The notes under the pieces: model-generated
Seen by the model: the letters and a program-made list of their open reading frames with translations, nothing else
Told to the model about the DNA's origin: nothing
Database searches by the model: none
Shown: positions 1-64,000 of the stretch, piece after piece
Layout of the letters: each line of letters opens with the position of its first letter
How positions within the stretch are numbered: position 1 is the stretch's first letter
Made by a program: the position numbers and the translations under genes
From: Methanospirillum lacunae
GTDB taxonomy: Archaea > Halobacteriota > Methanomicrobia > Methanomicrobiales > Methanospirillaceae
NCBI RefSeq assembly: GCF_003173355.1
Contig: NZ_QGMY01000002.1
Span: 868,001 to 932,000, forward strand
Length of the DNA: 64,000 nucleotides
Reading direction: 5' to 3'

Positions 1-126
1 GCATACCAAAATGCCATTCAGATTGATAATTCATATGAAGTTGCATGGACAAATCTTGGTAATGCATATGATGCGCTTGGAATGAAAAACGAGGCGAATG
101 ATGCCTTTTCACATACAAGAGTCTGA
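1..126 (+). CDS. TPR-repeat protein, C-terminal fragment
   Basis: The first frame is open from the window edge to a TGA at 124-126, giving 41 residues. They contain AWTNLGNAYDALGMKNEA, which fits the tetratricopeptide repeat consensus (W, LG, Y, A spacing), and the preceding residues look like the end of another repeat. TPRs are helical protein-interaction scaffolds. Only the last repeat and a half are visible, so the partner and the role cannot be told. The start lies outside the window. Confidence 0.8.
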   Translation, partial: AYQNAIQIDNSYEVAWTNLGNAYDALGMKNEANDAFSHTRV

Positions 127-143
127 TCATCAGACACATACAT

Positions 144-152
144 TTTTATATA
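144..152 (+). promoter_or_regulatory. TATA box for the 172-888 gene
   Basis: The AT-rich string TTTTATATA is centred about 24-26 bases before the ATG at 172. At the usual archaeal TATA-to-start distance, transcription would begin at or next to the start codon, so the mRNA is probably leaderless or nearly so. No Shine-Dalgarno sequence precedes the ATG, which agrees. Confidence 0.6.
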
Positions 153-171
153 CATACTGATATTAACGGGT

Positions 172-888
172 ATGAAACGGTTGTGGGTATGTTTAGGAAT
201 TGCGATGATATTCATCGTATTGACTGCCAGTGGAGCATCTGCCGCATGGTGGTCACAGCAGGACAGTTATCAGTCATCATCTGGATGCGACTGGAACTTC
301 TGGGGAGGAGGATGTTACCAGCAGCAGAGTGAATCCCATTCGTCTTCATCAGGAGGGGGGTGGGGTCCGAACTGGTTTGGAGGTGCATATTCGAATTATT
401 TTAGTTCATACACACGGTCAAATTTCTGGACTGGCTGGTGGGCTAATGGCACCCAAATCGCTGATGTTTCCGGAGTATGGAAGACAGATCTGCTTGGAAA
501 CCTGACAGTTCGCCTAACTGGTGATGACATCATCCGTGCATCATACAAGGTGAAAGATAACAACGGATACATGCAGGGTAATTTCTCATCCAACAGTTCA
601 CCGGTTATGGATGGATTCTGGTGGGAGGCACCTGAATACAGACCACCATACCAGGCAGGTGCTGTTCAGATTACATTCGAAAACAGCACTGCTTTGACGG
701 GTATCTTTGCATATGCTGACGGAACCTGGGGACCGTTCACCGGAACTAAAGTCAGAGCAAACCTGACTACTGAAGAGGATGATGTTCTCAAGGATATGCC
801 ACAGCTTGAATGGACCATTGATACCAGCCAGATCTCTGATAAGCGGGTGACTAATCCGGTTGACACCAACCCAATCAAAACCACCTAA
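172..888 (+). CDS. Secreted Trp/Gly/Ser-rich protein, unknown function
   Basis: This 238-residue protein begins with a clear signal peptide: MKRLW, a hydrophobic stretch and an Ala-rich cleavage region ending GASAA near residue 25. The mature start is very rich in Trp, Gly, Ser and Gln (for example WWSQQDSYQSSSG), and two Cys at about residues 39 and 47 could form a disulphide. The second half (residues 100-215) looks like a compact beta-rich domain, with 'VSGVWKTDLLGNLTVRLTGDD' style strands and an 'ADGTWGPFTGTKV' segment. That half recalls small secreted lipocalin-like or beta-barrel modules, but I cannot assign a family. No C-terminal anchor is visible, so it is probably released or bound to the surface layer. 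It has its own promoter and a T-run just after the stop, so it is probably monocistronic. Confidence 0.75.
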   Translation: MKRLWVCLGIAMIFIVLTASGASAAWWSQQDSYQSSSGCDWNFWGGGCYQQQSESHSSSSGGGWGPNWFGGAYSNYFSSYTRSNFWTGWWANGTQIADVSGVWKTDLLGNLTVRLTGDDIIRASYKVKDNNGYMQGNFSSNSSPVMDGFWWEAPEYRPPYQAGAVQITFENSTALTGIFAYADGTWGPFTGTKVRANLTTEEDDVLKDMPQLEWTIDTSQISDKRVTNPVDTNPIKTT

Positions 889-892
889 ATTC

Positions 893-898
893 TTTTTT
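893..898 (+). terminator. T-run terminator after the 172-888 gene
   Basis: Six consecutive T lie 5 bases after the stop codon, the usual archaeal transcription stop signal. No hairpin is needed and none is obvious. Confidence 0.45.
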
Positions 899-960
899 AC
901 AGATCAGATATTATATCAGCTCTATCAAAATCATTGTTAAAATCCATATTTTAAAGACTA

Positions 961-1082
961 CTATACTCAACGCCATAGTAAATTATGAATGAAACTCCCT
1001 TATTCAAACATAAAGGGTTTCAGGATTAAATAGGTGCTAAATTAGAGATATTAAAAATTTGAGTTTCTGTCGCTGAGTATAG
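961..1082. repeat. Palindromic 122-bp element with terminal inverted repeats (MITE-like candidate)
   Basis: CTATACTCAACG at 961-972 is matched by CGCTGAGTATAG at 1071-1082 in inverted orientation, 11 of 12 positions. Inside lie a second near-palindrome (GAAACTCCC at about 995 against GGGTTTC near 1015) and AAACTC/GAGTTT. The element is AT-rich, non-coding and sits in the 301-base gap 889-1189. Nested inverted repeats of this size suggest either a miniature inverted-repeat transposable element or a long RNA hairpin. No target-site duplication is obvious at the borders, so the mobile-element reading is only a candidate. Nothing else recognisable lies in this gap. Confidence 0.35.
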
Positions 1083-1189
1083 CAAGAATTAAACTGGTAA
1101 ATAGCGCAGTATAGAAACCAGTTTTCTGATTAAATAGTTTTTACAAGATTAAGAAAACAAACGATATCAAATTGAATAAAATGAGAAAT

Positions 1190-1981
1190 TCAAATATCTT
1201 TCTTATACAGAATCCCTGACTGTGCTGCCTCGCTGATGCCTCCGGTTGGAGTTGGTGTGGGTGTTGCTTTCTCACTCTCATCACAGATTCCATTCTTGTT
1301 ACAATCCCTGCACAACCCATCTGGACATTCTGAGCATGGCACGAGACAGGGATCAGCTGCCTGGCTTTGACTGCTTTCAGAAGTGCCAGGTTCCGGACTC
1401 ATGAATATCGTAGGAGATGGTGTCTGTTGCGGTTTACTAGTCGGCTTTGGAGTTATTGATGTCTGTAAAGTGGCAGGATCATAAACACCATTCTGGTTAA
1501 TTGATATCTTTTCACCGGTTTTTATTGAATAAAAGACCACTTCAGCAGGATCATAGTAGTACTGCCGTAATAGTCGTGGGTTTACACCCGTTGTGTATTC
1601 ACCGATAAGAAGCCAGCCTTTATCAGGAGAATAAAATTTCTTCAGGATCCGGTCAAATACCCACGATGTTTTAGAGAGTGGATCATAGTACACTCCATCC
1701 CGAACTCCCGGTTGCCATTGTTCAGGGATCTCATTTTTTAGCGATCCAGACGACTGGGCAGAGGAAGATCCAACAGAAGAAGAATCAGATGTACCTGTTG
1801 AAACAATATGAGTACTCGTTGAGAGTGAGAGACTCGAACTTATTGCAGGGTCTGAAGTACTTGAAGCAACGAGGCCGGTCAGACCTGGAATATTGCTGAA
1901 TGGAAATGCGGTCACAACCGCACCAGCACAAATCAGGATGATGATGCCAGCAAGCATCATCACCATCTGTTTTTTTGTCAT
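1190..1981 (-). CDS. Membrane-anchored protein with Cys-rich EF-hand-like loop
   Basis: The product is 263 residues if it starts at the ATG at 1981, which has GGAGGG about 7 bases upstream. A GTG at 1996 is also in frame but overlaps that ribosome site. An N-terminal hydrophobic helix (residues about 6-27) acts as signal or anchor, followed by a Ser/Thr-rich stalk. A central region has two 'YYDP' motifs (VYYDPLSKTSW and QYYYDPAEVVFY). Next comes a Pro/Thr linker and then a cluster of six Cys containing DCNKNGICDESE. That 12-residue string fits the EF-hand loop pattern D-x-N-x-N-G-x-x-D-x-x-E, so extracellular calcium binding is likely. The tail is Thr/Pro repeats. It is a surface protein of unknown function with no operon partners. 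Confidence 0.7.
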   Translation of the reverse strand: MTKKQMVMMLAGIIILICAGAVVTAFPFSNIPGLTGLVASSTSDPAISSSLSLSTSTHIVSTGTSDSSSVGSSSAQSSGSLKNEIPEQWQPGVRDGVYYDPLSKTSWVFDRILKKFYSPDKGWLLIGEYTTGVNPRLLRQYYYDPAEVVFYSIKTGEKISINQNGVYDPATLQTSITPKPTSKPQQTPSPTIFMSPEPGTSESSQSQAADPCLVPCSECPDGLCRDCNKNGICDESEKATPTPTPTGGISEAAQSGILYKKDI

Positions 1982-2359
1982 CAATGAACCCTCCACAGAT
2001 ACGAATAGTGCATAATACCGGTGGATAGTATTTAGATGTTAGGTGAAGATGTCAGAGATTGGATGGAGTGACTCTTCATTCGTATTACCGAAATTCTCAT
2101 TCAAATCGCCCTAAAAAAAGTCCAGAAGAATACACCATGCGCCACAAACAAAAAGAAGACTAAATATTCCGATTTATTATAAAATAATGCCCTGTGCAGC
2201 AGGATTATAAAAATATTCCCTTATTTTAATCAAATAGTAATTTAATGCCAGATTCTATTGAATTTGAATGGTAAAGAGGAGGAACCTTTATACGGTGCTG
2301 CAGGCAACAGAAAGATGTAGATGAACTACCAGGTTCATTGAAAGTTCGAATAGAACGAG
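1982..2359. other. Intergenic region with divergent promoters
   Basis: No gene is supported here. TTTATAC at 2287-2293 is a plausible TATA box for the small ORF at 2369. The rest is AT-rich sequence holding the upstream region of the minus-strand gene ending at 1190. I see no repeat or structured RNA. Confidence 0.4.
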
Positions 2360-2368
2360 ATGAATTTA

Positions 2369-2488
2369 ATGTCAAAGAAGAACATGAAGAATGAGTCTGG
2401 AGCAAAGAATACCCAGTCTCCGGTTTCAGAACAGCAGGACGCAAAGTCAGCTTCAAATGCACCCAGTGCATCTAAAAACAGGCGCTGA
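2369..2488 (+). CDS. Small basic, Ser/Ala/Lys/Asn-rich protein (39 aa)
   Basis: ATG at 2369 to TGA at 2486-2488 encodes 39 residues, beginning MSKKNMKNE and ending SKNRR. An in-frame ATG at 2360 (MNL added) is an alternative start. The composition is low-complexity and polar with no hydrophobic segment. Its ends are Lys/Asn/Arg-rich and the centre is Gln/Ser/Ala-rich, as in small archaeal proteins that bind nucleic acid or are disordered. A TATA-like TTTATAC sits about 75 bases upstream, giving a leader of about 45 bases. The ribosome site is weak. Chance occurrence of an ORF this short cannot be excluded. Confidence 0.4.
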   Translation: MSKKNMKNESGAKNTQSPVSEQQDAKSASNAPSASKNRR

Positions 2489-2654
2489 ACACCTGCAATA
2501 GTTTTCCACATTCACCAAATTTTTTTTTCACAATCCAATAACCTTCTTCTCTGTAAACCTTTATTCAGGCTTATCAAAACATAGAAGAAATTATAGGTTG
2601 AACCGTTCTCAAAAATAAAACAAGATACGGTTATCACTTTCAATAAAATGAAGA

Positions 2655-3218
2655 TTATTTTGAAATAGGAATTGCCATCTGAATAGAGCCGGCAATCATT
2701 CCCAGAATATCAACACCGGCTTTGGCATCCTGCAATGATTTGTAAAAACCTGTTACTGTGATTACTTTTTTGTCAGTACTCATAATATAGATTCCAAGTG
2801 TTTTGTCTCCGCTTGTACCATAAACCATCACCCCACCGTTGTTAAGAAACTGTGGTTGATCACCATAGATCTGAGAAATTTTGGCCCCAAGCATAAATTT
2901 ATCAAGGTACTGACGTGAGGCAGCAGGGTCAAGAATATGACCTGCCTGATTATTGCTTATCACTATAGAAACTCGAGATCTGGAATCACTTGGGTTGAAT
3001 ACATTGGTTATGGGTCCAATTGGAGTATCATCCATACGAATAGAATTGCCAGGAGGAATTTTCAATGAATAAACCGTAGATGAAGTGCTATTAATTGGTG
3101 CTTCATTGACTGACACCTCTTTCCATCCTGTATAATCAATGGCTAATACGGGACATATGAGGAGAAACACAGCACAAAGGAGTACCAGGATTCCAGATAG
3201 TAATTTCATAATAAACAT
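2655..3218 (-). CDS. Secreted protein, PsbP-like fold candidate, unknown function
   Basis: This 187-residue protein has a strong signal peptide (MKLLSGILVLL...PVLA, cleavage near residue 27 before IDYTGW). The start may be the Met at residue 4. The mature part opens with a 'W..V...PIN....YSLKIPPG' strand pattern and ends with 'GFYKSLQDAKAGVDILGMIAGSIQM'. This is the layout of small exported proteins that carry a PsbP/DUF1795-like alpha-beta domain: an early 'F/L..P..' strand, then a final helix predicting 'M..SI'. The gene near 63.5 kb encodes a protein with the same plan, so the two may be distant paralogues. It lies between ileS and the small ORF and has its own promoter region. Confidence 0.65.
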   Translation of the reverse strand: MFIMKLLSGILVLLCAVFLLICPVLAIDYTGWKEVSVNEAPINSTSSTVYSLKIPPGNSIRMDDTPIGPITNVFNPSDSRSRVSIVISNNQAGHILDPAASRQYLDKFMLGAKISQIYGDQPQFLNNGGVMVYGTSGDKTLGIYIMSTDKKVITVTGFYKSLQDAKAGVDILGMIAGSIQMAIPISK

Positions 3219-3303
3219 TCCGATACTTGTTATTCTTCAATCCAGGGTTTTACCTCTTTCCATATCCAGAGGAAAAACTCGTAACTCGAAAATATATTAA
3301 TTA

Positions 3304-6300
3304 TTATTTTTTCTCAGCCACGGAGATTCCAATGGTAACTACAATACCTTCAACATCCCAGTCACGATCCAGCTGCCAGAGAGATGTATCCCGGGAGTTG
3401 TTGTCCTGATGAAGTGTAAGAGAGGTAGCCCTTACTTCTTTCCGGATGACTTCCTGCCACTCGCTGGTCAGAAGTTCATAGAGATGTGAATCCTGCACTA
3501 TTGAATCAATTACAATCATCTCCTCAACATTCAGGTTCATCTGCTTTCGCATCTCCTGTATTCGACGAATGATCTCCCGGGTGTATCCTTCAGCTTCAAG
3601 ATCAGCAGTCAGTGTAACATCTACAAAGACTGTTGCATCAGTCATACCAGCTGAGAAAATATTTTCTGGCATAACTTCGGTGAACATCACATGCTCCGAG
3701 GTGATTGCAATATCACCTTCCGGACCGACTATGGTAAATGATCCTTTTTCTGCGATCTGTTTTCGCATCTCATTTCCATCTGCCCCTTCGATTAAGGCCT
3801 TAACCTGAGGTCCAATCTTTCCAAAAGAAGGACCAATTTTCTTCATAATTGGTTCTGCTTTCCAGAGGATCTTATCGTACTGACCGGAAATTACCACGAT
3901 CTCACGTGCATTAGCCCTCTGACAGGCCAGATCATACATGCTGTGGAATGCTTTTCCAACAATATCGTTGTGAGCAGCAACAGTGATGGTTCCCACAGGC
4001 CATCGGAGTTTTCTCTTTCCAGCCTGACGTGCATTTGCTACAGCCTCATCAAATGACCTGATAATGCCCATCCGGGTCTCTAAATCTACATCGATGAGCC
4101 TGTCTTCGCCTGCATACCAAGAAAGCATATGAATAGAGATTGGATCTCCTTCAAGTCTGAGGTTTCCATAAATATCTTCAGCAATGTGTGGGGCATATGG
4201 AGCAAGAAGTCTGCATATCGTCCGCATACAGTAGTAAATCGTTTCGTATGCGTACTTTTTGTCCAGTGAATCCTCTTCCTGCCACATACGTGGACGAACG
4301 ATCTGCACATACCACCGGGAGAGATCTTCAAGAACAAAGTTCAGAAGCGACCTGCTCAGGCGGTGCAGATTATACTCTTTCATGTCAGCAGTAACCTGCT
4401 TTGCTAGAGTATTAATCCGCGAGATGATCCAGCGATCCTCGTCAGGCATCTCTCGCAGAGAGCGTGCAATGAAGTCGGGATTCCAGATCCCATCTTTGGA
4501 AGAGGGAGCAAAATCATCAAGGATCATATATGGGAGCGGGAACCGGTACACATTCCAGAGGATATTTACAGTCCGGTTCACTGTTGATAGATTTTCCCAG
4601 TTGAACTTGAGGTCTTCCCATGGTGCATTTGATGAGAGAAGATAGAGACGAAGTACATCCACACCGAATTTCTCAACAACCTCATCAGGACTTACCACGT
4701 TACCAAGACTCTTGCTCATCTTGCGGCCGTCGCCATCAAGCGAGAACCCATGCATGAGAACCTGCTTATAGGGAGATTTATTGAAGGCAATCGTTGAGGC
4801 TCCGAGTTGTGAATAAAACCACCCTCGGGTCTGATCCTGCCCTTCCAGAATAAAGTCAGCAGGCCAGAGTTTCTCAAACTCTTCAGTCTTTCCCGGATAT
4901 CCGATGGTAGCCCACGAAGCCATTGCAGAATCAAACCAGACATCAAAGATATCCTCAACCCTGTGCATGGTCCCACCACAGGAACAGGGAATTGATATCT
5001 CATCAACATACGGCCTGTGAGGATCAGTGAGATTTGATCCGGCAGCCTTGTTCAGTTCTGCCATTGTTCCAAAGACCATCTGTTTCTTACATTCTGCACA
5101 TTCCCAGACAGGTATCGGGATACCCCAGTACCGCTGTCTTGAGATGCACCAGTCACGGGCATCCGAGACAAAGTCATGGAATCTTGCACTTCCGGCCCAG
5201 TCAGGGTACCAGGTGGTAGACGCTATCTCTTTGAGCATCTGTTCTTTGATCTTTGGAATCGATATGAACCACTGTTCTGTTGCCCGGTAGATGATAGGAG
5301 TCTTGCATCGCCAGCAGTGACCATACCGGTGAGTGATCTTCTTACGTGCAAGAAGATAATCACCCAGGGCATCCACAATCTCATCGTTTGCGTCACGGAC
5401 AAACTTCCCGGCAAAAAATCCACCATCATCTGTATAATGACCTGCTCCATCAACCGGACAGAAGATATCTAAGCCTTCCTGAACACCAAGAAGATAATCA
5501 TCCCATCCATGACCGGGAGCGATGTGAACCATACCGGTATTGTCCATCTCAACAAAACCGGCCATGACAACACGGTGATCAATCTCTTTCTGTCTTGGGA
5601 CCAGTTCTGCCAGGGGCGATGAGTATCTTGTGCCGGCTAGTTCTTTTCCGGTCTTCTTTTCAAGAATCGAAAAGTCCTGGTATTTTCCCTTCTTTAAAAC
5701 ATCTTCAGCAAGTGACTCAGCGATCCAGAGAAACTCAGTTTTACCTGCTTTCTGTGCAGAAACTCTGGCATATATAAAGTCCTTATCTACGGCAACCGCT
5801 ACGTTCGCGGGAAGAGTCCATGGTGTCGTGGTCCAGATTACCAGGTATTCATCTGTTTTTCCGGTAATTGGGAATTTCACGAAGAGCGAGGGGTCCTGCT
5901 CATCCCAATATTCCACTTCAGAGTCCGCAATGGCAGTTTCACAACGAGGGCACCAGTTGACTACACGGTGTCCACGTTCTAAAAGGCCTTTCTCATGTGC
6001 TTTTTTAAGAGCCCACCAGGCTGCCTCAATATAGTCGGGGGTGATTGTCTGGTACGGGTTATCAAAGTCCATCCAGATACCAAGAGAGCGGAACTGCTCT
6101 GACATTGTATCTTTGTGAGAGATCGCAAACTGCTTGCATCGCTCAATAAACGTCTTGATACCGTAGGCTTCAATGTCTTTTTTGTTCTCAAAACCAAGTT
6201 CCTGCTCGACACGAACTTCAATAGGAAGTCCGTGCATGTCGTAACCAGCCCGGTCAGTAACATCATACCCAAGCATCCGATGATATCTGAGAATGCTGTC

Positions 6301-6492
6301 TTTGAGGATCTTATTCCAGGCAGTCCCCAGGTGAATGTTACCGGTTGTATACGGTGGACCATCCACAAAAAACCAGGGCTTTTTCCCTTTATTCTGATCT
6401 TTCACCCTGCTGTAAATCGAGTTCTTATTCCAGAATGAACGTACTGATGACTCGATCTCTTTTGCAACATAACTACTGGTGACTTCTCGCAA
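3304..6492 (-). CDS. ileS: Isoleucyl-tRNA synthetase
   Basis: This class I synthetase charges tRNA-Ile with isoleucine in the cytoplasm. At 1062 residues it has the normal archaeal length. The ATP-binding signature is PPYTTGNIHLGT (HLGT, the HIGH motif, at 54-57) and the second signature is KMSKS near 591. Between them lies the CP1 editing domain that removes mischarged valine, including the 'TTTPWTLPANVAV' motif. After KMSKS come the helical anticodon-binding domain (about 640-830) and the archaeal/eukaryotic C-terminal extension. Paired CxxC motifs (WCPRC near 180, HCWRCKTP near 395, CAEC near 470) suggest bound zinc. The start codon is TTG at 6490-6492, preceded by GAGGGG at 5-base spacing. 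It appears to be a single-gene unit. Confidence 0.97.
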   Translation of the reverse strand: MREVTSSYVAKEIESSVRSFWNKNSIYSRVKDQNKGKKPWFFVDGPPYTTGNIHLGTAWNKILKDSILRYHRMLGYDVTDRAGYDMHGLPIEVRVEQELGFENKKDIEAYGIKTFIERCKQFAISHKDTMSEQFRSLGIWMDFDNPYQTITPDYIEAAWWALKKAHEKGLLERGHRVVNWCPRCETAIADSEVEYWDEQDPSLFVKFPITGKTDEYLVIWTTTPWTLPANVAVAVDKDFIYARVSAQKAGKTEFLWIAESLAEDVLKKGKYQDFSILEKKTGKELAGTRYSSPLAELVPRQKEIDHRVVMAGFVEMDNTGMVHIAPGHGWDDYLLGVQEGLDIFCPVDGAGHYTDDGGFFAGKFVRDANDEIVDALGDYLLARKKITHRYGHCWRCKTPIIYRATEQWFISIPKIKEQMLKEIASTTWYPDWAGSARFHDFVSDARDWCISRQRYWGIPIPVWECAECKKQMVFGTMAELNKAAGSNLTDPHRPYVDEISIPCSCGGTMHRVEDIFDVWFDSAMASWATIGYPGKTEEFEKLWPADFILEGQDQTRGWFYSQLGASTIAFNKSPYKQVLMHGFSLDGDGRKMSKSLGNVVSPDEVVEKFGVDVLRLYLLSSNAPWEDLKFNWENLSTVNRTVNILWNVYRFPLPYMILDDFAPSSKDGIWNPDFIARSLREMPDEDRWIISRINTLAKQVTADMKEYNLHRLSRSLLNFVLEDLSRWYVQIVRPRMWQEEDSLDKKYAYETIYYCMRTICRLLAPYAPHIAEDIYGNLRLEGDPISIHMLSWYAGEDRLIDVDLETRMGIIRSFDEAVANARQAGKRKLRWPVGTITVAAHNDIVGKAFHSMYDLACQRANAREIVVISGQYDKILWKAEPIMKKIGPSFGKIGPQVKALIEGADGNEMRKQIAEKGSFTIVGPEGDIAITSEHVMFTEVMPENIFSAGMTDATVFVDVTLTADLEAEGYTREIIRRIQEMRKQMNLNVEEMIVIDSIVQDSHLYELLTSEWQEVIRKEVRATSLTLHQDNNSRDTSLWQLDRDWDVEGIVVTIGISVAEKK

Positions 6493-6615
6493 GGATACCC
6501 CTCAAAAATTCCTTTATTAATTGGACCTGACCATAGAAAGGTCTTTGCGGTCTCTTGTCTCTTTCAGAATAGAAAAATTAGAAAAATGGTTGATACAAAG
6601 AGGCGAGGGTAATGA

Positions 6616-8445
6616 TTACCACCCGCCAGCTCCTCCTCCTCCAAATCCACCGCCGCCACCAAAGCCTCCTCCCCCGCCACTGAATCCGGATCCAGATGAT
6701 GGCGGAGCATACGAAGTTACAGGCATAAATGCAGATGCAAATAACGCAGGAGCAAATATTGAGGAACCTGAAGAGGTTGAAAACTCTGGTAAGTTCACAT
6801 CAAGATCCTTCATCGATCTGACTACACGGTCGCCTACTCCGAGTGCAGTTCCATATACGAGCCATTCACCCCACATAGAAATATCAGATGGTGCATAGCG
6901 TTTGATGAGAACTGCGTCAGACAGAAACGATCTAAACGAGTCCCAACGAAGTTTTTCTTGATACGTATCTCCTTTCCATCTCCCGAAAAGGGTTGCAGGA
7001 AAGAGCATACCCACAAGCCCCTGAAGAAATGCTGCTCCTGACAAAATGGTTGCATTAATTCCCAGGGATGCGTTGCTTCCTGCTATGGTAGTAAAAATTG
7101 AGAACAGGAACCAGATAACCGGAATTACCAGAAGTGGTACCAGGTATCCACGTCCATCCTCAATATAATGTGACTCGAGGTAAGAACTCGAGTAAGAAGT
7201 GAGTGATTTGAGTTCCTCCTGATAGGCAAGAAGGGTTGCCCGTACAGATGAATCTGAATTTGCCGCATCAGACATCGATGCCAGGGAACCGGTATCGATA
7301 ACATTATCGGTTGCTATCCGCCTGAATACATTGAGAACAGTCTGTTCATATGCATCAGCAGATTGCTCTTTCAGAATTGTTATTGTCAAATCACTACTGT
7401 CAGGTTTCTGATCGATTCTAATGATCTTTTGCCTGTGCATATCAAGCAAAGTAGCATAAAGCCCTTCATTTCCGAATTCCTCAGGATCACCTTCAAAGAT
7501 GAGATGCACCATCCATGGTTTTAGTGAAGGATCAGGGAGAGCACTGAGATGTTCAGGAACAACAAATGGTTTTTCTCTTCCTTTCAGGTAATAAATCAGG
7601 AGAAGAAGAATTGGGATGAAAATCAGAAGAAGGAGTGAAACCGTAAATGCAATATTGGGAGTAGAAGTAAGAATCGCAGAATACCAGGGATTTGCAGCAT
7701 TGGTTTTCTCAAGTATATTCACCGATCCCAAATCACTGACTTTCCCATGAATCTGGTCTCCGGCACCACGTTCAAGAACTAACTCGAAACCGAGTGGTAT
7801 GTCACTTAAAGCGCTCCCGGTAATGACAAATGAATTACCTGATTTTGTTACCTTCAATCCAGCAGGATGTGGAAATACTTCCTTAACCCGTTCTGCAGGG
7901 ATAGTGATGGTAACAGACTGATACGCAACATGATCAGTTGCAAGATCAATGTTTATGTGGTCAGCATCTGAACCACGCTCAATCGGCGGAGTTATTAGCC
8001 AGGAATATGTAACAGGCCATGTTCCCGCAGAATAGTAATCAGGATCAAATGCTCCGGCTTCATTGGACAGGGCATGATTTTGAATGAGAGCCTGATAAGA
8101 TTTATCTGCTCCATCCATGTGGACTACACCGGTATAATCCTTGAGATAAGAAAATGATCCATGAGGAACTGTAACACTGATTAATGAAACTGGTGCAATG
8201 ACAGATGTTCCATAACTTACCGGGACGTTAAAGATCCTGTTCAGGCTCCGGTAGGCCTGATCTGTCTTGACAACATATTGATAAGACTCATTCAGACTCC
8301 CGTCATATGACCAGGAACAGTGGTAGTCAGATACAACAAGATCTCCCTGAATCAGTGTAGAGACAAAACCTCCGAGCCAGAATCCCACAATTCCAATAAT
8401 TATGGCAGTGATTATCACAACTGCCAGCTGGCGAACTTCTCCCAT
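6616..8445 (-). CDS. DUF2207 membrane protein with Gly-rich tail
   Basis: This 609-residue protein is the last gene of the MoxR operon. It starts with a membrane helix (about 8-30), followed by a large extracytoplasmic beta-rich domain (about 35-255, DUF2207 type), a second helix (about 267-287), a cytoplasmic segment and two further helices (about 435-480). The tail from about 585 is almost pure Gly/Phe (SGGGGGFGGGGGFGGGGAGGW-like; 6620-6690), typical of DUF2207 proteins. Members are common in bacterial and archaeal envelopes, and their biochemical role is unknown. It starts 3 bases after the stop of the small Cys protein, so translation is probably coupled. Its presence beside MoxR, DUF58 and VWA genes points to envelope assembly or quality control. 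Confidence 0.8.
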   Translation of the reverse strand: MGEVRQLAVVIITAIIIGIVGFWLGGFVSTLIQGDLVVSDYHCSWSYDGSLNESYQYVVKTDQAYRSLNRIFNVPVSYGTSVIAPVSLISVTVPHGSFSYLKDYTGVVHMDGADKSYQALIQNHALSNEAGAFDPDYYSAGTWPVTYSWLITPPIERGSDADHINIDLATDHVAYQSVTITIPAERVKEVFPHPAGLKVTKSGNSFVITGSALSDIPLGFELVLERGAGDQIHGKVSDLGSVNILEKTNAANPWYSAILTSTPNIAFTVSLLLLIFIPILLLLIYYLKGREKPFVVPEHLSALPDPSLKPWMVHLIFEGDPEEFGNEGLYATLLDMHRQKIIRIDQKPDSSDLTITILKEQSADAYEQTVLNVFRRIATDNVIDTGSLASMSDAANSDSSVRATLLAYQEELKSLTSYSSSYLESHYIEDGRGYLVPLLVIPVIWFLFSIFTTIAGSNASLGINATILSGAAFLQGLVGMLFPATLFGRWKGDTYQEKLRWDSFRSFLSDAVLIKRYAPSDISMWGEWLVYGTALGVGDRVVRSMKDLDVNLPEFSTSSGSSIFAPALFASAFMPVTSYAPPSSGSGFSGGGGGFGGGGGFGGGGAGGW

Positions 8446-8448
8446 TTC

Positions 8449-8634
8449 TTATTCTTCTCCCTCTTTGAAACGCCAGAAATAACATGAACCCCATTCCTGT
8501 TTTTCACCAGGCATCATTGAGATTAAAGTCTTTTCTGCATGATTACTACAGACCACTGACTGGCAGCACCCTAATATCTGCATTCCAATTGCAGGTTTTC
8601 CACAGACCTGACAAAAGGTGTTTTCCTGAATCAT
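8449..8634 (-). CDS. Small Cys-rich (zinc-ribbon-like) protein
   Basis: This 61-residue protein has FCQVC near its start, then a CC pair, VVCSNH and a late GSCYF. It has six Cys and one His in all, enough to bind one or two zinc ions. It has no signal peptide or membrane helix, so it should act in the cytoplasm. It lies between the Gln/Ser-rich membrane protein (82 bases upstream) and DUF2207 (3 bases downstream) and shares their strand. It is probably an accessory protein of the operon; its actual function is unknown. Confidence 0.65.
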   Translation of the reverse strand: MIQENTFCQVCGKPAIGMQILGCCQSVVCSNHAEKTLISMMPGEKQEWGSCYFWRFKEGEE

Positions 8635-8716
8635 ACCGTCCTTATGGAAAACTCAGTCTGTTCCGGCTATATATTTGACGGTCTTTAAAAAAAGAGAGAG
8701 AAAATTTCTGATAAAA

Positions 8717-10384
8717 TCAGTCCAATGATTCTTCAGGGAAATATTCTTGTACAAATGTACTGATATCTTTGATAAACCCGGTTGCCTCTTCAGATGAACC
8801 GGTACTCCGGGCATATTCAACCATCATACATCGCTCCAGAATTGGAGCAATTATCTTAACATCCATACCGTGAGTTTTGGCGAGAGAGATGATCTCCTCT
8901 GTAGTATGAGAAGTTCCTGACCCTCTTGTTTGTGAGATAAAGAATCTGAGAGCCTGGCCGAAAAAGACGTAGGCATCCTTGATCCGATCTTCACTTATGG
9001 CCTTTTCAGCATTTATCAGGAGCTCTTCAGTTTTTGTTTTAACATCAACCGGTTCAACCAGAACAGGGAGATCTTCCTCAGGCTCGACACCTTGTTTCTG
9101 ATAATACCGATACGCGGCCCAGCAACAAAGGCAGATCAAAAGGATGAGAAGAATAATTCCAATATACCAGCCTATCGGAGTCTCATCTTCTTTCTTCACC
9201 GTTACAGATTCAACAGTTCCATTTCTGATTATTGATGAAATAGTTGCATTTTTTCCATCTGGATTGTTATACTGTTCATTAATTACAGATTCATTGGGTG
9301 TTATGGTCTGTGTTCCACCCGTCTGATTATAGCCGACCTGCTGAAGGTTTTTCTTCTCTGCCTGGTACTTTGGGTCATTTGCTAATGTTGATGGAATTGG
9401 AAGAGATTCATTCGAACTTGCAGTCAGTTTTTCAAGTGAGCCATTCTGAATATCTCCTTCAAGAGAAACACCCTGGTTTTTATCATTTTGATACTGAGCT
9501 GATACAGATCCCGCACCTTTGCCTTCTGCAGAGATACTTCCATCTTTCTGCTGATACCCTGCATTCTTTAGATCCTGATTTACCTGACTCAGTAAGGGAT
9601 CCTGATGCATCTTATCAGCAAGTTCCTGCTGATCTTTTTTATTCTGGCTTGTCTCTTGTGCTAACTGCTGCTGAAGAGCAGACGATTGTGCATTCATCTG
9701 ATTATTCTGCAGTGTTTGTTGTGCATTTTGAGGCTGAGATCTGCTGCCTGATCCTGATGATGACATCCCCTTTCTGGATAGCATCTGTTGCATCATCTGC
9801 TGATTCTGCTGCTGTAATGCATTCATCTGCTGATCCATTTCATCAAAGGGATCAGAACTCTGACCCAGGCCTGCAGATTTCTCTTCACTCGTTGTTGAGG
9901 TCAGAGGAGAACCACTATTACCAGATTGCGATGACGTTGAGCCCTGTGAAGAGCCGGATGAACCCTGATTCTGTGATGTCTGATTGGAAATGAACTTCAC
10001 GCTAAACGGCGGAAGAGCCGATACATAATCCTTACCACTGTCCCGGTAATGCATGTACAGGCTGACTTCAAATTCAGCCGGATCATCTGAACTCAATGTA
10101 ATTGCATTTTGCGAACTGCCCGGACTTATTGGAAAAGATTGTGACTGAGAATTTGTCTGAGAGAAGGAGAATCCTTTCTGTGACTGTTTTCTTGTCAGAG
10201 TGTATTCAAGAGTTCCGACATTTGTCTTTGGAAATGAACTATCCACAACAAATGGAACCCGAGCTTCTTCTCCTGCCGGGAATGTATACTCACTCTGGCT
10301 AGTTTTAAGGGTGACATCATTTGCAAGGGCAGGATATATGGCAAAGGCAGCCAGGATGAGAATGGCTGCAAGTGTATACTTCAT
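8717..10384 (-). CDS. BatD/DUF4129-like membrane protein with Gln/Ser-rich ectodomain
   Basis: The start is placed at the ATG at 10384, which overlaps the upstream stop as ATGA and begins a good signal peptide (MKYTLAAILILAAFAIYPALA). This gives 555 residues, whereas the longer frame lacks a signal sequence. An immunoglobulin-like N-terminal domain (about 22-135) is followed by a Ser/Gln/Asn low-complexity region (about 140-255). Two similar 55-residue segments follow, starting DPLLSQVNQDLKNAGY and DPKYQAEKKNLQQVGY, each ending in an 'I.NG..E..T' strand. A membrane helix at about 402-425 leads to a cytoplasmic helical domain resembling DUF4129 ('A..AISEDRIKDAYVFFGQALRFF'). This layout matches BatD-type partners of MoxR/VWA systems. 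Confidence 0.75.
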   Translation of the reverse strand: MKYTLAAILILAAFAIYPALANDVTLKTSQSEYTFPAGEEARVPFVVDSSFPKTNVGTLEYTLTRKQSQKGFSFSQTNSQSQSFPISPGSSQNAITLSSDDPAEFEVSLYMHYRDSGKDYVSALPPFSVKFISNQTSQNQGSSGSSQGSTSSQSGNSGSPLTSTTSEEKSAGLGQSSDPFDEMDQQMNALQQQNQQMMQQMLSRKGMSSSGSGSRSQPQNAQQTLQNNQMNAQSSALQQQLAQETSQNKKDQQELADKMHQDPLLSQVNQDLKNAGYQQKDGSISAEGKGAGSVSAQYQNDKNQGVSLEGDIQNGSLEKLTASSNESLPIPSTLANDPKYQAEKKNLQQVGYNQTGGTQTITPNESVINEQYNNPDGKNATISSIIRNGTVESVTVKKEDETPIGWYIGIILLILLICLCCWAAYRYYQKQGVEPEEDLPVLVEPVDVKTKTEELLINAEKAISEDRIKDAYVFFGQALRFFISQTRGSGTSHTTEEIISLAKTHGMDVKIIAPILERCMMVEYARSTGSSEEATGFIKDISTFVQEYFPEESLD

Positions 10385-11331
10385 TGAATAATCCTCCTTC
10401 TTCCATATCTGAGCACAATCTCGGCCACCATGAGAATCATGGAAATAATAAAGAACCAATCCTTGATACTGGTTTCTTCTTTCTCACGCTTGATCTCTTT
10501 ATTCAGATTGGAATATATTTCCGAGAGAGTTCCATCGTTAACCGATTTGTAGTATTTTCCTCCGGTGTCTGATGCAATCTTTTTAAGGGCATCTTCATCA
10601 AGATCTGCATATTGCGGGTTGCCAAACCAGTCATACCCGAGAACAACCGGTTTATCTGAACCGAGGCCGATGGTGAATACCTGGATTCCTTTGTCTTTTG
10701 CAAACTGTGTTGCCTGTTCAGGGGAGATAACTCCGGCATTATTCACTCCATCTGAAAGAAGAATAACTACCTTTTTTCGATTTGGAATCGATTCAGACAT
10801 ATCTATTGCAAGTGCAAGTCCATCTCCGATTGCGGTAGCTCCGTCTTTCTGTTCGATTGATTTTAATTTGGTGTATACCCGGTCCTTATCAGGAGAGAGA
10901 TATGCAGCACTCGTTGCTCCTGATTCGAATGTTATGACACCAACATAATCTTTGTCATCGAGTTGGCGTATCAACTGCCCGGCTGAATTTTTAGCAGCCT
11001 CAAGCCTTGTAGGTTTGTAATCGGTAGCCTGCATACTGCCTGAATCATCCATGACCAGGATGACATTGACTCCCTCTTTGGCCTGTTCCAGAGGAATATG
11101 AGGATCTGCAAGTCCGATAATAACACAAGCCAGGGCAGCGAGACCAATCAAAAGAAGCACTCGCGGTCGTGCAGAACCCGATCTTCCGGCAAGAGCGGTC
11201 TTCATAAAACCGATATGCGAGAAGACCATCGCCTCCTGCTTTTTTCGTTTGGTTTCGCGGAGATACCAATAATATATTGCAGGTAATACTAGTAGCAAAA
11301 TCAGCCATTCAGGATGATAAAAACCTGCCAT
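10381..11331 (-). CDS. VWA-domain membrane protein (BatA-like)
   Basis: This 316-residue protein has two N-terminal membrane helices (about 7-23 and 56-74). A von Willebrand factor A domain (about 88-275) carries the metal site motif D95-x-S97-x-S99 in MDDSGSM, a later Thr and 'LSDGVNNAG'. One C-terminal membrane helix lies at about 288-310. This is the BatA/BatB plan: a metal-dependent protein-binding domain held at the membrane. It shares a TAATG overlap with the DUF58 gene upstream and ATGA with the gene downstream. In known MoxR systems the AAA ATPase remodels VWA proteins, so this is the likely client or adaptor. Confidence 0.9.
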   Translation of the reverse strand: MAGFYHPEWLILLLVLPAIYYWYLRETKRKKQEAMVFSHIGFMKTALAGRSGSARPRVLLLIGLAALACVIIGLADPHIPLEQAKEGVNVILVMDDSGSMQATDYKPTRLEAAKNSAGQLIRQLDDKDYVGVITFESGATSAAYLSPDKDRVYTKLKSIEQKDGATAIGDGLALAIDMSESIPNRKKVVILLSDGVNNAGVISPEQATQFAKDKGIQVFTIGLGSDKPVVLGYDWFGNPQYADLDEDALKKIASDTGGKYYKSVNDGTLSEIYSNLNKEIKREKEETSIKDWFFIISMILMVAEIVLRYGRRRIIQ

Positions 11332-12221
11332 TAGCGTACCCCCGCCATAGGACTGTCTGCAAAGAGCCGCTGCAGAGGGCTGAACCAGTCATCTGATGTC
11401 CGTACCTGCTCCATCGGAACATGGCATTTTTTAAATATTCCGGCAGTCCTTATTTCAGCCTCTTCAACAGCTCTCTGGTAATCTGCTCTGAACAGTTCAT
11501 CAGAAGTATCGATGAGAATTTGTTCACCGGTTTCTGCATCCTCAAGTTCAATCAGACCGATATCTGGAAGATCTGACTCCCGGGGGTCTGATACCCTGAT
11601 AGCATACACTTCATGATGCTGCCTGAGTTGACCAAGTTCACGCGAGAAATCTGACATATAAAAGTCAGATATAATAATAACAGAGGCCATTCTTCGGAGA
11701 CGTGTCAGGATATGATGAAGTGCCGGTCTCAGATCTGAACCTGAGCTCTGCGGGGTATGGTTAATGACTTCGTGTATAAGATGGACGGCATGAGCCCTGC
11801 CGCTTCGAGCTGGAATAAAACGCTCCACCTTGTCGGTTACAATGATAAGACCTGCACGATCATGGTACCGAACAGCTGCAAATACGAGACTTGCATAAAT
11901 CTCCAACATCATCCGATATTTACTGACCATGGTGCCGAAGGCGTGAGAACCTGAAAGATCAATAACAAAATAAAACGTTTGGTCTCTCTCTTCAGTAAAT
12001 TCCTTGACATATGGAATTCCATATCTGGCAGTGACCTTCCAGTCAATTGCTCTGATATCATCACCGGGAATATATTCCCTGATCTCAGAGAATTCGATAC
12101 CCTGTCCTTTAAAGAGGGAGATATGAACACCTGCTTTCTGTCCTGTCACCCTGGCACGTGTGATGAGATCAACCGACCGGATGAGCCTGACAAGTTCAAC
12201 AGGATCTTCCCATGCTGGCAT
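11331..12221 (-). CDS. DUF58-domain protein
   Basis: This 296-residue protein shows the DUF58 signature REYIPGDDIRAIDWKVTAR (about residues 48-66) and the following 'VKEFTEERDQTFYFVIDLSGS', whose end is a VWA-like metal-binding strand. Further strands ('VIIISDFY', 'EVYAIRVSDPRE') complete a VWA-type fold. It has no membrane helix, so it is cytoplasmic. DUF58 genes nearly always sit between a MoxR ATPase and VWA genes, as here: 14 bases after moxR and overlapping the VWA start. Its proposed role is as an adaptor in MoxR-dependent assembly. Confidence 0.92.
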   Translation of the reverse strand: MPAWEDPVELVRLIRSVDLITRARVTGQKAGVHISLFKGQGIEFSEIREYIPGDDIRAIDWKVTARYGIPYVKEFTEERDQTFYFVIDLSGSHAFGTMVSKYRMMLEIYASLVFAAVRYHDRAGLIIVTDKVERFIPARSGRAHAVHLIHEVINHTPQSSGSDLRPALHHILTRLRRMASVIIISDFYMSDFSRELGQLRQHHEVYAIRVSDPRESDLPDIGLIELEDAETGEQILIDTSDELFRADYQRAVEEAEIRTAGIFKKCHVPMEQVRTSDDWFSPLQRLFADSPMAGVR

Positions 12222-12235
12222 CTAATCTCTCTCCC

Positions 12236-13222
12236 TCATGGAACTGGAACACTCTTGAGAATCTGTGTAATTACAGAGTCTGTAGTGATTCCATCGGCCT
12301 CAGCCTGATATGTAAGAATGATCCGGTGCCGGAGAACTTCTGCTGCAATAGCCCTGACATCTTCTGGAACAACGTACCCACGTCCTCTTAAGAGGGCATG
12401 TGCCTTGGCACCAAGCACGAGAAAGATAGTTGCACGAGGTGATGCACCATATGCAATATAATCACTAAGCTGCAGACCATATCGGCCTGGACTTCGTGTT
12501 GCATCAACAAGTGAAGTTACATAATTCTTAATCTCAACATCTGCGTAAACCCGGGTAAGGAACTGTTGAATAGAGAGGATCGTATCAGCGGTGATGACAG
12601 CCTTTGGAATGATCTTAACCCCTTCTGTGAACCGGTCAAGAATCGTTACTTCTTCTGTTCGTGAAGGATATCCCATTATAATCTTGAACATGAACCTGTC
12701 CATTTGAGCTTCAGGAAGTGGATAGGTACCTTCATGCTCAATCGGGTTTTCGGTTGCAAGTACGAAAAACGGAGTTGGTAACTTGAATGTTTCTCCCTGT
12801 ATCGTGACCTGACGTTCCTGCATGGCTTCAAGCAATGCTGACTGTACTTTTGGTGGTGCACGGTTGATCTCATCAGCAAGAACAAACTGGCTGAAAATTG
12901 GACCTTTTACAGTTGAAAACGAAGATGATTGTTGATTAAAAATTTTAGTTCCGGTAATATCAGCAGGAAGCAGATCCGGAGTGAACTGTATACGTGAAAA
13001 TGAAGCATCGATAGCCTGAGCCAGAGTTTTAATGAGCAATGTTTTTGCAATTCCTGGAACTCCTTCAAGCAGAACATGACCATCAGCAACAAGTGAAATG
13101 ACTAGACGATCTACGATATCATGTTGTCCGACTATTATTCGGGATATTTCATCCCTGAGAGGAGTGAGGAGGTCTGCGTATTGTTTCGCTTCTTTTGTAA
13201 GCGCAAGGATCTCTTCGTTCAT
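12236..13222 (-). CDS. MoxR-family AAA+ ATPase
   Basis: This 328-residue protein is a complete MoxR ATPase. Walker A is GVPGIAKT (54-61), Walker B ends LADEIN (D117, E118), sensor 1 is 'ATENPIEHEGTYPLPEAQMDRF' in part (about 160-180), and the arginine-finger region and C-terminal lid 'GASPRATIFL' follow. MoxR proteins are chaperone-like ATPases for metal insertion or complex assembly. It is the first gene of the six-gene operon running to 6616, preceded by a CAGGTGA ribosome site 5 bases from the ATG. Its promoter lies in 13223-13381, which also holds the end of the large surface-protein gene. Confidence 0.95.
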   Translation of the reverse strand: MNEEILALTKEAKQYADLLTPLRDEISRIIVGQHDIVDRLVISLVADGHVLLEGVPGIAKTLLIKTLAQAIDASFSRIQFTPDLLPADITGTKIFNQQSSSFSTVKGPIFSQFVLADEINRAPPKVQSALLEAMQERQVTIQGETFKLPTPFFVLATENPIEHEGTYPLPEAQMDRFMFKIIMGYPSRTEEVTILDRFTEGVKIIPKAVITADTILSIQQFLTRVYADVEIKNYVTSLVDATRSPGRYGLQLSDYIAYGASPRATIFLVLGAKAHALLRGRGYVVPEDVRAIAAEVLRHRIILTYQAEADGITTDSVITQILKSVPVP

Positions 13223-13381
13223 GAATTCACCTGATATTCGATTTTGGTAGATTGATACCGATAGATTTGCAGGTAACTCTACAAAGTAAAGTTTGCATTA
13301 CATATTGAAAACGTTTCCTAACATGCTGTACCGAATTTTCAAAAAAGAGTAGAAAAAATGTCTGAACAAAAAAGAGAGCGG

Positions 13382-16300
13382 TTATGATGAGTTGACAGCC
13401 ATCGGTATAATACCGGTGGATCTGAGGTCAAGGACAACATCACTACCTGCAGTGAATGGATATGATTTAACCCACTGGCCGGTAGTCTGATCCTTCACTT
13501 CTGCAACATGCTCCTGTCCGGTTACTGCATCATAGATCTTGAAAGATATCGGTGAACCATCGGGAATATTACCCTGGACTGTAAGTTTTGTCTTATCACC
13601 GAATTTTCCGGGGACATTTACCTGGATTGGGTTGTTCTCCACTCCAATTTTCACACCACTCCCATCAGCAGTGATGAGAGAACCAGGTGCTACAGGCAAG
13701 CCATTGATCATAACAGTTCCAGACACTGTCATCGGAGTAGTTGGAACGGGAGGTTTCCCTCCGTCAGCCCGCAGTGATAGCCGGGTAAGTCCACCCTCGA
13801 AGTACGGGAATGAACTTGCCCAGTCTCCACCTGACTCAACATCCCTGACCTGTGCCTGGATTGCTTCATTGGATCCGGATGGTGTGACCCAGAAGGTAAG
13901 TGGTTGACCACCCTTCAGATCTCCCTGTGCAACGAGCCGCTGCAGTTTTTCAAATCCATATACACCGGGTGAGGTAACCGGAAGTGGGTTGCCTACATGT
14001 CCTTCGATGATATTGTCGCCTTTTACAGAGATGGTTGAACCGACAGGCAGCGGCTGGCCGTTGTAGGTAACCTCTCCGAAGAACTCATGTGGAAGGACCG
14101 GCATTGGTGGAATTCCTTCTCCACCTACACGAAGGTCAAGCCGGGTCTTTTCACCGCCACGGAATGGATATGAATCAGTCCAGTTTGCTTTTCCATAGAG
14201 GTCGTAACATTCTGCCTTAACGAAATCTGCTGATCCAGGAGTCTTCACCCAGAAGGTTACAGGCTCACCATTCTTGATGGTTCCCTGTACCTTCAGCGGA
14301 TCCGGAATACCGTAATTTCCTACTTCAATTGTTGTTGATGGATTCCCTGCAATACCGGTCTCCACACCATTTCCACGTGCTTCGACTATGGTATTGCATG
14401 GTGCCTGGTCTCCGTCAACTGTAATGTGACCGTAGAACAGTGCTGGTTCTTTGGCTTCAGTGACAGTTACCAGATTCTGTTTACATGCCTTGGCTGATCC
14501 GAAGGCGTTGGATGCTTCCAGACATACGGTGTACGTTCCAGGTGTCTGGAATACATGAGTTGGATTCTGTTCAGCTGCAAACTGTCCGTCTCCAAAGTCC
14601 CATTTCCATGCTGTCGGGTTATTGGATGAGAGATCAGTGAAACAAACCGTCAGCGGAGCCTTACCGCTTACCGGAGAGGCTACGAAATCAGGTACAGGTG
14701 GCTTGCCTGCCGGATCGACATGGATGTACTGATATCGTATTTCTGTTGACCTGTCGTCACCTCTGATAGCAGTCAGCAGGACTGTGTAATCGCCAGGTTG
14801 TGTATAGACATGGTTCGGATTCTTATCAGTTCCATTGGTTCCGTCACCAAAGTTCCAGAGCCATGCTGTCGGGTTTCCAGTAGAGAGATCAGTAAATTTG
14901 ACATTCAGCGGTGCAACACCTGCTGTTGGTTCACCCATGAATGCTGCCTTGAGTGGAACCGGTTTGTCAAGCACATGGATGTACTTCTCCTGTACCTTGG
15001 TGTTCTCACCAAATTCATTCTTGGCAGTCAGAGTTACGGTGTATTCACCGACTGACTGGTACACATGAACCGGATGCTGCTCTTCAGAGGTTGAACCATC
15101 ACCAAAGTTCCACACCCATTTTGTCGGGTTACCGCCGGAAAGGTCAGTAAAGCTTACAGTGAGAGGTGCAATTCCGACTGTCGGAGAACCTCTGAACTGG
15201 GCGGTTGGCGGAGTGCCTGCTTTGGTCACATTGATGTAATCAGGAATTACCTTCCGGTCTGATCCTGCAATGTTTGTGACGACAAGTTCTACAGTGTACT
15301 TTCCTGGAGCATCATAGGTGTGTGTCGGATTCTTCTCTACTGAATCTTTTCCATCACCAAATTTCCAAGCCCATGTAGTCGGGTTGTTCTTGGAAAGATC
15401 TACAAAGGAGACCTTCAACGGAGCAGAACCGTTAGTCGGAGCTCCGGTAAAGTCAGCTATCGGACATGGAGTCGACTGGTTTGCAGTGATAAGATTTGGT
15501 TTTGTTATCTGATCTGAACCTGCAGTGTTGCTTACATTCAGAGTGACTGAATAAACACCTGGATTCGTGAAGACATGGGTTGGATTCTGCTGTGTTGCAG
15601 TCTGCCCATCTCCAAAGTCCCATCTCCATGCAGTTGGGTTATTCTTCGAAAGATCAGTGAAGTTCACCTGGAGTGGAGCATTCCCGGTGGTTGGGTTTGC
15701 ATTGAAATCTGCCACCGGTTTTACAACATCAGGTAATGCATTGATGAACTGCGGCTTTTCTTTAGAGGAAGAACCAGCCTTGTTACTTGCTGTCAGGTTA
15801 ACTGTGTAGGTTCCTGCAACAGTATATACATGGGTTGGATTCTGTTCCTGAGAACTGCCGCCATCTCCAAAGACCCATGACCATGCAGTTGGCTGATTGG
15901 TTGTAAGGTCATTGAAGACAACACTGAGCGGAATTACACCGGATTGTGGATTTGCATTAAAGTCAGCAACCGGTGGTTTTACCGGTTCACGGACTGTTAT
16001 ATAGTTTTCCTTTGTCTTCTTCTGACTGGACACAATGTTGGATGCAGTGAGTGAAACTGTGTAGACACCTGGTTTCTCATATACATGAACCGGGTTACGT
16101 TCAGTTGAGTTAGTGCCATCTCCGAACTCCCATGCCCAGGATGTTGGAATACCAAGTGAGGTATCATTGAACTGGACTGTCAGCGGAGCTTCTCCGTCTG
16201 TTGGGACACCGACAAAGTCGGTTACCGGGATCATGTCATGGTTGGATATAACTGCGACAAATGCATCACGGTCACCATCACCATAATTCTGTTGGTAAGG

Positions 16301-18370
16301 CCAGACCTTGGGGAAGTTTATTGAGGTGGTATATCCGGTCATATACGCATCTCCTTCACCAGTTACTGCAACCCCTCTGCCCTCATCAATATCTGACCCA
16401 CCAAGATAGGTGCAGTACTCAATCTGACTAATAGTGGGGTTGAACTTGGTGAGCATCAAATCAGATTTTCCACCAAGCTTAGACTGGTATGCCAGAATGG
16501 TTGGAAGATCCGGGGAGTCAGAGGTTCCCACAATATAGATACTGTTAGAGGAGTCTTGTGCAACTGCACTAATGGAATCCACCATTGACCCTCCAAAGTA
16601 CGTACTCTGGTTAAGAGAGGAACCATCTGGGGTCAGGGTGGCAATAAATCCATCCTGAAGTCCTTTAAGCTGTGGCTGAATCGGGTTTACTGTTGGGAAA
16701 TCAGGAGACTTTGTTGAACCAACGACTGTAAGTGAGCCATCCGGATGTGCAATAATACCTTTTCCATCATCCCAGTTACTTCCTCCAAGATAGGTGGAAT
16801 ATGCTGCCGGATATTTTCCTTCAGGATCAAACTTGGTAACAAATGCGTTGAATGTTCCTTTCAGGGAGGACTGATATGGCTTAATTACCTGGAAGTTTGG
16901 TGATTCAGTCTGTCCAACAATACATGCGTATCCATTAGGATCAATGGTTACTGCACTACCGGCTTCCATCGCACTTCCCCCGATGAAGTTGGAATAGACA
17001 ATCGAGTTACCTTCAGGAACCAGTTTGGTGATAAAAGCATCACTCATTCCACCGAACGGGGATAACTGGTACCGGTTTACAACAGGATAATCCCAGGATT
17101 TAGTCTCTCCGGTAATGAAAACATCTTTTTTATCATCTATTGCGAGACCATACGCAAAGTCATCAGATGTTCCACCAACATACGTGGAAAAAACAAGATT
17201 TTTACCACTTGGGTCAAGTTTGGCAACCCAGGCGTCATATCCACCAGATATCTTGTTTCTGAATGCATTCTTTACAGGGAAATCAGCAGAATTTGTACCA
17301 CCGGCAATGTATGCATTACCTTCTTTATCAATGACAAGACCCGTTCCCTCATCTGTGCCACTGCCACCGATATAGGAGATGTATACGAGGTCGGTACCAT
17401 CTGGATTGATCTTGATAATGAATGCATCCTTATCACCACCACCATAATATGGTTGGACACTGCCGGGTGCAAGTCCTTCAGCACTCATACCAGTGGCAAT
17501 AGTCTGATTTTTTAGGTACTTCAGATGATCAGACCAGGTTGTTCCAATGAAATATGCATAACCGTCGTTATCTACAGCAATGCAATTACCCTGGTCTCTG
17601 CCATCTCCACCAAAGTATAATGAGTATCTCATCACCGGATCGATGACAAGTTCCTTTGATTTATCGTAGGACCCAAGTGTGAATGATACAGAATTATCTG
17701 ATCCAATCTTGTATGAACAATTAACCTTGACTTTTGATCCGTTGATTTCCTGATAGGCAACAGGAGCCAGATCGACAATATCACGACCAGCGGTCTTGAT
17801 GATAAGATCACCAGATTGATTCAGGCTGAGCGATTCCTGACCTGAGTACTGCAGTTTTATTACGGTCGGGTCTGCCCCTGCCTGAACTACATACTCGCTC
17901 TTTAGGTTTCCACCCTTTCCTGAAAGGTTAAGGGCAATACCCGGATAGAGTTCAGTATACTGGACACCGGTAGTCAGGTTTATTCCGTTTTTCCAGGCCG
18001 ATGAATTAGTGCCGTAGTAATAGTTTGCGGTTCCGTTTATTGAATTCAGCCCAATAATCTTGGTGCTGTTATTAGCCCCGACAAGTTTTACCAGGACAGG
18101 TTGTACTGCCGTCGTGTTGTTGCCGGATGGGCTGAACTCAATTCCATCCTTGTATACAGTGATCACCTGTTCTGGTGACGACTGAGCCTGAAACGATACA
18201 TTATCTTCGAATTGCCCTTCATTCGGAATGAACAAAATGGGCATCGAGGCAATAGTAGCCTCCCCTGCCGTTCTGTTTCCTCCTTCTGCCATGCCAACTA
18301 CAGGGAGGATACCTGCAACCAGAAGAATGGTCAGAACGAGGCACCAAACTGGCTTAACATTCCCCATCAT
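13382..18370 (-). CDS. Giant secreted protein: beta-propeller, seven PKD domains, triplicated C-terminal module
   Basis: This 1662-residue protein has a signal peptide (about 1-30). A domain at about 40-240 opens 'FIPNEGQFEDNVSFQAQ', as in exported proteins that carry SBBP repeats. Residues 245-705 hold SBBP-type propeller repeats with recurring 'YSTYLGGS', 'G.A.D..G..Y..G.T.S..FP' and 'DAFV.K'. Seven PKD domains follow (about 713-1303), each with 'APL.V.F.D.S' and 'P..W.W.FGDG'. Three similar modules of about 110 residues end the protein (about 1305-1660), each with 'GNP', 'VQG.I..G.P..F' and 'W..SYPF.GG..T.LDLR'. No C-terminal membrane anchor is visible. It is probably a surface or extracellular adhesion or S-layer-associated protein; ligands are unknown. 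The high repeat content is the oddity. Confidence 0.88.
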   Translation of the reverse strand: MMGNVKPVWCLVLTILLVAGILPVVGMAEGGNRTAGEATIASMPILFIPNEGQFEDNVSFQAQSSPEQVITVYKDGIEFSPSGNNTTAVQPVLVKLVGANNSTKIIGLNSINGTANYYYGTNSSAWKNGINLTTGVQYTELYPGIALNLSGKGGNLKSEYVVQAGADPTVIKLQYSGQESLSLNQSGDLIIKTAGRDIVDLAPVAYQEINGSKVKVNCSYKIGSDNSVSFTLGSYDKSKELVIDPVMRYSLYFGGDGRDQGNCIAVDNDGYAYFIGTTWSDHLKYLKNQTIATGMSAEGLAPGSVQPYYGGGDKDAFIIKINPDGTDLVYISYIGGSGTDEGTGLVIDKEGNAYIAGGTNSADFPVKNAFRNKISGGYDAWVAKLDPSGKNLVFSTYVGGTSDDFAYGLAIDDKKDVFITGETKSWDYPVVNRYQLSPFGGMSDAFITKLVPEGNSIVYSNFIGGSAMEAGSAVTIDPNGYACIVGQTESPNFQVIKPYQSSLKGTFNAFVTKFDPEGKYPAAYSTYLGGSNWDDGKGIIAHPDGSLTVVGSTKSPDFPTVNPIQPQLKGLQDGFIATLTPDGSSLNQSTYFGGSMVDSISAVAQDSSNSIYIVGTSDSPDLPTILAYQSKLGGKSDLMLTKFNPTISQIEYCTYLGGSDIDEGRGVAVTGEGDAYMTGYTTSINFPKVWPYQQNYGDGDRDAFVAVISNHDMIPVTDFVGVPTDGEAPLTVQFNDTSLGIPTSWAWEFGDGTNSTERNPVHVYEKPGVYTVSLTASNIVSSQKKTKENYITVREPVKPPVADFNANPQSGVIPLSVVFNDLTTNQPTAWSWVFGDGGSSQEQNPTHVYTVAGTYTVNLTASNKAGSSSKEKPQFINALPDVVKPVADFNANPTTGNAPLQVNFTDLSKNNPTAWRWDFGDGQTATQQNPTHVFTNPGVYSVTLNVSNTAGSDQITKPNLITANQSTPCPIADFTGAPTNGSAPLKVSFVDLSKNNPTTWAWKFGDGKDSVEKNPTHTYDAPGKYTVELVVTNIAGSDRKVIPDYINVTKAGTPPTAQFRGSPTVGIAPLTVSFTDLSGGNPTKWVWNFGDGSTSEEQHPVHVYQSVGEYTVTLTAKNEFGENTKVQEKYIHVLDKPVPLKAAFMGEPTAGVAPLNVKFTDLSTGNPTAWLWNFGDGTNGTDKNPNHVYTQPGDYTVLLTAIRGDDRSTEIRYQYIHVDPAGKPPVPDFVASPVSGKAPLTVCFTDLSSNNPTAWKWDFGDGQFAAEQNPTHVFQTPGTYTVCLEASNAFGSAKACKQNLVTVTEAKEPALFYGHITVDGDQAPCNTIVEARGNGVETGIAGNPSTTIEVGNYGIPDPLKVQGTIKNGEPVTFWVKTPGSADFVKAECYDLYGKANWTDSYPFRGGEKTRLDLRVGGEGIPPMPVLPHEFFGEVTYNGQPLPVGSTISVKGDNIIEGHVGNPLPVTSPGVYGFEKLQRLVAQGDLKGGQPLTFWVTPSGSNEAIQAQVRDVESGGDWASSFPYFEGGLTRLSLRADGGKPPVPTTPMTVSGTVMINGLPVAPGSLITADGSGVKIGVENNPIQVNVPGKFGDKTKLTVQGNIPDGSPISFKIYDAVTGQEHVAEVKDQTTGQWVKSYPFTAGSDVVLDLRSTGIIPMAVNSS

Positions 18371-18764
18371 ATGAATAACCCGCGTCAGAACATACGGTAT
18401 ACGCAGTTGTCTTAGTCAGATTCATCAAAGATTTCTCTGACATTCCCGCGATACTTAACCACTGGTTTTATCCGGCACATATATATAATTGTTGGAAATT
18501 ATAGACGAGTTAGCCTCAGATTGAGATATCCCTATCCAAAATGCGTTATCAACAATAGAAAATATATTCTGGATTATAAAGTAGCGCAGATTTCACTTCT
18601 CGAACCTTCTATCCATCTTGAGAGGATAGATATTAATTTTCATTCCTGTAAGTCATTTTCAAAAAATGATATTTTTCATAATTTCACTAAGATATGTATC
18701 TGTTTAATGCCTATTAACTAAGAACTAATTCAAAATTCCTGTACCAAAGGTCGATATGTAATCC
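18371..18764. other. Divergent intergenic region with TATA box and hairpin
   Basis: No gene is supported. ATATATATAATT at about 18479-18490 can act as a TATA box for the minus-strand surface-protein gene, leaving a leader of about 85 bases that contains the spaced inverted pair GTCAGA/TCTGAC near 18415-18442. TCTATCC at 18608-18614 and GGATAGA at 18624-18630 form a 7-bp hairpin with a 9-base loop in the middle of the gap. Short spurious ORFs in AT-rich sequence were disregarded. Confidence 0.35.
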
Positions 18765-19586
18765 ATGAATAATCCATCATATTCAATTTCAACATTAAAT
18801 TCCTATAGCAGAGTGTTTGCACTGGAGATCCAGCAAACTGATCTTGTAATTCGGGGAAAAGAGAACAGGTCAGTAGAACTGGTCACCCCGTCAGGAGCAC
18901 ATATTGCAAAAATATACTGCTGTGGAGCCCTGACGGAGATAAATAAAAGTGGAAAGAACGGATGGATAATCAGAGTTGCTGACCCGACCGGGGTATTTGT
19001 TCTGTCAATCAAGGCAAGAACACCGGATTTAATCACTACATTGGATTCTCTATCTCCTCCAACATTTGTATCAGTTACTGCGACAATTGAAACCGACTCA
19101 ACTCCGGGAGAAGGTGGTTTCAGGTTGGTTCTTGAAACAATCCACCAGTCAGACCGGCAGGCCCGGGACCAATGGATCTTAAGGACGTCACGTATCACTC
19201 TGGACAGACTGAAACGGGTTGCTGATCTTCTTGCAGGAGGAAGCCCTAGTGATGAAGAACGAAAGTTCATAACAAGATATGGGACGAGCCTAAGACAACT
19301 CAAAGTTCTCTCTGGAATTGTTGAACGTGCTACAAGCCAGGTCAAAATCCAGGAGGAGGAGATTGAAGAAGCAGATCCCAATCCTTCAACTGAGAAGAAT
19401 ACCTGTGAAACCGTGCTGCAACTCATCAAACAACATTCAGGGCCAAGAGGAATATCAATACAGGAATTGACTGGCTTTGCACAAAAGGAGAAAATTTCCG
19501 AGTCACTTTTGCTTGATACTATCCGGGCCCTGATTACTGAGGATGAATTATACCAGCCATCTTCGGGTTTTATAAAAATTCTCTGA
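18765..19586 (+). CDS. OB-fold RPA-associated protein (COG3390 type)
   Basis: This 273-residue protein has an N-terminal OB-fold region (about 30-130) with the strand pattern 'AHIAKIYCCGALTEI...WIIRVADPTGVFVLSIK', as in single-stranded DNA-binding accessory proteins. A helical middle follows, then a C-terminal winged-helix-like segment ('ETVLQLIKQHSGPRGISIQEL' in part). This is the plan of archaeal COG3390 proteins, which partner replication protein A; in haloarchaea they are co-transcribed with RPA and a phosphoesterase. Here the phosphoesterase follows after 8 bases and an Lhr-type helicase after that, supporting a role in DNA repair or replication. No RPA large subunit is in the window. 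Confidence 0.7.
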   Translation: MNNPSYSISTLNSYSRVFALEIQQTDLVIRGKENRSVELVTPSGAHIAKIYCCGALTEINKSGKNGWIIRVADPTGVFVLSIKARTPDLITTLDSLSPPTFVSVTATIETDSTPGEGGFRLVLETIHQSDRQARDQWILRTSRITLDRLKRVADLLAGGSPSDEERKFITRYGTSLRQLKVLSGIVERATSQVKIQEEEIEEADPNPSTEKNTCETVLQLIKQHSGPRGISIQELTGFAQKEKISESLLLDTIRALITEDELYQPSSGFIKIL

Positions 19587-19594
19587 TGTAACTC

Positions 19595-20353
19595 ATGGAA
19601 ATTGAGTACTATCCATCCGGTCCAGCAATTCAGATAACAGGGGATCAGCGAATATTGATAGTAGCCGATCTACATATGGGCATTGAGTCTGATCTACTAC
19701 TTCACGGAGTACACCTGCAAAGCAGAGGTGCTGAACGGATTGATCGACTGAATGCTCTTGTAAAAGATATTGCTCCAGATATTATCCTGCTGCTTGGTGA
19801 TGTAAAACATCGGGTACCCGGGACCTCCTGGCAGGAGTTCCGTGAACTTCCATCACTCTTTTCTGATCTCCGAAAACACACAATAATTAAAGTAACTCCT
19901 GGAAATCACGATCCCGGAATTGAAGAATTTTTAAAGCCGGAAGAACTTCTTCCAAAAGAAGGTTCAATTCTTGATGGCATCGGGGTTATGCATGGACATA
20001 CGCGTCCTGATTCATCTCTTGCAGGCCACCTGATTGTGGCTGGTCATCACCATCCGGTTGTATCATTATCTGATGAAGTGGGCATTGCCCTTAGATCTCC
20101 ATGTTATGTCCTTGCTGAATTGCGCAACGAAGTATTTGAAAAACCACCATCCGAAGATCCTAAAACTCGTGTACTGATGGTACCTGCATTCAATGAATTC
20201 TCGGGGTACGGAATCGAGAAAACGTTCAGAAAACCATTCTCACCCATTTCACGAGCAGTGGTGATCGAGACTGCAGAGTGTCTTCTTGCTGATGGGACAT
20301 ATGGCGGTGACCTCTCTTCAATAATCAGGCATGAGCACACAGACTGTACTTGA
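19595..20353 (+). CDS. Calcineurin-like metallophosphoesterase (COG1407 type)
   Basis: This 252-residue protein carries the ordered metal-binding motifs of the calcineurin-like family: VADLHMG (D-x-H, about 26-30), LLGDVKH (GD, about 67), TPGNHDPG (GNHD, about 105), MHGHTRP (GH) and VAGHHHPV (GHxH, about 150). All ligands for a two-metal site are present. It belongs to the ICC-like COG1407 group, found beside RPA-associated genes in several euryarchaea. The substrate is unknown; a nuclease or phosphodiesterase role on nucleic acid is inferred from context. It lies 8 bases downstream of the OB-fold gene, and its last 23 bases overlap the helicase start, so the three genes are co-translated. 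Confidence 0.85.
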   Translation: MEIEYYPSGPAIQITGDQRILIVADLHMGIESDLLLHGVHLQSRGAERIDRLNALVKDIAPDIILLLGDVKHRVPGTSWQEFRELPSLFSDLRKHTIIKVTPGNHDPGIEEFLKPEELLPKEGSILDGIGVMHGHTRPDSSLAGHLIVAGHHHPVVSLSDEVGIALRSPCYVLAELRNEVFEKPPSEDPKTRVLMVPAFNEFSGYGIEKTFRKPFSPISRAVVIETAECLLADGTYGGDLSSIIRHEHTDCT

Positions 20354-23036
20354 TCCACGAGTCGTCGCATGTATAGCGGAGCGTGGATTTGATGAATTCT
20401 CTGAAGTCCAGCAACGTGCGATACCAAAGGTGCTAGCCCGAGAACATCTGCTCCTTATTGCCCCTACAGGAACTGGTAAGACAGAAAGTGCAATGATTCC
20501 AGTATTCAACCAGATGCTTTCAGCTGGTGCTGGTGGAGGGAAGGGATTTACCACACTCTATATTACGCCACTCAGATCTTTGAACCGGGACATTCTTCGC
20601 AGAATGGAATGGTGGTGCAGCAGGCTCGGATTCACGGTAGGTGTGAGGCATGGAGATACCACCCAGAGTGAACGAAGGAAACAGACTCTTTCGCCCCCTG
20701 ATCTTCTGGTGACAACACCTGAAACCCTTCAGGCTATCTACATGGGCAGGCGTCTTCGTGAGCATCTGAAACAGATACGATTTGTAATTCTTGACGAGAT
20801 TCACGATCTCGCAGGGACAAAACGGGGAGCCCAGATGAGTATAGCTCTAGAACGCCTCGTACCATACGCAGGAGAATTTCAGCGCATCGGTCTCTCAGCA
20901 ACGGTAGGAAATCCTGAAGAAGTAGCCCGGTTCATGACCGGCAGACGACCCTATACCATTGTTGAAGTTCCGGTCACAAAGCACCTCGCTATCACGGTAG
21001 AACTCACTGGTGAAAAGTTTGAGGATCAGGTAAAACTCATCAGAAAGCACATCAAAGAAGGTCCGCCAACACTTATTTTTGTCAATACACGTGCTACTGC
21101 TGAATCACTCGGGATGAACCTCCTCAAAGATGGCGGAATTGATGTGCATCACGGTTCTCTTTCACGAGACGTCAGGATAGAGGCTGAAGAACGTTTTAAG
21201 AATGGTGAAATCAGGGCACTCATCTGTACATCCTCAATGGAACTTGGAATCGATATCGGTCATGTTGATCATGTTATCCAGTTTGGTTCCCCCCGGGAGG
21301 TCAGCCGGCTGGTTCAGAGAGTCGGTAGGGCCGGACATCAGATTGGAAAGATATCCAGGGGCACCATCATTGCCAGTGGATTTGATGATCTTGCTGAGTC
21401 ACTGGTGATCACAAGACGGGCTCTTGCCGGACAAGTCGAAGAAGTGGTCCCGACATACCAGGCCGGTGATGCAATTGCAAACCAGATAGCGGCGATGGCT
21501 GTTGAGTATGGAGAGATTTCAACAGATGATATCACCTCAATTCTTTCTGGCTCATCCATCTCTCTTGATGCCGAATCAATAGTCCCGGCAATAATTTCAC
21601 AACTGGCAGAACATTACATCCTGAGACGGGATGGAACCAGGGTTATTACTACCGGCAGGGCTCGCAAGTACCTCTCCAATAATCTCTCGATGATCCCTGA
21701 TGAACGGAAATTCCCGATCTATGATATGGTCTCAAGACGTACAGTCGGATCCCTCGATGAATCATTCGTTGTTACCTATCTACATACAGGTGCTGTGTTC
21801 ATTGCCCGTGGTCATCTCTGGCGTGTTCTTGAGATGGAAGAAGGAAAGATCACTGTAGAACCCGCAAAAAGTGCAGAAGGGGAACTGCCATCTTGGGAAG
21901 GAGAGCAAATCCCAGTTCCCTTTGCGGTTGCACGTGAAGTTGGTGCTCTCAGACGAACCCGGCAATTTACCGATTACACATCAGATCAGGTAGTAACCAG
22001 ATACGCAGAAGCATATCTTGTTGCAGTAGAGAATAACCGGGGTATCATTCCGACTGACGAGATTATTACCCTGGAGCAAATCCCAGAAGGTGTTGTCATT
22101 AATCTTTGTGCCGGTCACCAGACTAATGAAGCATTCGGCAGGGTTATTTCAATCCTAATTTCAGCACGTTGGGGGACAACCGTTGGAATTGAACTCGATG
22201 CATACCGGATCCTCCTGAGACTCCCAAGAGAGGTAGTTGCAGGTGATGTGCTGGAGATTATACATGGATTGGATCCAGAACATCTTCGGGCAATTCTGGA
22301 AGTTGCACTCAAACGAACATCTCTCTTTAAATGGAAACTCGTTCAGATCGCAAAAAAATTTGGAGCGATTGATGCTGATGCTGATTATGAACGTCTGAGT
22401 ATGCACAGACTTGGGGAGCTCCTCTCAATGCCTGCAATCCAGGCTGAAACTTATCGTGAACTCTTCTCACGGTACATGGATGTAACTCACGCCACTGAGA
22501 TCGTAAATGGTATAAAAGAAGGATCCATCACAATGGTACTTGGTCTGCCGAGCATGATCGGGGCTTCGGGGATCTTCTCTCATCGCGATCAAATTCCACC
22601 ACCCACAGCTGATCAGGCTGTTATCGCCACAATAAAACACAGGCTGGCAAAACAGGAGGTGATTCTTGTCTGTATGAACTGTAGAAAATGGAAAGTCAGA
22701 ACCATTGTTGACCGGGTTTCTGATCACCCGGTTTGTGGGCATTGTAATGCCAGACTTATAGCTGCACTCAAACCATACGAAGAGGAACAGTACAGCATAG
22801 CAAATAAAAAGACCAAAAATACCCAGGAGAAGGAGATAGAACGTCGTCTTATCAAAAACGCAAATATTGTGCTTTCGAGCGGGAAAAAGGCAGTTCTTGT
22901 TCTTGCAGCAAAAGGGGTCGGCCCTGATACAGCGTCTCGGATTCTGGCAACATGGACAGATGGTGATTCACTGTATCGTGAAATTTTAAAAGCCGAACGT
23001 AACTTTATTAGAACTCACAGATTCTGGCAATCATAA
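20331..23036 (+). CDS. Lhr-type DEAD/DEAH-box helicase
   Basis: This 901-residue superfamily 2 helicase has the Q-motif region 'FSEVQQRAIP' and Walker A APTGTGKT (44-51). It also has DEIH (about 154-157), LSATVGNP (motif III), 'LIFVNTRATAESL' (IV) and VQRVGRAGH (motif VI). The Lhr-specific winged-helix and beta-sheet domains follow. A late pair, CMNC and CGHC (about 783-810), looks like a zinc site. Lhr proteins unwind DNA and RNA:DNA hybrids and act in repair and recombination. The length fits the archaeal Lhr core. Overlap with the upstream phosphoesterase shows it is the third gene of a DNA-maintenance operon. It converges on the TBP gene with 28 bases between the stops. Confidence 0.93.
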   Translation: MSTQTVLDPRVVACIAERGFDEFSEVQQRAIPKVLAREHLLLIAPTGTGKTESAMIPVFNQMLSAGAGGGKGFTTLYITPLRSLNRDILRRMEWWCSRLGFTVGVRHGDTTQSERRKQTLSPPDLLVTTPETLQAIYMGRRLREHLKQIRFVILDEIHDLAGTKRGAQMSIALERLVPYAGEFQRIGLSATVGNPEEVARFMTGRRPYTIVEVPVTKHLAITVELTGEKFEDQVKLIRKHIKEGPPTLIFVNTRATAESLGMNLLKDGGIDVHHGSLSRDVRIEAEERFKNGEIRALICTSSMELGIDIGHVDHVIQFGSPREVSRLVQRVGRAGHQIGKISRGTIIASGFDDLAESLVITRRALAGQVEEVVPTYQAGDAIANQIAAMAVEYGEISTDDITSILSGSSISLDAESIVPAIISQLAEHYILRRDGTRVITTGRARKYLSNNLSMIPDERKFPIYDMVSRRTVGSLDESFVVTYLHTGAVFIARGHLWRVLEMEEGKITVEPAKSAEGELPSWEGEQIPVPFAVAREVGALRRTRQFTDYTSDQVVTRYAEAYLVAVENNRGIIPTDEIITLEQIPEGVVINLCAGHQTNEAFGRVISILISARWGTTVGIELDAYRILLRLPREVVAGDVLEIIHGLDPEHLRAILEVALKRTSLFKWKLVQIAKKFGAIDADADYERLSMHRLGELLSMPAIQAETYRELFSRYMDVTHATEIVNGIKEGSITMVLGLPSMIGASGIFSHRDQIPPPTADQAVIATIKHRLAKQEVILVCMNCRKWKVRTIVDRVSDHPVCGHCNARLIAALKPYEEEQYSIANKKTKNTQEKEIERRLIKNANIVLSSGKKAVLVLAAKGVGPDTASRILATWTDGDSLYREILKAERNFIRTHRFWQS

Positions 23037-23064
23037 ATAAAGAGAATAGAACCCGGCTTGCCGG

Positions 23065-23643
23065 TCACATTATGCTGCCAAGCTTCTGTTCAAGGAAGGC
23101 AAGTCCACGCTTGATGTCTTCCATGTTTTTCCCTCCAGTCAGAATGATCTTTCCAGAAGAAAAGAGCAGTGCAACGATCTTCGGATCTGCAATACGATAA
23201 ACTAGACCCGGGAACTGCTCAGGTTCGTATTCGATATTTTCAAGGCTGAGGGTCATGACCACCTTGTTAAGATTGATCTTGTTGCCAATATCGTATGAAC
23301 AGACGATGTTGGTTACGGCCACTCGTGGTTCATCATAACAGGCGATACCTGCCTCTTTCATCTTTCCGATGATTAATTTAAGTCCGACTTCAAGTGAATT
23401 ATTATCTCTGATACCAGTCAGGACCACTTTTCCTGAAGAAAATATAAGTGAGGCAATCTTTGGGTTCTCCATCCGGTACACTGCCCCGGGGAAACGCTTT
23501 GTATTGAGTTCACAATTCTCGATATTATTGGAGATCACCTCAAGATCAATTGAATCAGCGATTGCCCCTGAAGCAACAATATTTTCGATCTTCAGGGATT
23601 CGTATTGTTTCTCTTCCATTGCAGATATGATGGGGTCTGACAT
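23065..23643 (-). CDS. tbp: TATA-box-binding protein
   Basis: This 192-residue protein consists of the two pseudo-repeats of the TBP saddle, about residues 14-98 and 104-188. Each contains 'P G.VYR...PK.A.L.FSSGK.VLTG', directly visible as FPGAVYRMENPKIASLIFSSG and FPGLVYRIADPKIVALLFSSG in the two halves. It recognises the TATA box and recruits TFB and RNA polymerase. It is full length, without the acidic tail seen in some archaea. It has its own promoter (TATA box at 23729-23740), giving a leader of about 65 bases. A genome may hold more than one TBP; only this copy is in view. Confidence 0.97.
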   Translation of the reverse strand: MSDPIISAMEEKQYESLKIENIVASGAIADSIDLEVISNNIENCELNTKRFPGAVYRMENPKIASLIFSSGKVVLTGIRDNNSLEVGLKLIIGKMKEAGIACYDEPRVAVTNIVCSYDIGNKINLNKVVMTLSLENIEYEPEQFPGLVYRIADPKIVALLFSSGKIILTGGKNMEDIKRGLAFLEQKLGSIM

Positions 23644-23728
23644 ATCATAATACTAATGGTGATTATCATCAAATGAAGCCCGTATTACTCGCCTTTCACA
23701 AAAAATGCAAACCTGGGATCTGGTGCGG

Positions 23729-23740
23729 ATATTTATATCG
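23729..23740 (-). promoter_or_regulatory. TATA box upstream of tbp
   Basis: Read on the minus strand, this is CGATATAAATAT, a near-consensus archaeal TATA box. Transcription would start near 23705-23712, about 65 bases before the TBP ATG. Because the motif is nearly symmetric it might also serve the divergent acyl-CoA synthetase gene, though CTTAAATA near 23791 is closer to that ATG. Confidence 0.5.
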
Positions 23741-23822
23741 ATTCATATACTCATGTCCCATGATCCTTGTGTACAACATCCTGATAGTATCTTAAATACT
23801 CTCCACTAACGTATGGGAAGGT

Positions 23823-25493
23823 ATGAAGCAGGAGATTGCACACCGGATGACCTCATATGAGGAAACGGTTCGTGATTTCAGGATTGATGTTCCTGAATTC
23901 TACAACTTCGGTTTTGATGTCATTGATCACTGGGCTGAAGTGGATCGTAACAAACTGGCAATGATATGGGTGAACCAGGAGGGCCAGGAAAAGAAGTATA
24001 CCTTTCGTGATCTCCGTAACCTCTCTGTTGAAGCCGCCAATATCCTGATCAAATACGGGGTCAAAAAGGGAGACCATGTGATGCTCATGCTCCATCGTGT
24101 CCCTGAATGGTGGATATTTGTCATCGCTCTTATCAAACTCGGTGCAGTTGTTTGTCCATCACCCACAATGCTTACCGCAAAGGATCTCCAGTATCGTGTT
24201 AATGCCGGCAAGTTCAGCATGCTGATCACCGACATGGAAAATTCTGATAAAGTTGAGAAGATCTGCAGGTTCTGTCCCTCTCTCAAACACAGGATGCTGA
24301 TTGACGGAGAACTTCCCAACTGGATTAGTTACCAGTACGAACTGCTATATCCGGCTCCGGTCTCCCGATCAGCTATAAGCATGCCATTTCAGCAGAAAAC
24401 TCATTCTTCTGACCCGATGCTAATATATTTTACATCAGGAACTACAGGAGAGCCAAAGATGGTGCTTCATAATCATGGCTATCCTCTGGGTCACATCGTT
24501 ACAGCACGTCTCTGGCAGGATCTCAACTCAAACGATCTCCACTTCACCTCATCAGATACCGGATGGGCAAAGTGTGCCTGGGGAAAAATTTTCGGTCAGT
24601 GGATAGAAGGTGCCTGCCTCTTTATCTATGATGCAAGGGGCAAGTTCAAAGCAACCGAACTGTTACCTCTGATTGAAAAATATGAGATAACAACCTTCTG
24701 CTGTCCGCCAACCATCTACCGGATGCTCATCATTGCTGATCTTGCGAAATATGATCTCAGATCCCTGAGGCACTGTGTGTCAGCAGGTGAGCCTTTGAAT
24801 CCTGAAGTCATTCGAATCTGGAAAGAAGAGACCGGACTGCCTATCTATGAGGGATATGGACAAAGCGAGACATGTGCATGTATAGCAACATTTCCCTGTA
24901 TATTGCACAAACCCGGGTCCATGGGTAAGCCATCTCCAGGATGGCAAATAGAACTTCATGATGATGACGGCAAACCAGTAGAACCTGGAGTTGAGGGAAG
25001 AATCGCAATTGGCCTTAATCCTCGTCCGGTTGGACTCGTGACAGAATACCTTGATAATCCTGACGCCAACGCGGAGTCATTTCAAAATGGGTTCTACTAC
25101 ACCGGTGACAAAGCATACATGGATGATGACGGGTATTACTGGTTTGTCGGGCGTAATGATGATGTTATCAAAAGTTCAGGGTATCGTATCGGCCCATTTG
25201 AAGTGGAAAGTGCACTCCAGGAACATCCTGCAGTACAGGAGTCGGCAGTAGTTGGATCTCCTGATCCGCTCAGGGGAATGCTGGTCAAGGCATTTATTGT
25301 CCTCAAACCTGGATATGAACCATCTGATCAGCTTACAAAAGATATCCAGAAGCATGTTAAGCGCGTGACGGCCCCATACAAATATCCCCGACTTATCGAA
25401 TTTATGGAAGAGTTACCCAAAACTCTGTCCGGAAAGATCAAGCGTGCAGAGCTTCGGGACAAAGAAATGAAGCGATATCAGGAGTCACAATAA
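23823..25493 (+). CDS. AMP-forming acyl-CoA synthetase (ACSM-like)
   Basis: This 556-residue enzyme of the adenylate-forming superfamily activates a carboxylic acid to acyl-AMP and then acyl-CoA. The AMP-binding motif YFTSGTTGEPK lies at about 202-212, 'YGQSET' at about 345, the hinge motif 'YYTGDKAYMDDDGYYWFVGR' in the C-domain, and the catalytic Lys in LSGKIKR near 536. Sequence style and length resemble medium-chain or aromatic acyl-CoA ligases more than acetyl-CoA synthetase proper, so the acid substrate is uncertain. GGAAGG sits directly before the ATG. A methanogen could use it for branched-chain, aryl or short fatty acid uptake. Confidence 0.9.
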   Translation: MKQEIAHRMTSYEETVRDFRIDVPEFYNFGFDVIDHWAEVDRNKLAMIWVNQEGQEKKYTFRDLRNLSVEAANILIKYGVKKGDHVMLMLHRVPEWWIFVIALIKLGAVVCPSPTMLTAKDLQYRVNAGKFSMLITDMENSDKVEKICRFCPSLKHRMLIDGELPNWISYQYELLYPAPVSRSAISMPFQQKTHSSDPMLIYFTSGTTGEPKMVLHNHGYPLGHIVTARLWQDLNSNDLHFTSSDTGWAKCAWGKIFGQWIEGACLFIYDARGKFKATELLPLIEKYEITTFCCPPTIYRMLIIADLAKYDLRSLRHCVSAGEPLNPEVIRIWKEETGLPIYEGYGQSETCACIATFPCILHKPGSMGKPSPGWQIELHDDDGKPVEPGVEGRIAIGLNPRPVGLVTEYLDNPDANAESFQNGFYYTGDKAYMDDDGYYWFVGRNDDVIKSSGYRIGPFEVESALQEHPAVQESAVVGSPDPLRGMLVKAFIVLKPGYEPSDQLTKDIQKHVKRVTAPYKYPRLIEFMEELPKTLSGKIKRAELRDKEMKRYQESQ

Positions 25494-25532
25494 ATCAGAC
25501 TCCAATTTTCATATCCATCATGTATTACAAAA

Positions 25533-25541
25533 GATATAATA
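25533..25541 (+). promoter_or_regulatory. TATA box for tRNA-Leu(CAG)
   Basis: GATATAATA is centred 30 bases before the first base of the mature tRNA, placing the transcript start near 25562, a few bases into the 5' trailer that RNase P would remove. Confidence 0.55.
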
Positions 25542-25566
25542 AAGGGAAGAGCACACCTGTAATGGC

Positions 25567-25651
25567 GCGAGGATCTCCGAGCCAGGTCAAAGGAGCTAGG
25601 TTCAGGGCCTAGTCGAGAAGTCGTTCGCCGGTTCAAATCCGGCTCCTCGCA
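25567..25651 (+). tRNA. tRNA-Leu (anticodon CAG)
   Basis: Acceptor arms GCGAGGA/TCCTCGC pair perfectly. The anticodon stem CTAGG/CCTAG encloses TTCAGGG, reading CAG. The T arm is GCCGG-TTCAAAT-CCGGC. A long variable arm marks a class II tRNA. The 3' CCA is not encoded and no intron is seen. T7 follows at 25658, a terminator. Confidence 0.97.
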
Positions 25652-25657
25652 TCGTCC

Positions 25658-25664
25658 TTTTTTT
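25658..25664 (+). terminator. T-run terminator after tRNA-Leu(CAG)
   Basis: Seven T residues lie 7 bases after the mature tRNA end, a standard archaeal terminator position. Confidence 0.55.
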
Positions 25665-25773
25665 ATTAATTTTTAATATAAACGATGTTTTTCCTAAATA
25701 CATTTAGAAAAAACTAACAACAATGCTGATCAACGAGAATCAAAGTAACACTTACAAAAAAGAGACAAAAAAA

Positions 25774-26076
25774 TTAGATATATTTGTTCCGCTTTAACCA
25801 GTCTCGCTGAGGTGGAGTATAGCGGTATGAGATATCGCATTTGTCGTCCTGGAAACTCCATGGAGTTATGATAACAATATCTCCTTCTCTAATCCAGGCT
25901 CGTTTCTTGATCTTTCCCTTGATCCTGCCCATGCGGGTAACCCCGTCAAAACACCGGATCCTGATGTGGTTTGCCCCCATCATCAATTCTGCAAGACCAA
26001 ACTGTTCTCGATTATTTTTTTTCGGCAATCGAACACGGATAGTCTCAACAGTCCCATCAGGGCGCTCATAATTCAT
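25774..26076 (-). CDS. Translation initiation factor aIF1A
   Basis: aIF1A binds the small ribosomal subunit A site and helps recruit initiator tRNA. The OB-fold core is clear: RVRLPKKNNREQFGLAELMMG, then 'HIRIRCFDGVTRMGRIKGKIKKRAWI' and 'GDIVIITPWSFQDDKCDISYRY' segments, with a basic tail. The frame is open to an ATG at 26175, but that codon lies inside the AT-rich TATATTAAAT that probably is the promoter, so I place the start at the ATG at 26076 (MNYERPDG). This gives 100 residues, the usual length. CAGGGAG precedes it closely. An N-terminal extension of 33 residues cannot be fully excluded. Confidence 0.9.
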   Translation of the reverse strand: MNYERPDGTVETIRVRLPKKNNREQFGLAELMMGANHIRIRCFDGVTRMGRIKGKIKKRAWIREGDIVIITPWSFQDDKCDISYRYTPPQRDWLKRNKYI

Positions 26077-26293
26077 GCTCCCTGAGTCGGGTGTATCACT
26101 TGTTCCAGGGGGGTTTTCTATAGGACTAATCCAACCAACTCCAGAATGATGATATATATCTGTGGCTATGTGCATTTAATATATCTGATTAGAATAATGG
26201 TTTTCACTATGATCAATCCCTGATTGTTCCTAAGATCAGAGAACTTATTGGATTTGAACAGAGATGATCATATACGTAGAATCAGAGGAAAAA

Positions 26294-27085
26294 ATGCATT
26301 CCCAATTCAGTTTTCAACAACTTATTCTGATAAGCCTGCTTTTTATCATGAGTATTATCACAACCTGCTCTGCAGTGGATGTCAATTCATCGGGTATGGT
26401 GAATACTGTTGCCAATAATACCCAGAACAATCCGTTGGGTTCACCCTACATTTCACTAGTGCCGGAATCAACAAGTGTTGAAGTTGGTGATTCAATCGTC
26501 CTGCACGGGGTGATCGACAAGGCAATTCTCGGATTGAACCCTGGCAATGCAATACTTATCATAAAAACACCACAAAAAAGCAAATTTAATGCATTTACAC
26601 AGGTACCAGTAAATAATAATGGCTCTTTCACATATTCTGTTCAGACTGATGTCACAGGTACCTGGACAGTATCAGTAAGGTACAGTGATGAGATCAGTGC
26701 ATTAACTGATATTACAGTCTCGCCTCGCGCTATCTCTCTCTCCACAATAAATACCCTGAATTCATATGGTGCACCGGTAAGTGTGGGGGAAGAAGTAAAT
26801 ATGTTTGGATTTTTACGAGATTCAAAAGGGAAAGGAATTCCGGAGCGACAGGTAAAATACATAGTAGCCATACCTCCGTATGGATGTGACTTCTGCTCAG
26901 AAGATGAAGACTCAGATTACCTGATCTGGGAGACCTATGGTACTGCTACTACTGATTCTTCTGGAAAATATTCTATCTCAATCACTCCACATGACCGAGG
27001 AGAGTATAAGGTCAAAACATATTTCGGCGGAGATGAGGGATATCAGAGTTCAACCAGTGACATCAGGCGTATAAGGGTTAACTGA
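26294..27085 (+). CDS. Secreted Ig-like-domain protein
   Basis: The start is taken at the ATG at 26294 because it directly precedes a signal peptide (MHSQFSFQQLILISLLFIM...CSA) and has GAGG upstream; an ATG at 26264 is in frame. The 263-residue product has two immunoglobulin-like domains. The first (about 45-150) holds 'STSVEVGDSIVLHGVIDKA' and 'GTWTVSVRY'; the second (about 155-260) has 'VSVGEEVNMFGFLRDSKGKGIPERQVK' style strands, a CDFC motif and 'GEYKVKTYFGGDEGYQSS'. These resemble bacterial Ig-like or carboxypeptidase-regulatory folds used on cell surfaces. There is no membrane anchor. A hairpin plus T-run terminator follows. Function unknown. Confidence 0.75.
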   Translation: MHSQFSFQQLILISLLFIMSIITTCSAVDVNSSGMVNTVANNTQNNPLGSPYISLVPESTSVEVGDSIVLHGVIDKAILGLNPGNAILIIKTPQKSKFNAFTQVPVNNNGSFTYSVQTDVTGTWTVSVRYSDEISALTDITVSPRAISLSTINTLNSYGAPVSVGEEVNMFGFLRDSKGKGIPERQVKYIVAIPPYGCDFCSEDEDSDYLIWETYGTATTDSSGKYSISITPHDRGEYKVKTYFGGDEGYQSSTSDIRRIRVN

Positions 27086-27090
27086 TTTTG

Positions 27091-27114
27091 GGATTTAAAA
27101 AAAATCCTTTTTTT
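27091..27114 (+). terminator. Hairpin plus T-run terminator
   Basis: GGATTT (27091-27096) and AAATCC (27102-27107) pair around a five-A loop and are followed at once by seven T. It sits 5 bases after the stop of the Ig-like protein gene and resembles a bacterial intrinsic terminator, with a weak stem. Confidence 0.5.
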
Positions 27115-27158
27115 AATCATGGCATAACCTCATATCTGCCTGATTCAAATCATCTGCT

Positions 27159-27779
27159 ATGAGGGTTCCTTCCAGGTTTTTGATATACCTTTCTTGTCTT
27201 GCGCTATACTTTTGTACCGCATTGATCGTTATCGAGACTGATAAAGGGGGAGAACCAATCTATACGATTCTTCGCATTGCCGGGCTATGGGGTTATATTT
27301 CATTATCCGGAGCAGTGATCATGAATCTCTTCAAACCTGATCTAAAAAGGATCTTGGGGAGACCATTTTTACAACTCCATCATCTGTTTGCAATATCCGG
27401 ATTGCTACTTGTTACTCTGCACCCGGTCCTTTTTATTATTCTTTCAGGAGATCCTTCGTCCATTATTCCAGTTCTCTCGTCACCATTTCTTTTCTTTGTA
27501 AATGGCGGAAGGGTAGCGATTATTATTGTCTATTTTGCTTTTCTGGCAGGGCTTTTCAGATTGAAGATTGGTACCAGATGGAAAGTTATTCATCGCCTTG
27601 TATATCCGGCCCTACTTTTAGCCATCATTCACGCAAACCTTATTGGATCTACATTCCAAAATCCAATAATCCGGATAATCTGTAACGGTCTTGCTGTTGC
27701 AATTATCATTACCAGCATACTCAAAATGTTCAAACACCATAAAAAACACAAGATGGAAGCAAACAGAAGAATATCATAG
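27159..27779 (+). CDS. Ferric-reductase-like haem membrane protein
   Basis: This 206-residue protein has about six membrane helices. Two central helices each carry paired His: LHHLFAISGLLLVTLH (His 13-14 apart) and H-RLVYPALLLAII-H (His 13 apart). That spacing on helices is the bis-haem ligand pattern of the ferric reductase-like transmembrane family, including MsrQ. It would bind one or two b-type haems and pass electrons across the membrane. No flavin or NAD domain is attached, as in MsrQ. No MsrP-like partner is adjacent. The tail is basic. The start is ATG at 27159, with no clear ribosome site. Confidence 0.7.
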   Translation: MRVPSRFLIYLSCLALYFCTALIVIETDKGGEPIYTILRIAGLWGYISLSGAVIMNLFKPDLKRILGRPFLQLHHLFAISGLLLVTLHPVLFIILSGDPSSIIPVLSSPFLFFVNGGRVAIIIVYFAFLAGLFRLKIGTRWKVIHRLVYPALLLAIIHANLIGSTFQNPIIRIICNGLAVAIIITSILKMFKHHKKHKMEANRRIS

Positions 27780-27874
27780 TAAATTATCCCAAAATTTTCC
27801 AAGTCCACTTTAAAATAGGCATTATCAAATAATAATTTCAGAATCGCTATACATCCTGACATCATATAATTAAC

Positions 27875-28993
27875 ATGGATATCAGGGATTTCAGACTTGA
27901 GCGGTATATGGCACAACATGAATTTTCAGCGCCATTTCTACTCTGCTCTTCTGATTGCGAAACCTTGTCAATTCAGGATCTGTTAACGTTCGAAGATCAA
28001 TCTTATGAGAACTTTTTAAACCTCAAACTCGGGTACACGGAGGCTCCAGGATCACCAGAACTCCGAGAAGAAATTTCCGCATGGTATAATGCAATCGATT
28101 CTAATGATGTGATTGTCACATCAGGGGCTGAGGAAACGATATTCATTGCAATGCATGTTTTACTCAGATCCGGAGATCATGTTATCGTCCAGATGCCAGC
28201 TTATCAGTCCCTACATGAAATTCCAAAGTCTATTGGATGTCATGTTTCTCCTTGGCATATGGTCGAAAAAAACGGGGCGTGGCATCTGGACCTCGAAATT
28301 CTGCACGATCTAATTACACCCAACACAAAGGTATTGGTGATAAACTCCCCTCATAATCCAACAGGGTACCAATTCTCTGCATCTGACTGGGCAGAAATCG
28401 AAAAGATATGCTCAGATCACTCAATATTTATCATATCTGACGAGGTCTACCGTGGAATAGAACATAATCCAGATACAGCACTAAACCCGATGGCAGATAT
28501 GAGTGAGTCAGCCCTATCCATAGGAGTAATGTCAAAATCACTCGGTCTTGCAGGTTTGCGAATTGGATGGGTAGCTTCACAGAATGAAGAATTCAGAAAA
28601 AAATTTCAGGCCTTTAAAGATTACACAACAATATGTAACAGCGGCCCTTCGGAGTATCTTGCCAGGTTAGCATTAAAGTACAAGGATCAGATTATCAAGA
28701 ATAATCTTTCGATCATCCATGAAAATATGGATATCCTTCACACATTTTTCAAGAGTTACGCTGACCAGGTTACCTGGTCAGCTCCTATTGCCGGGTCCAC
28801 GGCATTTCCCAGGTTGGTATCAGACACACCTGTCGAAACCTTTTGTGATAAGGTCCGGAAGGATACGGGAGTACTCCTGCTTCCCGGGACAGTGTTCCAT
28901 GTTGAAACACCCCACTTCAGATTAGGATATGGAAGAAAAAACATGCCTGATATTTTAGGCAGGTTTGAACAGTATCTACAATCCCGGATCTAA
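27875..28993 (+). CDS. PLP-dependent class I/II aminotransferase
   Basis: This 372-residue fold-type I enzyme has 'TSGAEETIFIAMHVLL' near residue 82, the Asn-Pro-Thr-Gly motif in NSPHNPTGYQ (about 155), 'ISDEVYRGIEH' and the PLP-binding Lys in VMSKSLGLAGLRIGW (about 221). The C-terminal substrate Arg is in 'HFRLGYGR'. It transfers an amino group or acts as a related lyase; the sequence alone does not fix the substrate. The gene stands alone, 76 bases before the response regulator and on the same strand, so co-transcription with it is possible. Confidence 0.88.
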   Translation: MDIRDFRLERYMAQHEFSAPFLLCSSDCETLSIQDLLTFEDQSYENFLNLKLGYTEAPGSPELREEISAWYNAIDSNDVIVTSGAEETIFIAMHVLLRSGDHVIVQMPAYQSLHEIPKSIGCHVSPWHMVEKNGAWHLDLEILHDLITPNTKVLVINSPHNPTGYQFSASDWAEIEKICSDHSIFIISDEVYRGIEHNPDTALNPMADMSESALSIGVMSKSLGLAGLRIGWVASQNEEFRKKFQAFKDYTTICNSGPSEYLARLALKYKDQIIKNNLSIIHENMDILHTFFKSYADQVTWSAPIAGSTAFPRLVSDTPVETFCDKVRKDTGVLLLPGTVFHVETPHFRLGYGRKNMPDILGRFEQYLQSRI

Positions 28994-29069
28994 TTTATAT
29001 GAGATCGATATATCCCACAGATTTAATCAAGGTGCAGGGTCAAATAAGTTTAATCGAAGAGACCTAATC

Positions 29070-29693
29070 ATGTCGGTAGAAATCCTAGTTGTTGATGATG
29101 AACCTGCTCTCAACGAGCTTTTTGTTATCGGCCTGAAAAAATACGGGTTTTCTACAGAGGGAGTACTCGGAGGCAGAGAATGTCTGGATCTACTCAAAGA
29201 TGAATACAGGCCTGACCTAATTCTACTCGATATGATGATGGAACCTATGGATGGATGGGAAACTCTCCATCATATCAAGGCAGACCCGGATTTTCGTAAG
29301 ATTCCGGTAATCATGCAGACCGGAAAAAACCTGACTTTTAAAGAAGCTGAACAATTTTCATACTATATTGAGGATTACATCATGAAGCCGATTACCCCCA
29401 AGCGTTGTGTCGACATTATTAATGAAATCCTTGAAAAGCAACGAATAATACAGGCACTTATAGATAAAGCACATGCGAAGGGATGCTCTGAAAGTGAGAT
29501 TGATCACTTTGTTACAATTCATCGTGCCAATGATGTGTCAGGAAGGCTAATGCATCTACTTGAAGATCGATATGGTTCATCTACAGGTGAACAGGATCCT
29601 GATTCATACGGGCCTGAAGATTTCCAGATTTTTAGATCAAAAATCAAAGCAGAATATGATCTTCTCATTCAGAATATGGGCATTAATACCTGA
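29070..29693 (+). CDS. Single-domain response regulator with short helical tail
   Basis: The start is the ATG at 29070, which begins directly at the receiver domain. The receiver (1-120) has the acidic pair D9-D10, phospho-acceptor D54 in LLDMMM, T84 and K106, so it is fully equipped for phosphorylation. The remaining 85 residues are charged and helical with no DNA-binding or enzyme motif; the segment 'SESEIDHFVTIHRANDVSGRL' may be a partner-binding helix bundle. No histidine kinase gene is in the window. It probably works through protein contact, as CheY-like proteins do. A hairpin and T-run follow the stop. Confidence 0.88.
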   Translation: MSVEILVVDDEPALNELFVIGLKKYGFSTEGVLGGRECLDLLKDEYRPDLILLDMMMEPMDGWETLHHIKADPDFRKIPVIMQTGKNLTFKEAEQFSYYIEDYIMKPITPKRCVDIINEILEKQRIIQALIDKAHAKGCSESEIDHFVTIHRANDVSGRLMHLLEDRYGSSTGEQDPDSYGPEDFQIFRSKIKAEYDLLIQNMGINT

Positions 29694-29719
29694 TTTCCTT
29701 TCAGGAAAATGCCCTTTTT
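29694..29719 (+). terminator. Terminator after response regulator
   Basis: TTTCC and GGAAA (29694-29698 and 29704-29708) form a short hairpin, followed by T6 at 29714-29719. It ends the plus-strand unit before the convergent ligase gene. Confidence 0.45.
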
Positions 29720-29741
29720 TAAAGACCAGCAGCCTTAAAAA

Positions 29742-31808
29742 TCATGGTGATGGTTTTGTGGGACTATCCAGATTACAGGATTCAAGGATTGCCCCAACAG
29801 TTCTGAATGCATCCTGAAGATCCTGATAATTTGGAATATGTGCTTCCCCAAGCATATCAATAGCTGACTTCATAGAGTCACCTCCGAGAAGACATCCAAC
29901 CACCATGCTATGAGTAAACCTGGAGAGTCTGATCATCTCATGAGCAAGGTTTTTAGGATCCATCATAGCCACCGGTGCAGTGATTACTACAGCAATATCC
30001 CAGAGATGTTGGTACTTAATCATTACATCAAATACTCGGGCAAAACGTGAAGCATTACTATCCCCGAGGAGATCAACCGGATTTTTATGAGACCAGGAAT
30101 CAGGGAGAATACTATTGAGTTCTTCAATAACCTGATCAGACAGTGTGATCATCTCCATCGCACTCTTTTCTGCATAGTCTGAAGCAAGTACTCCAAATCC
30201 TCCTGCGTTGGTGAGGATGATCGTTCTTTTCCCTTTGGGATAACCTTCAGAAACCACAAGACGGGCAATATCAAAGGCCTCCGCGAGAGAATAGGCAGGG
30301 ATCACCCCACTCTGCTTAAAAGCTGCAATGTATGTTTCATAACTCCCTGCAAGGGATCCGGTATGCGACGAAGCAGCTTCACGACCTCTTACTGAAGAAC
30401 CAGACTTAAGTGCGATCACCGGTTTTCTTCCCCTCATATTTTTGGCATATGCCAAAAATGCATGCCCGTCACGGATCTCCTCGACATACAGGATAACAGC
30501 ATAGGTATGTGGGTCCTGATCAAGAACCTGCAAATACTCTAAAAATCCCATGTCGGTCTGGTTTCCTACACTAATGACAGATGAAAAACCTATGCGGCGG
30601 GAAATTGACCAGTCTAGAACCGTTGTAATGATGGCACCACTTTGAGAAATGAATCCAATTTGGCCAGAAAGTGGAGACTGTACATCAAAAGTTGCATTCA
30701 GGTCCAGTGGCGGGATAATGATACCCAAACAGTTCGGACCGACTATCCTTATTCCTGTCTCTCTGGCTACCTTAAGCAGTTCTTCTTCAAGTTCTCTTCC
30801 TGCATCACCGGTCTCTTTGAATCCGGCAGTCAGGATCACTGCAGATTTTACTCCCTTCTCTCCTGCTTCTTTAACAATATCAGGAACTGTTACTGCAGGG
30901 GTTGCAATAACCACCATCTCAACAGGGCTCGGAATAGAACTAATGGTAGGATAGACTTTTTTACCAAGAATATCACCAGCGTTCGGATTGACCGGGTAGA
31001 GTTCGCCCTGGAAGTTCAGAAGATTACGAAAGACAGCATATCCGACCTTCCCCGGAGTTCGTGATGCTCCAACTACTGCAATAGAGGAAGGATGGAGAAG
31101 GTCCGGAACCGGTGAAAGAATCTGTGGAGTGACCTGGGGTTTTTCAGGTGTAGATTTTATAAATATCCGGGCGTCTACTGCACATGCACCATTATCCCAG
31201 AGGACAAGCGGGTTGATATCAAATTCAACTATTCTTTCATCTTCAAGAAATAATCTGCCAATCTTTTCCAGTATATCCACGAGGGTCTGCTCATCAAGAG
31301 GTTTATGCCCACGATAACCAGATATCAGCCGGTATCCAGCCATCTCATGGATCATGGCTCTGTATTCAGGTGCGTCTACAGGCAGAACTCTCATTGAGAA
31401 ATCATGAAGGAGTTCGACAAAAATTCCACCCATCCCCACAGTGAGTACCTTACCGAATGCTGAATCTATTTTTCCTCCGATGAGCAGTTCGGTTCCTGAT
31501 TTCATTTCCTGTTCGACAAGATACCCGCTAATTACTGCTTGAGAATCATATGTAGCAACCTTTTGATCAATATCCAGAAGGGCTTCAACAAGTGCCTCAT
31601 GACTGGCAATATGCAGAACTACTCCCCCTGCGTCTGTTTTATGGATAATTTGTCCAGAGACAACCTTTACAACAACGGGAAATCCGATGTCTTCAGCAGC
31701 AACTGCTGCCTCCTCATGGGTGGTCACAAACCGGTATGCCGGAACCGGAATACCATACCTGGTGAGTAGTTCGTACCCATCCTTTTCAGTAAGCAGCCGC
31801 CTATCCAT
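29742..31808 (-). CDS. ADP-forming acyl/acetyl-CoA synthetase, beta-alpha fusion
   Basis: This 688-residue enzyme interconverts acyl-CoA, ADP and phosphate with acid, CoA and ATP. The ATP-grasp (beta) part comes first (about 1-220: 'VVKVVSGQIIHKTDAGGV', 'VEFDINPLVLW'). The alpha part follows, with a CoA-binding Rossmann domain (about 235-330, 'VVGASRTPGKVGYAVFRNL') and the ligase domain holding the phospho-His in SSHTGSLAGS (about 480). Archaeal ACDs occur as separate subunits or as fusions in either order. Here the beta-alpha order is complete. The start codon is ATG at 31808. It may work opposite to the AMP-forming synthetase at 23.8 kb. Confidence 0.92.
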   Translation of the reverse strand: MDRRLLTEKDGYELLTRYGIPVPAYRFVTTHEEAAVAAEDIGFPVVVKVVSGQIIHKTDAGGVVLHIASHEALVEALLDIDQKVATYDSQAVISGYLVEQEMKSGTELLIGGKIDSAFGKVLTVGMGGIFVELLHDFSMRVLPVDAPEYRAMIHEMAGYRLISGYRGHKPLDEQTLVDILEKIGRLFLEDERIVEFDINPLVLWDNGACAVDARIFIKSTPEKPQVTPQILSPVPDLLHPSSIAVVGASRTPGKVGYAVFRNLLNFQGELYPVNPNAGDILGKKVYPTISSIPSPVEMVVIATPAVTVPDIVKEAGEKGVKSAVILTAGFKETGDAGRELEEELLKVARETGIRIVGPNCLGIIIPPLDLNATFDVQSPLSGQIGFISQSGAIITTVLDWSISRRIGFSSVISVGNQTDMGFLEYLQVLDQDPHTYAVILYVEEIRDGHAFLAYAKNMRGRKPVIALKSGSSVRGREAASSHTGSLAGSYETYIAAFKQSGVIPAYSLAEAFDIARLVVSEGYPKGKRTIILTNAGGFGVLASDYAEKSAMEMITLSDQVIEELNSILPDSWSHKNPVDLLGDSNASRFARVFDVMIKYQHLWDIAVVITAPVAMMDPKNLAHEMIRLSRFTHSMVVGCLLGGDSMKSAIDMLGEAHIPNYQDLQDAFRTVGAILESCNLDSPTKPSP

Positions 31809-31875
31809 TGTATCTCCTGCGTATGTGTCAGCATAGGCAACTCAATCAGATAAGCGTTGTGTGAAAAAATAAGAT

Positions 31876-32229
31876 TCAGATATTCTGAAGAAGAGCTTGA
31901 AAAATTCCCTTACGAAGAACTTCTCTTGTAACTGGCAGATCCGTGGAGACAGGAGTGAGACTACCCAGTGATTTTGAATTGATGAAAAATTCTGATGAAC
32001 CTGGTGCGATATCAGCGCTGATGGTATTATTGAAGAAGATCATTTCAACGCCTGATACAGCAAGATCACTGGAAAGGGTATGAATACATTCTTCAATCTC
32101 TTTCACTTTCTCTTCGGGAGTGTCTTTGTGGCGCCATTCAATCTTTAACGTTATCTTCTCAATACTACCGCCACACCCTGTGCAGGATTCACATTTATCC
32201 GGTGTACACCCGGCTTCGGCCTGTTCCAT
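31876..32229 (-). CDS. Small Cys-rich protein, DUF2703-like
   Basis: The product is 117 residues from the ATG at 32229, with CAGGTGA 6 bases upstream; a GTG at 32238 is the alternative. The N-terminus has CTPDKCESCTGCGG, a cluster of four Cys that could hold a metal or an iron-sulphur centre. The rest alternates beta and helix: 'KITLKIEWRHKD', 'CIHTLSSDLAVSGVEMIFFNN', and a final helix. The pattern resembles DUF2703, a thioredoxin-like family of anaerobes, but I am not certain. It lies 67 bases upstream of the ligase gene on the same strand and may be co-transcribed. Confidence 0.55.
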   Translation of the reverse strand: MEQAEAGCTPDKCESCTGCGGSIEKITLKIEWRHKDTPEEKVKEIEECIHTLSSDLAVSGVEMIFFNNTISADIAPGSSEFFINSKSLGSLTPVSTDLPVTREVLRKGIFQALLQNI

Positions 32230-32810
32230 TATAGTCACCTGAATTTACTCATAGTAGTGTATGGCATTACATTTTGAAATTGTTCTCTATTCCAATCCAA
32301 CGCTTTTCAAAATATACTATAGAATTTTTCCAGGTTCTGTTCTATAATCGTATTGCATTGCGTTATCAGGATGAAACGTCACTTATTTTTTTCGATAAGT
32401 GAGGGAATTTTGATAATGGTGATCCATCATCATGATGACGATAAGAAAAAGGGGGTTTTGTGTGCAACCTTCAGCCGGGCTTGGATGGATCAGGTATGTA
32501 TATTGGGGGGGTTTTGGAGTTCTGATTCTGGTGACTTGTGCGCCCCGGCTTTGGGCTTTGCACAAGTATTCCTCACACTGAAGGATATTTGAACTTTACA
32601 GAAACAGGGCGAAAGTATTTTTCAATTTTATACATATTTCAGAATAAATTGCATGAAAGCCTCAATTTTAATTTAATCTCAAATTTTAATACATAAATAA
32701 CATTCATCACTTTCGTCCTAAAAATTAAGTTAAAATTTAGCGAAGAAAAAAACCGGTTTTCACCCGTAAAGATAATTGGTTTCTCCCGGTGATCTTATCT
32801 GACAAACATC
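32230..32810. other. Long intergenic region with a GC-rich island
   Basis: This 581-base gap is AT-rich except for roughly 32450-32590, which is GC-rich and palindromic (see the candidate RNA). AATATACTATA at about 32310-32320 could be a plus-strand TATA box. A 79-residue frame covers the island but has odd low-complexity content (HHHDDDKKK) and no ribosome site, so I do not call it. The last 200 bases before dinB are very AT-rich and hold its promoter. Confidence 0.35.
32461..32584 (+). ncRNA. Candidate structured RNA with alternative pairings
   Basis: TGTGCAA (32461-32467) pairs with TTGCACA (32558-32564), and AGCCGGG (32473-32479) with CCCGGCT (32544-32550). Together they form a two-part stem over a 64-base loop. 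CCTTCAG (32468-32474) can instead pair with CTGAAGG (32578-32584). The two folds share bases 32473-32474, so they exclude each other, as in a switch. The block is much richer in GC than its flanks, a classic sign of archaeal RNA genes. Orientation is not proved. It does not match the SRP RNA or RNase P RNA signatures I know. Confidence 0.35.
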
Positions 32811-33884
32811 ATGGAAAATCAGATTATCGCCCATCTTGACATGGATTCATTCTATGCTTCTGTTGAGATCCGTGATGATCCCTCTCTTACAGGACAACCG
32901 GTCGTAGTTGGCTCTGATCCTCAGGAGGGAAAAGGACGCGGTGTGATCAGCACATGCTCATATGAAGCACGAAGATATGGTCTCCATTCAGGGATGCCGA
33001 TATCTCAGGCATGGCAACTCTGCCCCCATGCCGTATATATTCGTCCAAGTGGAAAATACAGCATTGTTTCTGCTCGAATTATGGAAATCCTGCAGTATTA
33101 TACGCAACATCTTGAACAGGTTAGTATAGATGAAGCATATCTTGATTTTTCTGACTGTGGTTCCTATGATCAAGCAGAAGAACGAGCTTTTTTTATTAAA
33201 AAAGTTTTACAGGAACATGAAGGGTTGAGTTGTTCAATAGGGATTGCACCGGCCCGTTCCTACGCAAAAATTGCATCAGACCTACAGAAACCTAATGGCT
33301 TGACCATCATCCGACCAGATAATCTAAAAAAAATAATATCCTCTCTTACTGTCGATAAGATTCCAGGGATCGGAAAAAAGTCATACGCACTGCTACAATC
33401 GCGTAAATTATCTACATTTAAAGATCTTGCTGAAGCAGACATTCAACTTCTTCAGGAAATTTTTGGAGCATGGGCAGTGCGAGTTCAGGATATTGCATCT
33501 GGCAATGATATCTCCGGACTTAAGGATCAGGGACCACGTCAATCCATCGGGAGGGAGACAACCTTTGCCGAAGATACTACTGATCCGGATCTGATATCAA
33601 CAACCCTCGATGATTTGGCACGGTCACTTCATGCAGAACTGCTTAGAGTTCACGCACGAACAAGGACAGTAGGTATTCGTATACGATACACAGGTTTTGT
33701 TACATACACCAGATCAGTCTCGCTATCCCATGCTGATGATAATCTGGCGTCAATCATGAAAGCTGCACATTCATTGATTGAAGAGTGTTGGGAAGGAAAA
33801 CCAGTACGTCTGATCGGGATAAGACTCTCTGGTCTCGTGTATCATGATCCTAAACAGTGTACTCTGGATCAATTCTTCAGTTAA
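32811..33884 (+). CDS. dinB: DNA polymerase IV (Y family)
   Basis: This 357-residue translesion polymerase has catalytic acids in HLDMDSFYASVE (D10, D12) and SIDEAYLD (D107, E108). 'GVISTCSYEARRYGLHSGMP' marks the finger region, the helix-hairpin-helix 'VDKIPGIGKKSYALL' follows at about 180, and the little-finger domain covers about 240-345. The C-terminus 'CTLDQFFS' resembles a PCNA-binding peptide (QFFS in place of QxxLxxFF), so clamp docking is likely. It is full length. It converges with the permease gene; only 26 bases separate the stops. Confidence 0.95.
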   Translation: MENQIIAHLDMDSFYASVEIRDDPSLTGQPVVVGSDPQEGKGRGVISTCSYEARRYGLHSGMPISQAWQLCPHAVYIRPSGKYSIVSARIMEILQYYTQHLEQVSIDEAYLDFSDCGSYDQAEERAFFIKKVLQEHEGLSCSIGIAPARSYAKIASDLQKPNGLTIIRPDNLKKIISSLTVDKIPGIGKKSYALLQSRKLSTFKDLAEADIQLLQEIFGAWAVRVQDIASGNDISGLKDQGPRQSIGRETTFAEDTTDPDLISTTLDDLARSLHAELLRVHARTRTVGIRIRYTGFVTYTRSVSLSHADDNLASIMKAAHSLIEECWEGKPVRLIGIRLSGLVYHDPKQCTLDQFFS

Positions 33885-33910
33885 AAAACGTACAATACAA
33901 ACTGGAAAAA

Positions 33911-35305
33911 TCAGGGGTAAAAGTACTGGATCGCAAACGCGACCATGTACGTCAAGACCCCGAATATCACCTGGGGGATAGTGTAACGCTTAAAGACAGT
34001 CTTCACATCATCCCCAGTTGTCCGGTGAAGCAGCCAGAAATAGGGATCTGTAACAAAGCAGATGACTCCTGCTCCTGCGATGATCATCAGGAAAAGTGCC
34101 AACGGGTTCATCATCGGAGGAATACCAGTACTGGCAATTATCTGCGCGGTAAGTATCGAGGTGACGATACGGGATCCCTGGGCAGTCTGAATGAGAGCTG
34201 CCATTACAAAGGGAATCAAAATGAGCGGAACATTTTGTGCAAGCACTACCAGTGAATCCTGGGCAAATGTACTCTGGGTGATCACATATCCAAGTGCTCC
34301 GGCCCCGCAGATGTCAAAAATTACAACTCCTGCATGCTTTGCTCCGGATACAAATCCCGTCCATCTGTTTTCAGGTAGTGCTACCATTACAGCAGCAATC
34401 ATTCCTGCAAACATAATGAACTGAACCAGTGTGAAATGCGAGAGATGAAGAAGAAATAGACCGACCGGTATTGCAGCAAATATTACCAGAAATGGCACCC
34501 AAGCCTTTGGATGAAATTTACCAGTGCAAAGACCCGAATCAATCTCACATCCGGGTTGTACATACTTTTGATCTGAATAACCACTCTCCTCAAGCCCCCA
34601 TTCAGCACCTTCTGACCCTTCTGATATGATTTCGGATTCGGCCTTTTCAGTTTTCCCAGGAATCAGTGAACTTGGCTGAATATCCGATATTTGCTCTGTT
34701 ACTTTAGGGGCCCTCCATTTGGTCCACCAAATCAGAAGACCCAGAAAAATCACCGAGAGGGTGATCGTTACCATGTCAAAAGTTAATGGGGTGAGGTGTT
34801 TAGGTCCAAAAGTGTCAAAGAGCGGAAAAGTGACTGGAGTAGGATAGACAAATGCTACACCAAGTGTACTACCTAGAGCTACCAGATACATAAGGCTAGA
34901 CTGGCGCTTTTTATCAGGAGCTAAGTGAGAAAGCACTGGCTGGAGAATCATGTAAGCTGTGATCGGACAAGTTGAAGGAACAGCGATAATATATCCAGCA
35001 AATCCAGAAAGTGAGAGCGGGCTTTTAAGGACTTTTCTGATATCTGAAACGATCTGTTGAATATAACCCTGTTCAACAAGATATTTTGCGATAACTGAAC
35101 CAGCAAGAATTGGTATTCCCAGACTATTAAAAACACTTGCGCAGCCTGTTGCAACCTGTGTAAAAACCGCATCGGGATTCCCACCAACTGCAAATCCGAA
35201 TGCCACCGCACCACCAACAAGGGTGATAAAAGGAGGTACACGGAATTTTATCCCTATCACAGAGATAAGAATGATAATGATGAAAAATATCTGCAGGGTG
35301 TACAT
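33911..35305 (-). CDS. GntP-family permease
   Basis: This 464-residue integral membrane protein has about 12 hydrophobic helices. 'FIIIILISVIGIKFRVPPFITLVGGA' at the start and 'GFAGYIIAVPSTCPITAYMIL', then 'GSTLGVAFVYPTPVT', match the gluconate:H+ symporter family, as does the long hydrophilic loop near 205-260. GntP proteins carry gluconate or other hydroxy acids with protons. Which acid a methanogen would import is unclear, and no sugar-acid catabolic gene is adjacent. The unusually long acidic loop (EKAESEIISEGSEGAE) is a family variation. Confidence 0.75.
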   Translation of the reverse strand: MYTLQIFFIIIILISVIGIKFRVPPFITLVGGAVAFGFAVGGNPDAVFTQVATGCASVFNSLGIPILAGSVIAKYLVEQGYIQQIVSDIRKVLKSPLSLSGFAGYIIAVPSTCPITAYMILQPVLSHLAPDKKRQSSLMYLVALGSTLGVAFVYPTPVTFPLFDTFGPKHLTPLTFDMVTITLSVIFLGLLIWWTKWRAPKVTEQISDIQPSSLIPGKTEKAESEIISEGSEGAEWGLEESGYSDQKYVQPGCEIDSGLCTGKFHPKAWVPFLVIFAAIPVGLFLLHLSHFTLVQFIMFAGMIAAVMVALPENRWTGFVSGAKHAGVVIFDICGAGALGYVITQSTFAQDSLVVLAQNVPLILIPFVMAALIQTAQGSRIVTSILTAQIIASTGIPPMMNPLALFLMIIAGAGVICFVTDPYFWLLHRTTGDDVKTVFKRYTIPQVIFGVLTYMVAFAIQYFYP

Positions 35306-35495
35306 TGAATAATATCACTCCTGATATAATATCAAATACCGTTCAGAATGAAATCCGACCACCATACGCTTGAAGAAGCAATTTATATAATTATTAGGAG
35401 GTTGTTTCCGGATAAACAGGTGCGCAGAGAACAGGGAGGCTTACAGAGAAGAAACGAAAGAGTTGATAAATCCAAGAAGAAAAGAATACTACATA

Positions 35496-35795
35496 ATGAT
35501 GGGGGGTCAATTTGAGAAGGGGCGGTGGGTGGAAGAACCTACACAACAGGCATCTGCTACGGGATCACCGGATGATCTTACAGAAAGGCTTAGTCAAGCA
35601 AAGGCTTCATTTGGGAAAGGTTTAGATGAGCTTCTCTCAGTCGGCAAGGAACTACTGACAACTCAGGAAGGCCGAAAGCATATTGGCAGAAGTATGGATC
35701 AGACAGGTGCTGAGATCATGGGAACCCTTGAGGAGACTGCCAGAAAGGCAACAGAATACATCTCTAGCGTTCTCGAACAGAAACGCAAAGACTGA
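35496..35795 (+). CDS. Conserved small protein, unknown function
   Basis: The ATG at 35496 gives 99 residues starting MMGGQFEKGRWVEEP; a TTG at 35463 is also in frame. The N-terminus is polar. From about residue 30 there is a long amphipathic helix region ('LTERLSQAKASFGKGLDELLSVGKELL') and a second ('TGAEIMGTLEETARKATEYIS'). It has no Cys, signal peptide or membrane helix. It may be a helical cytoplasmic protein that coats or associates with a partner. ATTTATATAA at 35381-35390 is a good TATA box, giving a leader of about 85 bases. A second small gene follows 46 bases later. Confidence 0.6.
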   Translation: MMGGQFEKGRWVEEPTQQASATGSPDDLTERLSQAKASFGKGLDELLSVGKELLTTQEGRKHIGRSMDQTGAEIMGTLEETARKATEYISSVLEQKRKD

Positions 35796-35841
35796 AATAA
35801 CACAATACAAAACGCCATCTGCAGGCTTTCATAATACATTC

Positions 35842-36084
35842 ATGCCTAAATGGTTAGATACCGGATCACAACTTCTTAATCTGGATTATATTGCCAAATT
35901 TCAGGTTATAGAGATGACCCGGGAAGTAAAGGGTCAGGTCATCGTGGAAAAGGCTGTACTGAAGGCCATGATGAAAGACGGGGAACAAATAAACATTGCA
36001 GCATTTAAGAACCGGATGGATGCGGTGACATGGATGAGAACCAGACTCCGTAACAGTGAAGAAAAAGTGATCCAGGTTCGATAA
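35842..36084 (+). CDS. Small basic protein (80 aa), unknown function
   Basis: The ATG at 35842 encodes 80 residues, MPKWLDTGSQLLNLDYIAKF... ending KVIQVR. The order looks like strand-strand-strand-helix: 'FQVIEMTREV', 'GQVIVEKAVLKAMM', 'EQINIAAF', then a Lys/Arg-rich helix 'MDAVTWMRTRLRN'. This is a compact alpha-beta fold, but I do not recognise the family. It lies 46 bases after the previous small gene and is probably in its transcript. Confidence 0.55.
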   Translation: MPKWLDTGSQLLNLDYIAKFQVIEMTREVKGQVIVEKAVLKAMMKDGEQINIAAFKNRMDAVTWMRTRLRNSEEKVIQVR

Positions 36085-36195
36085 TTACTACCATTTCTCA
36101 TATTCTCTAGCAGAACGAGATAATCATCAGTGTTTTATTTGTTTTTTGGCTACCTTTGGGCAAAATTTATCTGCCTTAACTGTGAGTGAGATTGC

Positions 36196-37107
36196 ATGAG
36201 TAAATCCATTTATGTACCTCTGGATGTACCAAAAGATCAACAGAAAACCTATACCAGCAATTTTAAAACTATTACCCATGAATCAGGAAGGCTCATGCTC
36301 TTTGCCGGGGATCAGAAGATTGAGCACCTGAACGCAGATTTTTTTGGTGATGGAATTCATAAAGACGACAACGATCCCGAGCATCTCTTTCGTATAGCTG
36401 CAAAAGCTAAGATCGGATGTTTTGCAACTCAACTCGGACTTATTGCGCGATATGGTGCAGACTATCCCGATGTTCCCTATCTTGTCAAAATTAATTCTAA
36501 AACCAATCTGGTTGGTACATCACAACAGGAACCGTCATCAGGCCTTTTAAACACTGTAGAACAAGTAGTCAGATTTAGAAAAAGCAGCGGTTTAAAAATT
36601 GGCGGGATCGGTTATACAATATATCTTGGATCAGAGGCTGAATCAGAGATGCTGTCAGCAGCTGCTAACGCAATCTTTGAAGCACACCAAAACGGTCTCG
36701 TAACTGTGCTATGGATATATCCAAGAGGAAAAGCAGTCAAGGATGAGAAAGATCCACACCTTATTGCAGGTGCCGCAGGTGTTGCAGCATGTCTAGGTTC
36801 TGATTTTGTGAAAGTAAACCCACCAAAGAAAGAGGGGGCATCATCTGTTGAACTGATGAAGGAAGCAACTCTGGCAGCAGGAAGAACCAAAGTAGTCTGT
36901 GCGGGAGGTTCAAGCGTTGATGGAGAAATTTTCCTGAAACAACTCTGGGAACAGATCCACATCGGTGGTTGTGCTGGTAATGCAACCGGACGGAACATCC
37001 ATCAAAAAAGCCTTGATGAAGCCGTCAGGATGTGTAATGCAATCTATGCAATCACCGTTCAGGATGCATCAATTGAAGAAGCAGTAAAAATATACGAAAA
37101 AAAGTGA
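36196..37107 (+). CDS. Class I fructose-bisphosphate aldolase family enzyme
   Basis: This 303-residue member of the DeoC/FbaB (beta/alpha)8 aldolase family has 'MLFAGDQKIEHL' near residue 35, 'GIGYTIYLGSEAE', 'LWIYPRGK' and the Schiff-base Lys region SDFVKVNPPKK (about 199-209). 'VVCAGGSSVDGE' binds phosphate. In methanogens such enzymes catalyse fructose-1,6-bisphosphate cleavage or formation in gluconeogenesis. The related ADH synthase (aromatic amino acid route) shares the fold, so the exact reaction is not certain. ATG at 36196; single gene with T8 after the stop near 37134. Confidence 0.82.
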   Translation: MSKSIYVPLDVPKDQQKTYTSNFKTITHESGRLMLFAGDQKIEHLNADFFGDGIHKDDNDPEHLFRIAAKAKIGCFATQLGLIARYGADYPDVPYLVKINSKTNLVGTSQQEPSSGLLNTVEQVVRFRKSSGLKIGGIGYTIYLGSEAESEMLSAAANAIFEAHQNGLVTVLWIYPRGKAVKDEKDPHLIAGAAGVAACLGSDFVKVNPPKKEGASSVELMKEATLAAGRTKVVCAGGSSVDGEIFLKQLWEQIHIGGCAGNATGRNIHQKSLDEAVRMCNAIYAITVQDASIEEAVKIYEKK

Positions 37108-37179
37108 AGAGCAATCTCTAACCTTACATCTGATTTTTTTAATTTTTACGATTATTTGTTACTTTTTCTTTTAGCGGGG

Positions 37180-38067
37180 TTATTTCCCAATCTTCATTAA
37201 AATCTCTTCAAGTGACGGATATTTTGATTCAATACGCTCTACTACTCCACCATTATTAGAAATATCAGAGGTAAGGGCATTAAGATCAGGAACAGACCGG
37301 ACTGTTGACATCCAGAGATTTCCACTTTTTTCAGTTCCAACAGGCAATGTCAAGGGACTTTCTCCAAGAAGATGGAACCATACCTCATATCTAATTGAAC
37401 CAAACTGCTCTCTAAGTTCTGGCATGGTCCCTCTGATAACAACATCTCCCTGCTTTAATATCATTACCAGATCGCAGATCTCTTCAACCTGATTGAGATT
37501 GTGTGCAGATAGGATGATAGTCTTACCGCGATTCCGCAGATCTTTAAGGTATTCAATGATGAACCGACTGGTCATCGGGTCAAGACCAGAACCAGGCTCA
37601 TCATAAACAAGGATTGCAGGATCATGAATAAGGGTTCGTGCAATTGCAACCTTTCTCTTCATGCCTTTGGATAAATTTCCAATCCGTTTCCCATCAGGAT
37701 TTAATGATAATTGGGCAAGTAATATACCGGCACGGGAATCTACTGTCTCCCGATCTAGTCCGTAAATCTCCCCAAAAAAGCGAAGGTAATCTGGAACCGT
37801 CATGGTTTCATAAAGGCGTGATTCTTCAGGAAGATAGCCGAGCTGGCACTTGACCTGCATGGGATCGGAAAGAACATCAACACCACCGATGGTAAGGCTC
37901 CCTGAATCAGGCTTAATGAGGCCTGAAAGAATCTTGAGTAGGGTGGTTTTTCCTGCACCGTTATGCCCGATAATTCCCAGGATTTGCCCTTCCTCACAGG
38001 TAAAGGATACATCGTGAAGCACAGTTGCCTCACCATACTTCCTGGAGAGATGTGACGCATTGATCAT
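37180..38067 (-). CDS. ABC transporter ATP-binding subunit
   Basis: The start is placed at the ATG at 38067, with AGGAAAAGGAAG upstream; a longer frame starts at 38091. The 295-residue protein has Walker A GHNGAGKT (about 30-37), a Q-loop 'GYLPEES', signature LSKGMKR (about 128), Walker B 'ILVYDEPGSGLD' and H-loop 'SAHN'. A C-terminal extension of about 80 residues follows. It is of the NatA/CcmA export type. It is divergent from the permease gene at 38122, leaving only 54 bases for both promoters. It should energise the two permeases on the plus strand. Confidence 0.93.
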   Translation of the reverse strand: MINASHLSRKYGEATVLHDVSFTCEEGQILGIIGHNGAGKTTLLKILSGLIKPDSGSLTIGGVDVLSDPMQVKCQLGYLPEESRLYETMTVPDYLRFFGEIYGLDRETVDSRAGILLAQLSLNPDGKRIGNLSKGMKRKVAIARTLIHDPAILVYDEPGSGLDPMTSRFIIEYLKDLRNRGKTIILSAHNLNQVEEICDLVMILKQGDVVIRGTMPELREQFGSIRYEVWFHLLGESPLTLPVGTEKSGNLWMSTVRSVPDLNALTSDISNNGGVVERIESKYPSLEEILMKIGK

Positions 38068-38121
38068 GCTTCCTTTTCCTGTACTCTGCATTCCATAAAA
38101 GATACACGACCTAGAGGACTC

Positions 38122-39978
38122 ATGATTGATATATGGTGGCGTTCAATTCTCACCATTATGCAGATGCTGCATCAGCTTTTTACCATCTCACGGTGGGAGG
38201 TCAAACGTTTCTTCACCACTATGAGCAGGGATCTGCTCCCTATTTCGGTAATACTCCTGATTCTCCTCGTCCTGGTGAGTGGATTTGCTGCACAACGCGG
38301 GATGCATCTGCAGGATGGACTGTATAGGATTGGGATTGACAGCCCAACATATCTTGAAATTATTGGAAATGATCCCAGATATACAGTTTATGATACGAGT
38401 AATCTTTATGGAGTGACCCCGCAGAAAGCAGGTACTGATCTAAAGATCCAAACAGGGACGATTCTTCGAACACCTGGAGAGAAAGGTAAAGCTGCTCAAA
38501 AAAGTTTTGAACGCGATTACCAAGCATACTCTGATAGGATATATCAACAACAAAAAGATCTTTTTGCCGCATATCCTCTCTGGATTCAAAATGAGTACGT
38601 TTCAAGTGAACTCAACTTTCTAGCAACGCAGACCGGACAGCAGATCGGTATTCCCGGGCAGGCATATAATGAGGCTCCAGAACCAGATCTTCCGGTTGAG
38701 GAAGTTACACCACCGGTCTCATCAGTTCCGGTAGATTCGGAAGAACTGCGGATGAGCCTCGCTGAACAGATGAGAAATGACCAGGAGCAGGTGAGTAGAT
38801 ATACGGGAATTTTTTCAAAGGCTGACACTACGCAGATTCCCTATAAAGTTCCCTCTCTCCTCTCTCCTCCACTTCCATTTGATACCATCATCTTCATTTT
38901 TGTCTTCATTTTTCCGCTATACTTCACATCTCAATTCTTCATGATGAGTATCATGAACGAGCGCACCCTGAGGCAGGGAGAAGCACTTATTGCCGCCCCA
39001 ATTAAACCGGAAATCCTTATTTTTGGAAAAATGTTGCCATATGCCATCGGTATGATCCTATTAGCATCTGCAATCCTGTTTGCAGTTCATACAGATATCA
39101 TAGCTATCCTGCCACTCATTCCTGTTATCTTATTCTTTCTCGCATTTGCTCTCTTTATTGGAATGGTATCCCGCAGTTTTAAAGAACTCTCATTCATCTC
39201 TATCTTCTTCTCAACAATTGCTACCTCATATCTTTTCTTTCCAAGCCTCTTTGCAAATGTTCACATTGTAAGCCTTCTTTCACCGGTCACTCTTGTTGTA
39301 TATGTAATCCAGGGAACCGGTTACACACTAATGGAGTATCTGTATGCGACTTCTCTCTTCTACCTGACAAGTTTCATTATCTTTGGTATCTGTATAAAAA
39401 ATTTCAGAGAAGAGCAACTATTTACAGAATCCAGTATGGTTTCAAAGGTAAGGCTCTATCTTGCCGGACTGATACAACCCCGTCACTGGTGGTTCTCACT
39501 TTTTATTATCGGGTTGATCAGTATACCTTTCGTTCTCATGGCCCAGATGATGTACCTGGTTCTCTTCTTTAACCTCCCAATGCCTTTTTCATTAATTTTG
39601 ATAATGTTGCTTGCTGCTTTTACTGAAGAGATGGCAAAAGGGGCTGGAATTATAGCACTTATCACTGCAATGCCAGGATTTCTAAATGCACGTATACTAG
39701 TGATTGCCTCAGCCCTCATTGCATTAGGGTTTCTTGTTGGAGAAAAATTACTCCTTTTTGTTACCATTTCGCAAATATCAGATTCCGTTTTTGGTGCAGC
39801 CCTGTTCCTGAGCATCGGAATGCTCTGGATGCCATTCCTTTTGCATACAGTTGGAGTCTGTATAACCGGAGCTTTGGTTCTATACAAAGGGCCAAAAGCG
39901 TTGCCATTTGGTCTAGCCCTTGCCACAGCAGTGCATCTTACCTATAATCTGTATATGCTCAGGGGGTGGCTTTGGTGA
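38122..39978 (+). CDS. ABC-2 permease fused to PrsW-like intramembrane protease domain
   Basis: This 618-residue protein begins with an ABC-2 permease: a first membrane helix (about 38-58), an extracytoplasmic loop of about 180 residues, then a cluster of six helices (about 255-430). Residues about 455-618 carry the four motifs of the PrsW glutamic protease family: EExxK (E502, E503, K506 in TEEMAKG), GFLVGEK, HTVG (H575) and HLTYN (H605, N609). All sit on membrane helices. ABC-2 permease domains are normally not fused to PrsW. The start has GAGG 5 bases upstream. It partners with the divergent ATPase and the next gene (GTGA overlap). The substrate and the target of the protease are unknown. 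Confidence 0.8.
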   Translation: MIDIWWRSILTIMQMLHQLFTISRWEVKRFFTTMSRDLLPISVILLILLVLVSGFAAQRGMHLQDGLYRIGIDSPTYLEIIGNDPRYTVYDTSNLYGVTPQKAGTDLKIQTGTILRTPGEKGKAAQKSFERDYQAYSDRIYQQQKDLFAAYPLWIQNEYVSSELNFLATQTGQQIGIPGQAYNEAPEPDLPVEEVTPPVSSVPVDSEELRMSLAEQMRNDQEQVSRYTGIFSKADTTQIPYKVPSLLSPPLPFDTIIFIFVFIFPLYFTSQFFMMSIMNERTLRQGEALIAAPIKPEILIFGKMLPYAIGMILLASAILFAVHTDIIAILPLIPVILFFLAFALFIGMVSRSFKELSFISIFFSTIATSYLFFPSLFANVHIVSLLSPVTLVVYVIQGTGYTLMEYLYATSLFYLTSFIIFGICIKNFREEQLFTESSMVSKVRLYLAGLIQPRHWWFSLFIIGLISIPFVLMAQMMYLVLFFNLPMPFSLILIMLLAAFTEEMAKGAGIIALITAMPGFLNARILVIASALIALGFLVGEKLLLFVTISQISDSVFGAALFLSIGMLWMPFLLHTVGVCITGALVLYKGPKALPFGLALATAVHLTYNLYMLRGWLW

Positions 39979-41045
39979 ATGTTCATAGGGTCTTGACAAT
40001 TACAAAAAAAGAACTCCGCGGACTTGCAAATGAGAAAACTATCCTGTTAGCAATCCTTCTTCAACTCTTTATAGCACTCTTCTCATCGTTTCTAATGGTA
40101 GGTCTCTCTGCAATGTATGACCCAACCACATATGGAAGTATTTCCGGAGTAAAATACGGAGTAGGAGTGGTTGGAAATGATACAATCCTGAAAGGGTTAC
40201 TTGATGAAAATCCATCATTTAAATCATATCAAATGAATCTTTCAGTGGCACTTGGGGCACTTAAGGAGAGAAAACTTGCAGCAGTAATCTGGACATCAGA
40301 AACTCCCCCGGAAAGTGTGGACCCTGTCAGCCTAACACTTTATACGATAAAAAATGATATTCAGTCAGCGGTTATCGAGGTAAAAATCAAGGAAGTATTT
40401 CTAAAATATGAGGACATCCTTCGAGATGTAAGAAGTGACCGTATTACGAAGCATCCCGTTACTATAACCTCGGCAAGACCTGTAAACTCAAACACTTTTT
40501 ACGAATTTATTTATGCCCTGTTGATACCTCTCCTTCTTTTCATGCCTGCCATCATATCAGCAGGACTGGTTATAGATCTCATAACTGAAGAATACCAGCA
40601 ACAGACAATTGATACCCTGCGTACTACCCCTGCTTCCATGAATGAGATCATATGGGGAAAGATAAGTGCCTGCATTCTTCTAGTACCGATGGAAGCAGGT
40701 CTTTGGCTTGTGCTACTAATACTGAACAGAATAAGAATCGGATCTCTTCCAGAAATCCTTCTGCAGGTTATCTTTGCCTCCTCTGCCCTCATTCTGGTCG
40801 CTGCTCTTCTGGCACTTTATTACCAGGACCGAACAAAATCACAATTTATCTTCTCAACAGCAGCTGTTATTCTTCTTCTGCTCACACTTGCATTTCCAGG
40901 AAATCCTCTCAATATTATTGCTCAACTTGCCTCTGAATCACCAGCTCCGCTCTTCTGGCCAGTTCTTTTCGTTTTTATCTGTTTCTGTATAATATTGACT
41001 CTGTTAATACGCGTAACCGTACGAAAGGCAACAGAAACATCGTAG
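39975..41045 (+). CDS. ABC-2 type permease subunit
   Basis: This product has 356 residues from the GTG at 39975, which forms GTGA with the upstream stop and has AGGGGG 8 bases before it; a GTG at 39966 is in frame. A first membrane helix lies at about 25-45. An extracytoplasmic loop of about 120 residues contains 'VGVVGNDTILKGLLDENPSF', a feature of NatB-type exporters. Five further helices follow, including 'LLIPLLLFMPAIISAGLVIDLITEE'. It is the second permease of the exporter. It has no PrsW motifs. Confidence 0.85.
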   Translation: MNVHRVLTITKKELRGLANEKTILLAILLQLFIALFSSFLMVGLSAMYDPTTYGSISGVKYGVGVVGNDTILKGLLDENPSFKSYQMNLSVALGALKERKLAAVIWTSETPPESVDPVSLTLYTIKNDIQSAVIEVKIKEVFLKYEDILRDVRSDRITKHPVTITSARPVNSNTFYEFIYALLIPLLLFMPAIISAGLVIDLITEEYQQQTIDTLRTTPASMNEIIWGKISACILLVPMEAGLWLVLLILNRIRIGSLPEILLQVIFASSALILVAALLALYYQDRTKSQFIFSTAAVILLLLTLAFPGNPLNIIAQLASESPAPLFWPVLFVFICFCIILTLLIRVTVRKATETS

Positions 41046-41108
41046 GTTATAAACAAAACCTTTCATTTTTCGATAAGTTGATGCCTGATTTATCGCATAT
41101 ACCATACA

Positions 41109-41657
41109 GTGGCTGATACATATTCATCATCTGGTTGGGCAGATCTTATCAGGGGAAGTTCACAGGGTAGGGAACTTGCCGGGTTCTGGCGTCGTTTTGC
41201 GGCATCAATCATTGATCTGATAATTCTTTGTATAATCAATGGTGTTGCCGCGGCATATCTTGGCCTTGGTGAAGGTTGGAGAATGCTCATGATGATTATT
41301 CGAAGGCAGGCAATCGTGTCAGATGATGGAATTCCTACAACATCACTTGTTCCAATGCCGGTGGCAACATGTATTCTGGTTCTCTTTATCCTTATTCCAT
41401 GGATCTATTTCGCCTCTCTCGAATCTTCACGAAACCAGGCTACACTAGGTAAGATGGCATGCAGGGTAGTCGTGTCTGACCTGCACGGAAAACCGGTCAC
41501 ATTCGCAAGGGCCACATTACGACATTTTTCTAAATTTATTTCTGGAATCTTGGTATTTACAGGATTTCTCTGTATTGGATATACAAAATACCACCAGGGT
41601 CTTCATGATGTAGTCGCAGCAACACTTGTGTGGTACCAGCGTGAAACAGTAGAATAA
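41109..41657 (+). CDS. RDD-family membrane protein
   Basis: This 182-residue protein has a GTG start at 41109. Residues about 28-50 show GFWRRFAASIIDLIIL, the defining R-D pattern of RDD (Arg then Asp-Asp-like) membrane proteins. Helices follow at about 85-105 and 150-172, and 'GKMACRVVVSDLHGKPVTFARATLRH' is the family's second motif. RDD proteins have been linked to ion or small-molecule transport, but the function is poorly known. It lies 63 bases after the ABC permease on the same strand and may be read through from it. Confidence 0.85.
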   Translation: MADTYSSSGWADLIRGSSQGRELAGFWRRFAASIIDLIILCIINGVAAAYLGLGEGWRMLMMIIRRQAIVSDDGIPTTSLVPMPVATCILVLFILIPWIYFASLESSRNQATLGKMACRVVVSDLHGKPVTFARATLRHFSKFISGILVFTGFLCIGYTKYHQGLHDVVAATLVWYQRETVE

Positions 41658-41906
41658 TTCCGATAGCATAAAAATATAAGAAAAATGAAAGCCTCACACT
41701 GGATTGATCCCTCATACTTTCTTGATAAAACATTATCGTTTCAAGATTGATTGCCTTGAATAGACTACAGACTGCTCTAATACGCGTGTTTGTAGTATTT
41801 CAGAAACCGAAAAAATGCAAACCTGATATTAAGGGATTAGGATTTCCATGACAAATACTGTAGTCAAAGAAATTCAAAAAAGGGAATACAAATATTTACA
41901 ATTTTT

Positions 41907-42293
41907 TTAAACTTTCGATGAATTCGTCGCAGCAGATACATTAATCGAACCATTGATCAGATGCTCATCAAATTCTGACTCGTTGGTTTTACTGTGGGCA
42001 ATCAGGTTTGAATCAAAATCTGATGTGTTTATTTTGCTGTGGGCTATCAAATTTGAATCAAAATCAGAAGTATTCACTGAAGCATTAATCAGATGATTAT
42101 CAAAATCTGATGTGTTGATCTTACTATGAGCAATAAGATCTGAATCAAATCCAGAAGAATTAATAGTACTGTCAGCGATCAGTTGCCTGTCAAATTCAGA
42201 AGTATTGAGCCCAACATCAGCATATACACAGACTATCCCTAGGACCAGAATAACCCCCGCACAGATACATTTTTCAACCAATCTCATAACCAT
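41907..42293 (-). CDS. Secreted tandem-repeat protein with N-x-S sequons
   Basis: This 128-residue protein has a signal peptide (to about residue 26, VCVYA) and then six tandem copies (residues 30-117) of a 14-15 residue unit, typified by NTSDFDSNLIAHSKI. Every unit begins N-x-S, the archaeal N-glycosylation sequon, and has FD, LI and S at fixed places. The tail NVSAATNSSKV adds two more sequons. No membrane anchor follows. It is probably a small, heavily glycosylated surface or secreted protein. No family is recognised. Flanks at 41658-41906 and 42294-42495 show no other gene. Confidence 0.65.
   Translation of the reverse strand: MVMRLVEKCICAGVILVLGIVCVYADVGLNTSEFDRQLIADSTINSSGFDSDLIAHSKINTSDFDNHLINASVNTSDFDSNLIAHSKINTSDFDSNLIAHSKTNESEFDEHLINGSINVSAATNSSKV
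41943..42206 (-). repeat. Tandem coding repeat, about 45-bp period, six units
   Basis: This DNA encodes the six 14-15 residue units of the secreted protein. Units four and five are almost identical at the DNA level (near 41985-42075), pointing to recent duplication, whereas the first, third and last have diverged. Units three and six are one codon shorter. Confidence 0.75.
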
Positions 42294-42495
42294 ATTATCT
42301 CTTTCTCGAAGGACAAAAGGCTATTGATATAACAGGATAAATCTGACAGAATCAGAAATTACACGAAATTATCAATTTCTTTACTCATCAGAGAATAAGC
42401 ATATCGAATAATCTGTCAAGGGGTAAGAATTGCATCATATTCGATGTATTTAATCTCAACAACATTGAAGAACATAAAGTGGCACAAAGGTTTGA

Positions 42496-42580
42496 TGCGA
42501 GGGAAGGGATTCGAACCCTTGAATTCCTGCGAAACCGGATCTTAAGTCCGGCCCATTTGGCCTGGCTTTGGTACCCTCGC
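42496..42580 (-). tRNA. tRNA-Leu (anticodon UAA)
   Basis: On the minus strand the acceptor arms GCGAGGG/CCCTCGC pair. The anticodon stem CCGGA/TCCGG encloses CTTAAGA, reading TAA. The T arm is AAGGG-TTCGAAT-CCCTT and the variable arm is long (class II). CCA is not encoded and no intron is seen. Confidence 0.96.
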
Positions 42581-42809
42581 TTCCATCATTGCAGTAATTA
42601 AATACAGACTACCAGCGCCACAGAAATGCTGTCTGTCAGATATGCCTTACCTTATACTCTTTGAAACTATTTAATTATCAGTCTCTTTTGTCATGTTCTT
42701 CATCACTAATTGCCCCATATTAAGCAACCCAGGTTCACATTGAGATCACTATCTTCCTGGTTTGTCCGAATATACTATATATTGTTCATCCTCCACCTTG
42801 ACAAGACAG

Positions 42810-43799
42810 ATGGAACTACGAGGCTGGGTCGAACTCGACGGAATTGTTCTTTCAACCGATGAAATCTCATCTATACTAAATGAGGAACCTGAAAAGATAT
42901 CTTCATTTGGAGGAGAATTCTTCCTGAAATGGAATTCCTGTAGTGCACGTGATCATTATGGGATTATTCCAGGAGATTGTCCCGCAGGGGAAGTCTGGTG
43001 CAATGGGAGGAAGATCAGGACCATTGAACCAGAATCACGATCTTTGGATCTCCACGCCGCAATCGTTGATTCAATCAAGATGAGATCCAAAGAAGGTGTG
43101 ACCGCTTTATCCGGGGGAGTTGACTCAGCACTTGTTGCTGCCCTTGCACAAAAACCCTGTATCTCTGTTGGTGTTCAGGATTCACACGACCTGAAACGGG
43201 CTGCAATAGTAGCAGGAGAATTAAATCTCCCACTTGAGATCAGAACTGTCACCCCCGGTGAGATAGAAGAAACCCTTCCAAAGGTAATGAAAATCCTCAA
43301 AGATCCAACACCGGTTGATCTCGCCATTGCAACTACCCTTTTCTTTGTTTCCGAGACAGCCCACGATCAAGGTTACGAGAGAATTCTAACGGGTCAGGGA
43401 GCTGATGAGGTCTTTGGCGGGTACTCAAGATATCTTGGGAAGAATGAAGAGGAACTTATCAATACTTTTTCTACAGATTTTTCATCTCTGTCCAGACAGG
43501 GTATACGTGATCAGACTATTGCCGGGTATCACGATACCTGGCTCTCGATGCCATATCTAGACATCAGAGTAGTATGCGCTGCATCAACTATTCCTGTGAC
43601 AGAGAAGGTCAGTGAGGGAATTAGAAAAAGACCTCTCAGAGAGATTGCAGCCAAATATCTCTCATCTGATACCGCATATTATGAGAAAAAAGCTATGCAA
43701 TATGGAACAGGGATCTGGAAAGAAATAAAACGTCTTGCAAGGCAGAACGGTTATCAGAACTCAGTTTCAGATTACATGCACCATATCAGGAAGGCATAA
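42810..43799 (+). CDS. Asparagine synthase-like ATP pyrophosphatase
   Basis: The product has 329 residues from the ATG at 42810 (MELRGWVELDG). A TTG at 42762 is in frame, but ACTATATATT at 42774-42783 looks like the TATA box, so I prefer the later start. The short N-terminal part (about 1-85) is a reduced remnant of the glutaminase-like domain without an N-terminal Cys, so it should not hydrolyse glutamine. The C-terminal synthase domain has the PP-loop LSGGVDSAL (about 104-112) and 'TGQGADEVFGGYSRYL'. It would adenylate a carboxylate, possibly aspartate, or another substrate, using ammonia. It stands just before gatCAB, the tRNA-dependent route to Asn and Gln. Confidence 0.78.
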   Translation: MELRGWVELDGIVLSTDEISSILNEEPEKISSFGGEFFLKWNSCSARDHYGIIPGDCPAGEVWCNGRKIRTIEPESRSLDLHAAIVDSIKMRSKEGVTALSGGVDSALVAALAQKPCISVGVQDSHDLKRAAIVAGELNLPLEIRTVTPGEIEETLPKVMKILKDPTPVDLAIATTLFFVSETAHDQGYERILTGQGADEVFGGYSRYLGKNEEELINTFSTDFSSLSRQGIRDQTIAGYHDTWLSMPYLDIRVVCAASTIPVTEKVSEGIRKRPLREIAAKYLSSDTAYYEKKAMQYGTGIWKEIKRLARQNGYQNSVSDYMHHIRKA

Positions 43800-43805
43800 A
43801 TATCC

Positions 43806-44075
43806 ATGGTAAATTCAGAAGACGTCAGAAAGATTGCTAAACTTGCCGACATCGGAGTTGATGACGGCGAAATTGAAGAGTTTACATCCCAGTGCTCAGA
43901 AATTCTCACATACTTCGAGATGCTTGATACCCTCCCTCAGGGAAAAGGAGTAGATCGTGGTCTCATCAATATTTTCAGAGAAGATGAGGTCACAGATTCT
44001 TTGAGCCAGGAAGAAGCACTCAAAAATGCAAAGGAAACCGAAAACGGTTATTTCAAGGCACCGAGGGTGATGTAA
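43806..44075 (+). CDS. gatC: Asp/Glu-tRNA amidotransferase subunit C
   Basis: GatC has 89 residues. It stabilises and assembles the GatA-GatB pair. 'EDVRKIAKLADIGVDDGEIEEF' opens the protein and 'ILTYFEMLDTLP' follows, the two conserved helices; the C-terminus 'ENGYFKAPRVM' is the family's GatA-wrapping belt. The gene begins 6 bases after the synthase stop and ends 1 base before gatA. In archaea GatCAB makes Asn-tRNA (with GatDE for Gln), which agrees with no AsnRS gene in view. Confidence 0.95.
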   Translation: MVNSEDVRKIAKLADIGVDDGEIEEFTSQCSEILTYFEMLDTLPQGKGVDRGLINIFREDEVTDSLSQEEALKNAKETENGYFKAPRVM

Positions 44076-44076
44076 T

Positions 44077-45375
44077 ATGTCAAAAAAACTCACCTTCTCA
44101 ATTTCTGATACCATCAATGCCTTCATCACCACCATTCCGGAAATTGAATACACTGACGGGAATCTGAGCGGAACAACCGTAGCAATAAAAGACAATATTT
44201 CAACGAAAGGAATAGAGACAACCTGCGCCTCAAAAATTTTGAGAGGATATATCCCACCCTATGATGCTCATGTAGTATCGCTTCTTAAATCAGCAGGAGC
44301 TGCCATCGTAGGCAAGACAAATATGGATGAATTTGGGATGGGCACAACGACTGAGAATAGTGCCTTTGGTCCCACACTCAACCCATGTGACAATAACAGG
44401 GTACCTGGCGGTTCATCAGGAGGCTCTGCAGCAGCGATAGCGGCCGGGTACTGTGATATGGCACTAGGTTCAGATACTGGTGGTTCAATCAGGTGTCCAG
44501 CTGCGTTTTGTGGAATAGTCGGCCTGAAACCAAGTTATGGAAGAGTCTCCCGGTACGGACTTATTGCATATGCAAATTCTCTTGAACAGATTGGCCCAAT
44601 GGCAAAGGATGTCACCGGAGTATCACGTCTCTTCTCAGTAATTGCCGGACATGACAAACGGGATTCAACCTCGGTAGACAGACCTTACACCCATACACCG
44701 GACCCTTCAATCAAAGGTCTTCGTATCGGTCTTCCATCCGAGTTTTTTGGTGAAGGAGTCGATCCTAAAGTTGCTGATACGGTCAAACAGGCAATATCTA
44801 CTCTCGAAAAAGCCGGTGCAGAGGCTGTACCCTGCTCCATGCCATCTATGAGTCATGCCCTGGCGGCCTACTATGTTATCTGTACCAGTGAAGCCTCGTC
44901 AAACCTTGCACGATTTGATGGGATTAGATATGGTCCGGGTGGAGATCTTCGAAAGAGTTGGCATGAAGAATTTTCTGATAGAAGACAGGAACGGTTTGGA
45001 AAGGAAGTTAGAAGAAGAATAATTCTTGGAACTTTTTCTCTCGCAGCCGGATACTTTGGAAGATATTACCAGAAGGCACAGACCGCCAGACAGATGGTTC
45101 GTGATGATTTTACAAGGCTATTCAAGGAAGTGGATCTTGTTGCAGGTCCAACGATGCCATCTATCGCTTTCAAACTAAAAGAAAAGTCAGACCCTCTGCA
45201 AATGTACCTTTCAGATATTCTGACTGTGCCAGCGAATCTTGCGGGCGTTCCAGCCATATCAGTACCCTGTGGAAAGGTTGATGGTATGCCTGTTGGACTC
45301 CAGCTCATTGGAAAGCACTTCGAGGACGAGAAAGTTATTGATGCTGCATTTGCATACGAGCAGGAGGCAGCCTGA
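44077..45375 (+). CDS. gatA: Asp/Glu-tRNA amidotransferase subunit A
   Basis: This 432-residue amidase-signature protein releases ammonia from glutamine or asparagine. The Ser-cisSer-Lys triad can be placed: K38 in AIKDNIS, S113 in GGSSGGS and S137 in SDTGGSIR, with the usual 24-residue spacing. 'GLKPSYGRVSRYGLIAY' follows as in the family. It is slightly shorter than bacterial GatA (about 485), typical of archaea. The stop TGA shares its last base with the gatB ATG (TGATG), so the two are translationally coupled. Confidence 0.97.
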   Translation: MSKKLTFSISDTINAFITTIPEIEYTDGNLSGTTVAIKDNISTKGIETTCASKILRGYIPPYDAHVVSLLKSAGAAIVGKTNMDEFGMGTTTENSAFGPTLNPCDNNRVPGGSSGGSAAAIAAGYCDMALGSDTGGSIRCPAAFCGIVGLKPSYGRVSRYGLIAYANSLEQIGPMAKDVTGVSRLFSVIAGHDKRDSTSVDRPYTHTPDPSIKGLRIGLPSEFFGEGVDPKVADTVKQAISTLEKAGAEAVPCSMPSMSHALAAYYVICTSEASSNLARFDGIRYGPGGDLRKSWHEEFSDRRQERFGKEVRRRIILGTFSLAAGYFGRYYQKAQTARQMVRDDFTRLFKEVDLVAGPTMPSIAFKLKEKSDPLQMYLSDILTVPANLAGVPAISVPCGKVDGMPVGLQLIGKHFEDEKVIDAAFAYEQEAA

Positions 45376-46808
45376 TGGAACACGAAGATGTAATTATTGG
45401 TCTTGAGATTCATTGTCAGCTCAATACTAAGTCCAAACTCTTCTGTGGTTGTTCAACTGACTTCAGAGATGACGAACCGAATACACATACTTGTCCGGTA
45501 TGTCTCGGACTGCCTGGAAGCATGCCAGTTGTCAATAAAAAAGTCATCGAATTTGCGATGAGAGTTGCAAAGGCTTTGAACTGTACCGTTTTAAAGGAAT
45601 GCGATTTTTCCCGGAAAAACTACTTTTACCCTGATCTCAACAAAGCATACCAAATCACCCAGTACGATCGCCCACTTGCCGAGTGGGGAAAACTCATGAT
45701 AGAGGGTGAAGACGGAGAGCGAGATATCAGGATCACCAGAATACATGTAGAAGAAGATCCGGGTCGGTCAGTTCATATGGGGACTACTGACCGGGGAAAA
45801 TATACCCTTATTGACTACAACCGTGCAGGTATCCCACTCATAGAAATCGTCACCGAACCTGATCTCAGATCACCCAAGGAAGCACGGCGGTTCCTCAACA
45901 AACTTCGAGCAACACTTGAATATCTGAATGTTTTTGACAGTGAAAAGGAGGGATCTCTCAGAGTTGATGCCAACATTTCACTCAAGGGGTCTGGAAGAGT
46001 GGAAGTCAAAAACATTTCCTCATATAAAGGAGTGGAGAAGGCTCTCACTTTTGAGATTACACGGCAGCGTAACGTGATTCGCAGAGGTCAGGTTGTGGCA
46101 CGGGAAACACGACATTTTCTGGAGGCCCGGGGAGTCACCACATCATCACGAAGTAAAGAGGAGGAGAATGATTACCGGTATTTCCCTGAACCTGATCTCA
46201 TGCCGATGCAGGTTTCTGACTGGGTGGATGGAATAAAACTTCCTGAACTACCGGATGCAAGGCGTGAGAGATTCATGCAACAGTATGGCTGTTCTCTTGA
46301 GCATGCACGTACTCTTACCGGAGGGCTCAAGTTAGCAGAATTCTATGAGGGGGTTGCAAAGACTGATGCAGGTCTTGCAGCAACATGGACTGCCGATTAC
46401 CTGCTTGGAGAACTCAACTATCGTGACTTTTCTATTGATGTCATGCCTCCGGCACATTTCATAGATCTCATTACTCTTCTGAAATCTGATACAATCACAG
46501 ATAAGAGCGGTGTTGAAATCCTTCGAACAATTCTGGACCAGATTAAAGCCGGAGAAAAACCGGAGATGCCTACAAAAATTGTAGCACGCCTTGGTCTTGC
46601 AAAAACCGGAGGGGATGAGATATCCACAATGGTCAGGGAAGTAATAGCAGAGAACCCTCAGCCTGTTGCTGACTATCATGCAGGAAAAGGTCCTGCTCTG
46701 AACTTTTTAGTGGGTCAGGTTATGAAGAAGTGTCGTGGACGTGCAGATCCAGGTCACTTAAATGTACTTCTCAGAGAAGAACTTGACAAGTTGCAGGGCG
46801 TGGAATAA
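45375..46808 (+). CDS. gatB: Asp/Glu-tRNA amidotransferase subunit B
   Basis: This 477-residue protein has the GatB catalytic cradle with 'IGLEIHCQLNTKSKLFCGC', paired Cys for zinc (C-x-C and CPVC in 'THTCPVCLGLPGSMPV'), 'YFYPDLNKAYQITQYD' and 'DYNRAGIPLIEIVTEPD'. The C-terminal helical tail domain binds tRNA. It phosphorylates the mischarged Asp-tRNA and transfers the ammonia from GatA. Full length. topA follows after 21 bases. Confidence 0.97.
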   Translation: MEHEDVIIGLEIHCQLNTKSKLFCGCSTDFRDDEPNTHTCPVCLGLPGSMPVVNKKVIEFAMRVAKALNCTVLKECDFSRKNYFYPDLNKAYQITQYDRPLAEWGKLMIEGEDGERDIRITRIHVEEDPGRSVHMGTTDRGKYTLIDYNRAGIPLIEIVTEPDLRSPKEARRFLNKLRATLEYLNVFDSEKEGSLRVDANISLKGSGRVEVKNISSYKGVEKALTFEITRQRNVIRRGQVVARETRHFLEARGVTTSSRSKEEENDYRYFPEPDLMPMQVSDWVDGIKLPELPDARRERFMQQYGCSLEHARTLTGGLKLAEFYEGVAKTDAGLAATWTADYLLGELNYRDFSIDVMPPAHFIDLITLLKSDTITDKSGVEILRTILDQIKAGEKPEMPTKIVARLGLAKTGGDEISTMVREVIAENPQPVADYHAGKGPALNFLVGQVMKKCRGRADPGHLNVLLREELDKLQGVE

Positions 46809-46829
46809 ACAAAGGATTGGGATATCAAT

Positions 46830-49625
46830 ATGCATCTAATCATCGCGGAAAAGAATATTGTTGCGAATCGTATCGCACAGATACTTGCCGGCAAAGAGAA
46901 GATATCCCAGAAAAAAGAGGGAGGTGTCAATCTTTACCAGTTTGGAGATACGGCCACAATCGGACTTCGTGGTCATGTGGTGGAGATCGATTTTGTGGAA
47001 GGATACACAAACTGGCGATCAGAGACCCATCCTCCCCGTTCTCTCATAGATGCCGGTGTTCTTAAACGACCAACCGAACCAGCGATTGTAAAACTTGTCC
47101 AAAAATTATCAAAGAAAGCTGACCGGGTTACGATTGCTACTGATTTTGATACTGAAGGAGAACTTATTGGAAAAGAGGCATTTGAACTCGTCCGTGCGGT
47201 CAACCAGAAGGTCAAAGTGGATCGTGCCCGGTTTTCTGCCATCACTCCTGAAGAGATCAATCATGCCTTTTCAAATGCCTCTGATATTGATTTCGATCTG
47301 GCAGCAGCAGGAGAGGCCAGGCAGATTGTAGACCTGCTCTGGGGTGCTTCACTAACCCGGTTCATCAGTCTTGCTGCACGACGGGGAGGAAACAATATCC
47401 TTTCTGTAGGAAGAGTACAGAGCCCCACTCTCGCCATGATCGTAGATAGGGAACGTGAGATAGAATCTTTTATTCCCGAACCTTACTGGGAACTTTCCCT
47501 TGACACAGAAAAGGATGGGGAGACTTTCAGTGCACGCCATATCAACGGAAAGTTCACAGATAAAGAGCAGGCAGATACAGCATATGCTGCGACGAAAAAA
47601 CCCCTGAAGGTGACCGATGTCAAAGAAGGAACGAGAGCTGACAAAGCACCAACACCATTTGACACCACCGGATTTATCGTCGCAGCCGCACGACTCGGGC
47701 TTTCTGCAGCAAATGCAATGCGCATTGCTGAAGACCTTTACATGAATGGATACATCTCGTATCCAAGAACTGATAACACAATATATCCCCCATCTCTGAA
47801 CCTGGAATCCATTCTTGATACCCTTTCCAAGACTCAATTCAAAAAAGAGGTAGACTGGGTCAGAAAGAACAGACGTAAAACACCTACACAGGGAAAGAAA
47901 TCTTCTACTGATCATCCTCCTATCCATCCGGCAGGGGCTGCTACACCAGAGCAACTTGGTGAAAACTGGAAGGTGTATGAACTGGTAGTACGCCGGTTCC
48001 TTGCAACACTTTCCCCTGATGCAGAATGGATGACGATGAAGATCAACCTCACTGCATCCAAAGAAGGATACACTTCAACAGGAAGCAGGCTCAAGGAAGC
48101 CGGTTGGAGAACGGTATACACGTACTCTGATGCCAAGGATTCTATTCTGCCAGTCGTAAAACCCGGAGAGGAACTTCCAATCAAGAATGTAAATCTTGAA
48201 GAGAAACAGACTCAGCCTCCACCGCGATACTCCCAAAGCAAACTTATCCAGGTAATGGAAGAACTTGGACTTGGAACAAAGTCCACCAGGCATGAGGTTA
48301 TCCAGAAACTTGTTGGCAGGAAGTACATCGAAGGAAACCCGCTCAGGCCGACTCTCGTTGGAAGAGCGGTTACTGAGTCACTCGAAGGACACGCTTCTGA
48401 GATTACGAGTCCTGAAATGACCAGTACTCTTGAATCCGCGATGGAGGATATCAAGGTTAAGAAGCAGTCACGAGACCTGGTCGTCACTGATTCCAGGGTC
48501 ATGCTGCATAAGGTCTTTGATGCGCTTGAGCCCAACAGTGAACTTATCGGTAGAGAGATTATGGATCAGACCGATGAGGAACTGACTATTGGTCCATGTC
48601 CGATATGCGGGAAAGACCTTCGTATCAGGCGTAAAGGTGTCTCTCAATTTATTGGCTGTACTGGATATCCGGACTGTACTTTCAATATCAGTCTCCCAAG
48701 TTCCATGTGGGGAGGTGCCGTCAGAACCAAGGCAGTCTGCGAGATCCATAATCTCAATCACATCAGTCTCATTGCCAAGGGATCGCGTCCCTGGGAGATG
48801 GGCTGTCCACTTTGCCAGCTCATCACTCAGCAAAAGGACATCTTTGCAATGATTCCTTCTATGACAGAAAAGATCAGAGAGGATCTTTTGTCAGCAAAAA
48901 TTTACTCTGCTTTTGAACTTGGAAAAATGGATCCAGAAGCTCTTATGAAAGCAATAGGAGTCACAAAAAAGGCAGCAGAGCAACTTATCAAAGAGACTCT
49001 CGATGTGATGGCACTCCTAAAAAAGCGTTCAGAATGCAAAAAATTCATGAAGCAGTTCGTCCCGCCAAAACGGGGACGTAGTCACACCAAGGTGATGTCT
49101 TCATTCACAGCTTCCGGAATAAACAGTATTGATGATCTCTCAAAAGTCTGTGTTGAAGATCTCAAGAAAGCAGGGCTGACAGAAGAAGAAGCAAACACAC
49201 TCAAAGCCGAAGCAGTTCTTCTTACAAGTAAAAACCAACTCAAAGAGATCGGAGTACCAACCACCTCCCTGCGGAAATACCAGGAAGCAGGGTTTATTGG
49301 ACCTGAGGATCTTTTAGGATCACATCCTGCTTACATCAGCCTGAAATCAGGTGTTTCAATCGATACAGTAAGTAAACACGTTGCACTGGTTGCACAATAT
49401 CTCAATAAAGAACAACCTGTAAAAATTACAAAGAAACATCTTGAAAAAGGTCGTGAAGAACTTCTCAGTCTAAAGGGTATTAGTGAACCTGTGCTTGAGC
49501 AATTATACTGTGCGGGAATCATTGACCTCAAATCACTTAGTACTGCAAATCCTGATAAGGCTGCAAAAATTTGCGGACTTTCAAAAGAGAAGATAAAACA
49601 GTTCAAGGCAGCAGTCCCTGTCTGA
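46830..49625 (+). CDS. topA: DNA topoisomerase I (type IA)
   Basis: This 931-residue enzyme relaxes negative supercoils by single-strand passage. The Toprim domain shows 'IIAEKNIVANRIAQIL' and the acidic motif ATDFDTEGE (about 107-115). The catalytic Tyr is Y311 in YISYPRTDN. A zinc-ribbon with four Cys (CPICG...CTGYPDC, about 589-617) follows the core. The last 270 residues hold repeated helix-hairpin-helix units ('LMKAIGVTKKAAEQLIKETL', 'LKKAGLTEEEANTLKAEAV'), which bind DNA. This is the archaeal TopA layout. It has no reverse gyrase helicase part, fitting a mesophile. Confidence 0.96.
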   Translation: MHLIIAEKNIVANRIAQILAGKEKISQKKEGGVNLYQFGDTATIGLRGHVVEIDFVEGYTNWRSETHPPRSLIDAGVLKRPTEPAIVKLVQKLSKKADRVTIATDFDTEGELIGKEAFELVRAVNQKVKVDRARFSAITPEEINHAFSNASDIDFDLAAAGEARQIVDLLWGASLTRFISLAARRGGNNILSVGRVQSPTLAMIVDREREIESFIPEPYWELSLDTEKDGETFSARHINGKFTDKEQADTAYAATKKPLKVTDVKEGTRADKAPTPFDTTGFIVAAARLGLSAANAMRIAEDLYMNGYISYPRTDNTIYPPSLNLESILDTLSKTQFKKEVDWVRKNRRKTPTQGKKSSTDHPPIHPAGAATPEQLGENWKVYELVVRRFLATLSPDAEWMTMKINLTASKEGYTSTGSRLKEAGWRTVYTYSDAKDSILPVVKPGEELPIKNVNLEEKQTQPPPRYSQSKLIQVMEELGLGTKSTRHEVIQKLVGRKYIEGNPLRPTLVGRAVTESLEGHASEITSPEMTSTLESAMEDIKVKKQSRDLVVTDSRVMLHKVFDALEPNSELIGREIMDQTDEELTIGPCPICGKDLRIRRKGVSQFIGCTGYPDCTFNISLPSSMWGGAVRTKAVCEIHNLNHISLIAKGSRPWEMGCPLCQLITQQKDIFAMIPSMTEKIREDLLSAKIYSAFELGKMDPEALMKAIGVTKKAAEQLIKETLDVMALLKKRSECKKFMKQFVPPKRGRSHTKVMSSFTASGINSIDDLSKVCVEDLKKAGLTEEEANTLKAEAVLLTSKNQLKEIGVPTTSLRKYQEAGFIGPEDLLGSHPAYISLKSGVSIDTVSKHVALVAQYLNKEQPVKITKKHLEKGREELLSLKGISEPVLEQLYCAGIIDLKSLSTANPDKAAKICGLSKEKIKQFKAAVPV

Positions 49626-49685
49626 ACTGCAATCTATTTCCCTTCTTACGGCGAGTCTTAAGAAGAATCCGAGGCTGGACCAGTT

Positions 49686-50372
49686 ATGTATACAAAATGG
49701 AAGACCTGGGCTCATGTTACCAAACTCGATCCAGATAAGAACCTGAACGAGGATCAGCTGGCAGAGATAGCCACAAGTGGCACTGATGCCCTGATGCTCT
49801 CAGGAACCCTGAATATTACAAAAGAGAACATGCAGGAGCTTCGGGATCAGGTCAGGGAATATGGGCTTCCCCTGGTAGTTGAACCAGCCGGTCCTGAAGC
49901 TGTTATCGCAGAGGGGATTGATCTTCTCTATATTGCCAGCGTGATGAACACCAATCAGGCACAATGGATTGTTGGCAAACACAAAGAATGGGCCCTCCAC
50001 AATAAAGTCCAATGGGACAGGGTCATTCAGGAAGCATACATTGTTCTCAACCCGAATTCATCTGTCGCGAAAGTAACAGGATCAGACTGTTCAATAGGAG
50101 CTCAGGAAGTTGCAGCTTATGCTGAAGTAGCTGACCATTTCTTCCAGTTTCCTGTTGTCTACATCGAATATAGTGGAACGTATGGTAACCCTGAAATTGT
50201 GAAAGCTGCAGCAGAAGCAATAGACAATGCTGTTCTCTACTATGGTGGAGGAATCGATTCAGGTGAGAAGGCAGCAGAGATGGCTCAATATGCTGATACT
50301 ATCGTTGTTGGAAATGCAGTCTATGACAAAGGTGTCCAGACCCTGATAGAGACAGTTCAGGCTATTCAGTAA
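49686..50372 (+). CDS. Geranylgeranylglyceryl phosphate synthase
   Basis: This 228-residue TIM-barrel prenyltransferase makes the first ether bond of archaeal membrane lipids, joining sn-glycerol-1-phosphate and geranylgeranyl diphosphate. The visible signature is 'HVTKLDPDKN', 'GTDALMLSGTLN', 'VEYSGTYG'-like IEYSGTYGNPE and the phosphate loop YYGGGIDSGEKA near 181-192. Length and motifs fit the group I/GGGPS family. GAGG lies 11 bases before the ATG. It is a landmark of an archaeal genome. It sits in the long plus-strand run between topA and trmJ. Confidence 0.93.
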   Translation: MYTKWKTWAHVTKLDPDKNLNEDQLAEIATSGTDALMLSGTLNITKENMQELRDQVREYGLPLVVEPAGPEAVIAEGIDLLYIASVMNTNQAQWIVGKHKEWALHNKVQWDRVIQEAYIVLNPNSSVAKVTGSDCSIGAQEVAAYAEVADHFFQFPVVYIEYSGTYGNPEIVKAAAEAIDNAVLYYGGGIDSGEKAAEMAQYADTIVVGNAVYDKGVQTLIETVQAIQ

Positions 50373-50381
50373 TTTTTTTTA

Positions 50382-51161
50382 ATGCCACGTATTAGGATTG
50401 TTCTGGTAGAACCTCTCTATGAGGGAAATGTCGGTTTTTCAGCACGGGTGATGAAAAACTTTGGATTTACTGATCTTGTTCTCATCAATCCATGTCCTCT
50501 TGGCATTGATGCATTTGCACGGGCATCACATGCAAAGGATGTCTTAGAGCAGGCTGTGGTTACAGATCTGGAAGATATTTTTGCTACGAGTAATATGATT
50601 ATTGCAACTACCGGCGCTCTCTCTCATTCTGCGTGCCATCCTATAAGGATGCCATTTTACTCTCCTAAAGAACTGCGTGAGATGATATCAGATACTGAAG
50701 GAACCATATCCATACTCTTTGGAAGAGAAAACTGGGGACTCAACAACGAAGAAGTCAGAAGATCAGATATAATCTGCACTATTCCAACTTCAGATATCTA
50801 TCCGATTGTCAATCTCTCACATGCGGTTGGAATTCTCTGCTATGAATTAGCGAATATTTCAAAAGGGGAAATCGCCCTTGCATCTCCTGAAGAAATGACA
50901 CATCTGTATTCACATATCGATGAATATCTTGATCTCGTGGATCACCCACGATTCAAACGCGAATCCACAATGACCCTGATACGCCGGATTCTTGGAAGGT
51001 GTAATCTGACGTGGAGAGAAGCTACAACTATCCATGGACTTCTTCGAAGATCAGAATGGAGATTTGTTCCAAAAGATCATGACGATGGATGCCAGGATAG
51101 CAATAGAAAGACAGACAGTAAATACGATCCAGACGATACCGATAGTAATGATCCTTGTTGA
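50382..51161 (+). CDS. trmJ: tRNA 2'-O-methyltransferase, TrmJ/SpoU family
   Basis: This 259-residue SPOUT methyltransferase starts '[24 protein letters not shown]', the TrmJ motif 1 with N and R. It continues with '[19 protein letters not shown]' (motif 2) and '[17 protein letters not shown]' (motif 3), which form the deep trefoil knot that binds AdoMet. In archaea and bacteria TrmJ methylates the ribose of residue 32 in tRNA. After about residue 230 the tail is unusual: rich in Asp, Asn and Lys, ending NDPC. Its end overlaps dcd by 14 bases, so the tail may simply be an extension caused by that overlap. Confidence 0.85.
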
Positions 51162-51699
51162 CTGGCAGATCGTTGATCGCATCAGGCGGGGCTTTATCAC
51201 CGTTGATCCCTACAAACCTGAACTTGTTCAGCCAAATTCTCTGGACATTAGGTTAGGTAACCATTTTGCATGGTATGAAACCTGTGACGATGTTATTGAC
51301 CCTTTTGACTGTGACTCTGTCACGAGTAAAACACAGGAGATGACAGCAGAGAGCATAGTTCTCCATCCGGGTCAGTTTATTCTTGCGGAGACTATGGAAC
51401 TTATCGAACTGCCGGATAATATTGTTGCCAGTATTGAAGGAAAGAGTAGTATCGCAAGACTTGGAGTTGAACTTCATCAGACCGGAGGCTGGATTGACGC
51501 AGGTTTCAGGGGCAGCATTACTCTGGAGATGTGTAACGTAAATCATCGCCCGGTCAGACTTCATGCAGGAATGTCAATTGGTCAACTTGTGTTTTACAGC
51601 ACAGAACGGGCTGAATGTCCATATAATTCAAAGCATGATGCAAAATACATGAACCAGCGCCAGGCCACCCTTTCACGATATTACGAAAACAAACAATAG
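51148..51699 (+). CDS. dcd: dCTP deaminase
   Basis: The start is set at the ATG at 51148, giving 183 residues, the family length; the frame runs further upstream inside trmJ with unrelated sequence. '[15 protein letters not shown]' opens it. '[10 protein letters not shown]', '[13 protein letters not shown]', '[28 protein letters not shown]' (broken here at 51436-51516; contains the catalytic Glu region) and 'LEMCN' follow. It converts dCTP to dUTP, or to dUMP if bifunctional as in some methanogens, feeding dTTP synthesis. The sequence does not settle which. Confidence 0.93.
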
Positions 51700-51759
51700 G
51701 CTGTGTTTTATTGCCAATGAGCGCCAATAGATTCGGGTATTGATTCCGGAGAATAATTC

Positions 51760-53592
51760 ATGCGCCTTCTTTTGATACATTCAGATCATATTGAATACGA
51801 AGCGAAGAAAAAGACAAAATTCGCTGAGGACCCTTGTAATCCATCTGATTCGTTTGATGAATCCCTCGTTGCGTTCTGCGCAGTAGAGGCACCAGACGAG
51901 GATGGAATTGAAGATGTTGTAACTCAGGCTGTTGCATCCATTGAAGAGATGTCAGGTCAGACCAAATGCAGGAGAGTAATGGTATACCCATATGCTCATC
52001 TGAGCAGCGATCTCTCTTCACCTGACATTGCAGTAGAAGCACTCAAAGCATTAGAGACTTCTCTTGCTGAAGCAGGCTTTGAGGTAAAACGTGCCCCATT
52101 CGGCTGGTACAAATCTTTCACTGTTTCATGCAAAGGTCATCCACTTTCAGAGCTTTCACGTACACTCACCCCGTCAGAAGATGTTGTCAAGGTGGAGAAA
52201 TCTCCGGTCACCCACAAATTCTTTGTGATGACTCCTGACGGTTCCACACATGATTATCAGAAATTTGTTGATGATTCACCATTTGGCTGTTTGATCAAGA
52301 AAGAGACTGGCATTCCTGTACCAGCGGGAGGAGAGCCAATTCATGTCGATCTGATGAGAACAAAGGAGTTCGTGGATTATGAACCGGTCTCCGATGTTGG
52401 TCACCTCAGATGGATGCCACGTGGGAAACTTGTCCGTGATCTTCTTGCAGACTATGCACTTGCAATGGTTCTTGAACATGGTGCAAGTCCGGTAGAAACG
52501 CCTGTGATGTATGACCTTGCTGACAAGGCAATCTATGAACATGCAGACAAGTTTGGAGAGAGGCAATACCGGTTCAAGAGCGGTAACCGCAACATGATGC
52601 TCAGGTTTGCAGCATGCTTTGGAATGTTTACCATCATGCGGAACATGCACATCTCACCAAACAATCTTCCAATGAAGATGTATGAGCTCTCCACCTATTC
52701 ATTCCGACATGAACAGAAGGGAGAGGTCATCGGTCTGAAAAGATTACGTGCTTTTACCATGCCTGATATGCATTCCCTTTGTAAGGACATGTCAGATGCC
52801 CTTCAGTGCTTTGAAGAGCAGCTTGCAATGGGATGGCAGACCGGAGTAGACTTTGGTACTCAGCTTGTAGCTGTGTTCAGGTGTACTGAAGAATTCTACA
52901 AAAACAATGAAGCATGGATCAAAAAGATTGTTGCCCAGTCAAAGGTCCCGGTTTTGATTGAGACACTCTCAGATCGTGTTCACTACTGGATTGCAAAGAT
53001 AGATCTTGCTGCAATTGATGGACAGCAGCGACCAATCGAAAACCCGACCGTTCAGATTGATGTGGAAAGTTCACGGAGATTTGGAATCAAGTATCATCTC
53101 AATGATGGAACCGAGGTTTTTCCACCGATTCTTCACTGTTCACCTACCGGATCTGTTGAGCGTGTCTTTTGCGCAATTCTTGAAAATACCGCAAACCAGA
53201 AAGTTGCCCACCTTCCAACCTGGTTATCTCCAACCCAGGTACGGGTAATTCCGGTTGCAGAACGCCATGGACAGGCTGCTGAAAAAATAGCAAATACACT
53301 CACAGCAGCACGGATCAGAGCAGATTACGACAACCGGGAAGAATCAGTCGGGAAGAAAGTCAGAGAAGCAGGAATGGACTGGGTTCCTTACGTAGTAGTT
53401 ATTGGTGACAGCGAAGCAGAGTCCGGAAACCTTACCGTTACTGTAAGGATGAAGTCTGAACCCAATAAACCGTTCAAGATCACCTGCACAGTTGATGAAC
53501 TCATAAAGACTGTTCAGGATGAAATTTCCGGAAAACCTTACCGGCCTTTATATACCCAGAAATTACTATCCATGCAACCCCGATACATCTAA
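51760..53592 (+). CDS. thrS: Threonyl-tRNA synthetase (archaeal type)
   Basis: This class II synthetase has 610 residues. The N-terminal about 145 residues ('[20 protein letters not shown]' at the start) form the archaeal editing domain related to D-aminoacyl-tRNA deacylase, which removes serine from tRNA-Thr; bacterial enzymes lack it. The catalytic core has motif 2 '[16 protein letters not shown]' and 'ALQCFEEQL', with zinc ligands Cys/His ('AACFGMF', '[10 protein letters not shown]'). The anticodon-binding domain covers about 505-610 ('[19 protein letters not shown]'). T7 at 53596-53602 ends the long plus-strand run. Confidence 0.96.
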
Positions 53593-53595
53593 CTC

Positions 53596-53602
53596 TTTTT
53601 TT
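53596..53602 (+). terminator. T-run terminator after thrS
   Basis: Seven T lie 3 bases after the thrS stop, ending the co-directional cluster before the convergent DUF373 gene. Confidence 0.5.
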
Positions 53603-53699
53603 CCGGGTGAGAAATATCCAAAATAGTATCCATCAGATAAATCCTTGATTACTTTCTGAAAAGATCACAAAAAAAGAAAATTCTGAAATCAGTGGATAT

Positions 53700-54824
53700 T
53701 TAAACTACCGAACTTATTTTCTCATTCTCAAGATCCTCTACCCAGCGGTATACCATATGCTGCAGAACGATCCCAACTAATGCACAGACGAGTCCACCTA
53801 TCGCTCCCTGGATGATATACGCAACACCAACATCAGGAGTTACCGGAAAGTTTCTAAGATTCAAGCTGGAGAGAATGTAGCTCGCTCCCCCAAATACAAG
53901 CACACCGATGGAACTTAAAAAGAAAGAAAAAATCACTGCTCGATTAAGAGATTCCCTTTCATACATGAAACTATCAATGATAGTTCCCAGTGATGTTGTG
54001 ATTGCTGCTAGGGTAAACCAGAGAACAGCACTCCATATAAAGATCATTACCATTGGAAAGATGCCTGATCCGTCCCAATAGATAGCAAGGGATGAACTAC
54101 CTTCCATTACCCCGATAACAGCGAAGAGCATGGCTCCGATATAGGTAACAAATGAGAAACGCCCACGGTACAGGGTCGAACGCATATCGGTAACCTGGGT
54201 ACGCATGAAATCGTCCAGAGAAAATCCTTTGTACAGAAGATACCCCCCGATACCTGCTGCTATTATTATTGTAGCCACTTCCGGTTTGCTTAACGCATAG
54301 GATACAGCATACAGAAGGAGAGTAAGACCTGGAAGGACGAGAACCAGTTTTGAGATCTTTGGATCGCTCAGAAGTTTCTTGAGTATGTAAAAGGTTCCTT
54401 CTAGGTTTGGCATCTGGCTGACAACTACCCTTTGAATTGATGAGATTCGGATTTTTCCCTGAATAATTGGAAGAACATACTCATCTTCACCTCCATCAGT
54501 TACCAGAATGCACTGATCAGCCCCGCAGGAAGCGACAACCTCACCAACAAGTTTTGCAATTTTCCGGTCTCCTTCAATAAATCTGAAATGATTCCCCCCG
54601 ATAACTGCGATCTCCGGGTTTTCCCCCTCTTCCCGGAGCCGGTCATACGTTGAGATCGTCTGGAAAATTGCATTGACATCAGAGTCTTCAGGATCAGCAA
54701 GAGCAAGCTTTACTGCAGCGTCAAGACATGCTGTTCTGCCAATCACCGGGCTCTCTATCGATGCCTTAAACCCGATATCGTCATCACGATCGATATTGAG
54801 TACTAGAGTTCGAGAAGATCCCAT
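53700..54824 (-). CDS. DUF373-family membrane protein
   Basis: This 374-residue protein has a soluble N-terminal half (about 1-155) with 'LVLNIDRDDDIGFKA', 'ALADPEDSDVNAIFQTISTYD' and 'VTDGGEDEYVLPIIQ', all conserved in DUF373. The membrane half has about six helices (165-365). DUF373 is nearly confined to archaea. The N-terminal DRDDD and D-P-E-D-S-D repeats suggest metal or nucleotide binding, but no function is known. ATG at 54824, 162 bases downstream of the coiled-coil gene stop; likely its own promoter. Confidence 0.88.
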   Translation of the reverse strand: MGSSRTLVLNIDRDDDIGFKASIESPVIGRTACLDAAVKLALADPEDSDVNAIFQTISTYDRLREEGENPEIAVIGGNHFRFIEGDRKIAKLVGEVVASCGADQCILVTDGGEDEYVLPIIQGKIRISSIQRVVVSQMPNLEGTFYILKKLLSDPKISKLVLVLPGLTLLLYAVSYALSKPEVATIIIAAGIGGYLLYKGFSLDDFMRTQVTDMRSTLYRGRFSFVTYIGAMLFAVIGVMEGSSSLAIYWDGSGIFPMVMIFIWSAVLWFTLAAITTSLGTIIDSFMYERESLNRAVIFSFFLSSIGVLVFGGASYILSSLNLRNFPVTPDVGVAYIIQGAIGGLVCALVGIVLQHMVYRWVEDLENEKISSVV

Positions 54825-54985
54825 GAGGAGTTTTTCGTAGTATTGGTATTAATGGGTTCCTTTCTTTGAAAGGTGACCAAAAATCTTTGAATGAATATTG
54901 ATAATATGATATCTTAAAAAAGGACTTCACATTTAAACGATAACTATCAGAATAAATTGAAAAAAAACTGAAAAGAGAGTCTGAA

Positions 54986-55846
54986 TCAGACCAGTTTGGA
55001 CCGCTGAAGGAGGAGCAGATCCTCGGTTGTGAGTTTCTCTCCTGCTTTGAACAAAGAGAAGACCTGTTCTGCTTCCTTGCGGACTTCCTTCTGTTCCTTT
55101 GTAGTCTTGGTCTTCTTGGTCTTCTTGCGCAGACCGCCGATTACCTTATCGTAGTCACGCAGTTCCTTCTGGCAGGAGATGAAGAGCTTGTGTTCGTTAT
55201 CAGCTGCTTCCTGGGCCTCAACAAACTGTTTGTGTGCTGCATCAGCCTGCTCACGTGAAGAATCAGCCTTGCGGTAGCATTCGACCATCAGGTCGTGGTG
55301 CTTCTGAGCATCCTCTGCAAGCACAGTGACTCTCTCATGAATCTCTGATGCCTGACGGCGGTACTCCTTTGCAAGAGTTATTTTCTCCTTTACTTCCTTA
55401 TTCTGTTCGATCTCAGCTTCCTGATCACGGAGTTGTTCCTTTAACAGCTTGATCTTTTCGATCAATTCACGCTCTTTCTCAGTCGTGAAGACTTCAGTCT
55501 GCTGCCTGAACTCCATATGTTCAATCTGCTTGTGCAGCTCCTTGATGCCACGGCTTTTGATACCACCGTGATCCTTTTTAAAGGAGTCTATGTCAGCAAA
55601 AAGAACATTTGCCTTCTCATTCAGCTCGTTGCGCTGATCCTTAAGATCCTGTACTTCCTTGTTAAACTGATCACGCAGTTCCTTGTGCTTCTGCGCTTCT
55701 TCAACAAACTCGCGGGTCTGATTGTTCAGAGTGTTTCGCTCTCTGGCAAACTGGCTTGCCTGCGCGTTAAACTCGTTCCGCTTGTTTTTATGATCTTCAG
55801 AACCATCGATGGTTCCTTTTCTTTTGTCAATCAGTTCGTTCAACAT
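54986..55846 (-). CDS. Archaeal coiled-coil protein, COG1340 type
   Basis: This 286-residue protein is almost entirely charged alpha-helix, with heptad patterns and repeated 'N.L......R' phrases such as KRNEFNAQASQFARERN and DQRNELNEKA-like segments. It has no membrane helix and no catalytic motif. COG1340 proteins are conserved across methanogens and haloarchaea and are sometimes mislabelled as phosphoserine phosphatases. A role in cell architecture or chromosome handling is inferred. It lies 426 bases downstream of ftsZ with a TATA-like site and a folded leader in between, so it can be transcribed alone. GGTGA sits 4 bases from its ATG. Confidence 0.88.
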   Translation of the reverse strand: MLNELIDKRKGTIDGSEDHKNKRNEFNAQASQFARERNTLNNQTREFVEEAQKHKELRDQFNKEVQDLKDQRNELNEKANVLFADIDSFKKDHGGIKSRGIKELHKQIEHMEFRQQTEVFTTEKERELIEKIKLLKEQLRDQEAEIEQNKEVKEKITLAKEYRRQASEIHERVTVLAEDAQKHHDLMVECYRKADSSREQADAAHKQFVEAQEAADNEHKLFISCQKELRDYDKVIGGLRKKTKKTKTTKEQKEVRKEAEQVFSLFKAGEKLTTEDLLLLQRSKLV

Positions 55847-55849
55847 CTT

Positions 55850-56032
55850 TCACCAATCCTCGCTGAAAAAAGGCACGCCTGGTATCCCAATACCATGATA
55901 AAGGTGTGACACTACGCGAGAACAATACGGAGTACAAGATGGAGTAGGTGCGATAGTGATCAGAATCAGAATTACTGCCCGCATCAGAGATGTGATCTTG
56001 ATGACAAATCCGTGCAGACGATTAAAAAGCAT
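55850..56032 (-). CDS. Possible small hydrophobic ORF upstream of the coiled-coil gene
   Basis: An ATG at 56032 opens 60 residues (MLFNRLHGFVIKI...), ending with a TGA 3 bases before the coiled-coil ATG. A hydrophobic stretch (RAVILILITIAPTP) and two Cys are present. The stop and start are close enough for translational coupling, so it could be a real leader peptide or small membrane protein. It could also be chance; codon evidence is weak. An in-frame GTG-type start lies at 56074. Confidence 0.25.
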   Translation of the reverse strand: MLFNRLHGFVIKITSLMRAVILILITIAPTPSCTPYCSRVVSHLYHGIGIPGVPFFSEDW

Positions 56033-56095
56033 TTCTTCTGTTCGACAACGGTTCTTGTTCGCAACACGATCCACGTATATTCGACTCCCAATTCC

Positions 56096-56158
56096 AGAAG
56101 GCCCCGGGAGGTGAGACCTTCGTATCGTTCTTCGTGAAGGGAACCTCAGTGACCTTCT
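56096..56158 (-). ncRNA. Nested hairpin, structured leader candidate
   Basis: Three stems nest in 63 bases: AGAAGG/CCTTCT (56096-56101 with 56153-56158), GAGGT/ACCTC (56108-56112 with 56143-56147) and CCTTC/GAAGG (56117-56121 with 56136-56140). Read on the minus strand it follows a TATA-like box by about one promoter length and precedes the coiled-coil gene by 250 bases. It may be the folded start of that gene's leader or a separate small RNA. I know no matching RNA family. Confidence 0.4.
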
Positions 56159-56160
56159 AT

Positions 56161-56189
56161 CATTAAGAGAACTCTATATGCATTAAGAG
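56161..56189 (-). promoter_or_regulatory. TATA-like box flanked by CATTAAGAG direct repeats
   Basis: CATTAAGAG occurs at 56161-56169 and again at 56181-56189, a 20-bp step or about two helical turns. Between them is CTATATGC, which on the minus strand reads GCATATAG, a TATA-like box. Direct repeats bracketing a TATA box suggest an operator for the coiled-coil transcript. Confidence 0.35.
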
Positions 56190-56272
56190 TTTCGTAAAAT
56201 CTGCAAGGAGAAGAGTTAGGAAGTAGATGAAAAAGTATTGTGAGGATCTTGGCAGACTGTTAATACTCTTTC

Positions 56273-57445
56273 TTATTTAAAGTAGAAGATATCGGGACCG
56301 CTTGCAAGATCACATGCTGCAGATGGCATACGTGGCTTAATCCGGCCAACGTCTGGTGTTTTGGGTGCACGAATCTTTTGATCCATCTCTTCGAGCCTTA
56401 CACGGTATGGGTGCTTCGGTTGTGCGATGGCATCTCCATTCTTAACACCGGTCATGATAGCAAGCACGCGAACCTTACCTTCCATATCATTGCGGATTCT
56501 TGCTCCCCAGATGACATCCGCATGGGGATCAAGTTCATAGGTCAGGGACGATGCAATCTCTTCAGACTCTATCAATGTCAGATCACTGCCACCGGTGATA
56601 TGGATAAGTGCACCAGTAGCGCCACGGTAATCAATATCGAGCATCGGATTTGAAAGACACTCACGAACAACACTTTCAGCCTTGTTCTGTTGTTTTGACT
56701 CACCGACAAGCATTGTTGCGACGCCACCCTTACTCATTATTGCCCTGACATCTGCATAGTCTATGTTTATCAGGGATGGTTCGGTGATTGTTTCAGTGAT
56801 ACCTTTGACAGTCTCTCCGATCAACTGATCCATAACAGAGAAGGACTGAGCCAGCGGGAGATTTGGAACAAAACTCTTGAGCCTGTTATTGTCAAGCAGA
56901 ATGACAGAGTCACAGGACTTTGCCATGGCTTCAAGTCCGTCTTCAGCTCTTATCAGACGTGCTTTCTCAACATCGAATGGGTAACTGACCATACCAACAA
57001 CGATTGCACCCTGATCTTTTGCAATCTGGGCCACAACTGGCGCTGATCCGGTACCGGTACCTCCTCCCATACCAGCGGTGATAAAACAGAGATCAACAGA
57101 CTCGAGGAGAGTTTCAAGGGTCGGACGTGCCATCTCAGCAGCTTTTCTTCCGACATCCGGATATCCACCTGCTCCCAGACCCTTGGTAAGGCTCTTTCCG
57201 ATCAAAATCCGCTTGTCAGACTGGATCATGTCCAGATGCTGTTTATCGGTATTGATCGCAATAGTCTCGGCTCCTGAAACCCCCATGTTATGAAGCCGGT
57301 TGATCGTATTGTTCCCTGCACCTCCACAACCTATGATGACAATTCTTGGCTGCCCGTCAAAATCATCTTCATAGTTCTGCATGGAACATTTCATTTCCTT
57401 CTCGCGTTCGGAATTTATTACCGCGGCATTAATGATACTCTGCAT
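56273..57445 (-). CDS. ftsZ2: Cell division GTPase FtsZ (FtsZ2 type)
   Basis: This 390-residue tubulin homologue forms the division ring. The nucleotide-binding motif [10 protein letters not shown] lies near 122-131, with '[15 protein letters not shown]' at the start of the Rossmann fold and 'VWGARI' near the end. An N-terminal extension of about 30 residues ([18 protein letters not shown]...) and the phrasing of the core resemble haloarchaeal FtsZ2, which acts in constriction, more than FtsZ1. GAGGGGG lies 8 bases before the ATG. It starts 18 bases after the stop of the 56-residue CdrS gene, so they form one operon. Subfamily assignment is from memory of family sequences. Confidence 0.93.
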
Positions 57446-57463
57446 ACTTAAATCCCCCTCAAT

Positions 57464-57634
57464 CTAAAATGACAGTTGATCACTGTCTGAGAGAATGCGG
57501 TTAGCCCGCTTCTCGATGAGCTCTCGAACGGCATCTCTGATGGCTTCAGAGATGGTGGGAAACTCACCGGCATCCACCATCTTCTCAAGCACGCTGATCT
57601 GCTGCTCTGGTAGTCTGATGGTGATACGTTGCAT
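57464..57634 (-). CDS. cdrS: CdrS-like ribbon-helix-helix regulator (56 aa)
   Basis: ATG at 57632-57634 to TAG at 57464-57466 gives 56 residues: MQRITIRLPEQQISVLEKM, then DAGEFPTISEAIRDAVRELI and a polar tail. The first strand (QRITIRLP) and the two helices are a textbook ribbon-helix-helix DNA-binding domain that works as a dimer. Size, sequence and position just upstream of ftsZ2 match CdrS, the haloarchaeal cell division regulator whose cdrS-ftsZ2 linkage is widely kept in euryarchaea. It should control division genes and possibly itself. At 56 residues it is easily missed. Confidence 0.85.
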   Translation of the reverse strand: MQRITIRLPEQQISVLEKMVDAGEFPTISEAIRDAVRELIEKRANRILSDSDQLSF

Positions 57635-57653
57635 GGTTGTTACCCTCAGTGAT

Positions 57654-57714
57654 CTGACATTTGTCAGTCACATGTCGGCTTAACGTCAGACATATGGGCG
57701 ACACCAGTCAGACA
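57654..57714 (-). promoter_or_regulatory. Operator-like repeats in the cdrS leader
   Basis: CTGACA at 57654-57659 and TGTCAG at 57662-57667 form an inverted repeat with a 2-base spacer. GTCAGACA appears twice, at 57685-57692 and 57707-57714, 22 bp apart (two helical turns). All share the core GTCAG/CTGAC. They lie between the TATA box and the cdrS ATG, where a bound ribbon-helix-helix dimer would block transcription. CdrS itself is the obvious candidate ligand. Confidence 0.5.
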
Positions 57715-57740
57715 CAACGAGATACACTTACTAGTATTCA

Positions 57741-57756
57741 TAGATATTTAAATTTT
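57741..57756. promoter_or_regulatory. Shared divergent TATA box for cdrS-ftsZ2 and cobD
   Basis: TATTTAAA at 57745-57752 reads TTTAAATA on the minus strand, an exact archaeal TATA consensus, placing the cdrS transcript start near 57722 with an 88-base leader. On the plus strand TTTAAATTTT gives a slightly weaker box with a start near 57778. The two transcription units therefore seem to share one small promoter block. Confidence 0.5.
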
Positions 57757-57821
57757 ACTTTTTGATTTTGGTTAAAAATCCCATACCTGTATATCTGGTT
57801 ACAACCAGAGATCTGCAGATA

Positions 57822-58829
57822 GTGGCAATCAGATTCCCTTGTTTGAATAAGGCAGTTCATGGCGGCAAAGGCGTAGAAATCAAATCACACGAAAAAAAGC
57901 AAATATTTGATTATAGTACCAGCCTGAATCCAATGCCCCCAAAATTAACCTGGGATGTTTCCATTGATGCAATACGAGACTACCCTGATGATCAATATAC
58001 ACATCTCAAGGAAACGATTGCACATCACCATGGTCGAAAACCTGAAGAAATATGTGTAGGAAATGGCTCTGCTGAGGTGATACGGACTCTCTGCCATACC
58101 ATGCTCAATGCGGGCAGCGTTGTAGAGGTTTCTCCCCATACTTTTTCAGAGTATGCGCTTTCCTCAAAACTCGCAGGGGCAGAAGTAACCGAAAAAAGAT
58201 CGGCGCGAGTTGATCTGTCATTCGTATGTAATCCTGACAACCCTTCTGGCGTTCTGACACCACGGGATGAAATTTTAGAGCGATTAAATGATATAAAAGG
58301 GAGAGGGGGAATTCTTTGTGTTGATGAGGCATTCATCGATTTAGCTGATCCTCACGAGAGCGTATCAGACATACAGGATTGTGGCCTTTTTGTTCTTTGT
58401 TCCCTCACAAAGTCCTTCTCGATGGCAGGCGTCAGGTTTGGTTACGGAATTGGAGATCCGGATCTTATTGCGGCAATGGAAGTCATGCGACCACCCTGGA
58501 CGATAAATGCATTTGCTGAAGCGATGGCACTTCAGGCATTTGACCTCTTCAAGGATCTTGAACTCTCGCGGGCATACATAGCAGAAGAACGTGCAAGAAT
58601 TTGCAAAGAGGCAATCAGACTTGGCCTTAATCCCTCCCAGGCATCTGCCAATTATGTTCTCCTGGATATAGGGAGCGACAGTAAAGAATTCACCACCGCA
58701 ATGTTCAATCAGGGGATTCTTGTCCGGGACTGTAGATCATTTGGCTTTCCAACATGTATCAGAGTAGCAATCAGAGATCACGAAACAAATAACCGACTCC
58801 TGGAGGCTCTATCTATTTGCTTGCGTTGA
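57822..58829 (+). CDS. cobD: L-threonine-O-3-phosphate decarboxylase (CobD)
   Basis: This PLP enzyme makes (R)-1-amino-2-propanol phosphate, the linker of cobamides. The frame opens at a TTG at 57762, but that lies upstream of the likely transcript start. A GTG at 57822 or TTG at 57843 (MNKAVHGGKG) is more plausible, so the start is uncertain. An N-terminal HGG, 'FDYSTSLNPMPP', 'CNPDNPSGVL' and the PLP Lys in SLTKSFSMAGVRFGYG identify the CobD/HisC group. HGG and the neighbouring cobY (12-base overlap) favour CobD over histidinol-phosphate aminotransferase. Confidence 0.78.
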   Translation: MAIRFPCLNKAVHGGKGVEIKSHEKKQIFDYSTSLNPMPPKLTWDVSIDAIRDYPDDQYTHLKETIAHHHGRKPEEICVGNGSAEVIRTLCHTMLNAGSVVEVSPHTFSEYALSSKLAGAEVTEKRSARVDLSFVCNPDNPSGVLTPRDEILERLNDIKGRGGILCVDEAFIDLADPHESVSDIQDCGLFVLCSLTKSFSMAGVRFGYGIGDPDLIAAMEVMRPPWTINAFAEAMALQAFDLFKDLELSRAYIAEERARICKEAIRLGLNPSQASANYVLLDIGSDSKEFTTAMFNQGILVRDCRSFGFPTCIRVAIRDHETNNRLLEALSICLR

Positions 58830-59410
58830 TTATGGCAGGGGGAAGGGGAAGTCGGCTTCAAATGGGGGAAAAAGGACTTGTCCGGCTTTGTGACAGACCA
58901 TTGATCGATTATGTCATAACTGCTCTGGAGGATGCGGGAGTTGAACAAGTGGTAGTGACAACACCCTCCACCCCATATACTGCCAATTACTGCAGAGTCA
59001 GGGGAATCGATCAGGTTTGCACGGAAGGCAAAGGATATGTTGAAGATATTATTGAAGCAGTGAATATCCTGAATGAAATAGGCCCAATTCTGATAGTTTG
59101 TGCTGATATTCCAGGTCTGACGAGTGATCATGTCAATTATATTCTATCCGGCTATAAAACCGGAGGAAAGCCTGCCTGTTCAGTCTGGATTCCTGCTCAT
59201 TTGTTTGAAAAGCAGGGTTGTATTACCCAATTTACCCAGGAAACTTCCGGCATTCAGGCAGCTCCTGCTGGGATTAACATACTCCTCGGAGAATCCATAG
59301 AACAGGAACAGGAAGAACATTGTATTCTGATTGAAGATCCGGCACTCACGTACAATGTCAACACCCGGTCTGAACTAAAAGCAGCAGAAGAATTTTTTTC
59401 ACATTTATAA
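58817..59410 (+). CDS. cobY: GTP:adenosylcobinamide-phosphate guanylyltransferase
   Basis: This 197-residue nucleotidyltransferase has the glycosyltransferase-A-like start LALIMAGGRGSRLQMGEKGL, binding GTP, and 'ILIVCADIPGLTSDHV', the metal-binding aspartate strand. Archaea use CobY in place of bacterial CobU to attach GMP to adenosylcobinamide phosphate. It overlaps cobD by 12 bases. Methanogens need cobamides for methyl transfer, so both genes fit the metabolism. Confidence 0.9.
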   Translation: MLALIMAGGRGSRLQMGEKGLVRLCDRPLIDYVITALEDAGVEQVVVTTPSTPYTANYCRVRGIDQVCTEGKGYVEDIIEAVNILNEIGPILIVCADIPGLTSDHVNYILSGYKTGGKPACSVWIPAHLFEKQGCITQFTQETSGIQAAPAGINILLGESIEQEQEEHCILIEDPALTYNVNTRSELKAAEEFFSHL

Positions 59411-59476
59411 CAACTGATTTTAATTTTTCTCTCGTAATGACCGAATCATGATAAGCCCGCAGAGCAAAGATCTTTC

Positions 59477-60715
59477 ATGAGTTTCTCCCGTGAGATTGAA
59501 CTCGACGGGCATATTATCGATTCAGGAATCGTAGAGAATGTCCTTGACACCATCCTAGATATGGGTGGCGATTTTGAGTTCCTGGTATTTGAAGTTGGGA
59601 AGAAAAAGACTGATAAAAGTTATGCCAAAATTCGTATCAGTTCTGATAATTGCGACAAACTGGATGGAATTGTAAGCCGGTTGCACCGGCATGGTGCTCG
59701 TCTGGTGGAGGTTGCAGAAGTAAGTCTTGTTCCTGCAGAAGGCGAACGGATAGTCCCAAAAGGATTCTATTCAACAACAAATTATCCTACAGAAATCAAG
59801 TATTCCGGAGGATGGATCCAGGTTGAGAAGATCGAAATGGACTGTCTCATTGTGGTCAACCCGGATGAAAAACGGGCCATCTGCACACCAATGGATAAAC
59901 TCAGGCAGGGCGATCTTGTTGTTATGGGAGAACTCGGAGTAAAAGTGTATCCTCCAGAGCGATCCCGTGACCACAATGAATTTGAATTCATGGGAGGAGG
60001 AGTATCATCAGAACGCCCAACCGAGACAATAATAGCCAAAATTGCTAAAGAGATGGTGGAACTTCATCAGCGGGGAGGAAAAGTAGCACTTGTTGGTGGT
60101 CCTGCCATTATTCACACCGGTGCGGCTGGTGCCTGTGCTGCATTAGTGCGTGAAGGATACATCAATGTTCTCTTTGCTGGCAATGCTCTTGCCACTCATG
60201 ATATAGAGTACAGTTTATACGGAACTTCCCTTGGCATGAACATCAAGACAGGGGACCTAGTTTCTGCCGGCCACAAAAACCACCTGTACGCAATAAGTGA
60301 AGTTATGAGAGCCGGATCCATCCGTGCAGCAGTGGAGACCGGAGTTGTCCGATCAGGTATCATGTATGAATGCATCAAAAACAATGTTCCTTTCGTCCTG
60401 GCAGGATCAATCCGTGATGATGGGCCATTACCGGATGTAATTTCTGATGCTCGGATAGCACAGGATGAGATGCGGAAATATGTTCCAGATATCGGCATGG
60501 TGCTGATGGTTGCAACCATGCTTCATTCAATAGCAGTCGGAAACTGCCTGCCAGCATATGTCAGAACAATCTGTGTTGACATCAACCCTTCAACAGTCAC
60601 GAAACTGATGGACCGGGGAACCATGCAGGCAATTGGAATAGTAAGTGATGCCGGAGCATTCATTCCGATGCTTCTCAGACAGATCAGGTTAATGACCGGT
60701 CAGTCGGAAGAATAA
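59477..60715 (+). CDS. TIGR00300/LOR-SDH family protein, ornithine cyclodeaminase type
   Basis: This 412-residue protein has the LOR/SDH N-terminal domain ('EIELDGHIIDSGIVENVLDTI', about 4-95) and a Rossmann-type second half with 'KVALVGGPAIIHTGAAGACAALVR' near 197-220 and 'LFAGNALATHDIEYSLYGTSLG'. In Methanococcus and some cyanobacteria this family converts ornithine to proline with NAD, unlike the mu-crystallin-type ornithine cyclodeaminase. It would provide proline in a methanogen without ProABC. The gene follows cobY after 66 bases and converges on the radical SAM gene, with 10 bases between the stops. Confidence 0.82.
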   Translation: MSFSREIELDGHIIDSGIVENVLDTILDMGGDFEFLVFEVGKKKTDKSYAKIRISSDNCDKLDGIVSRLHRHGARLVEVAEVSLVPAEGERIVPKGFYSTTNYPTEIKYSGGWIQVEKIEMDCLIVVNPDEKRAICTPMDKLRQGDLVVMGELGVKVYPPERSRDHNEFEFMGGGVSSERPTETIIAKIAKEMVELHQRGGKVALVGGPAIIHTGAAGACAALVREGYINVLFAGNALATHDIEYSLYGTSLGMNIKTGDLVSAGHKNHLYAISEVMRAGSIRAAVETGVVRSGIMYECIKNNVPFVLAGSIRDDGPLPDVISDARIAQDEMRKYVPDIGMVLMVATMLHSIAVGNCLPAYVRTICVDINPSTVTKLMDRGTMQAIGIVSDAGAFIPMLLRQIRLMTGQSEE

Positions 60716-60725
60716 AAAGTTGTTT

Positions 60726-61712
60726 TTATCCAGTCAGAGGCATGGCATAAGGATGTTCATGTTCCATAATGAACTCCCATTCTTTTTTACACCCACATGA
60801 CATTTCAAGGACTGAACGGATAAGTTCCTGATCTCCATTGAGATTATATTCGCGAATAGCATCAAGAATCATCTGATCACAGGTCCCGCAATTATGTGCT
60901 CCCCGTTTCTGTCCTCCTCCAAGTGGATCACATGTGATATGGACCGGAGCATCTGCTAAAACCTTAGCAACACTCCAAAGGTATGGTGGCCTGTATGAAC
61001 CCTGACGCCAGAGTCGTTCAACGAGAGTATGGCGCTGAACAGAACAGGGATTCATTGATATTAGATCAGTATAGGGCAGGATCTCTTTTATCGAAGATAC
61101 CATATCCTCGTATGCTTCACGTTCAGAGACATATGCGGGTTTATAGAGAAGATATGTCTTTACAAGCCCGCCTGCCCGCCTGATATCTTCTGCTGCAGTA
61201 ATATACTGTGAAAAGGAAAGACCCTTATCAATACACTTTTCTCTGATAAGATCAGATGAAGTCTCAAGCCCGATTGCAATGATAAGGCCTCCCTGTCCGG
61301 ATTCATTCTTTAACAAATCCACATAGGATGCAACCTTTTCATAATCCACATAATCCCCACGGCATTCTACTGTTAGAGTTCTACCCTTGCATAGATCAGC
61401 GATTCGTTCTCTAACAACAGGTGGGACCTCCTGATCATCAAAAAAAGTTCCCGAAGTATAGATCTTTACAAGTTTTGGATCATGTTCAGCGATGTTTGTA
61501 GCAAGAACTTCAATCTGCTCAATCATGGCACCTATCAGTTCTTGCACTGTCAGATCATGGTACCGTTCATGCCGGTACTGACACATCAGGCACCGGTTCC
61601 AGGAACATCCGCCTGATCGAAGGATAACAGTAACACTATTCAGAATTTCATCTAGAACACGGTCTGAGCCGGTCCATAACGCTATTGGAGTATTCTTCTG
61701 CTCTTTTTTCAT
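60726..61712 (-). CDS. Archaeosine radical SAM protein (RaSEA-type)
   Basis: This 328-residue protein carries a radical SAM cluster site C36-SWNR-C41-LM-C44, a CX4CX2C spacing, in 'RSGGCSWNRCLMCQYRHERY'. Further motifs are 'KIYTSGTFFDDQEVP', 'VECRGDYVDYEKV' and 'IAIGLETSSDLIREKCIDKG'. Late Cys (CGTC, MSCGCKKEW) may bind metal. RaSEA cleaves the ArcS product preQ0-lysine to archaeosine at tRNA position 15, a base found only in archaea. No ArcS gene is in view. It is monocistronic. Confidence 0.85.
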   Translation of the reverse strand: MKKEQKNTPIALWTGSDRVLDEILNSVTVILRSGGCSWNRCLMCQYRHERYHDLTVQELIGAMIEQIEVLATNIAEHDPKLVKIYTSGTFFDDQEVPPVVRERIADLCKGRTLTVECRGDYVDYEKVASYVDLLKNESGQGGLIIAIGLETSSDLIREKCIDKGLSFSQYITAAEDIRRAGGLVKTYLLYKPAYVSEREAYEDMVSSIKEILPYTDLISMNPCSVQRHTLVERLWRQGSYRPPYLWSVAKVLADAPVHITCDPLGGGQKRGAHNCGTCDQMILDAIREYNLNGDQELIRSVLEMSCGCKKEWEFIMEHEHPYAMPLTG

Positions 61713-61846
61713 AGAAAGAACCGATTAAGTTGTATTACTCCCGATCAAAACCGGAAAGTTATTACTCATACTATGTAAAGACCAACAATATATTAGGTCG
61801 TGCCGGTGAAATATATTCAGCTAATCATTTTGGAGGCGATTAGGAC

Positions 61847-63127
61847 GTGATTCCCCGGCATTTTTACATAATATCAGTAGTATTTCTTGTTCTGGTCCTT
61901 TTCGGGACCAGCACTGTATCTGCATATTATCTCACTCTAGACGCTCCTGGAGAAGTGAGAGTAGGGCAGCCTATAACAGTAACTGGATCAACAAATGTCC
62001 CCCCACCCGATAAAATAGATGTGGTTCTTTCATTGTCATCGAATATTCCTGTAGAAAAGGATCGCAAATCAGTAGCAATTACAGATAAGGGTGATACCAG
62101 TTTTAATGTTACATTTCAAACAACCGGATATGAAAAAGGCAACTATAAAGTGGAAGCCCTTTCTCAAACCCTGCGGGATTTTTCAGCAGGGTCACGAAAC
62201 CTGAGGGTTGTAAAACTTACAGATCGGTCTGACATTGTAAGGTTCTCTTCTCCGATGTTTCAGGATTTTGATGGTACTCTCAAGATTGAAACAAGGATAC
62301 AGGGATACGAGGATAACGCAATCCAAATTCAGGTTCAGAAAGATAATACAACAGTGTTCGGTCCAGAATCAGTTCCTGTCAGCCGCGGGTTGATGAAGTA
62401 TGAACTTCCAATCAAGGAACCTGGAACATATGTAATTACATTCAATGATTCGAAGGGATTCATTGGGACATACCCCGTGCAGGTTGGAGATGAAAAAACG
62501 GCTGTCACAGCAACACCAACTACAGAAGAGACAGAGGTACCCACAGTTCATCAAACAGAAAAAGCAACAGAGGCAAAAGTAAACCACACACCTACAACTC
62601 CTCAAGCTGAAAAGACTAAGAGTGTTGCTTCTCCTATTTCAGCAGAAACTACAATTCCTGATAATAAGTCAAGCGATAAACCGATTCCAATAGAAGGGAT
62701 CAGTACAACTGCACCAGCATCACGTGATTCACCCGCATACATTCTGGTTACAGTAAAGCAGGCACCTGTCACAATATCAACATCCTCTGATGATGACTGG
62801 GTTTTGGAATATAAATTGAACCAGGGCTCAGCATCCGTAAAAGTAAACGATAAAGGAAGTGGATCACCTGAACAGGTGAAAATTACTGAATCTACACCGG
62901 AGATCTACCTTAAGGTATATCCCTACAGTTACAAGTCAACCGGTGATGTAACCATTACAGCCAGTAATGCAGAAACGGTTGGGCTCTCTGACAAGGCTGC
63001 ACAGGCTTTTGGCGCTCCCCCGAGATATGGAAATACCGGAACCCAGGAAGAGAAGAAATCACCAGCTCCTCTTGCAGGGGTTGTCTTAGGTCTCATCAGC
63101 GCTGCCTGGTTATTGCGGCGGAAGTAA
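61847..63127 (+). CDS. Cell-surface protein with C-terminal membrane anchor
   Basis: This 426-residue protein has a GTG start with GGAGG about 11 bases upstream. It has a signal peptide (about 1-28, TVSA), two beta-sandwich domains (about 30-125 and 128-215) and a long Thr/Pro/Lys linker (about 218-300) with sequons. A third domain (about 302-375) is followed by a spacer, 'SPAPLAGVVLGLISAAWLL' and RRK. The tripartite end (short motif, helix, basic residues) is like an archaeosortase or sortase target, but it lacks PGF, so the sorting enzyme is unclear. The N-terminal domain resembles DUF3821 proteins of Methanomicrobiales. Confidence 0.75.
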   Translation: MIPRHFYIISVVFLVLVLFGTSTVSAYYLTLDAPGEVRVGQPITVTGSTNVPPPDKIDVVLSLSSNIPVEKDRKSVAITDKGDTSFNVTFQTTGYEKGNYKVEALSQTLRDFSAGSRNLRVVKLTDRSDIVRFSSPMFQDFDGTLKIETRIQGYEDNAIQIQVQKDNTTVFGPESVPVSRGLMKYELPIKEPGTYVITFNDSKGFIGTYPVQVGDEKTAVTATPTTEETEVPTVHQTEKATEAKVNHTPTTPQAEKTKSVASPISAETTIPDNKSSDKPIPIEGISTTAPASRDSPAYILVTVKQAPVTISTSSDDDWVLEYKLNQGSASVKVNDKGSGSPEQVKITESTPEIYLKVYPYSYKSTGDVTITASNAETVGLSDKAAQAFGAPPRYGNTGTQEEKKSPAPLAGVVLGLISAAWLLRRK

Positions 63128-63268
63128 AATTTCTTTCCTTTTCTTTCTTATCTTTCAGCGTGAGAGTTTTTTTTGCAAATACAATAGGTCATTTTATTGC
63201 ATTTCATGGTTTTTTTCTTTAAGTATTAGAATACCTTTTTAAGAGTGAACTGCGACCTACTAGAGGGA

Positions 63269-63351
63269 GCCGAGGTAGTCTAGTCCGGGAAGGCGGTGGT
63301 CTTGAAAACCACTGGTGTTTCACCTCAAGAGTTCAAATCTCTTCCTCGGCG
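63269..63351 (+). tRNA. tRNA-Ser (anticodon UGA)
   Basis: Acceptor arms GCCGAGG/CCTCGGC pair. The anticodon stem GTGGT/ACCAC encloses CTTGAAA, reading TGA. The T arm is AGAG-TTCAAAT-CTCT, with a long variable arm (class II). CCA is not encoded and no intron is seen. The discriminator is G, as usual for serine tRNAs. Confidence 0.95.
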
Positions 63352-63498
63352 TTTTAGTTCTTTTTTGGATAACTATGAGAATGAGATATCCTGTTTTCGA
63401 GGATCTTAATAGAACCGCAGGATATTAATTTTCTTATATTTCTATCAAAATTCAGCAACACCCACTACATATTTACCGGTATCTGCTGAACTCCCTGT

Positions 63499-63987
63499 AT
63501 GAGGATTATTTTTTTTCTGATAATGGCAGCCAGTCTTTTATGTTCACCTTCATTGGCAGTTGACACATCGAACTGGATTAATGTAACATCTAATGCTGGA
63601 TTTACATTTCAGATGCCATCATACTGGGCAAATGATCCCATGGGCCAGACCACGGAAGTAATCAGGACTGATAAAAGTGATGCAGTCCTGCTCATATCAT
63701 ATGAACCGTTTAATGTTACTGGCACTGATATTGCAGAAAAAGATTTGAAACAGCATATCGAGAATGAAATGGCCAATGTAAAAGTAAACAAAGTTGATAC
63801 TATTGAAATTGAAAACCACAACATCACCGCGTCTGGAAATACATTAACCGGGACTATAATTACTGCCAGAGAGGAATTTTTAGATGATCATGTCAGACGA
63901 TGGATCTGCGAATTCACTGATGAAAATGCGGTAACAAAATATAAAAATACCTTATTAACGATTATAAACAGCACCAAATTTAATTAA
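63499..63987 (+). CDS. Secreted protein, PsbP-like candidate
   Basis: This 162-residue protein has a signal peptide (MRIIFFLIMAASLLCSPSLA) and then 'VDTSNWINVTSNAGFTFQMPSYW'. The 'GFTFQMPSYW' strand and the closing 'KYKNTLLTIINSTKF' helix are typical of PsbP/DUF1795-like exported proteins. Several N-x-S/T sequons occur. The plan is the same as the gene at 2655-3218. TACATATTTA near 63466-63475 is a TATA box about 26 bases before the ATG, so the transcript is almost leaderless. The stop lies 13 bases before the window end. Confidence 0.65.
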   Translation: MRIIFFLIMAASLLCSPSLAVDTSNWINVTSNAGFTFQMPSYWANDPMGQTTEVIRTDKSDAVLLISYEPFNVTGTDIAEKDLKQHIENEMANVKVNKVDTIEIENHNITASGNTLTGTIITAREEFLDDHVRRWICEFTDENAVTKYKNTLLTIINSTKFN

Positions 63988-64000
63988 AAAAGAATTTTTT

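Follow-up and report, generated by a model that had tools for sequence, protein, structure and literature searches.

Precedents for the locus analysed here are found in Firmicutes, where an ABC exporter is functionally coupled to an intramembrane protease and a cut within the membrane is followed by export. Linear peptides of S. aureus are acted on by Eep and then by EcsAB (PMC7157817), streptococcal pheromones are handled by Eep together with PptAB (PMC5167397), and EcsAB has been found to be required for RasP, with a membrane 'cleaning function' being proposed (PMC2996298). In these EcsAB/PptAB and RasP/Eep systems, the exporter and the protease are separate proteins, the protease is a site-2 metalloprotease and the permease belongs to a different family from the one described below. 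A second comparison is offered by the NCBIfam family NF041647 (ABC transporter permease subunit/CPBP intramembrane protease), in which an ABC permease is likewise fused to a membrane-embedded protease. The two proteases belong to one broad clan, but that of NF041647 is of the CPBP type and the one here of the PrsW type. In a survey of archaeal fusion proteins, ABC transporters, many of them ABC-2, formed the largest fusion clusters, and proteases go unmentioned in its main text (PMC11237513).

Within the 64,000-nucleotide stretch of Methanospirillum lacunae DNA that was analysed (the window), positions 38122-39978 of the forward strand form a single intact frame of 618 codons with no internal stops, in which an ABC-2 half-permease is followed by a PrsW-family domain (Table 1), an architecture that we regard as nearly certain. 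The initial annotation had read an ABC-2 permease and a PrsW-like domain in one frame, which we confirmed by the frame itself, by Pfam and by profile-profile comparison. A frame error near 39470, which it had named as a possible source of a spurious junction, was ruled out: the contiguous frame recurs in orthologues from 55 of 61 relatives at 45-89% identity, most of them about 600-640 amino acids long.

Table 1 Features of the fusion gene and its partners (window coordinates).
Feature	Position	Strand	Evidence or remark
ABC transporter ATPase of the trio, divergent from the fusion gene; possible start 38091	37180..38067	-	PF00005 E=4.9e-31
ABC-2 half-permease part of the fusion: TM1, extracytoplasmic domain (residues ~59-252), TM2-TM6	38122..39456	+	PF12698, AF2 helices, positive-inside charge pattern
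Predicted PrsW-family intramembrane protease domain (residues 455-618), five helices with EExxK, FxxxEK, H and HxxxN	39484..39975	+	PF13367 in orthologues, hhalign, AF2
Motif 1, E502-E503-M-A-K506	39625..39639	+	Conservation among 159 distinct fusion proteins
Motif 2, F537-L-V-G-E541-K542	39730..39747	+	Conservation among 159 distinct fusion proteins
Motif 3, H575	39844..39846	+	Conservation among 159 distinct fusion proteins
Motif 4, H605-L-T-Y-N609	39934..39948	+	Conservation among 159 distinct fusion proteins
Second ABC-2 half-permease, no protease domain	39975..41045	+	PF12679 E=7.2e-9, PF12730 E=2e-6
RDD-family membrane protein	41109..41657	+	PF06271 E=7.4e-24; starts 64 bases after the second permease

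Residues 39-424 of the fusion protein matched ABC2_membrane_3 (PF12698; E=5.7e-13, 49.1 bits against a cut-off of 31.6), which was the sole Pfam match of the permease part. The first transmembrane helix, the extracytoplasmic domain and the five further helices are shared with other ABC2_membrane_3 half-permeases, from which the fusion differs by its added C-terminal protease domain and by its pairing with a protease-free second half-permease. The two permeases are homologues by hhalign (E=4.6e-8), and the extra domain is carried by only one of the pair. The true start of the fusion may be the ATG at 38158, because many orthologues begin near window residue 13. A search of PDB sequences with the full fusion protein gave no match, while Foldseek with the full-length model returned ABC matches only, all of them weak and led by a mycobacterial efflux pump (E=0.03). 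Taken together, the locus holds the parts of an ABC-2 exporter, namely permease domains in the fusion (PF12698) and in the second permease (PF12679 and PF12730) and a cognate ATPase with Walker A, Walker B and signature motifs, and its ABC-2 family membership suggests transport in the direction of export.

We found no permease homology to EcsAB/PptAB, the permease part of the fusion matching ABC2_membrane_3 alone in Pfam, and the likeness to those systems, drawn by analogy, is purely functional. Membership of NF041647 was also rejected: the fusion protein gave no match, and the second permease, which weakly resembles the permease half of that family, reached 30 bits against a cut-off of 435 bits. 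The initial annotation had overstated how isolated the idea of such a fusion is, as the bacterial ABC permease-CPBP fusion already carries a family name.

The motif residues of the C-terminal domain were found where they had been read from the letters, as E502-E503-x2-K506, G536-F537-x3-E541-K542, H575 and H605-x3-N609. The domain shares with PrsW (PF13367; B. subtilis PrsW, MEROPS M82) the four ordered motifs EExxK, FxxxE, H and HxxxN/D on helices. The profile search that had been proposed as a check gave a divided answer, in that the window copy alone showed no match to PF13367 in Pfam, whereas ten orthologues exceeded the curated cut-off of 23.5 bits in whole-genome searches, two of these by whole-frame score only. 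PF13367 was matched by 24 of 48 orthologous C-terminal domains from Methanomicrobiales (best 4e-8), and a broader sampling gave 18 matches among 28 domains (best 8e-9). When compared by hhalign with stand-alone archaeal PrsW from related genomes, the order-level profile gave E=2.4e-5 and the phylum-level profile E=1.3e-7, the motifs EExxK, FxxxE, H and HxxxN being aligned. The AlphaFold2 model of the domain (pLDDT 91.8, pTM 0.86) set all four motifs on long membrane helices, as expected for the PrsW/Rce1/APH-1 fold. Overall, homology to PrsW is strongly supported. No stand-alone PrsW was detected in the window's own genome.

The fused domain differs from PrsW in being joined to an ABC permease and in consisting of a five-helix core only in the AlphaFold2 model. 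Eight transmembrane helices, a trait of most PrsW proteins that is not a strict requirement (PMC3482391), are absent, and the core of four motif-bearing helices common to PrsW and Rce1 (PMC4602095) is present. A further difference is the lysine (K542) that follows E541, where most stand-alone PrsW have asparagine. A CPBP identity was rejected, since motif 1 reads EExxK and motif 2 FxxxE, against EExxxR and FxxxH in PF02517, and this Rce1-like Pfam model matched 3 of the 48 domains, weakly (best 0.004). Rce1/CPBP proteases and APH-1 share the fold clan, APH-1 not being a protease by itself; with the domain model, Foldseek placed APH-1 of gamma-secretase on top in the PDB at a level that was not significant (prob 0.96, E=0.27), and a search of a viral structure library returned nothing useful.

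Topology was derived from AlphaFold2 helix boundaries and loop charges over 48 orthologues, which placed the N-terminus inside, followed by six permease helices and five PrsW helices, with the C-terminal end outside. Lysine and arginine are absent from the outer loops 377-402, 483-488 and 552-565 and abundant in most inner loops. Counted from the outer end of its helix, E502 is at a depth of 13 residues, E541 of 11, H575 of 10 and H605 of 12, from which we infer a protease site near mid-membrane where the motif residues, at one level, would cluster.

Conservation was read from 159 distinct fusion proteins, which were gathered by likeness to the fusion and are uninformative on how often the domain is lost. 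E502, E503, E541, K542, H575 and H605 were invariant (159/159), F537 was conserved in 158, and N609 in 157, the remaining two having aspartate. K506 was likewise present in 158; the lone exception, with arginine and hence EExxR in motif 1, comes from a Methanofollis MAG (L233). The proposed catalytic residues rank among the least variable positions in the entire fusion protein, and selection on the whole active site is strongly supported by these alignments. With such constraint, we consider it quite probable that the predicted PrsW domain is an active protease.

The fusion belongs to a trio of genes. The ATPase has complete nucleotide-binding motifs (Walker A GHNGAGKTT, signature LSKG, Walker B LVYDEP, D-loop SGLD), and its closest NCBIfam relative is drrA, at a score below the drrA cut-off. 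The GTG start of the second permease overlaps the TGA stop of the fusion (GTGA at 39975-39978), an overlap that suggests translational coupling of the two. The ATPase and second permease had been named as partners in the initial annotation, which had also called for a neighbourhood survey across Methanomicrobiales. Each of the 40 long-flanked Methanomicrobiales loci has ATPase, fusion and second permease side by side, as do nearly all loci sampled from the rest of the phylum, so that the partnership is conserved far beyond the order. At every locus examined, the second permease came next 3' of the fusion. Methanomicrobiales have the ATPase gene in divergent orientation, whereas the three genes are co-directional in several other loci; these are probably haloarchaeal, the one named case (Haladaptatus) being certain.

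When a conserved substrate, partner or small cargo gene was sought beside the trio across the phylum, none was found beyond the trio itself. Genes that recur nearby, the RDD gene among them, were confined to Methanomicrobiales and look like local synteny. Of the 40 loci from that order, 15 have an RDD homologue close to the trio, all of them, so far as could be seen, from the window's own family. None was seen outside the order, and this gene is possibly an accessory outside the core trio. Upstream of the trio, 32811-37107 shows genus-level synteny: a DNA polymerase IV-like gene, an aldolase-like gene and one for a small charged protein also occur there in other genomes of the genus. Further along, the reverse-strand frame 41907-42293 encodes an apparently secreted protein of 128 residues with near-identical units (e.g. 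SDFDSNLIAHSKINT), weakly resembling pentapeptide repeats (PF13599 E=4.4e-4, below the cut-off).

At class level, the fusion was found in 174 of 232 genomes (116 of the 135 good ones), and at phylum level in 200 of 393 (189 of the 321 good ones). In a broad search, the best 80 of 401 matches all came from Methanomicrobiales or unassigned Euryarchaeota, and the named loci among the matches listed include Methanospirillum, Methanoregula, Methanoculleus, Methanolinea, Methanogenium and others. In Haladaptatus salinisoli, a 540-kb plasmid carries the trio (L259, 4096-7875), with a DUF4112 gene 3' of it, and the annotation names simply ABC transporter genes. The RefSeq label of this fusion orthologue is 'ABC transporter permease subunit', and the PrsW domain of the fusion is overlooked in annotation. 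Haloferax HVO_0408, labelled 'PrsW-like', is a possible further case of the fusion. One genus of the same order (g29) showed no fusion in any of its listed genomes (G056, G075, G076, G079, G080, G091, G094 and G095). As these genomes are 95-99% complete, the pattern resembles a clean loss confined to a single lineage.

Loss of the domain alone was tested by running a permease-only profile on 295 genomes of the phylum, 147 of which were positive, normally with a single copy. No complete match had a frame shorter than 520 codons, shorter ones being found only at a contig edge or in a broken frame, and a permease with no room for the protease was not seen in this 295-genome sample. In a tree that carries a long-branch caveat, fused domains and stand-alone archaeal PrsW were split on one branch (100/99), a pattern that fits a single fusion event. 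Permease and protease distances correlated among 39 proteins (r=0.86, from pairs that are not independent).

The best overall explanation, to which we give somewhat less than an even chance, is an exporter with a built-in protease that cuts and extracts. The complex would be a heteromeric ABC-2 exporter powered by two ATPases, in which one of two homologous half-permeases bears the PrsW-family intramembrane protease at its C-terminus. The PrsW site would cleave transmembrane or signal-peptide-like segments coming in from the bilayer, and the ATP-driven permease pair would then pull out the hydrophobic cleavage product. The coupling of these two steps is put forward with slightly more reserve. 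Of the 'export-and-cleave machine' in the initial annotation, the structural part stood, and export and cleavage are a fair inference that the invariance of the proposed catalytic residues strengthens. Fusion of the parts implies that they work together; the order and direction of their action are not given by it. A general role, in clearing or maturing membrane peptides, is more likely than one devoted to a single peptide, because the trio comes with no dedicated cargo gene and has a near-core distribution.

An alternative explanation is that the protein is a sensor or regulator, in which the state of the exporter (substrate load, ATP) controls a protease that cuts a membrane-bound partner, the transported molecule being a signal and not the protease substrate. 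PrsW in Bacillus acts as the site-1 protease of a signalling cascade (PMC9263693, PMC4602095). EcsAB affects RasP activity, which places an ABC transporter upstream of an intramembrane protease, and such control would suit a physical fusion. However, the trio has no conserved partner gene, and we consider this reading unlikely. The anti-sigma-factor role of PrsW in bacilli cannot carry over directly, because archaea are not known to have sigma factors or sigma/anti-sigma pairs, and this too speaks against the regulatory reading.

In bacteria, proteases are commonly built into peptide exporters or encoded next to them, and the protease could process an exporter component or a cargo at a single site, like C39 peptidase-ABC transporters or CPBP proteins beside bacteriocin exporters. 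The permease-only search, in which permease and protease were not seen apart, is in keeping with such maturation. We nevertheless hold it to be improbable, as the trio lacks a conserved small cargo gene at its side, the C39 enzymes are cysteine proteases that work in the cytosol and not within the membrane, and the near-core distribution is unlike that of a bacteriocin system.

It is similarly improbable that the PrsW-like domain is no protease at all and instead modifies lipids or proteins, or acts as a scaffold that presents substrates, in the manner of LnsB or APH-1. Of these relatives, LnsB is required for the N-acylation of lipoproteins, whereas APH-1 by itself shows no proteolytic activity (PMC7387801). 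APH-1 is the closest fold in the PDB, and K542 replaces the asparagine that follows the motif-2 glutamate in most stand-alone PrsW. This role is disfavoured because the catalytic residues, invariant here in 159 proteins, are missing or poorly conserved in LnsB and APH-1 (PMC7387801). Finally, although the window copy has no PF13367 match and short motifs can arise by chance, the idea that a plain permease merely has additional helices, or that two genes were joined by a frame error, is refuted, and given practically no weight by us, by the same contiguous frame in more than 100 genomes, orthologues above the Pfam cut-off, a profile-profile E of 1.3e-7 and the invariant motifs.

Returning to the exporter that cuts and extracts, the widest form of this explanation, a phylum-wide machine in one complex that is based on PrsW and is an independently evolved counterpart of RasP/Eep with EcsAB/PptAB, is offered tentatively. 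We found no account of an ABC-2/PrsW fusion in the open-licence literature, and an earlier mention elsewhere is possible, for example in comparative studies of the CAAX protease superfamily. Fusions of an ABC permease with an intramembrane protease are already known as a kind through NF041647, and the PrsW version is apparently undescribed; its notable points are its breadth, its invariance and its fixed partners. Cells need to handle the hydrophobic fragments left after signal-peptide or intramembrane cleavage, and the fusion joins a predicted cutter and a pump in one conserved protein, so that point mutations in the cutter or in the pump give access to their coupling. For the PrsW family, familiar chiefly through a stress pathway of Bacillus, this would add a role in archaea.

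Follow-up and report, generated by a model that had tools for sequence, protein, structure and literature searches.

A conserved, operator-like array of 11-bp repeats before cdrS-ftsZ2 in Methanospirillum lacunae and other Methanomicrobiales

The closest described counterparts of the locus studied here are the CdrS-FtsZ2 gene pairs of the haloarchaea Halobacterium salinarum and Haloferax volcanii, in which, as in our locus, a short ribbon-helix-helix (RHH) gene lies directly before ftsZ2. RHH proteins contact DNA via alternating residues of the N-terminal strand, and dimers of the RHH proteins MetJ and Arc bind cooperatively to adjacent operator boxes. According to the accessible text of a 2020 report, cdrS-ftsZ2 synteny extends across Euryarchaeota and is widely conserved in Halobacteria and Methanomicrobia, and CdrL is restricted to Halobacteria, its sole binding location in Hbt. 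salinarum being upstream of cdrS-ftsZ2 (PMC7439475). ChIP-seq of CdrS in H. volcanii yielded 18 sites and a symmetric motif, and the targets given in the accessible part of that report include ftsZ1 (motif at -50), dacZ, PanA, PsmB, Cdc48d and a PRC-domain protein. Its Table 1, which gives the 18 sites, does not list the promoter of cdrS (PMC8406309). Autoregulation is therefore not the rule in haloarchaea. The same text states that repression of cdrS lowered ftsZ1 (PMC8406309), so that CdrS looks like an activator in H. volcanii. The repeat array described below bears on how archaea with FtsZ adjust the level of their division proteins.

The RHH gene before ftsZ2

We analyzed a 64,000-nt stretch of the M. 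lacunae genome (NZ_QGMY01000002.1, positions 868,001 to 932,000 of the forward strand), hereafter the window, in which the following features adjoin one another:

57464..57634, minus strand: cdrS ortholog encoding an RHH protein of 56 aa (open frame, Pfam, NCBIfam, purifying selection, model)
57446..57463, minus strand: gap of 18 bases between cdrS and ftsZ2, with a Shine-Dalgarno-like stretch, GAGGGGG, at 57459-57453 (read from sequence)
56273..57445, minus strand: ftsZ2, 390 aa (Pfam Tubulin and FtsZ_C; TIGR00065, 413 bits; FtsZ2 by tree)

The initial annotation had proposed a complete RHH frame at 57634-57464, 18 bases upstream of ftsZ, and both parts of that claim were borne out. The frame is open from ATG to TAG over 56 codons and encodes MQRITIRLPEQQISVLEKMVDAGEFPTISEAIRDAVRELIEKRANRILSDSDQLSF, residues 3-42 of which matched Pfam RHH_1 (E 2e-9; 37.5 bits, the curated cut-off being 20.5). 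As the ftsZ frame starts at 57445, the gap comprises exactly the 18 bases 57446-57463. The pN/pS ratio of cdrS was 0.13-0.28 in nine comparisons with relatives, and a tenth relative (L032) differed by 5 synonymous and 0 non-synonymous changes; the frame is under purifying selection with a protein-like substitution pattern. The predicted model of the protein (pLDDT 84.7) begins with an extended N-terminus, which is followed by helices at residues 10-21 and 28-54, and a fold search with the model returned RHH antitoxins (ParD) and NikR chains (best E 0.019). Both the RHH_1 match and these fold matches describe a single CopG-type RHH domain, as in CdrS in the broad sense. When 23 CdrS proteins of Methanomicrobiales, other families and haloarchaea were aligned, the residues shared by all 23 included R3, T5, R7, P9, Q12, G23, P26, S29, E30, R33 and R37. 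The window and haloarchaeal proteins have the N-terminal MxRxTxRxP..Q core in common, whereas the tail of the window protein is shorter.

The best NCBIfam match of the window protein was CdrS (NF058555; 65.5 bits, E 3.2e-18), which was ahead of the NikR (27 bits) and ParD (26 bits) models. The score of 65.5 does not reach the cut-off of 100 bits of NF058555 (TransRegCdrSHalo, an equivalog model), so we call the protein an ortholog in the broad sense and not an equivalog member. The name of the model points to haloarchaea and its cut-off is passed in 79 of 392 genomes of the phylum, for which reason the window protein was not filed in the equivalog. The CdrL architecture (RHH, CdrL middle region and zinc ribbons) is absent, the protein being 56 aa of RHH only. 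NF053762, the model of the aCcr1 family of cell cycle regulators, which like CdrS are archaeal RHH proteins that regulate cell division, was not among its NCBIfam matches. The neighbors of cdrS are ftsZ on one side and a divergent class I/II aminotransferase gene on the other; Pfam analysis of the ORFs around cdrS found no toxin gene of the kind that accompanies ParD/VapB-type antitoxins.

Besides two CetZ-like proteins, the genome encodes two FtsZ proteins. When these were placed in a tree (22 rows, with a long-branch warning), the window FtsZ grouped with ten haloarchaeal FtsZ2 and the second FtsZ of the genome with ten FtsZ1 (support 100/100). Together with the NCBIfam result, this grouping upheld the proposed CdrS-type identity, and the assignment of the gene as a CdrS ortholog in the broad sense, that is, an RHH gene syntenic with ftsZ2, is supported.

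With the window protein as query, a CdrS match was found in 213 of the 232 genomes of the order, in 132 of the 135 with at least 90% completeness and at most 5% contamination, and once in the window's own genome. Three good genomes (G001, G141 and G154) were without a match, possibly by real loss or an assembly gap. A query with the window FtsZ was used to fetch 80 named loci, from Methanospirillum, Methanoregula, Methanolinea, Methanoculleus and others, and cdrS lay directly before ftsZ in 79 of them; the exception, L081, is due to a contig cut, as its sequence begins inside ftsZ. The claimed conservation of this linkage held in these loci of the order, and the 18-base gap, the tree and the 79 of 80 loci all place the window gene directly before ftsZ2. 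All 79 relatives start with ATG and encode 58 aa (72 loci), 56 aa (6) or 54 aa (1), and the gap to ftsZ is 8-21 bases in 77 of them and 173-177 bases in L097 and L098. The long gap of those two loci holds a further small frame that is alike in both.

Of the two outcomes that the initial annotation had said would count against it, neither lack of conservation in relatives nor a different RHH family such as an antitoxin beside a toxin was encountered, given the matches in 213 of 232 genomes and the lack of an adjacent toxin gene. Its description of the gene as hidden was overstated: cdrS-ftsZ2 synteny in the class Methanomicrobia has been in print since 2020, as the available text of that report states (PMC7439475). 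The arrangement is already known, and the window adds one more genome to it.

The 11-bp array and its conservation

Just outside the interval 57464-57634 lies a series of 11-bp units whose consensus core, TGTCWGACA, is a palindrome. The array occupies the space between the TATA box and the start codon of cdrS, its last unit ending 14 bases short of the ATG:

57745..57758, minus strand: predicted BRE/TATA element in the promoter of cdrS-ftsZ2, reading GTAAAA TTTAAATA, with the TATA-like part at 57752-57745 (sequence)
57649..57714, minus strand: predicted CdrS operator, an array in which an 11-bp unit with the consensus core TGTCWGACA occurs six times (sequence, mismatch counts, shuffles, relatives)
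57714-57704, minus strand: unit 1, 1 mismatch to the 9-mer TGTCWGACA
57703-57693, minus strand: unit 2, 3 mismatches to the same 9-mer
57692-57682, minus strand: unit 3, 1 mismatch
57681-57671, minus strand: unit 4, 4 mismatches
57670-57660, minus strand: unit 5, 1 mismatch
57659-57649, minus strand: unit 6, 2 mismatches

Going by the customary spacing of TATA box and transcription start in archaea, transcription of cdrS-ftsZ2 is expected to start near 57723, just before the array. The TATA-like element lies before cdrS, and 18 bases separate the two genes, which we predict to be carried on one transcript. Bacterial sigma-70 promoter patterns were also scanned and are uninformative in an archaeon. 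Units 2 and 4 are degenerate (3 and 4 mismatches) yet in register. The window has four in-register boxes before cdrS, and when the 130 bp in front of the gene were dinucleotide-shuffled 5000 times, no shuffle reached three.

The array adjoining cdrS had been missed in the earlier reading of the window. In the literature searched, mainly the running text of open-access papers, neither the array nor autoregulation of cdrS was found, and the matches listed in a search of paper texts for the letters of the box were unrelated. The operator-like array is apparently unreported so far, and is what the locus adds to the known cdrS-ftsZ2 arrangement.

The array was analyzed in 69 non-redundant cdrS upstreams, that is, the 79 named loci minus 10 near-duplicates. 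There were 4.97 boxes per 170 bp upstream of cdrS compared to 0.73 in shuffles, and box pairs spaced by 11, 22, 33, 44 and 55 bp numbered 142, 159, 110, 53 and 52, respectively, against 0.04-0.26 expected. All 69 upstreams had two to five in-register boxes (three to five in 65 and two in 4), whereas among 5826 control windows of 130 bp from the same loci, two in-register boxes occurred in 16 and three in none. We also studied 20 loci of seven further families, which belong neither to the order nor to the core haloarchaea; they were hand-picked among strong CdrS matches, and families with weak matches (such as f9, f10 and most of f8) were left out. In all 20, cdrS preceded an ftsZ, the match to which began 4-43 bases further on (157 bases in L325), and in-register boxes numbered at least three in 15, two in four and one in one (L324); of 4000 shuffles for these loci, two boxes were seen in 64 and three in none. 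The array is conserved across the order and most of the checked loci of the seven further families.

The array was also specific to cdrS on the scale of whole genomes. A three-box pattern (at most 3 mismatches) had 57 sites in 36 genomes compared to 3 for the reversed pattern, and by coordinate comparison 49 of the 57 were at cdrS, in 24 genomes. The remaining sites were before the gene of a 106-aa protein (6 sites in six genomes) and in a repeated element of one genome, G207 (2 sites). At this threshold the pattern was absent from 9 of the 36 genomes, and three more matched only at the 106-aa gene. A two-box pattern gave 13 sites in the window's own genome versus 2 for its reversal. A regulon was considered on this basis and rejected, as the sites beyond cdrS form no coherent set; four are in copies of one repeated element. 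The ftsZ1 gene of this genome is without a box, the best match in the 1.4 kb before it having 4 mismatches.

The six genomes in which the gene of this conserved 106-aa protein lies behind a three-box array (G140, G158, G159, G193, G194 and G195; L344 and L347-L351) belong to the window's family, and the boxes precede the TATA-like element of the gene by about 100 bp. The own-genome copy of the gene (L203) is without boxes, and the protein had no match in Pfam (first 80 residues) or NCBIfam. We predict from the boxes that the gene is a second CdrS target in this family.

The box in haloarchaea

In ten haloarchaeal genomes, the best match to the dyad GTCWGAC-N4-GTCWGAC within 120 bp before ftsZ1 had 0 mismatches in three, 1 in six (G474 among them) and 3 in one (G388). 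It was always 45-49 bp before the start codon, upstream of the promoter and its TATA box, and the best match in 310 control windows from the same loci had 3 mismatches once and at least 4 otherwise. The box of the window seems to be the CdrS motif of H. volcanii, an identification made by position and targets and not by the published motif letters.

The dyad (at most 1 mismatch) occurred at 83 sites in eight whole haloarchaeal genomes versus 9 for the reversed pattern. Sixty stretches were fetched around part of these 83 sites, and eight of their ORFs were run through Pfam. Among the 60, ftsZ1 was at the dyad six times, and the dyad preceded PAN1 (L258) and a PRC-barrel gene (L294), both of them types of CdrS ChIP target, as well as the genes of TBP (L293) and a CetZ-like protein (L281). 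Many stretches had no recognized target, and with eight ORFs run through Pfam dacZ, psmB and cdc48d were not recognized among the 60. The box provides a means of predicting CdrS targets in genomes that lack ChIP data.

Two observations from these stretches concern other genes. In four haloarchaeal genomes a bactofilin-like (polymer-forming) gene, a candidate division or shape gene, is beside a CdrS-type dyad (L276, L288, L295 and L313). A CdrS-type dyad also stands 23-37 bp ahead of the start codon of haloarchaeal cdrL (L290 and L303), suggesting feedback from CdrS to CdrL.

The upstreams of haloarchaeal cdrS itself were of a different kind. In 30 loci, those of the best-scoring CdrS matches, GTCWGAC boxes were few, and a perfect GTAAGAC-N4/5-GTCTTAC palindrome was present within 130 bp of cdrS in 28. 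Genome-wide, GTAAGAC-N4-GTCTTAC (at most 1 mismatch) occurred 10 times in eight haloarchaeal genomes, and 8 of the 10 were mismatch-free, one per genome, at cdrS. We infer that this single site per genome would fit the single CdrL site reported for Hbt. salinarum. Haloarchaeal cdrS thus lies behind GTAAGAC/GTCTTAC palindromes, in a network with CdrL, whereas the window cdrS lies behind a GTCWGAC array; the dyad is what the window array shares with haloarchaeal ftsZ1. CdrS of H. volcanii does not have its own promoter among its targets as listed in Table 1 of the ChIP-seq report (PMC8406309).

Mode of action, alternatives and a multi-copy element

From the arrangement of the promoter we consider it probable that CdrS dimers line up on the array, repress cdrS-ftsZ2 and so set the FtsZ2 level. 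On each box a single CdrS dimer would make contact via R3, T5 and R7, which are invariant residues of the beta-strand, and dimers stacked approximately one helical turn apart would bind cooperatively. Since the array begins shortly after the position at which transcription is expected to start, its occupation by CdrS would block the promoter or escape from it, and because this promoter is its own, CdrS, together with FtsZ2, would be held near a set level. Where boxes are upstream of the TATA box, as at haloarchaeal ftsZ1 and at the 106-aa gene in the six genomes, CdrS would more likely act as an activator. The proposal resembles MetJ and Arc in its adjacent boxes and, as predicted for CdrS, in cooperative RHH dimers. 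It differs in that MetJ boxes recur every 8 bp and those of the window array every 11 bp, and in that MetJ needs a cofactor whereas the window CdrS is without a cofactor domain. The box TGTCWGACA, its fixed 11-bp spacing and its recurring promoter make binding and reporter tests simple.

It is unlikely, although to be taken seriously, that CdrS binds the array and activates its own operon in a positive feedback. The lowering of ftsZ1 on CdrS depletion in H. volcanii (PMC8406309) and the activation of ftsZ2 by CdrS described in the 2020 paper (PMC7439475), each as far as the available text goes, speak for activation. However, the window array is downstream of the TATA box and the expected start, which is the usual site of archaeal repressors, and the dyad at ftsZ1 is upstream of the promoter.

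We give slightly less credence to the array being bound by another, unlinked regulator, with CdrS not at its own promoter at all. Such a reading could draw on Table 1 for H. volcanii, where CdrS is not reported at its own promoter (PMC8406309), and on the occupation of the cdrS promoter by CdrL in Hbt. salinarum, as described in the available text (PMC7439475). The latter text, however, reports CdrL as absent outside Halobacteria (PMC7439475), and the box is the dyad of the haloarchaeal ftsZ1 promoter, which is bound by CdrS in H. volcanii according to the accessible part of that report (PMC8406309). In addition, the regulator gene at the array was cdrS in the loci examined.

Very improbable, and dropped as a main explanation, is that the repeats work as RNA, as a leader structure of the cdrS-ftsZ2 transcript rather than a DNA operator. 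The leader does fold better than shuffles (z -2.39), as expected of any palindrome set, but at haloarchaeal ftsZ1 and the 106-aa gene the boxes are outside the transcript, upstream of the TATA box, and the strict 11-bp spacing is maintained. The chance that the frame encodes an orphan antitoxin of ParD/CopG type is negligible, and this reading was dropped. Among solved structures, ParD antitoxins do come nearest in both sequence and fold, but there is no toxin gene next to the frame, the place before ftsZ is fixed in 79 of 80 loci, and the CdrS model beats antitoxin models by about 39 bits.

Returning to repression by stacked CdrS dimers, we tentatively speculate, at somewhat less than an even chance, that autoregulation through the 11-bp array is ancestral for the cdrS-ftsZ2 operon among these archaeal lineages and serves as a cooperative gauge of the level of division protein. 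The haloarchaeal array would then have been rewritten to GTAAGAC/GTCTTAC for CdrL, and with the old box left at ftsZ1, cdrL, PAN and others, CdrS, at first a repressor acting mainly on its own gene, would have become a global regulator. The box, its fixed spacing and the promoter at which it recurs thereby provide a concrete scenario for a possible rewiring of the CdrS-CdrL network in haloarchaea.

A further box-bearing element is present in multiple copies in Methanospirillum. It consists of TATAAAGAAA or similar, immediately followed by a two-box CdrS-type site, and then about 80 conserved bases without an evident frame. Three loci of the element had no match in Rfam, and it is possibly a small RNA. 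At least three copies are present in G207 (L193 and L195 among the loci), and the genome of the window itself (G000) has four strong ones, located as follows:

C14:70223-71219 (L142-L144 and L234-L236) and C7:296353 (L149 and L237): multi-copy element, four strong copies
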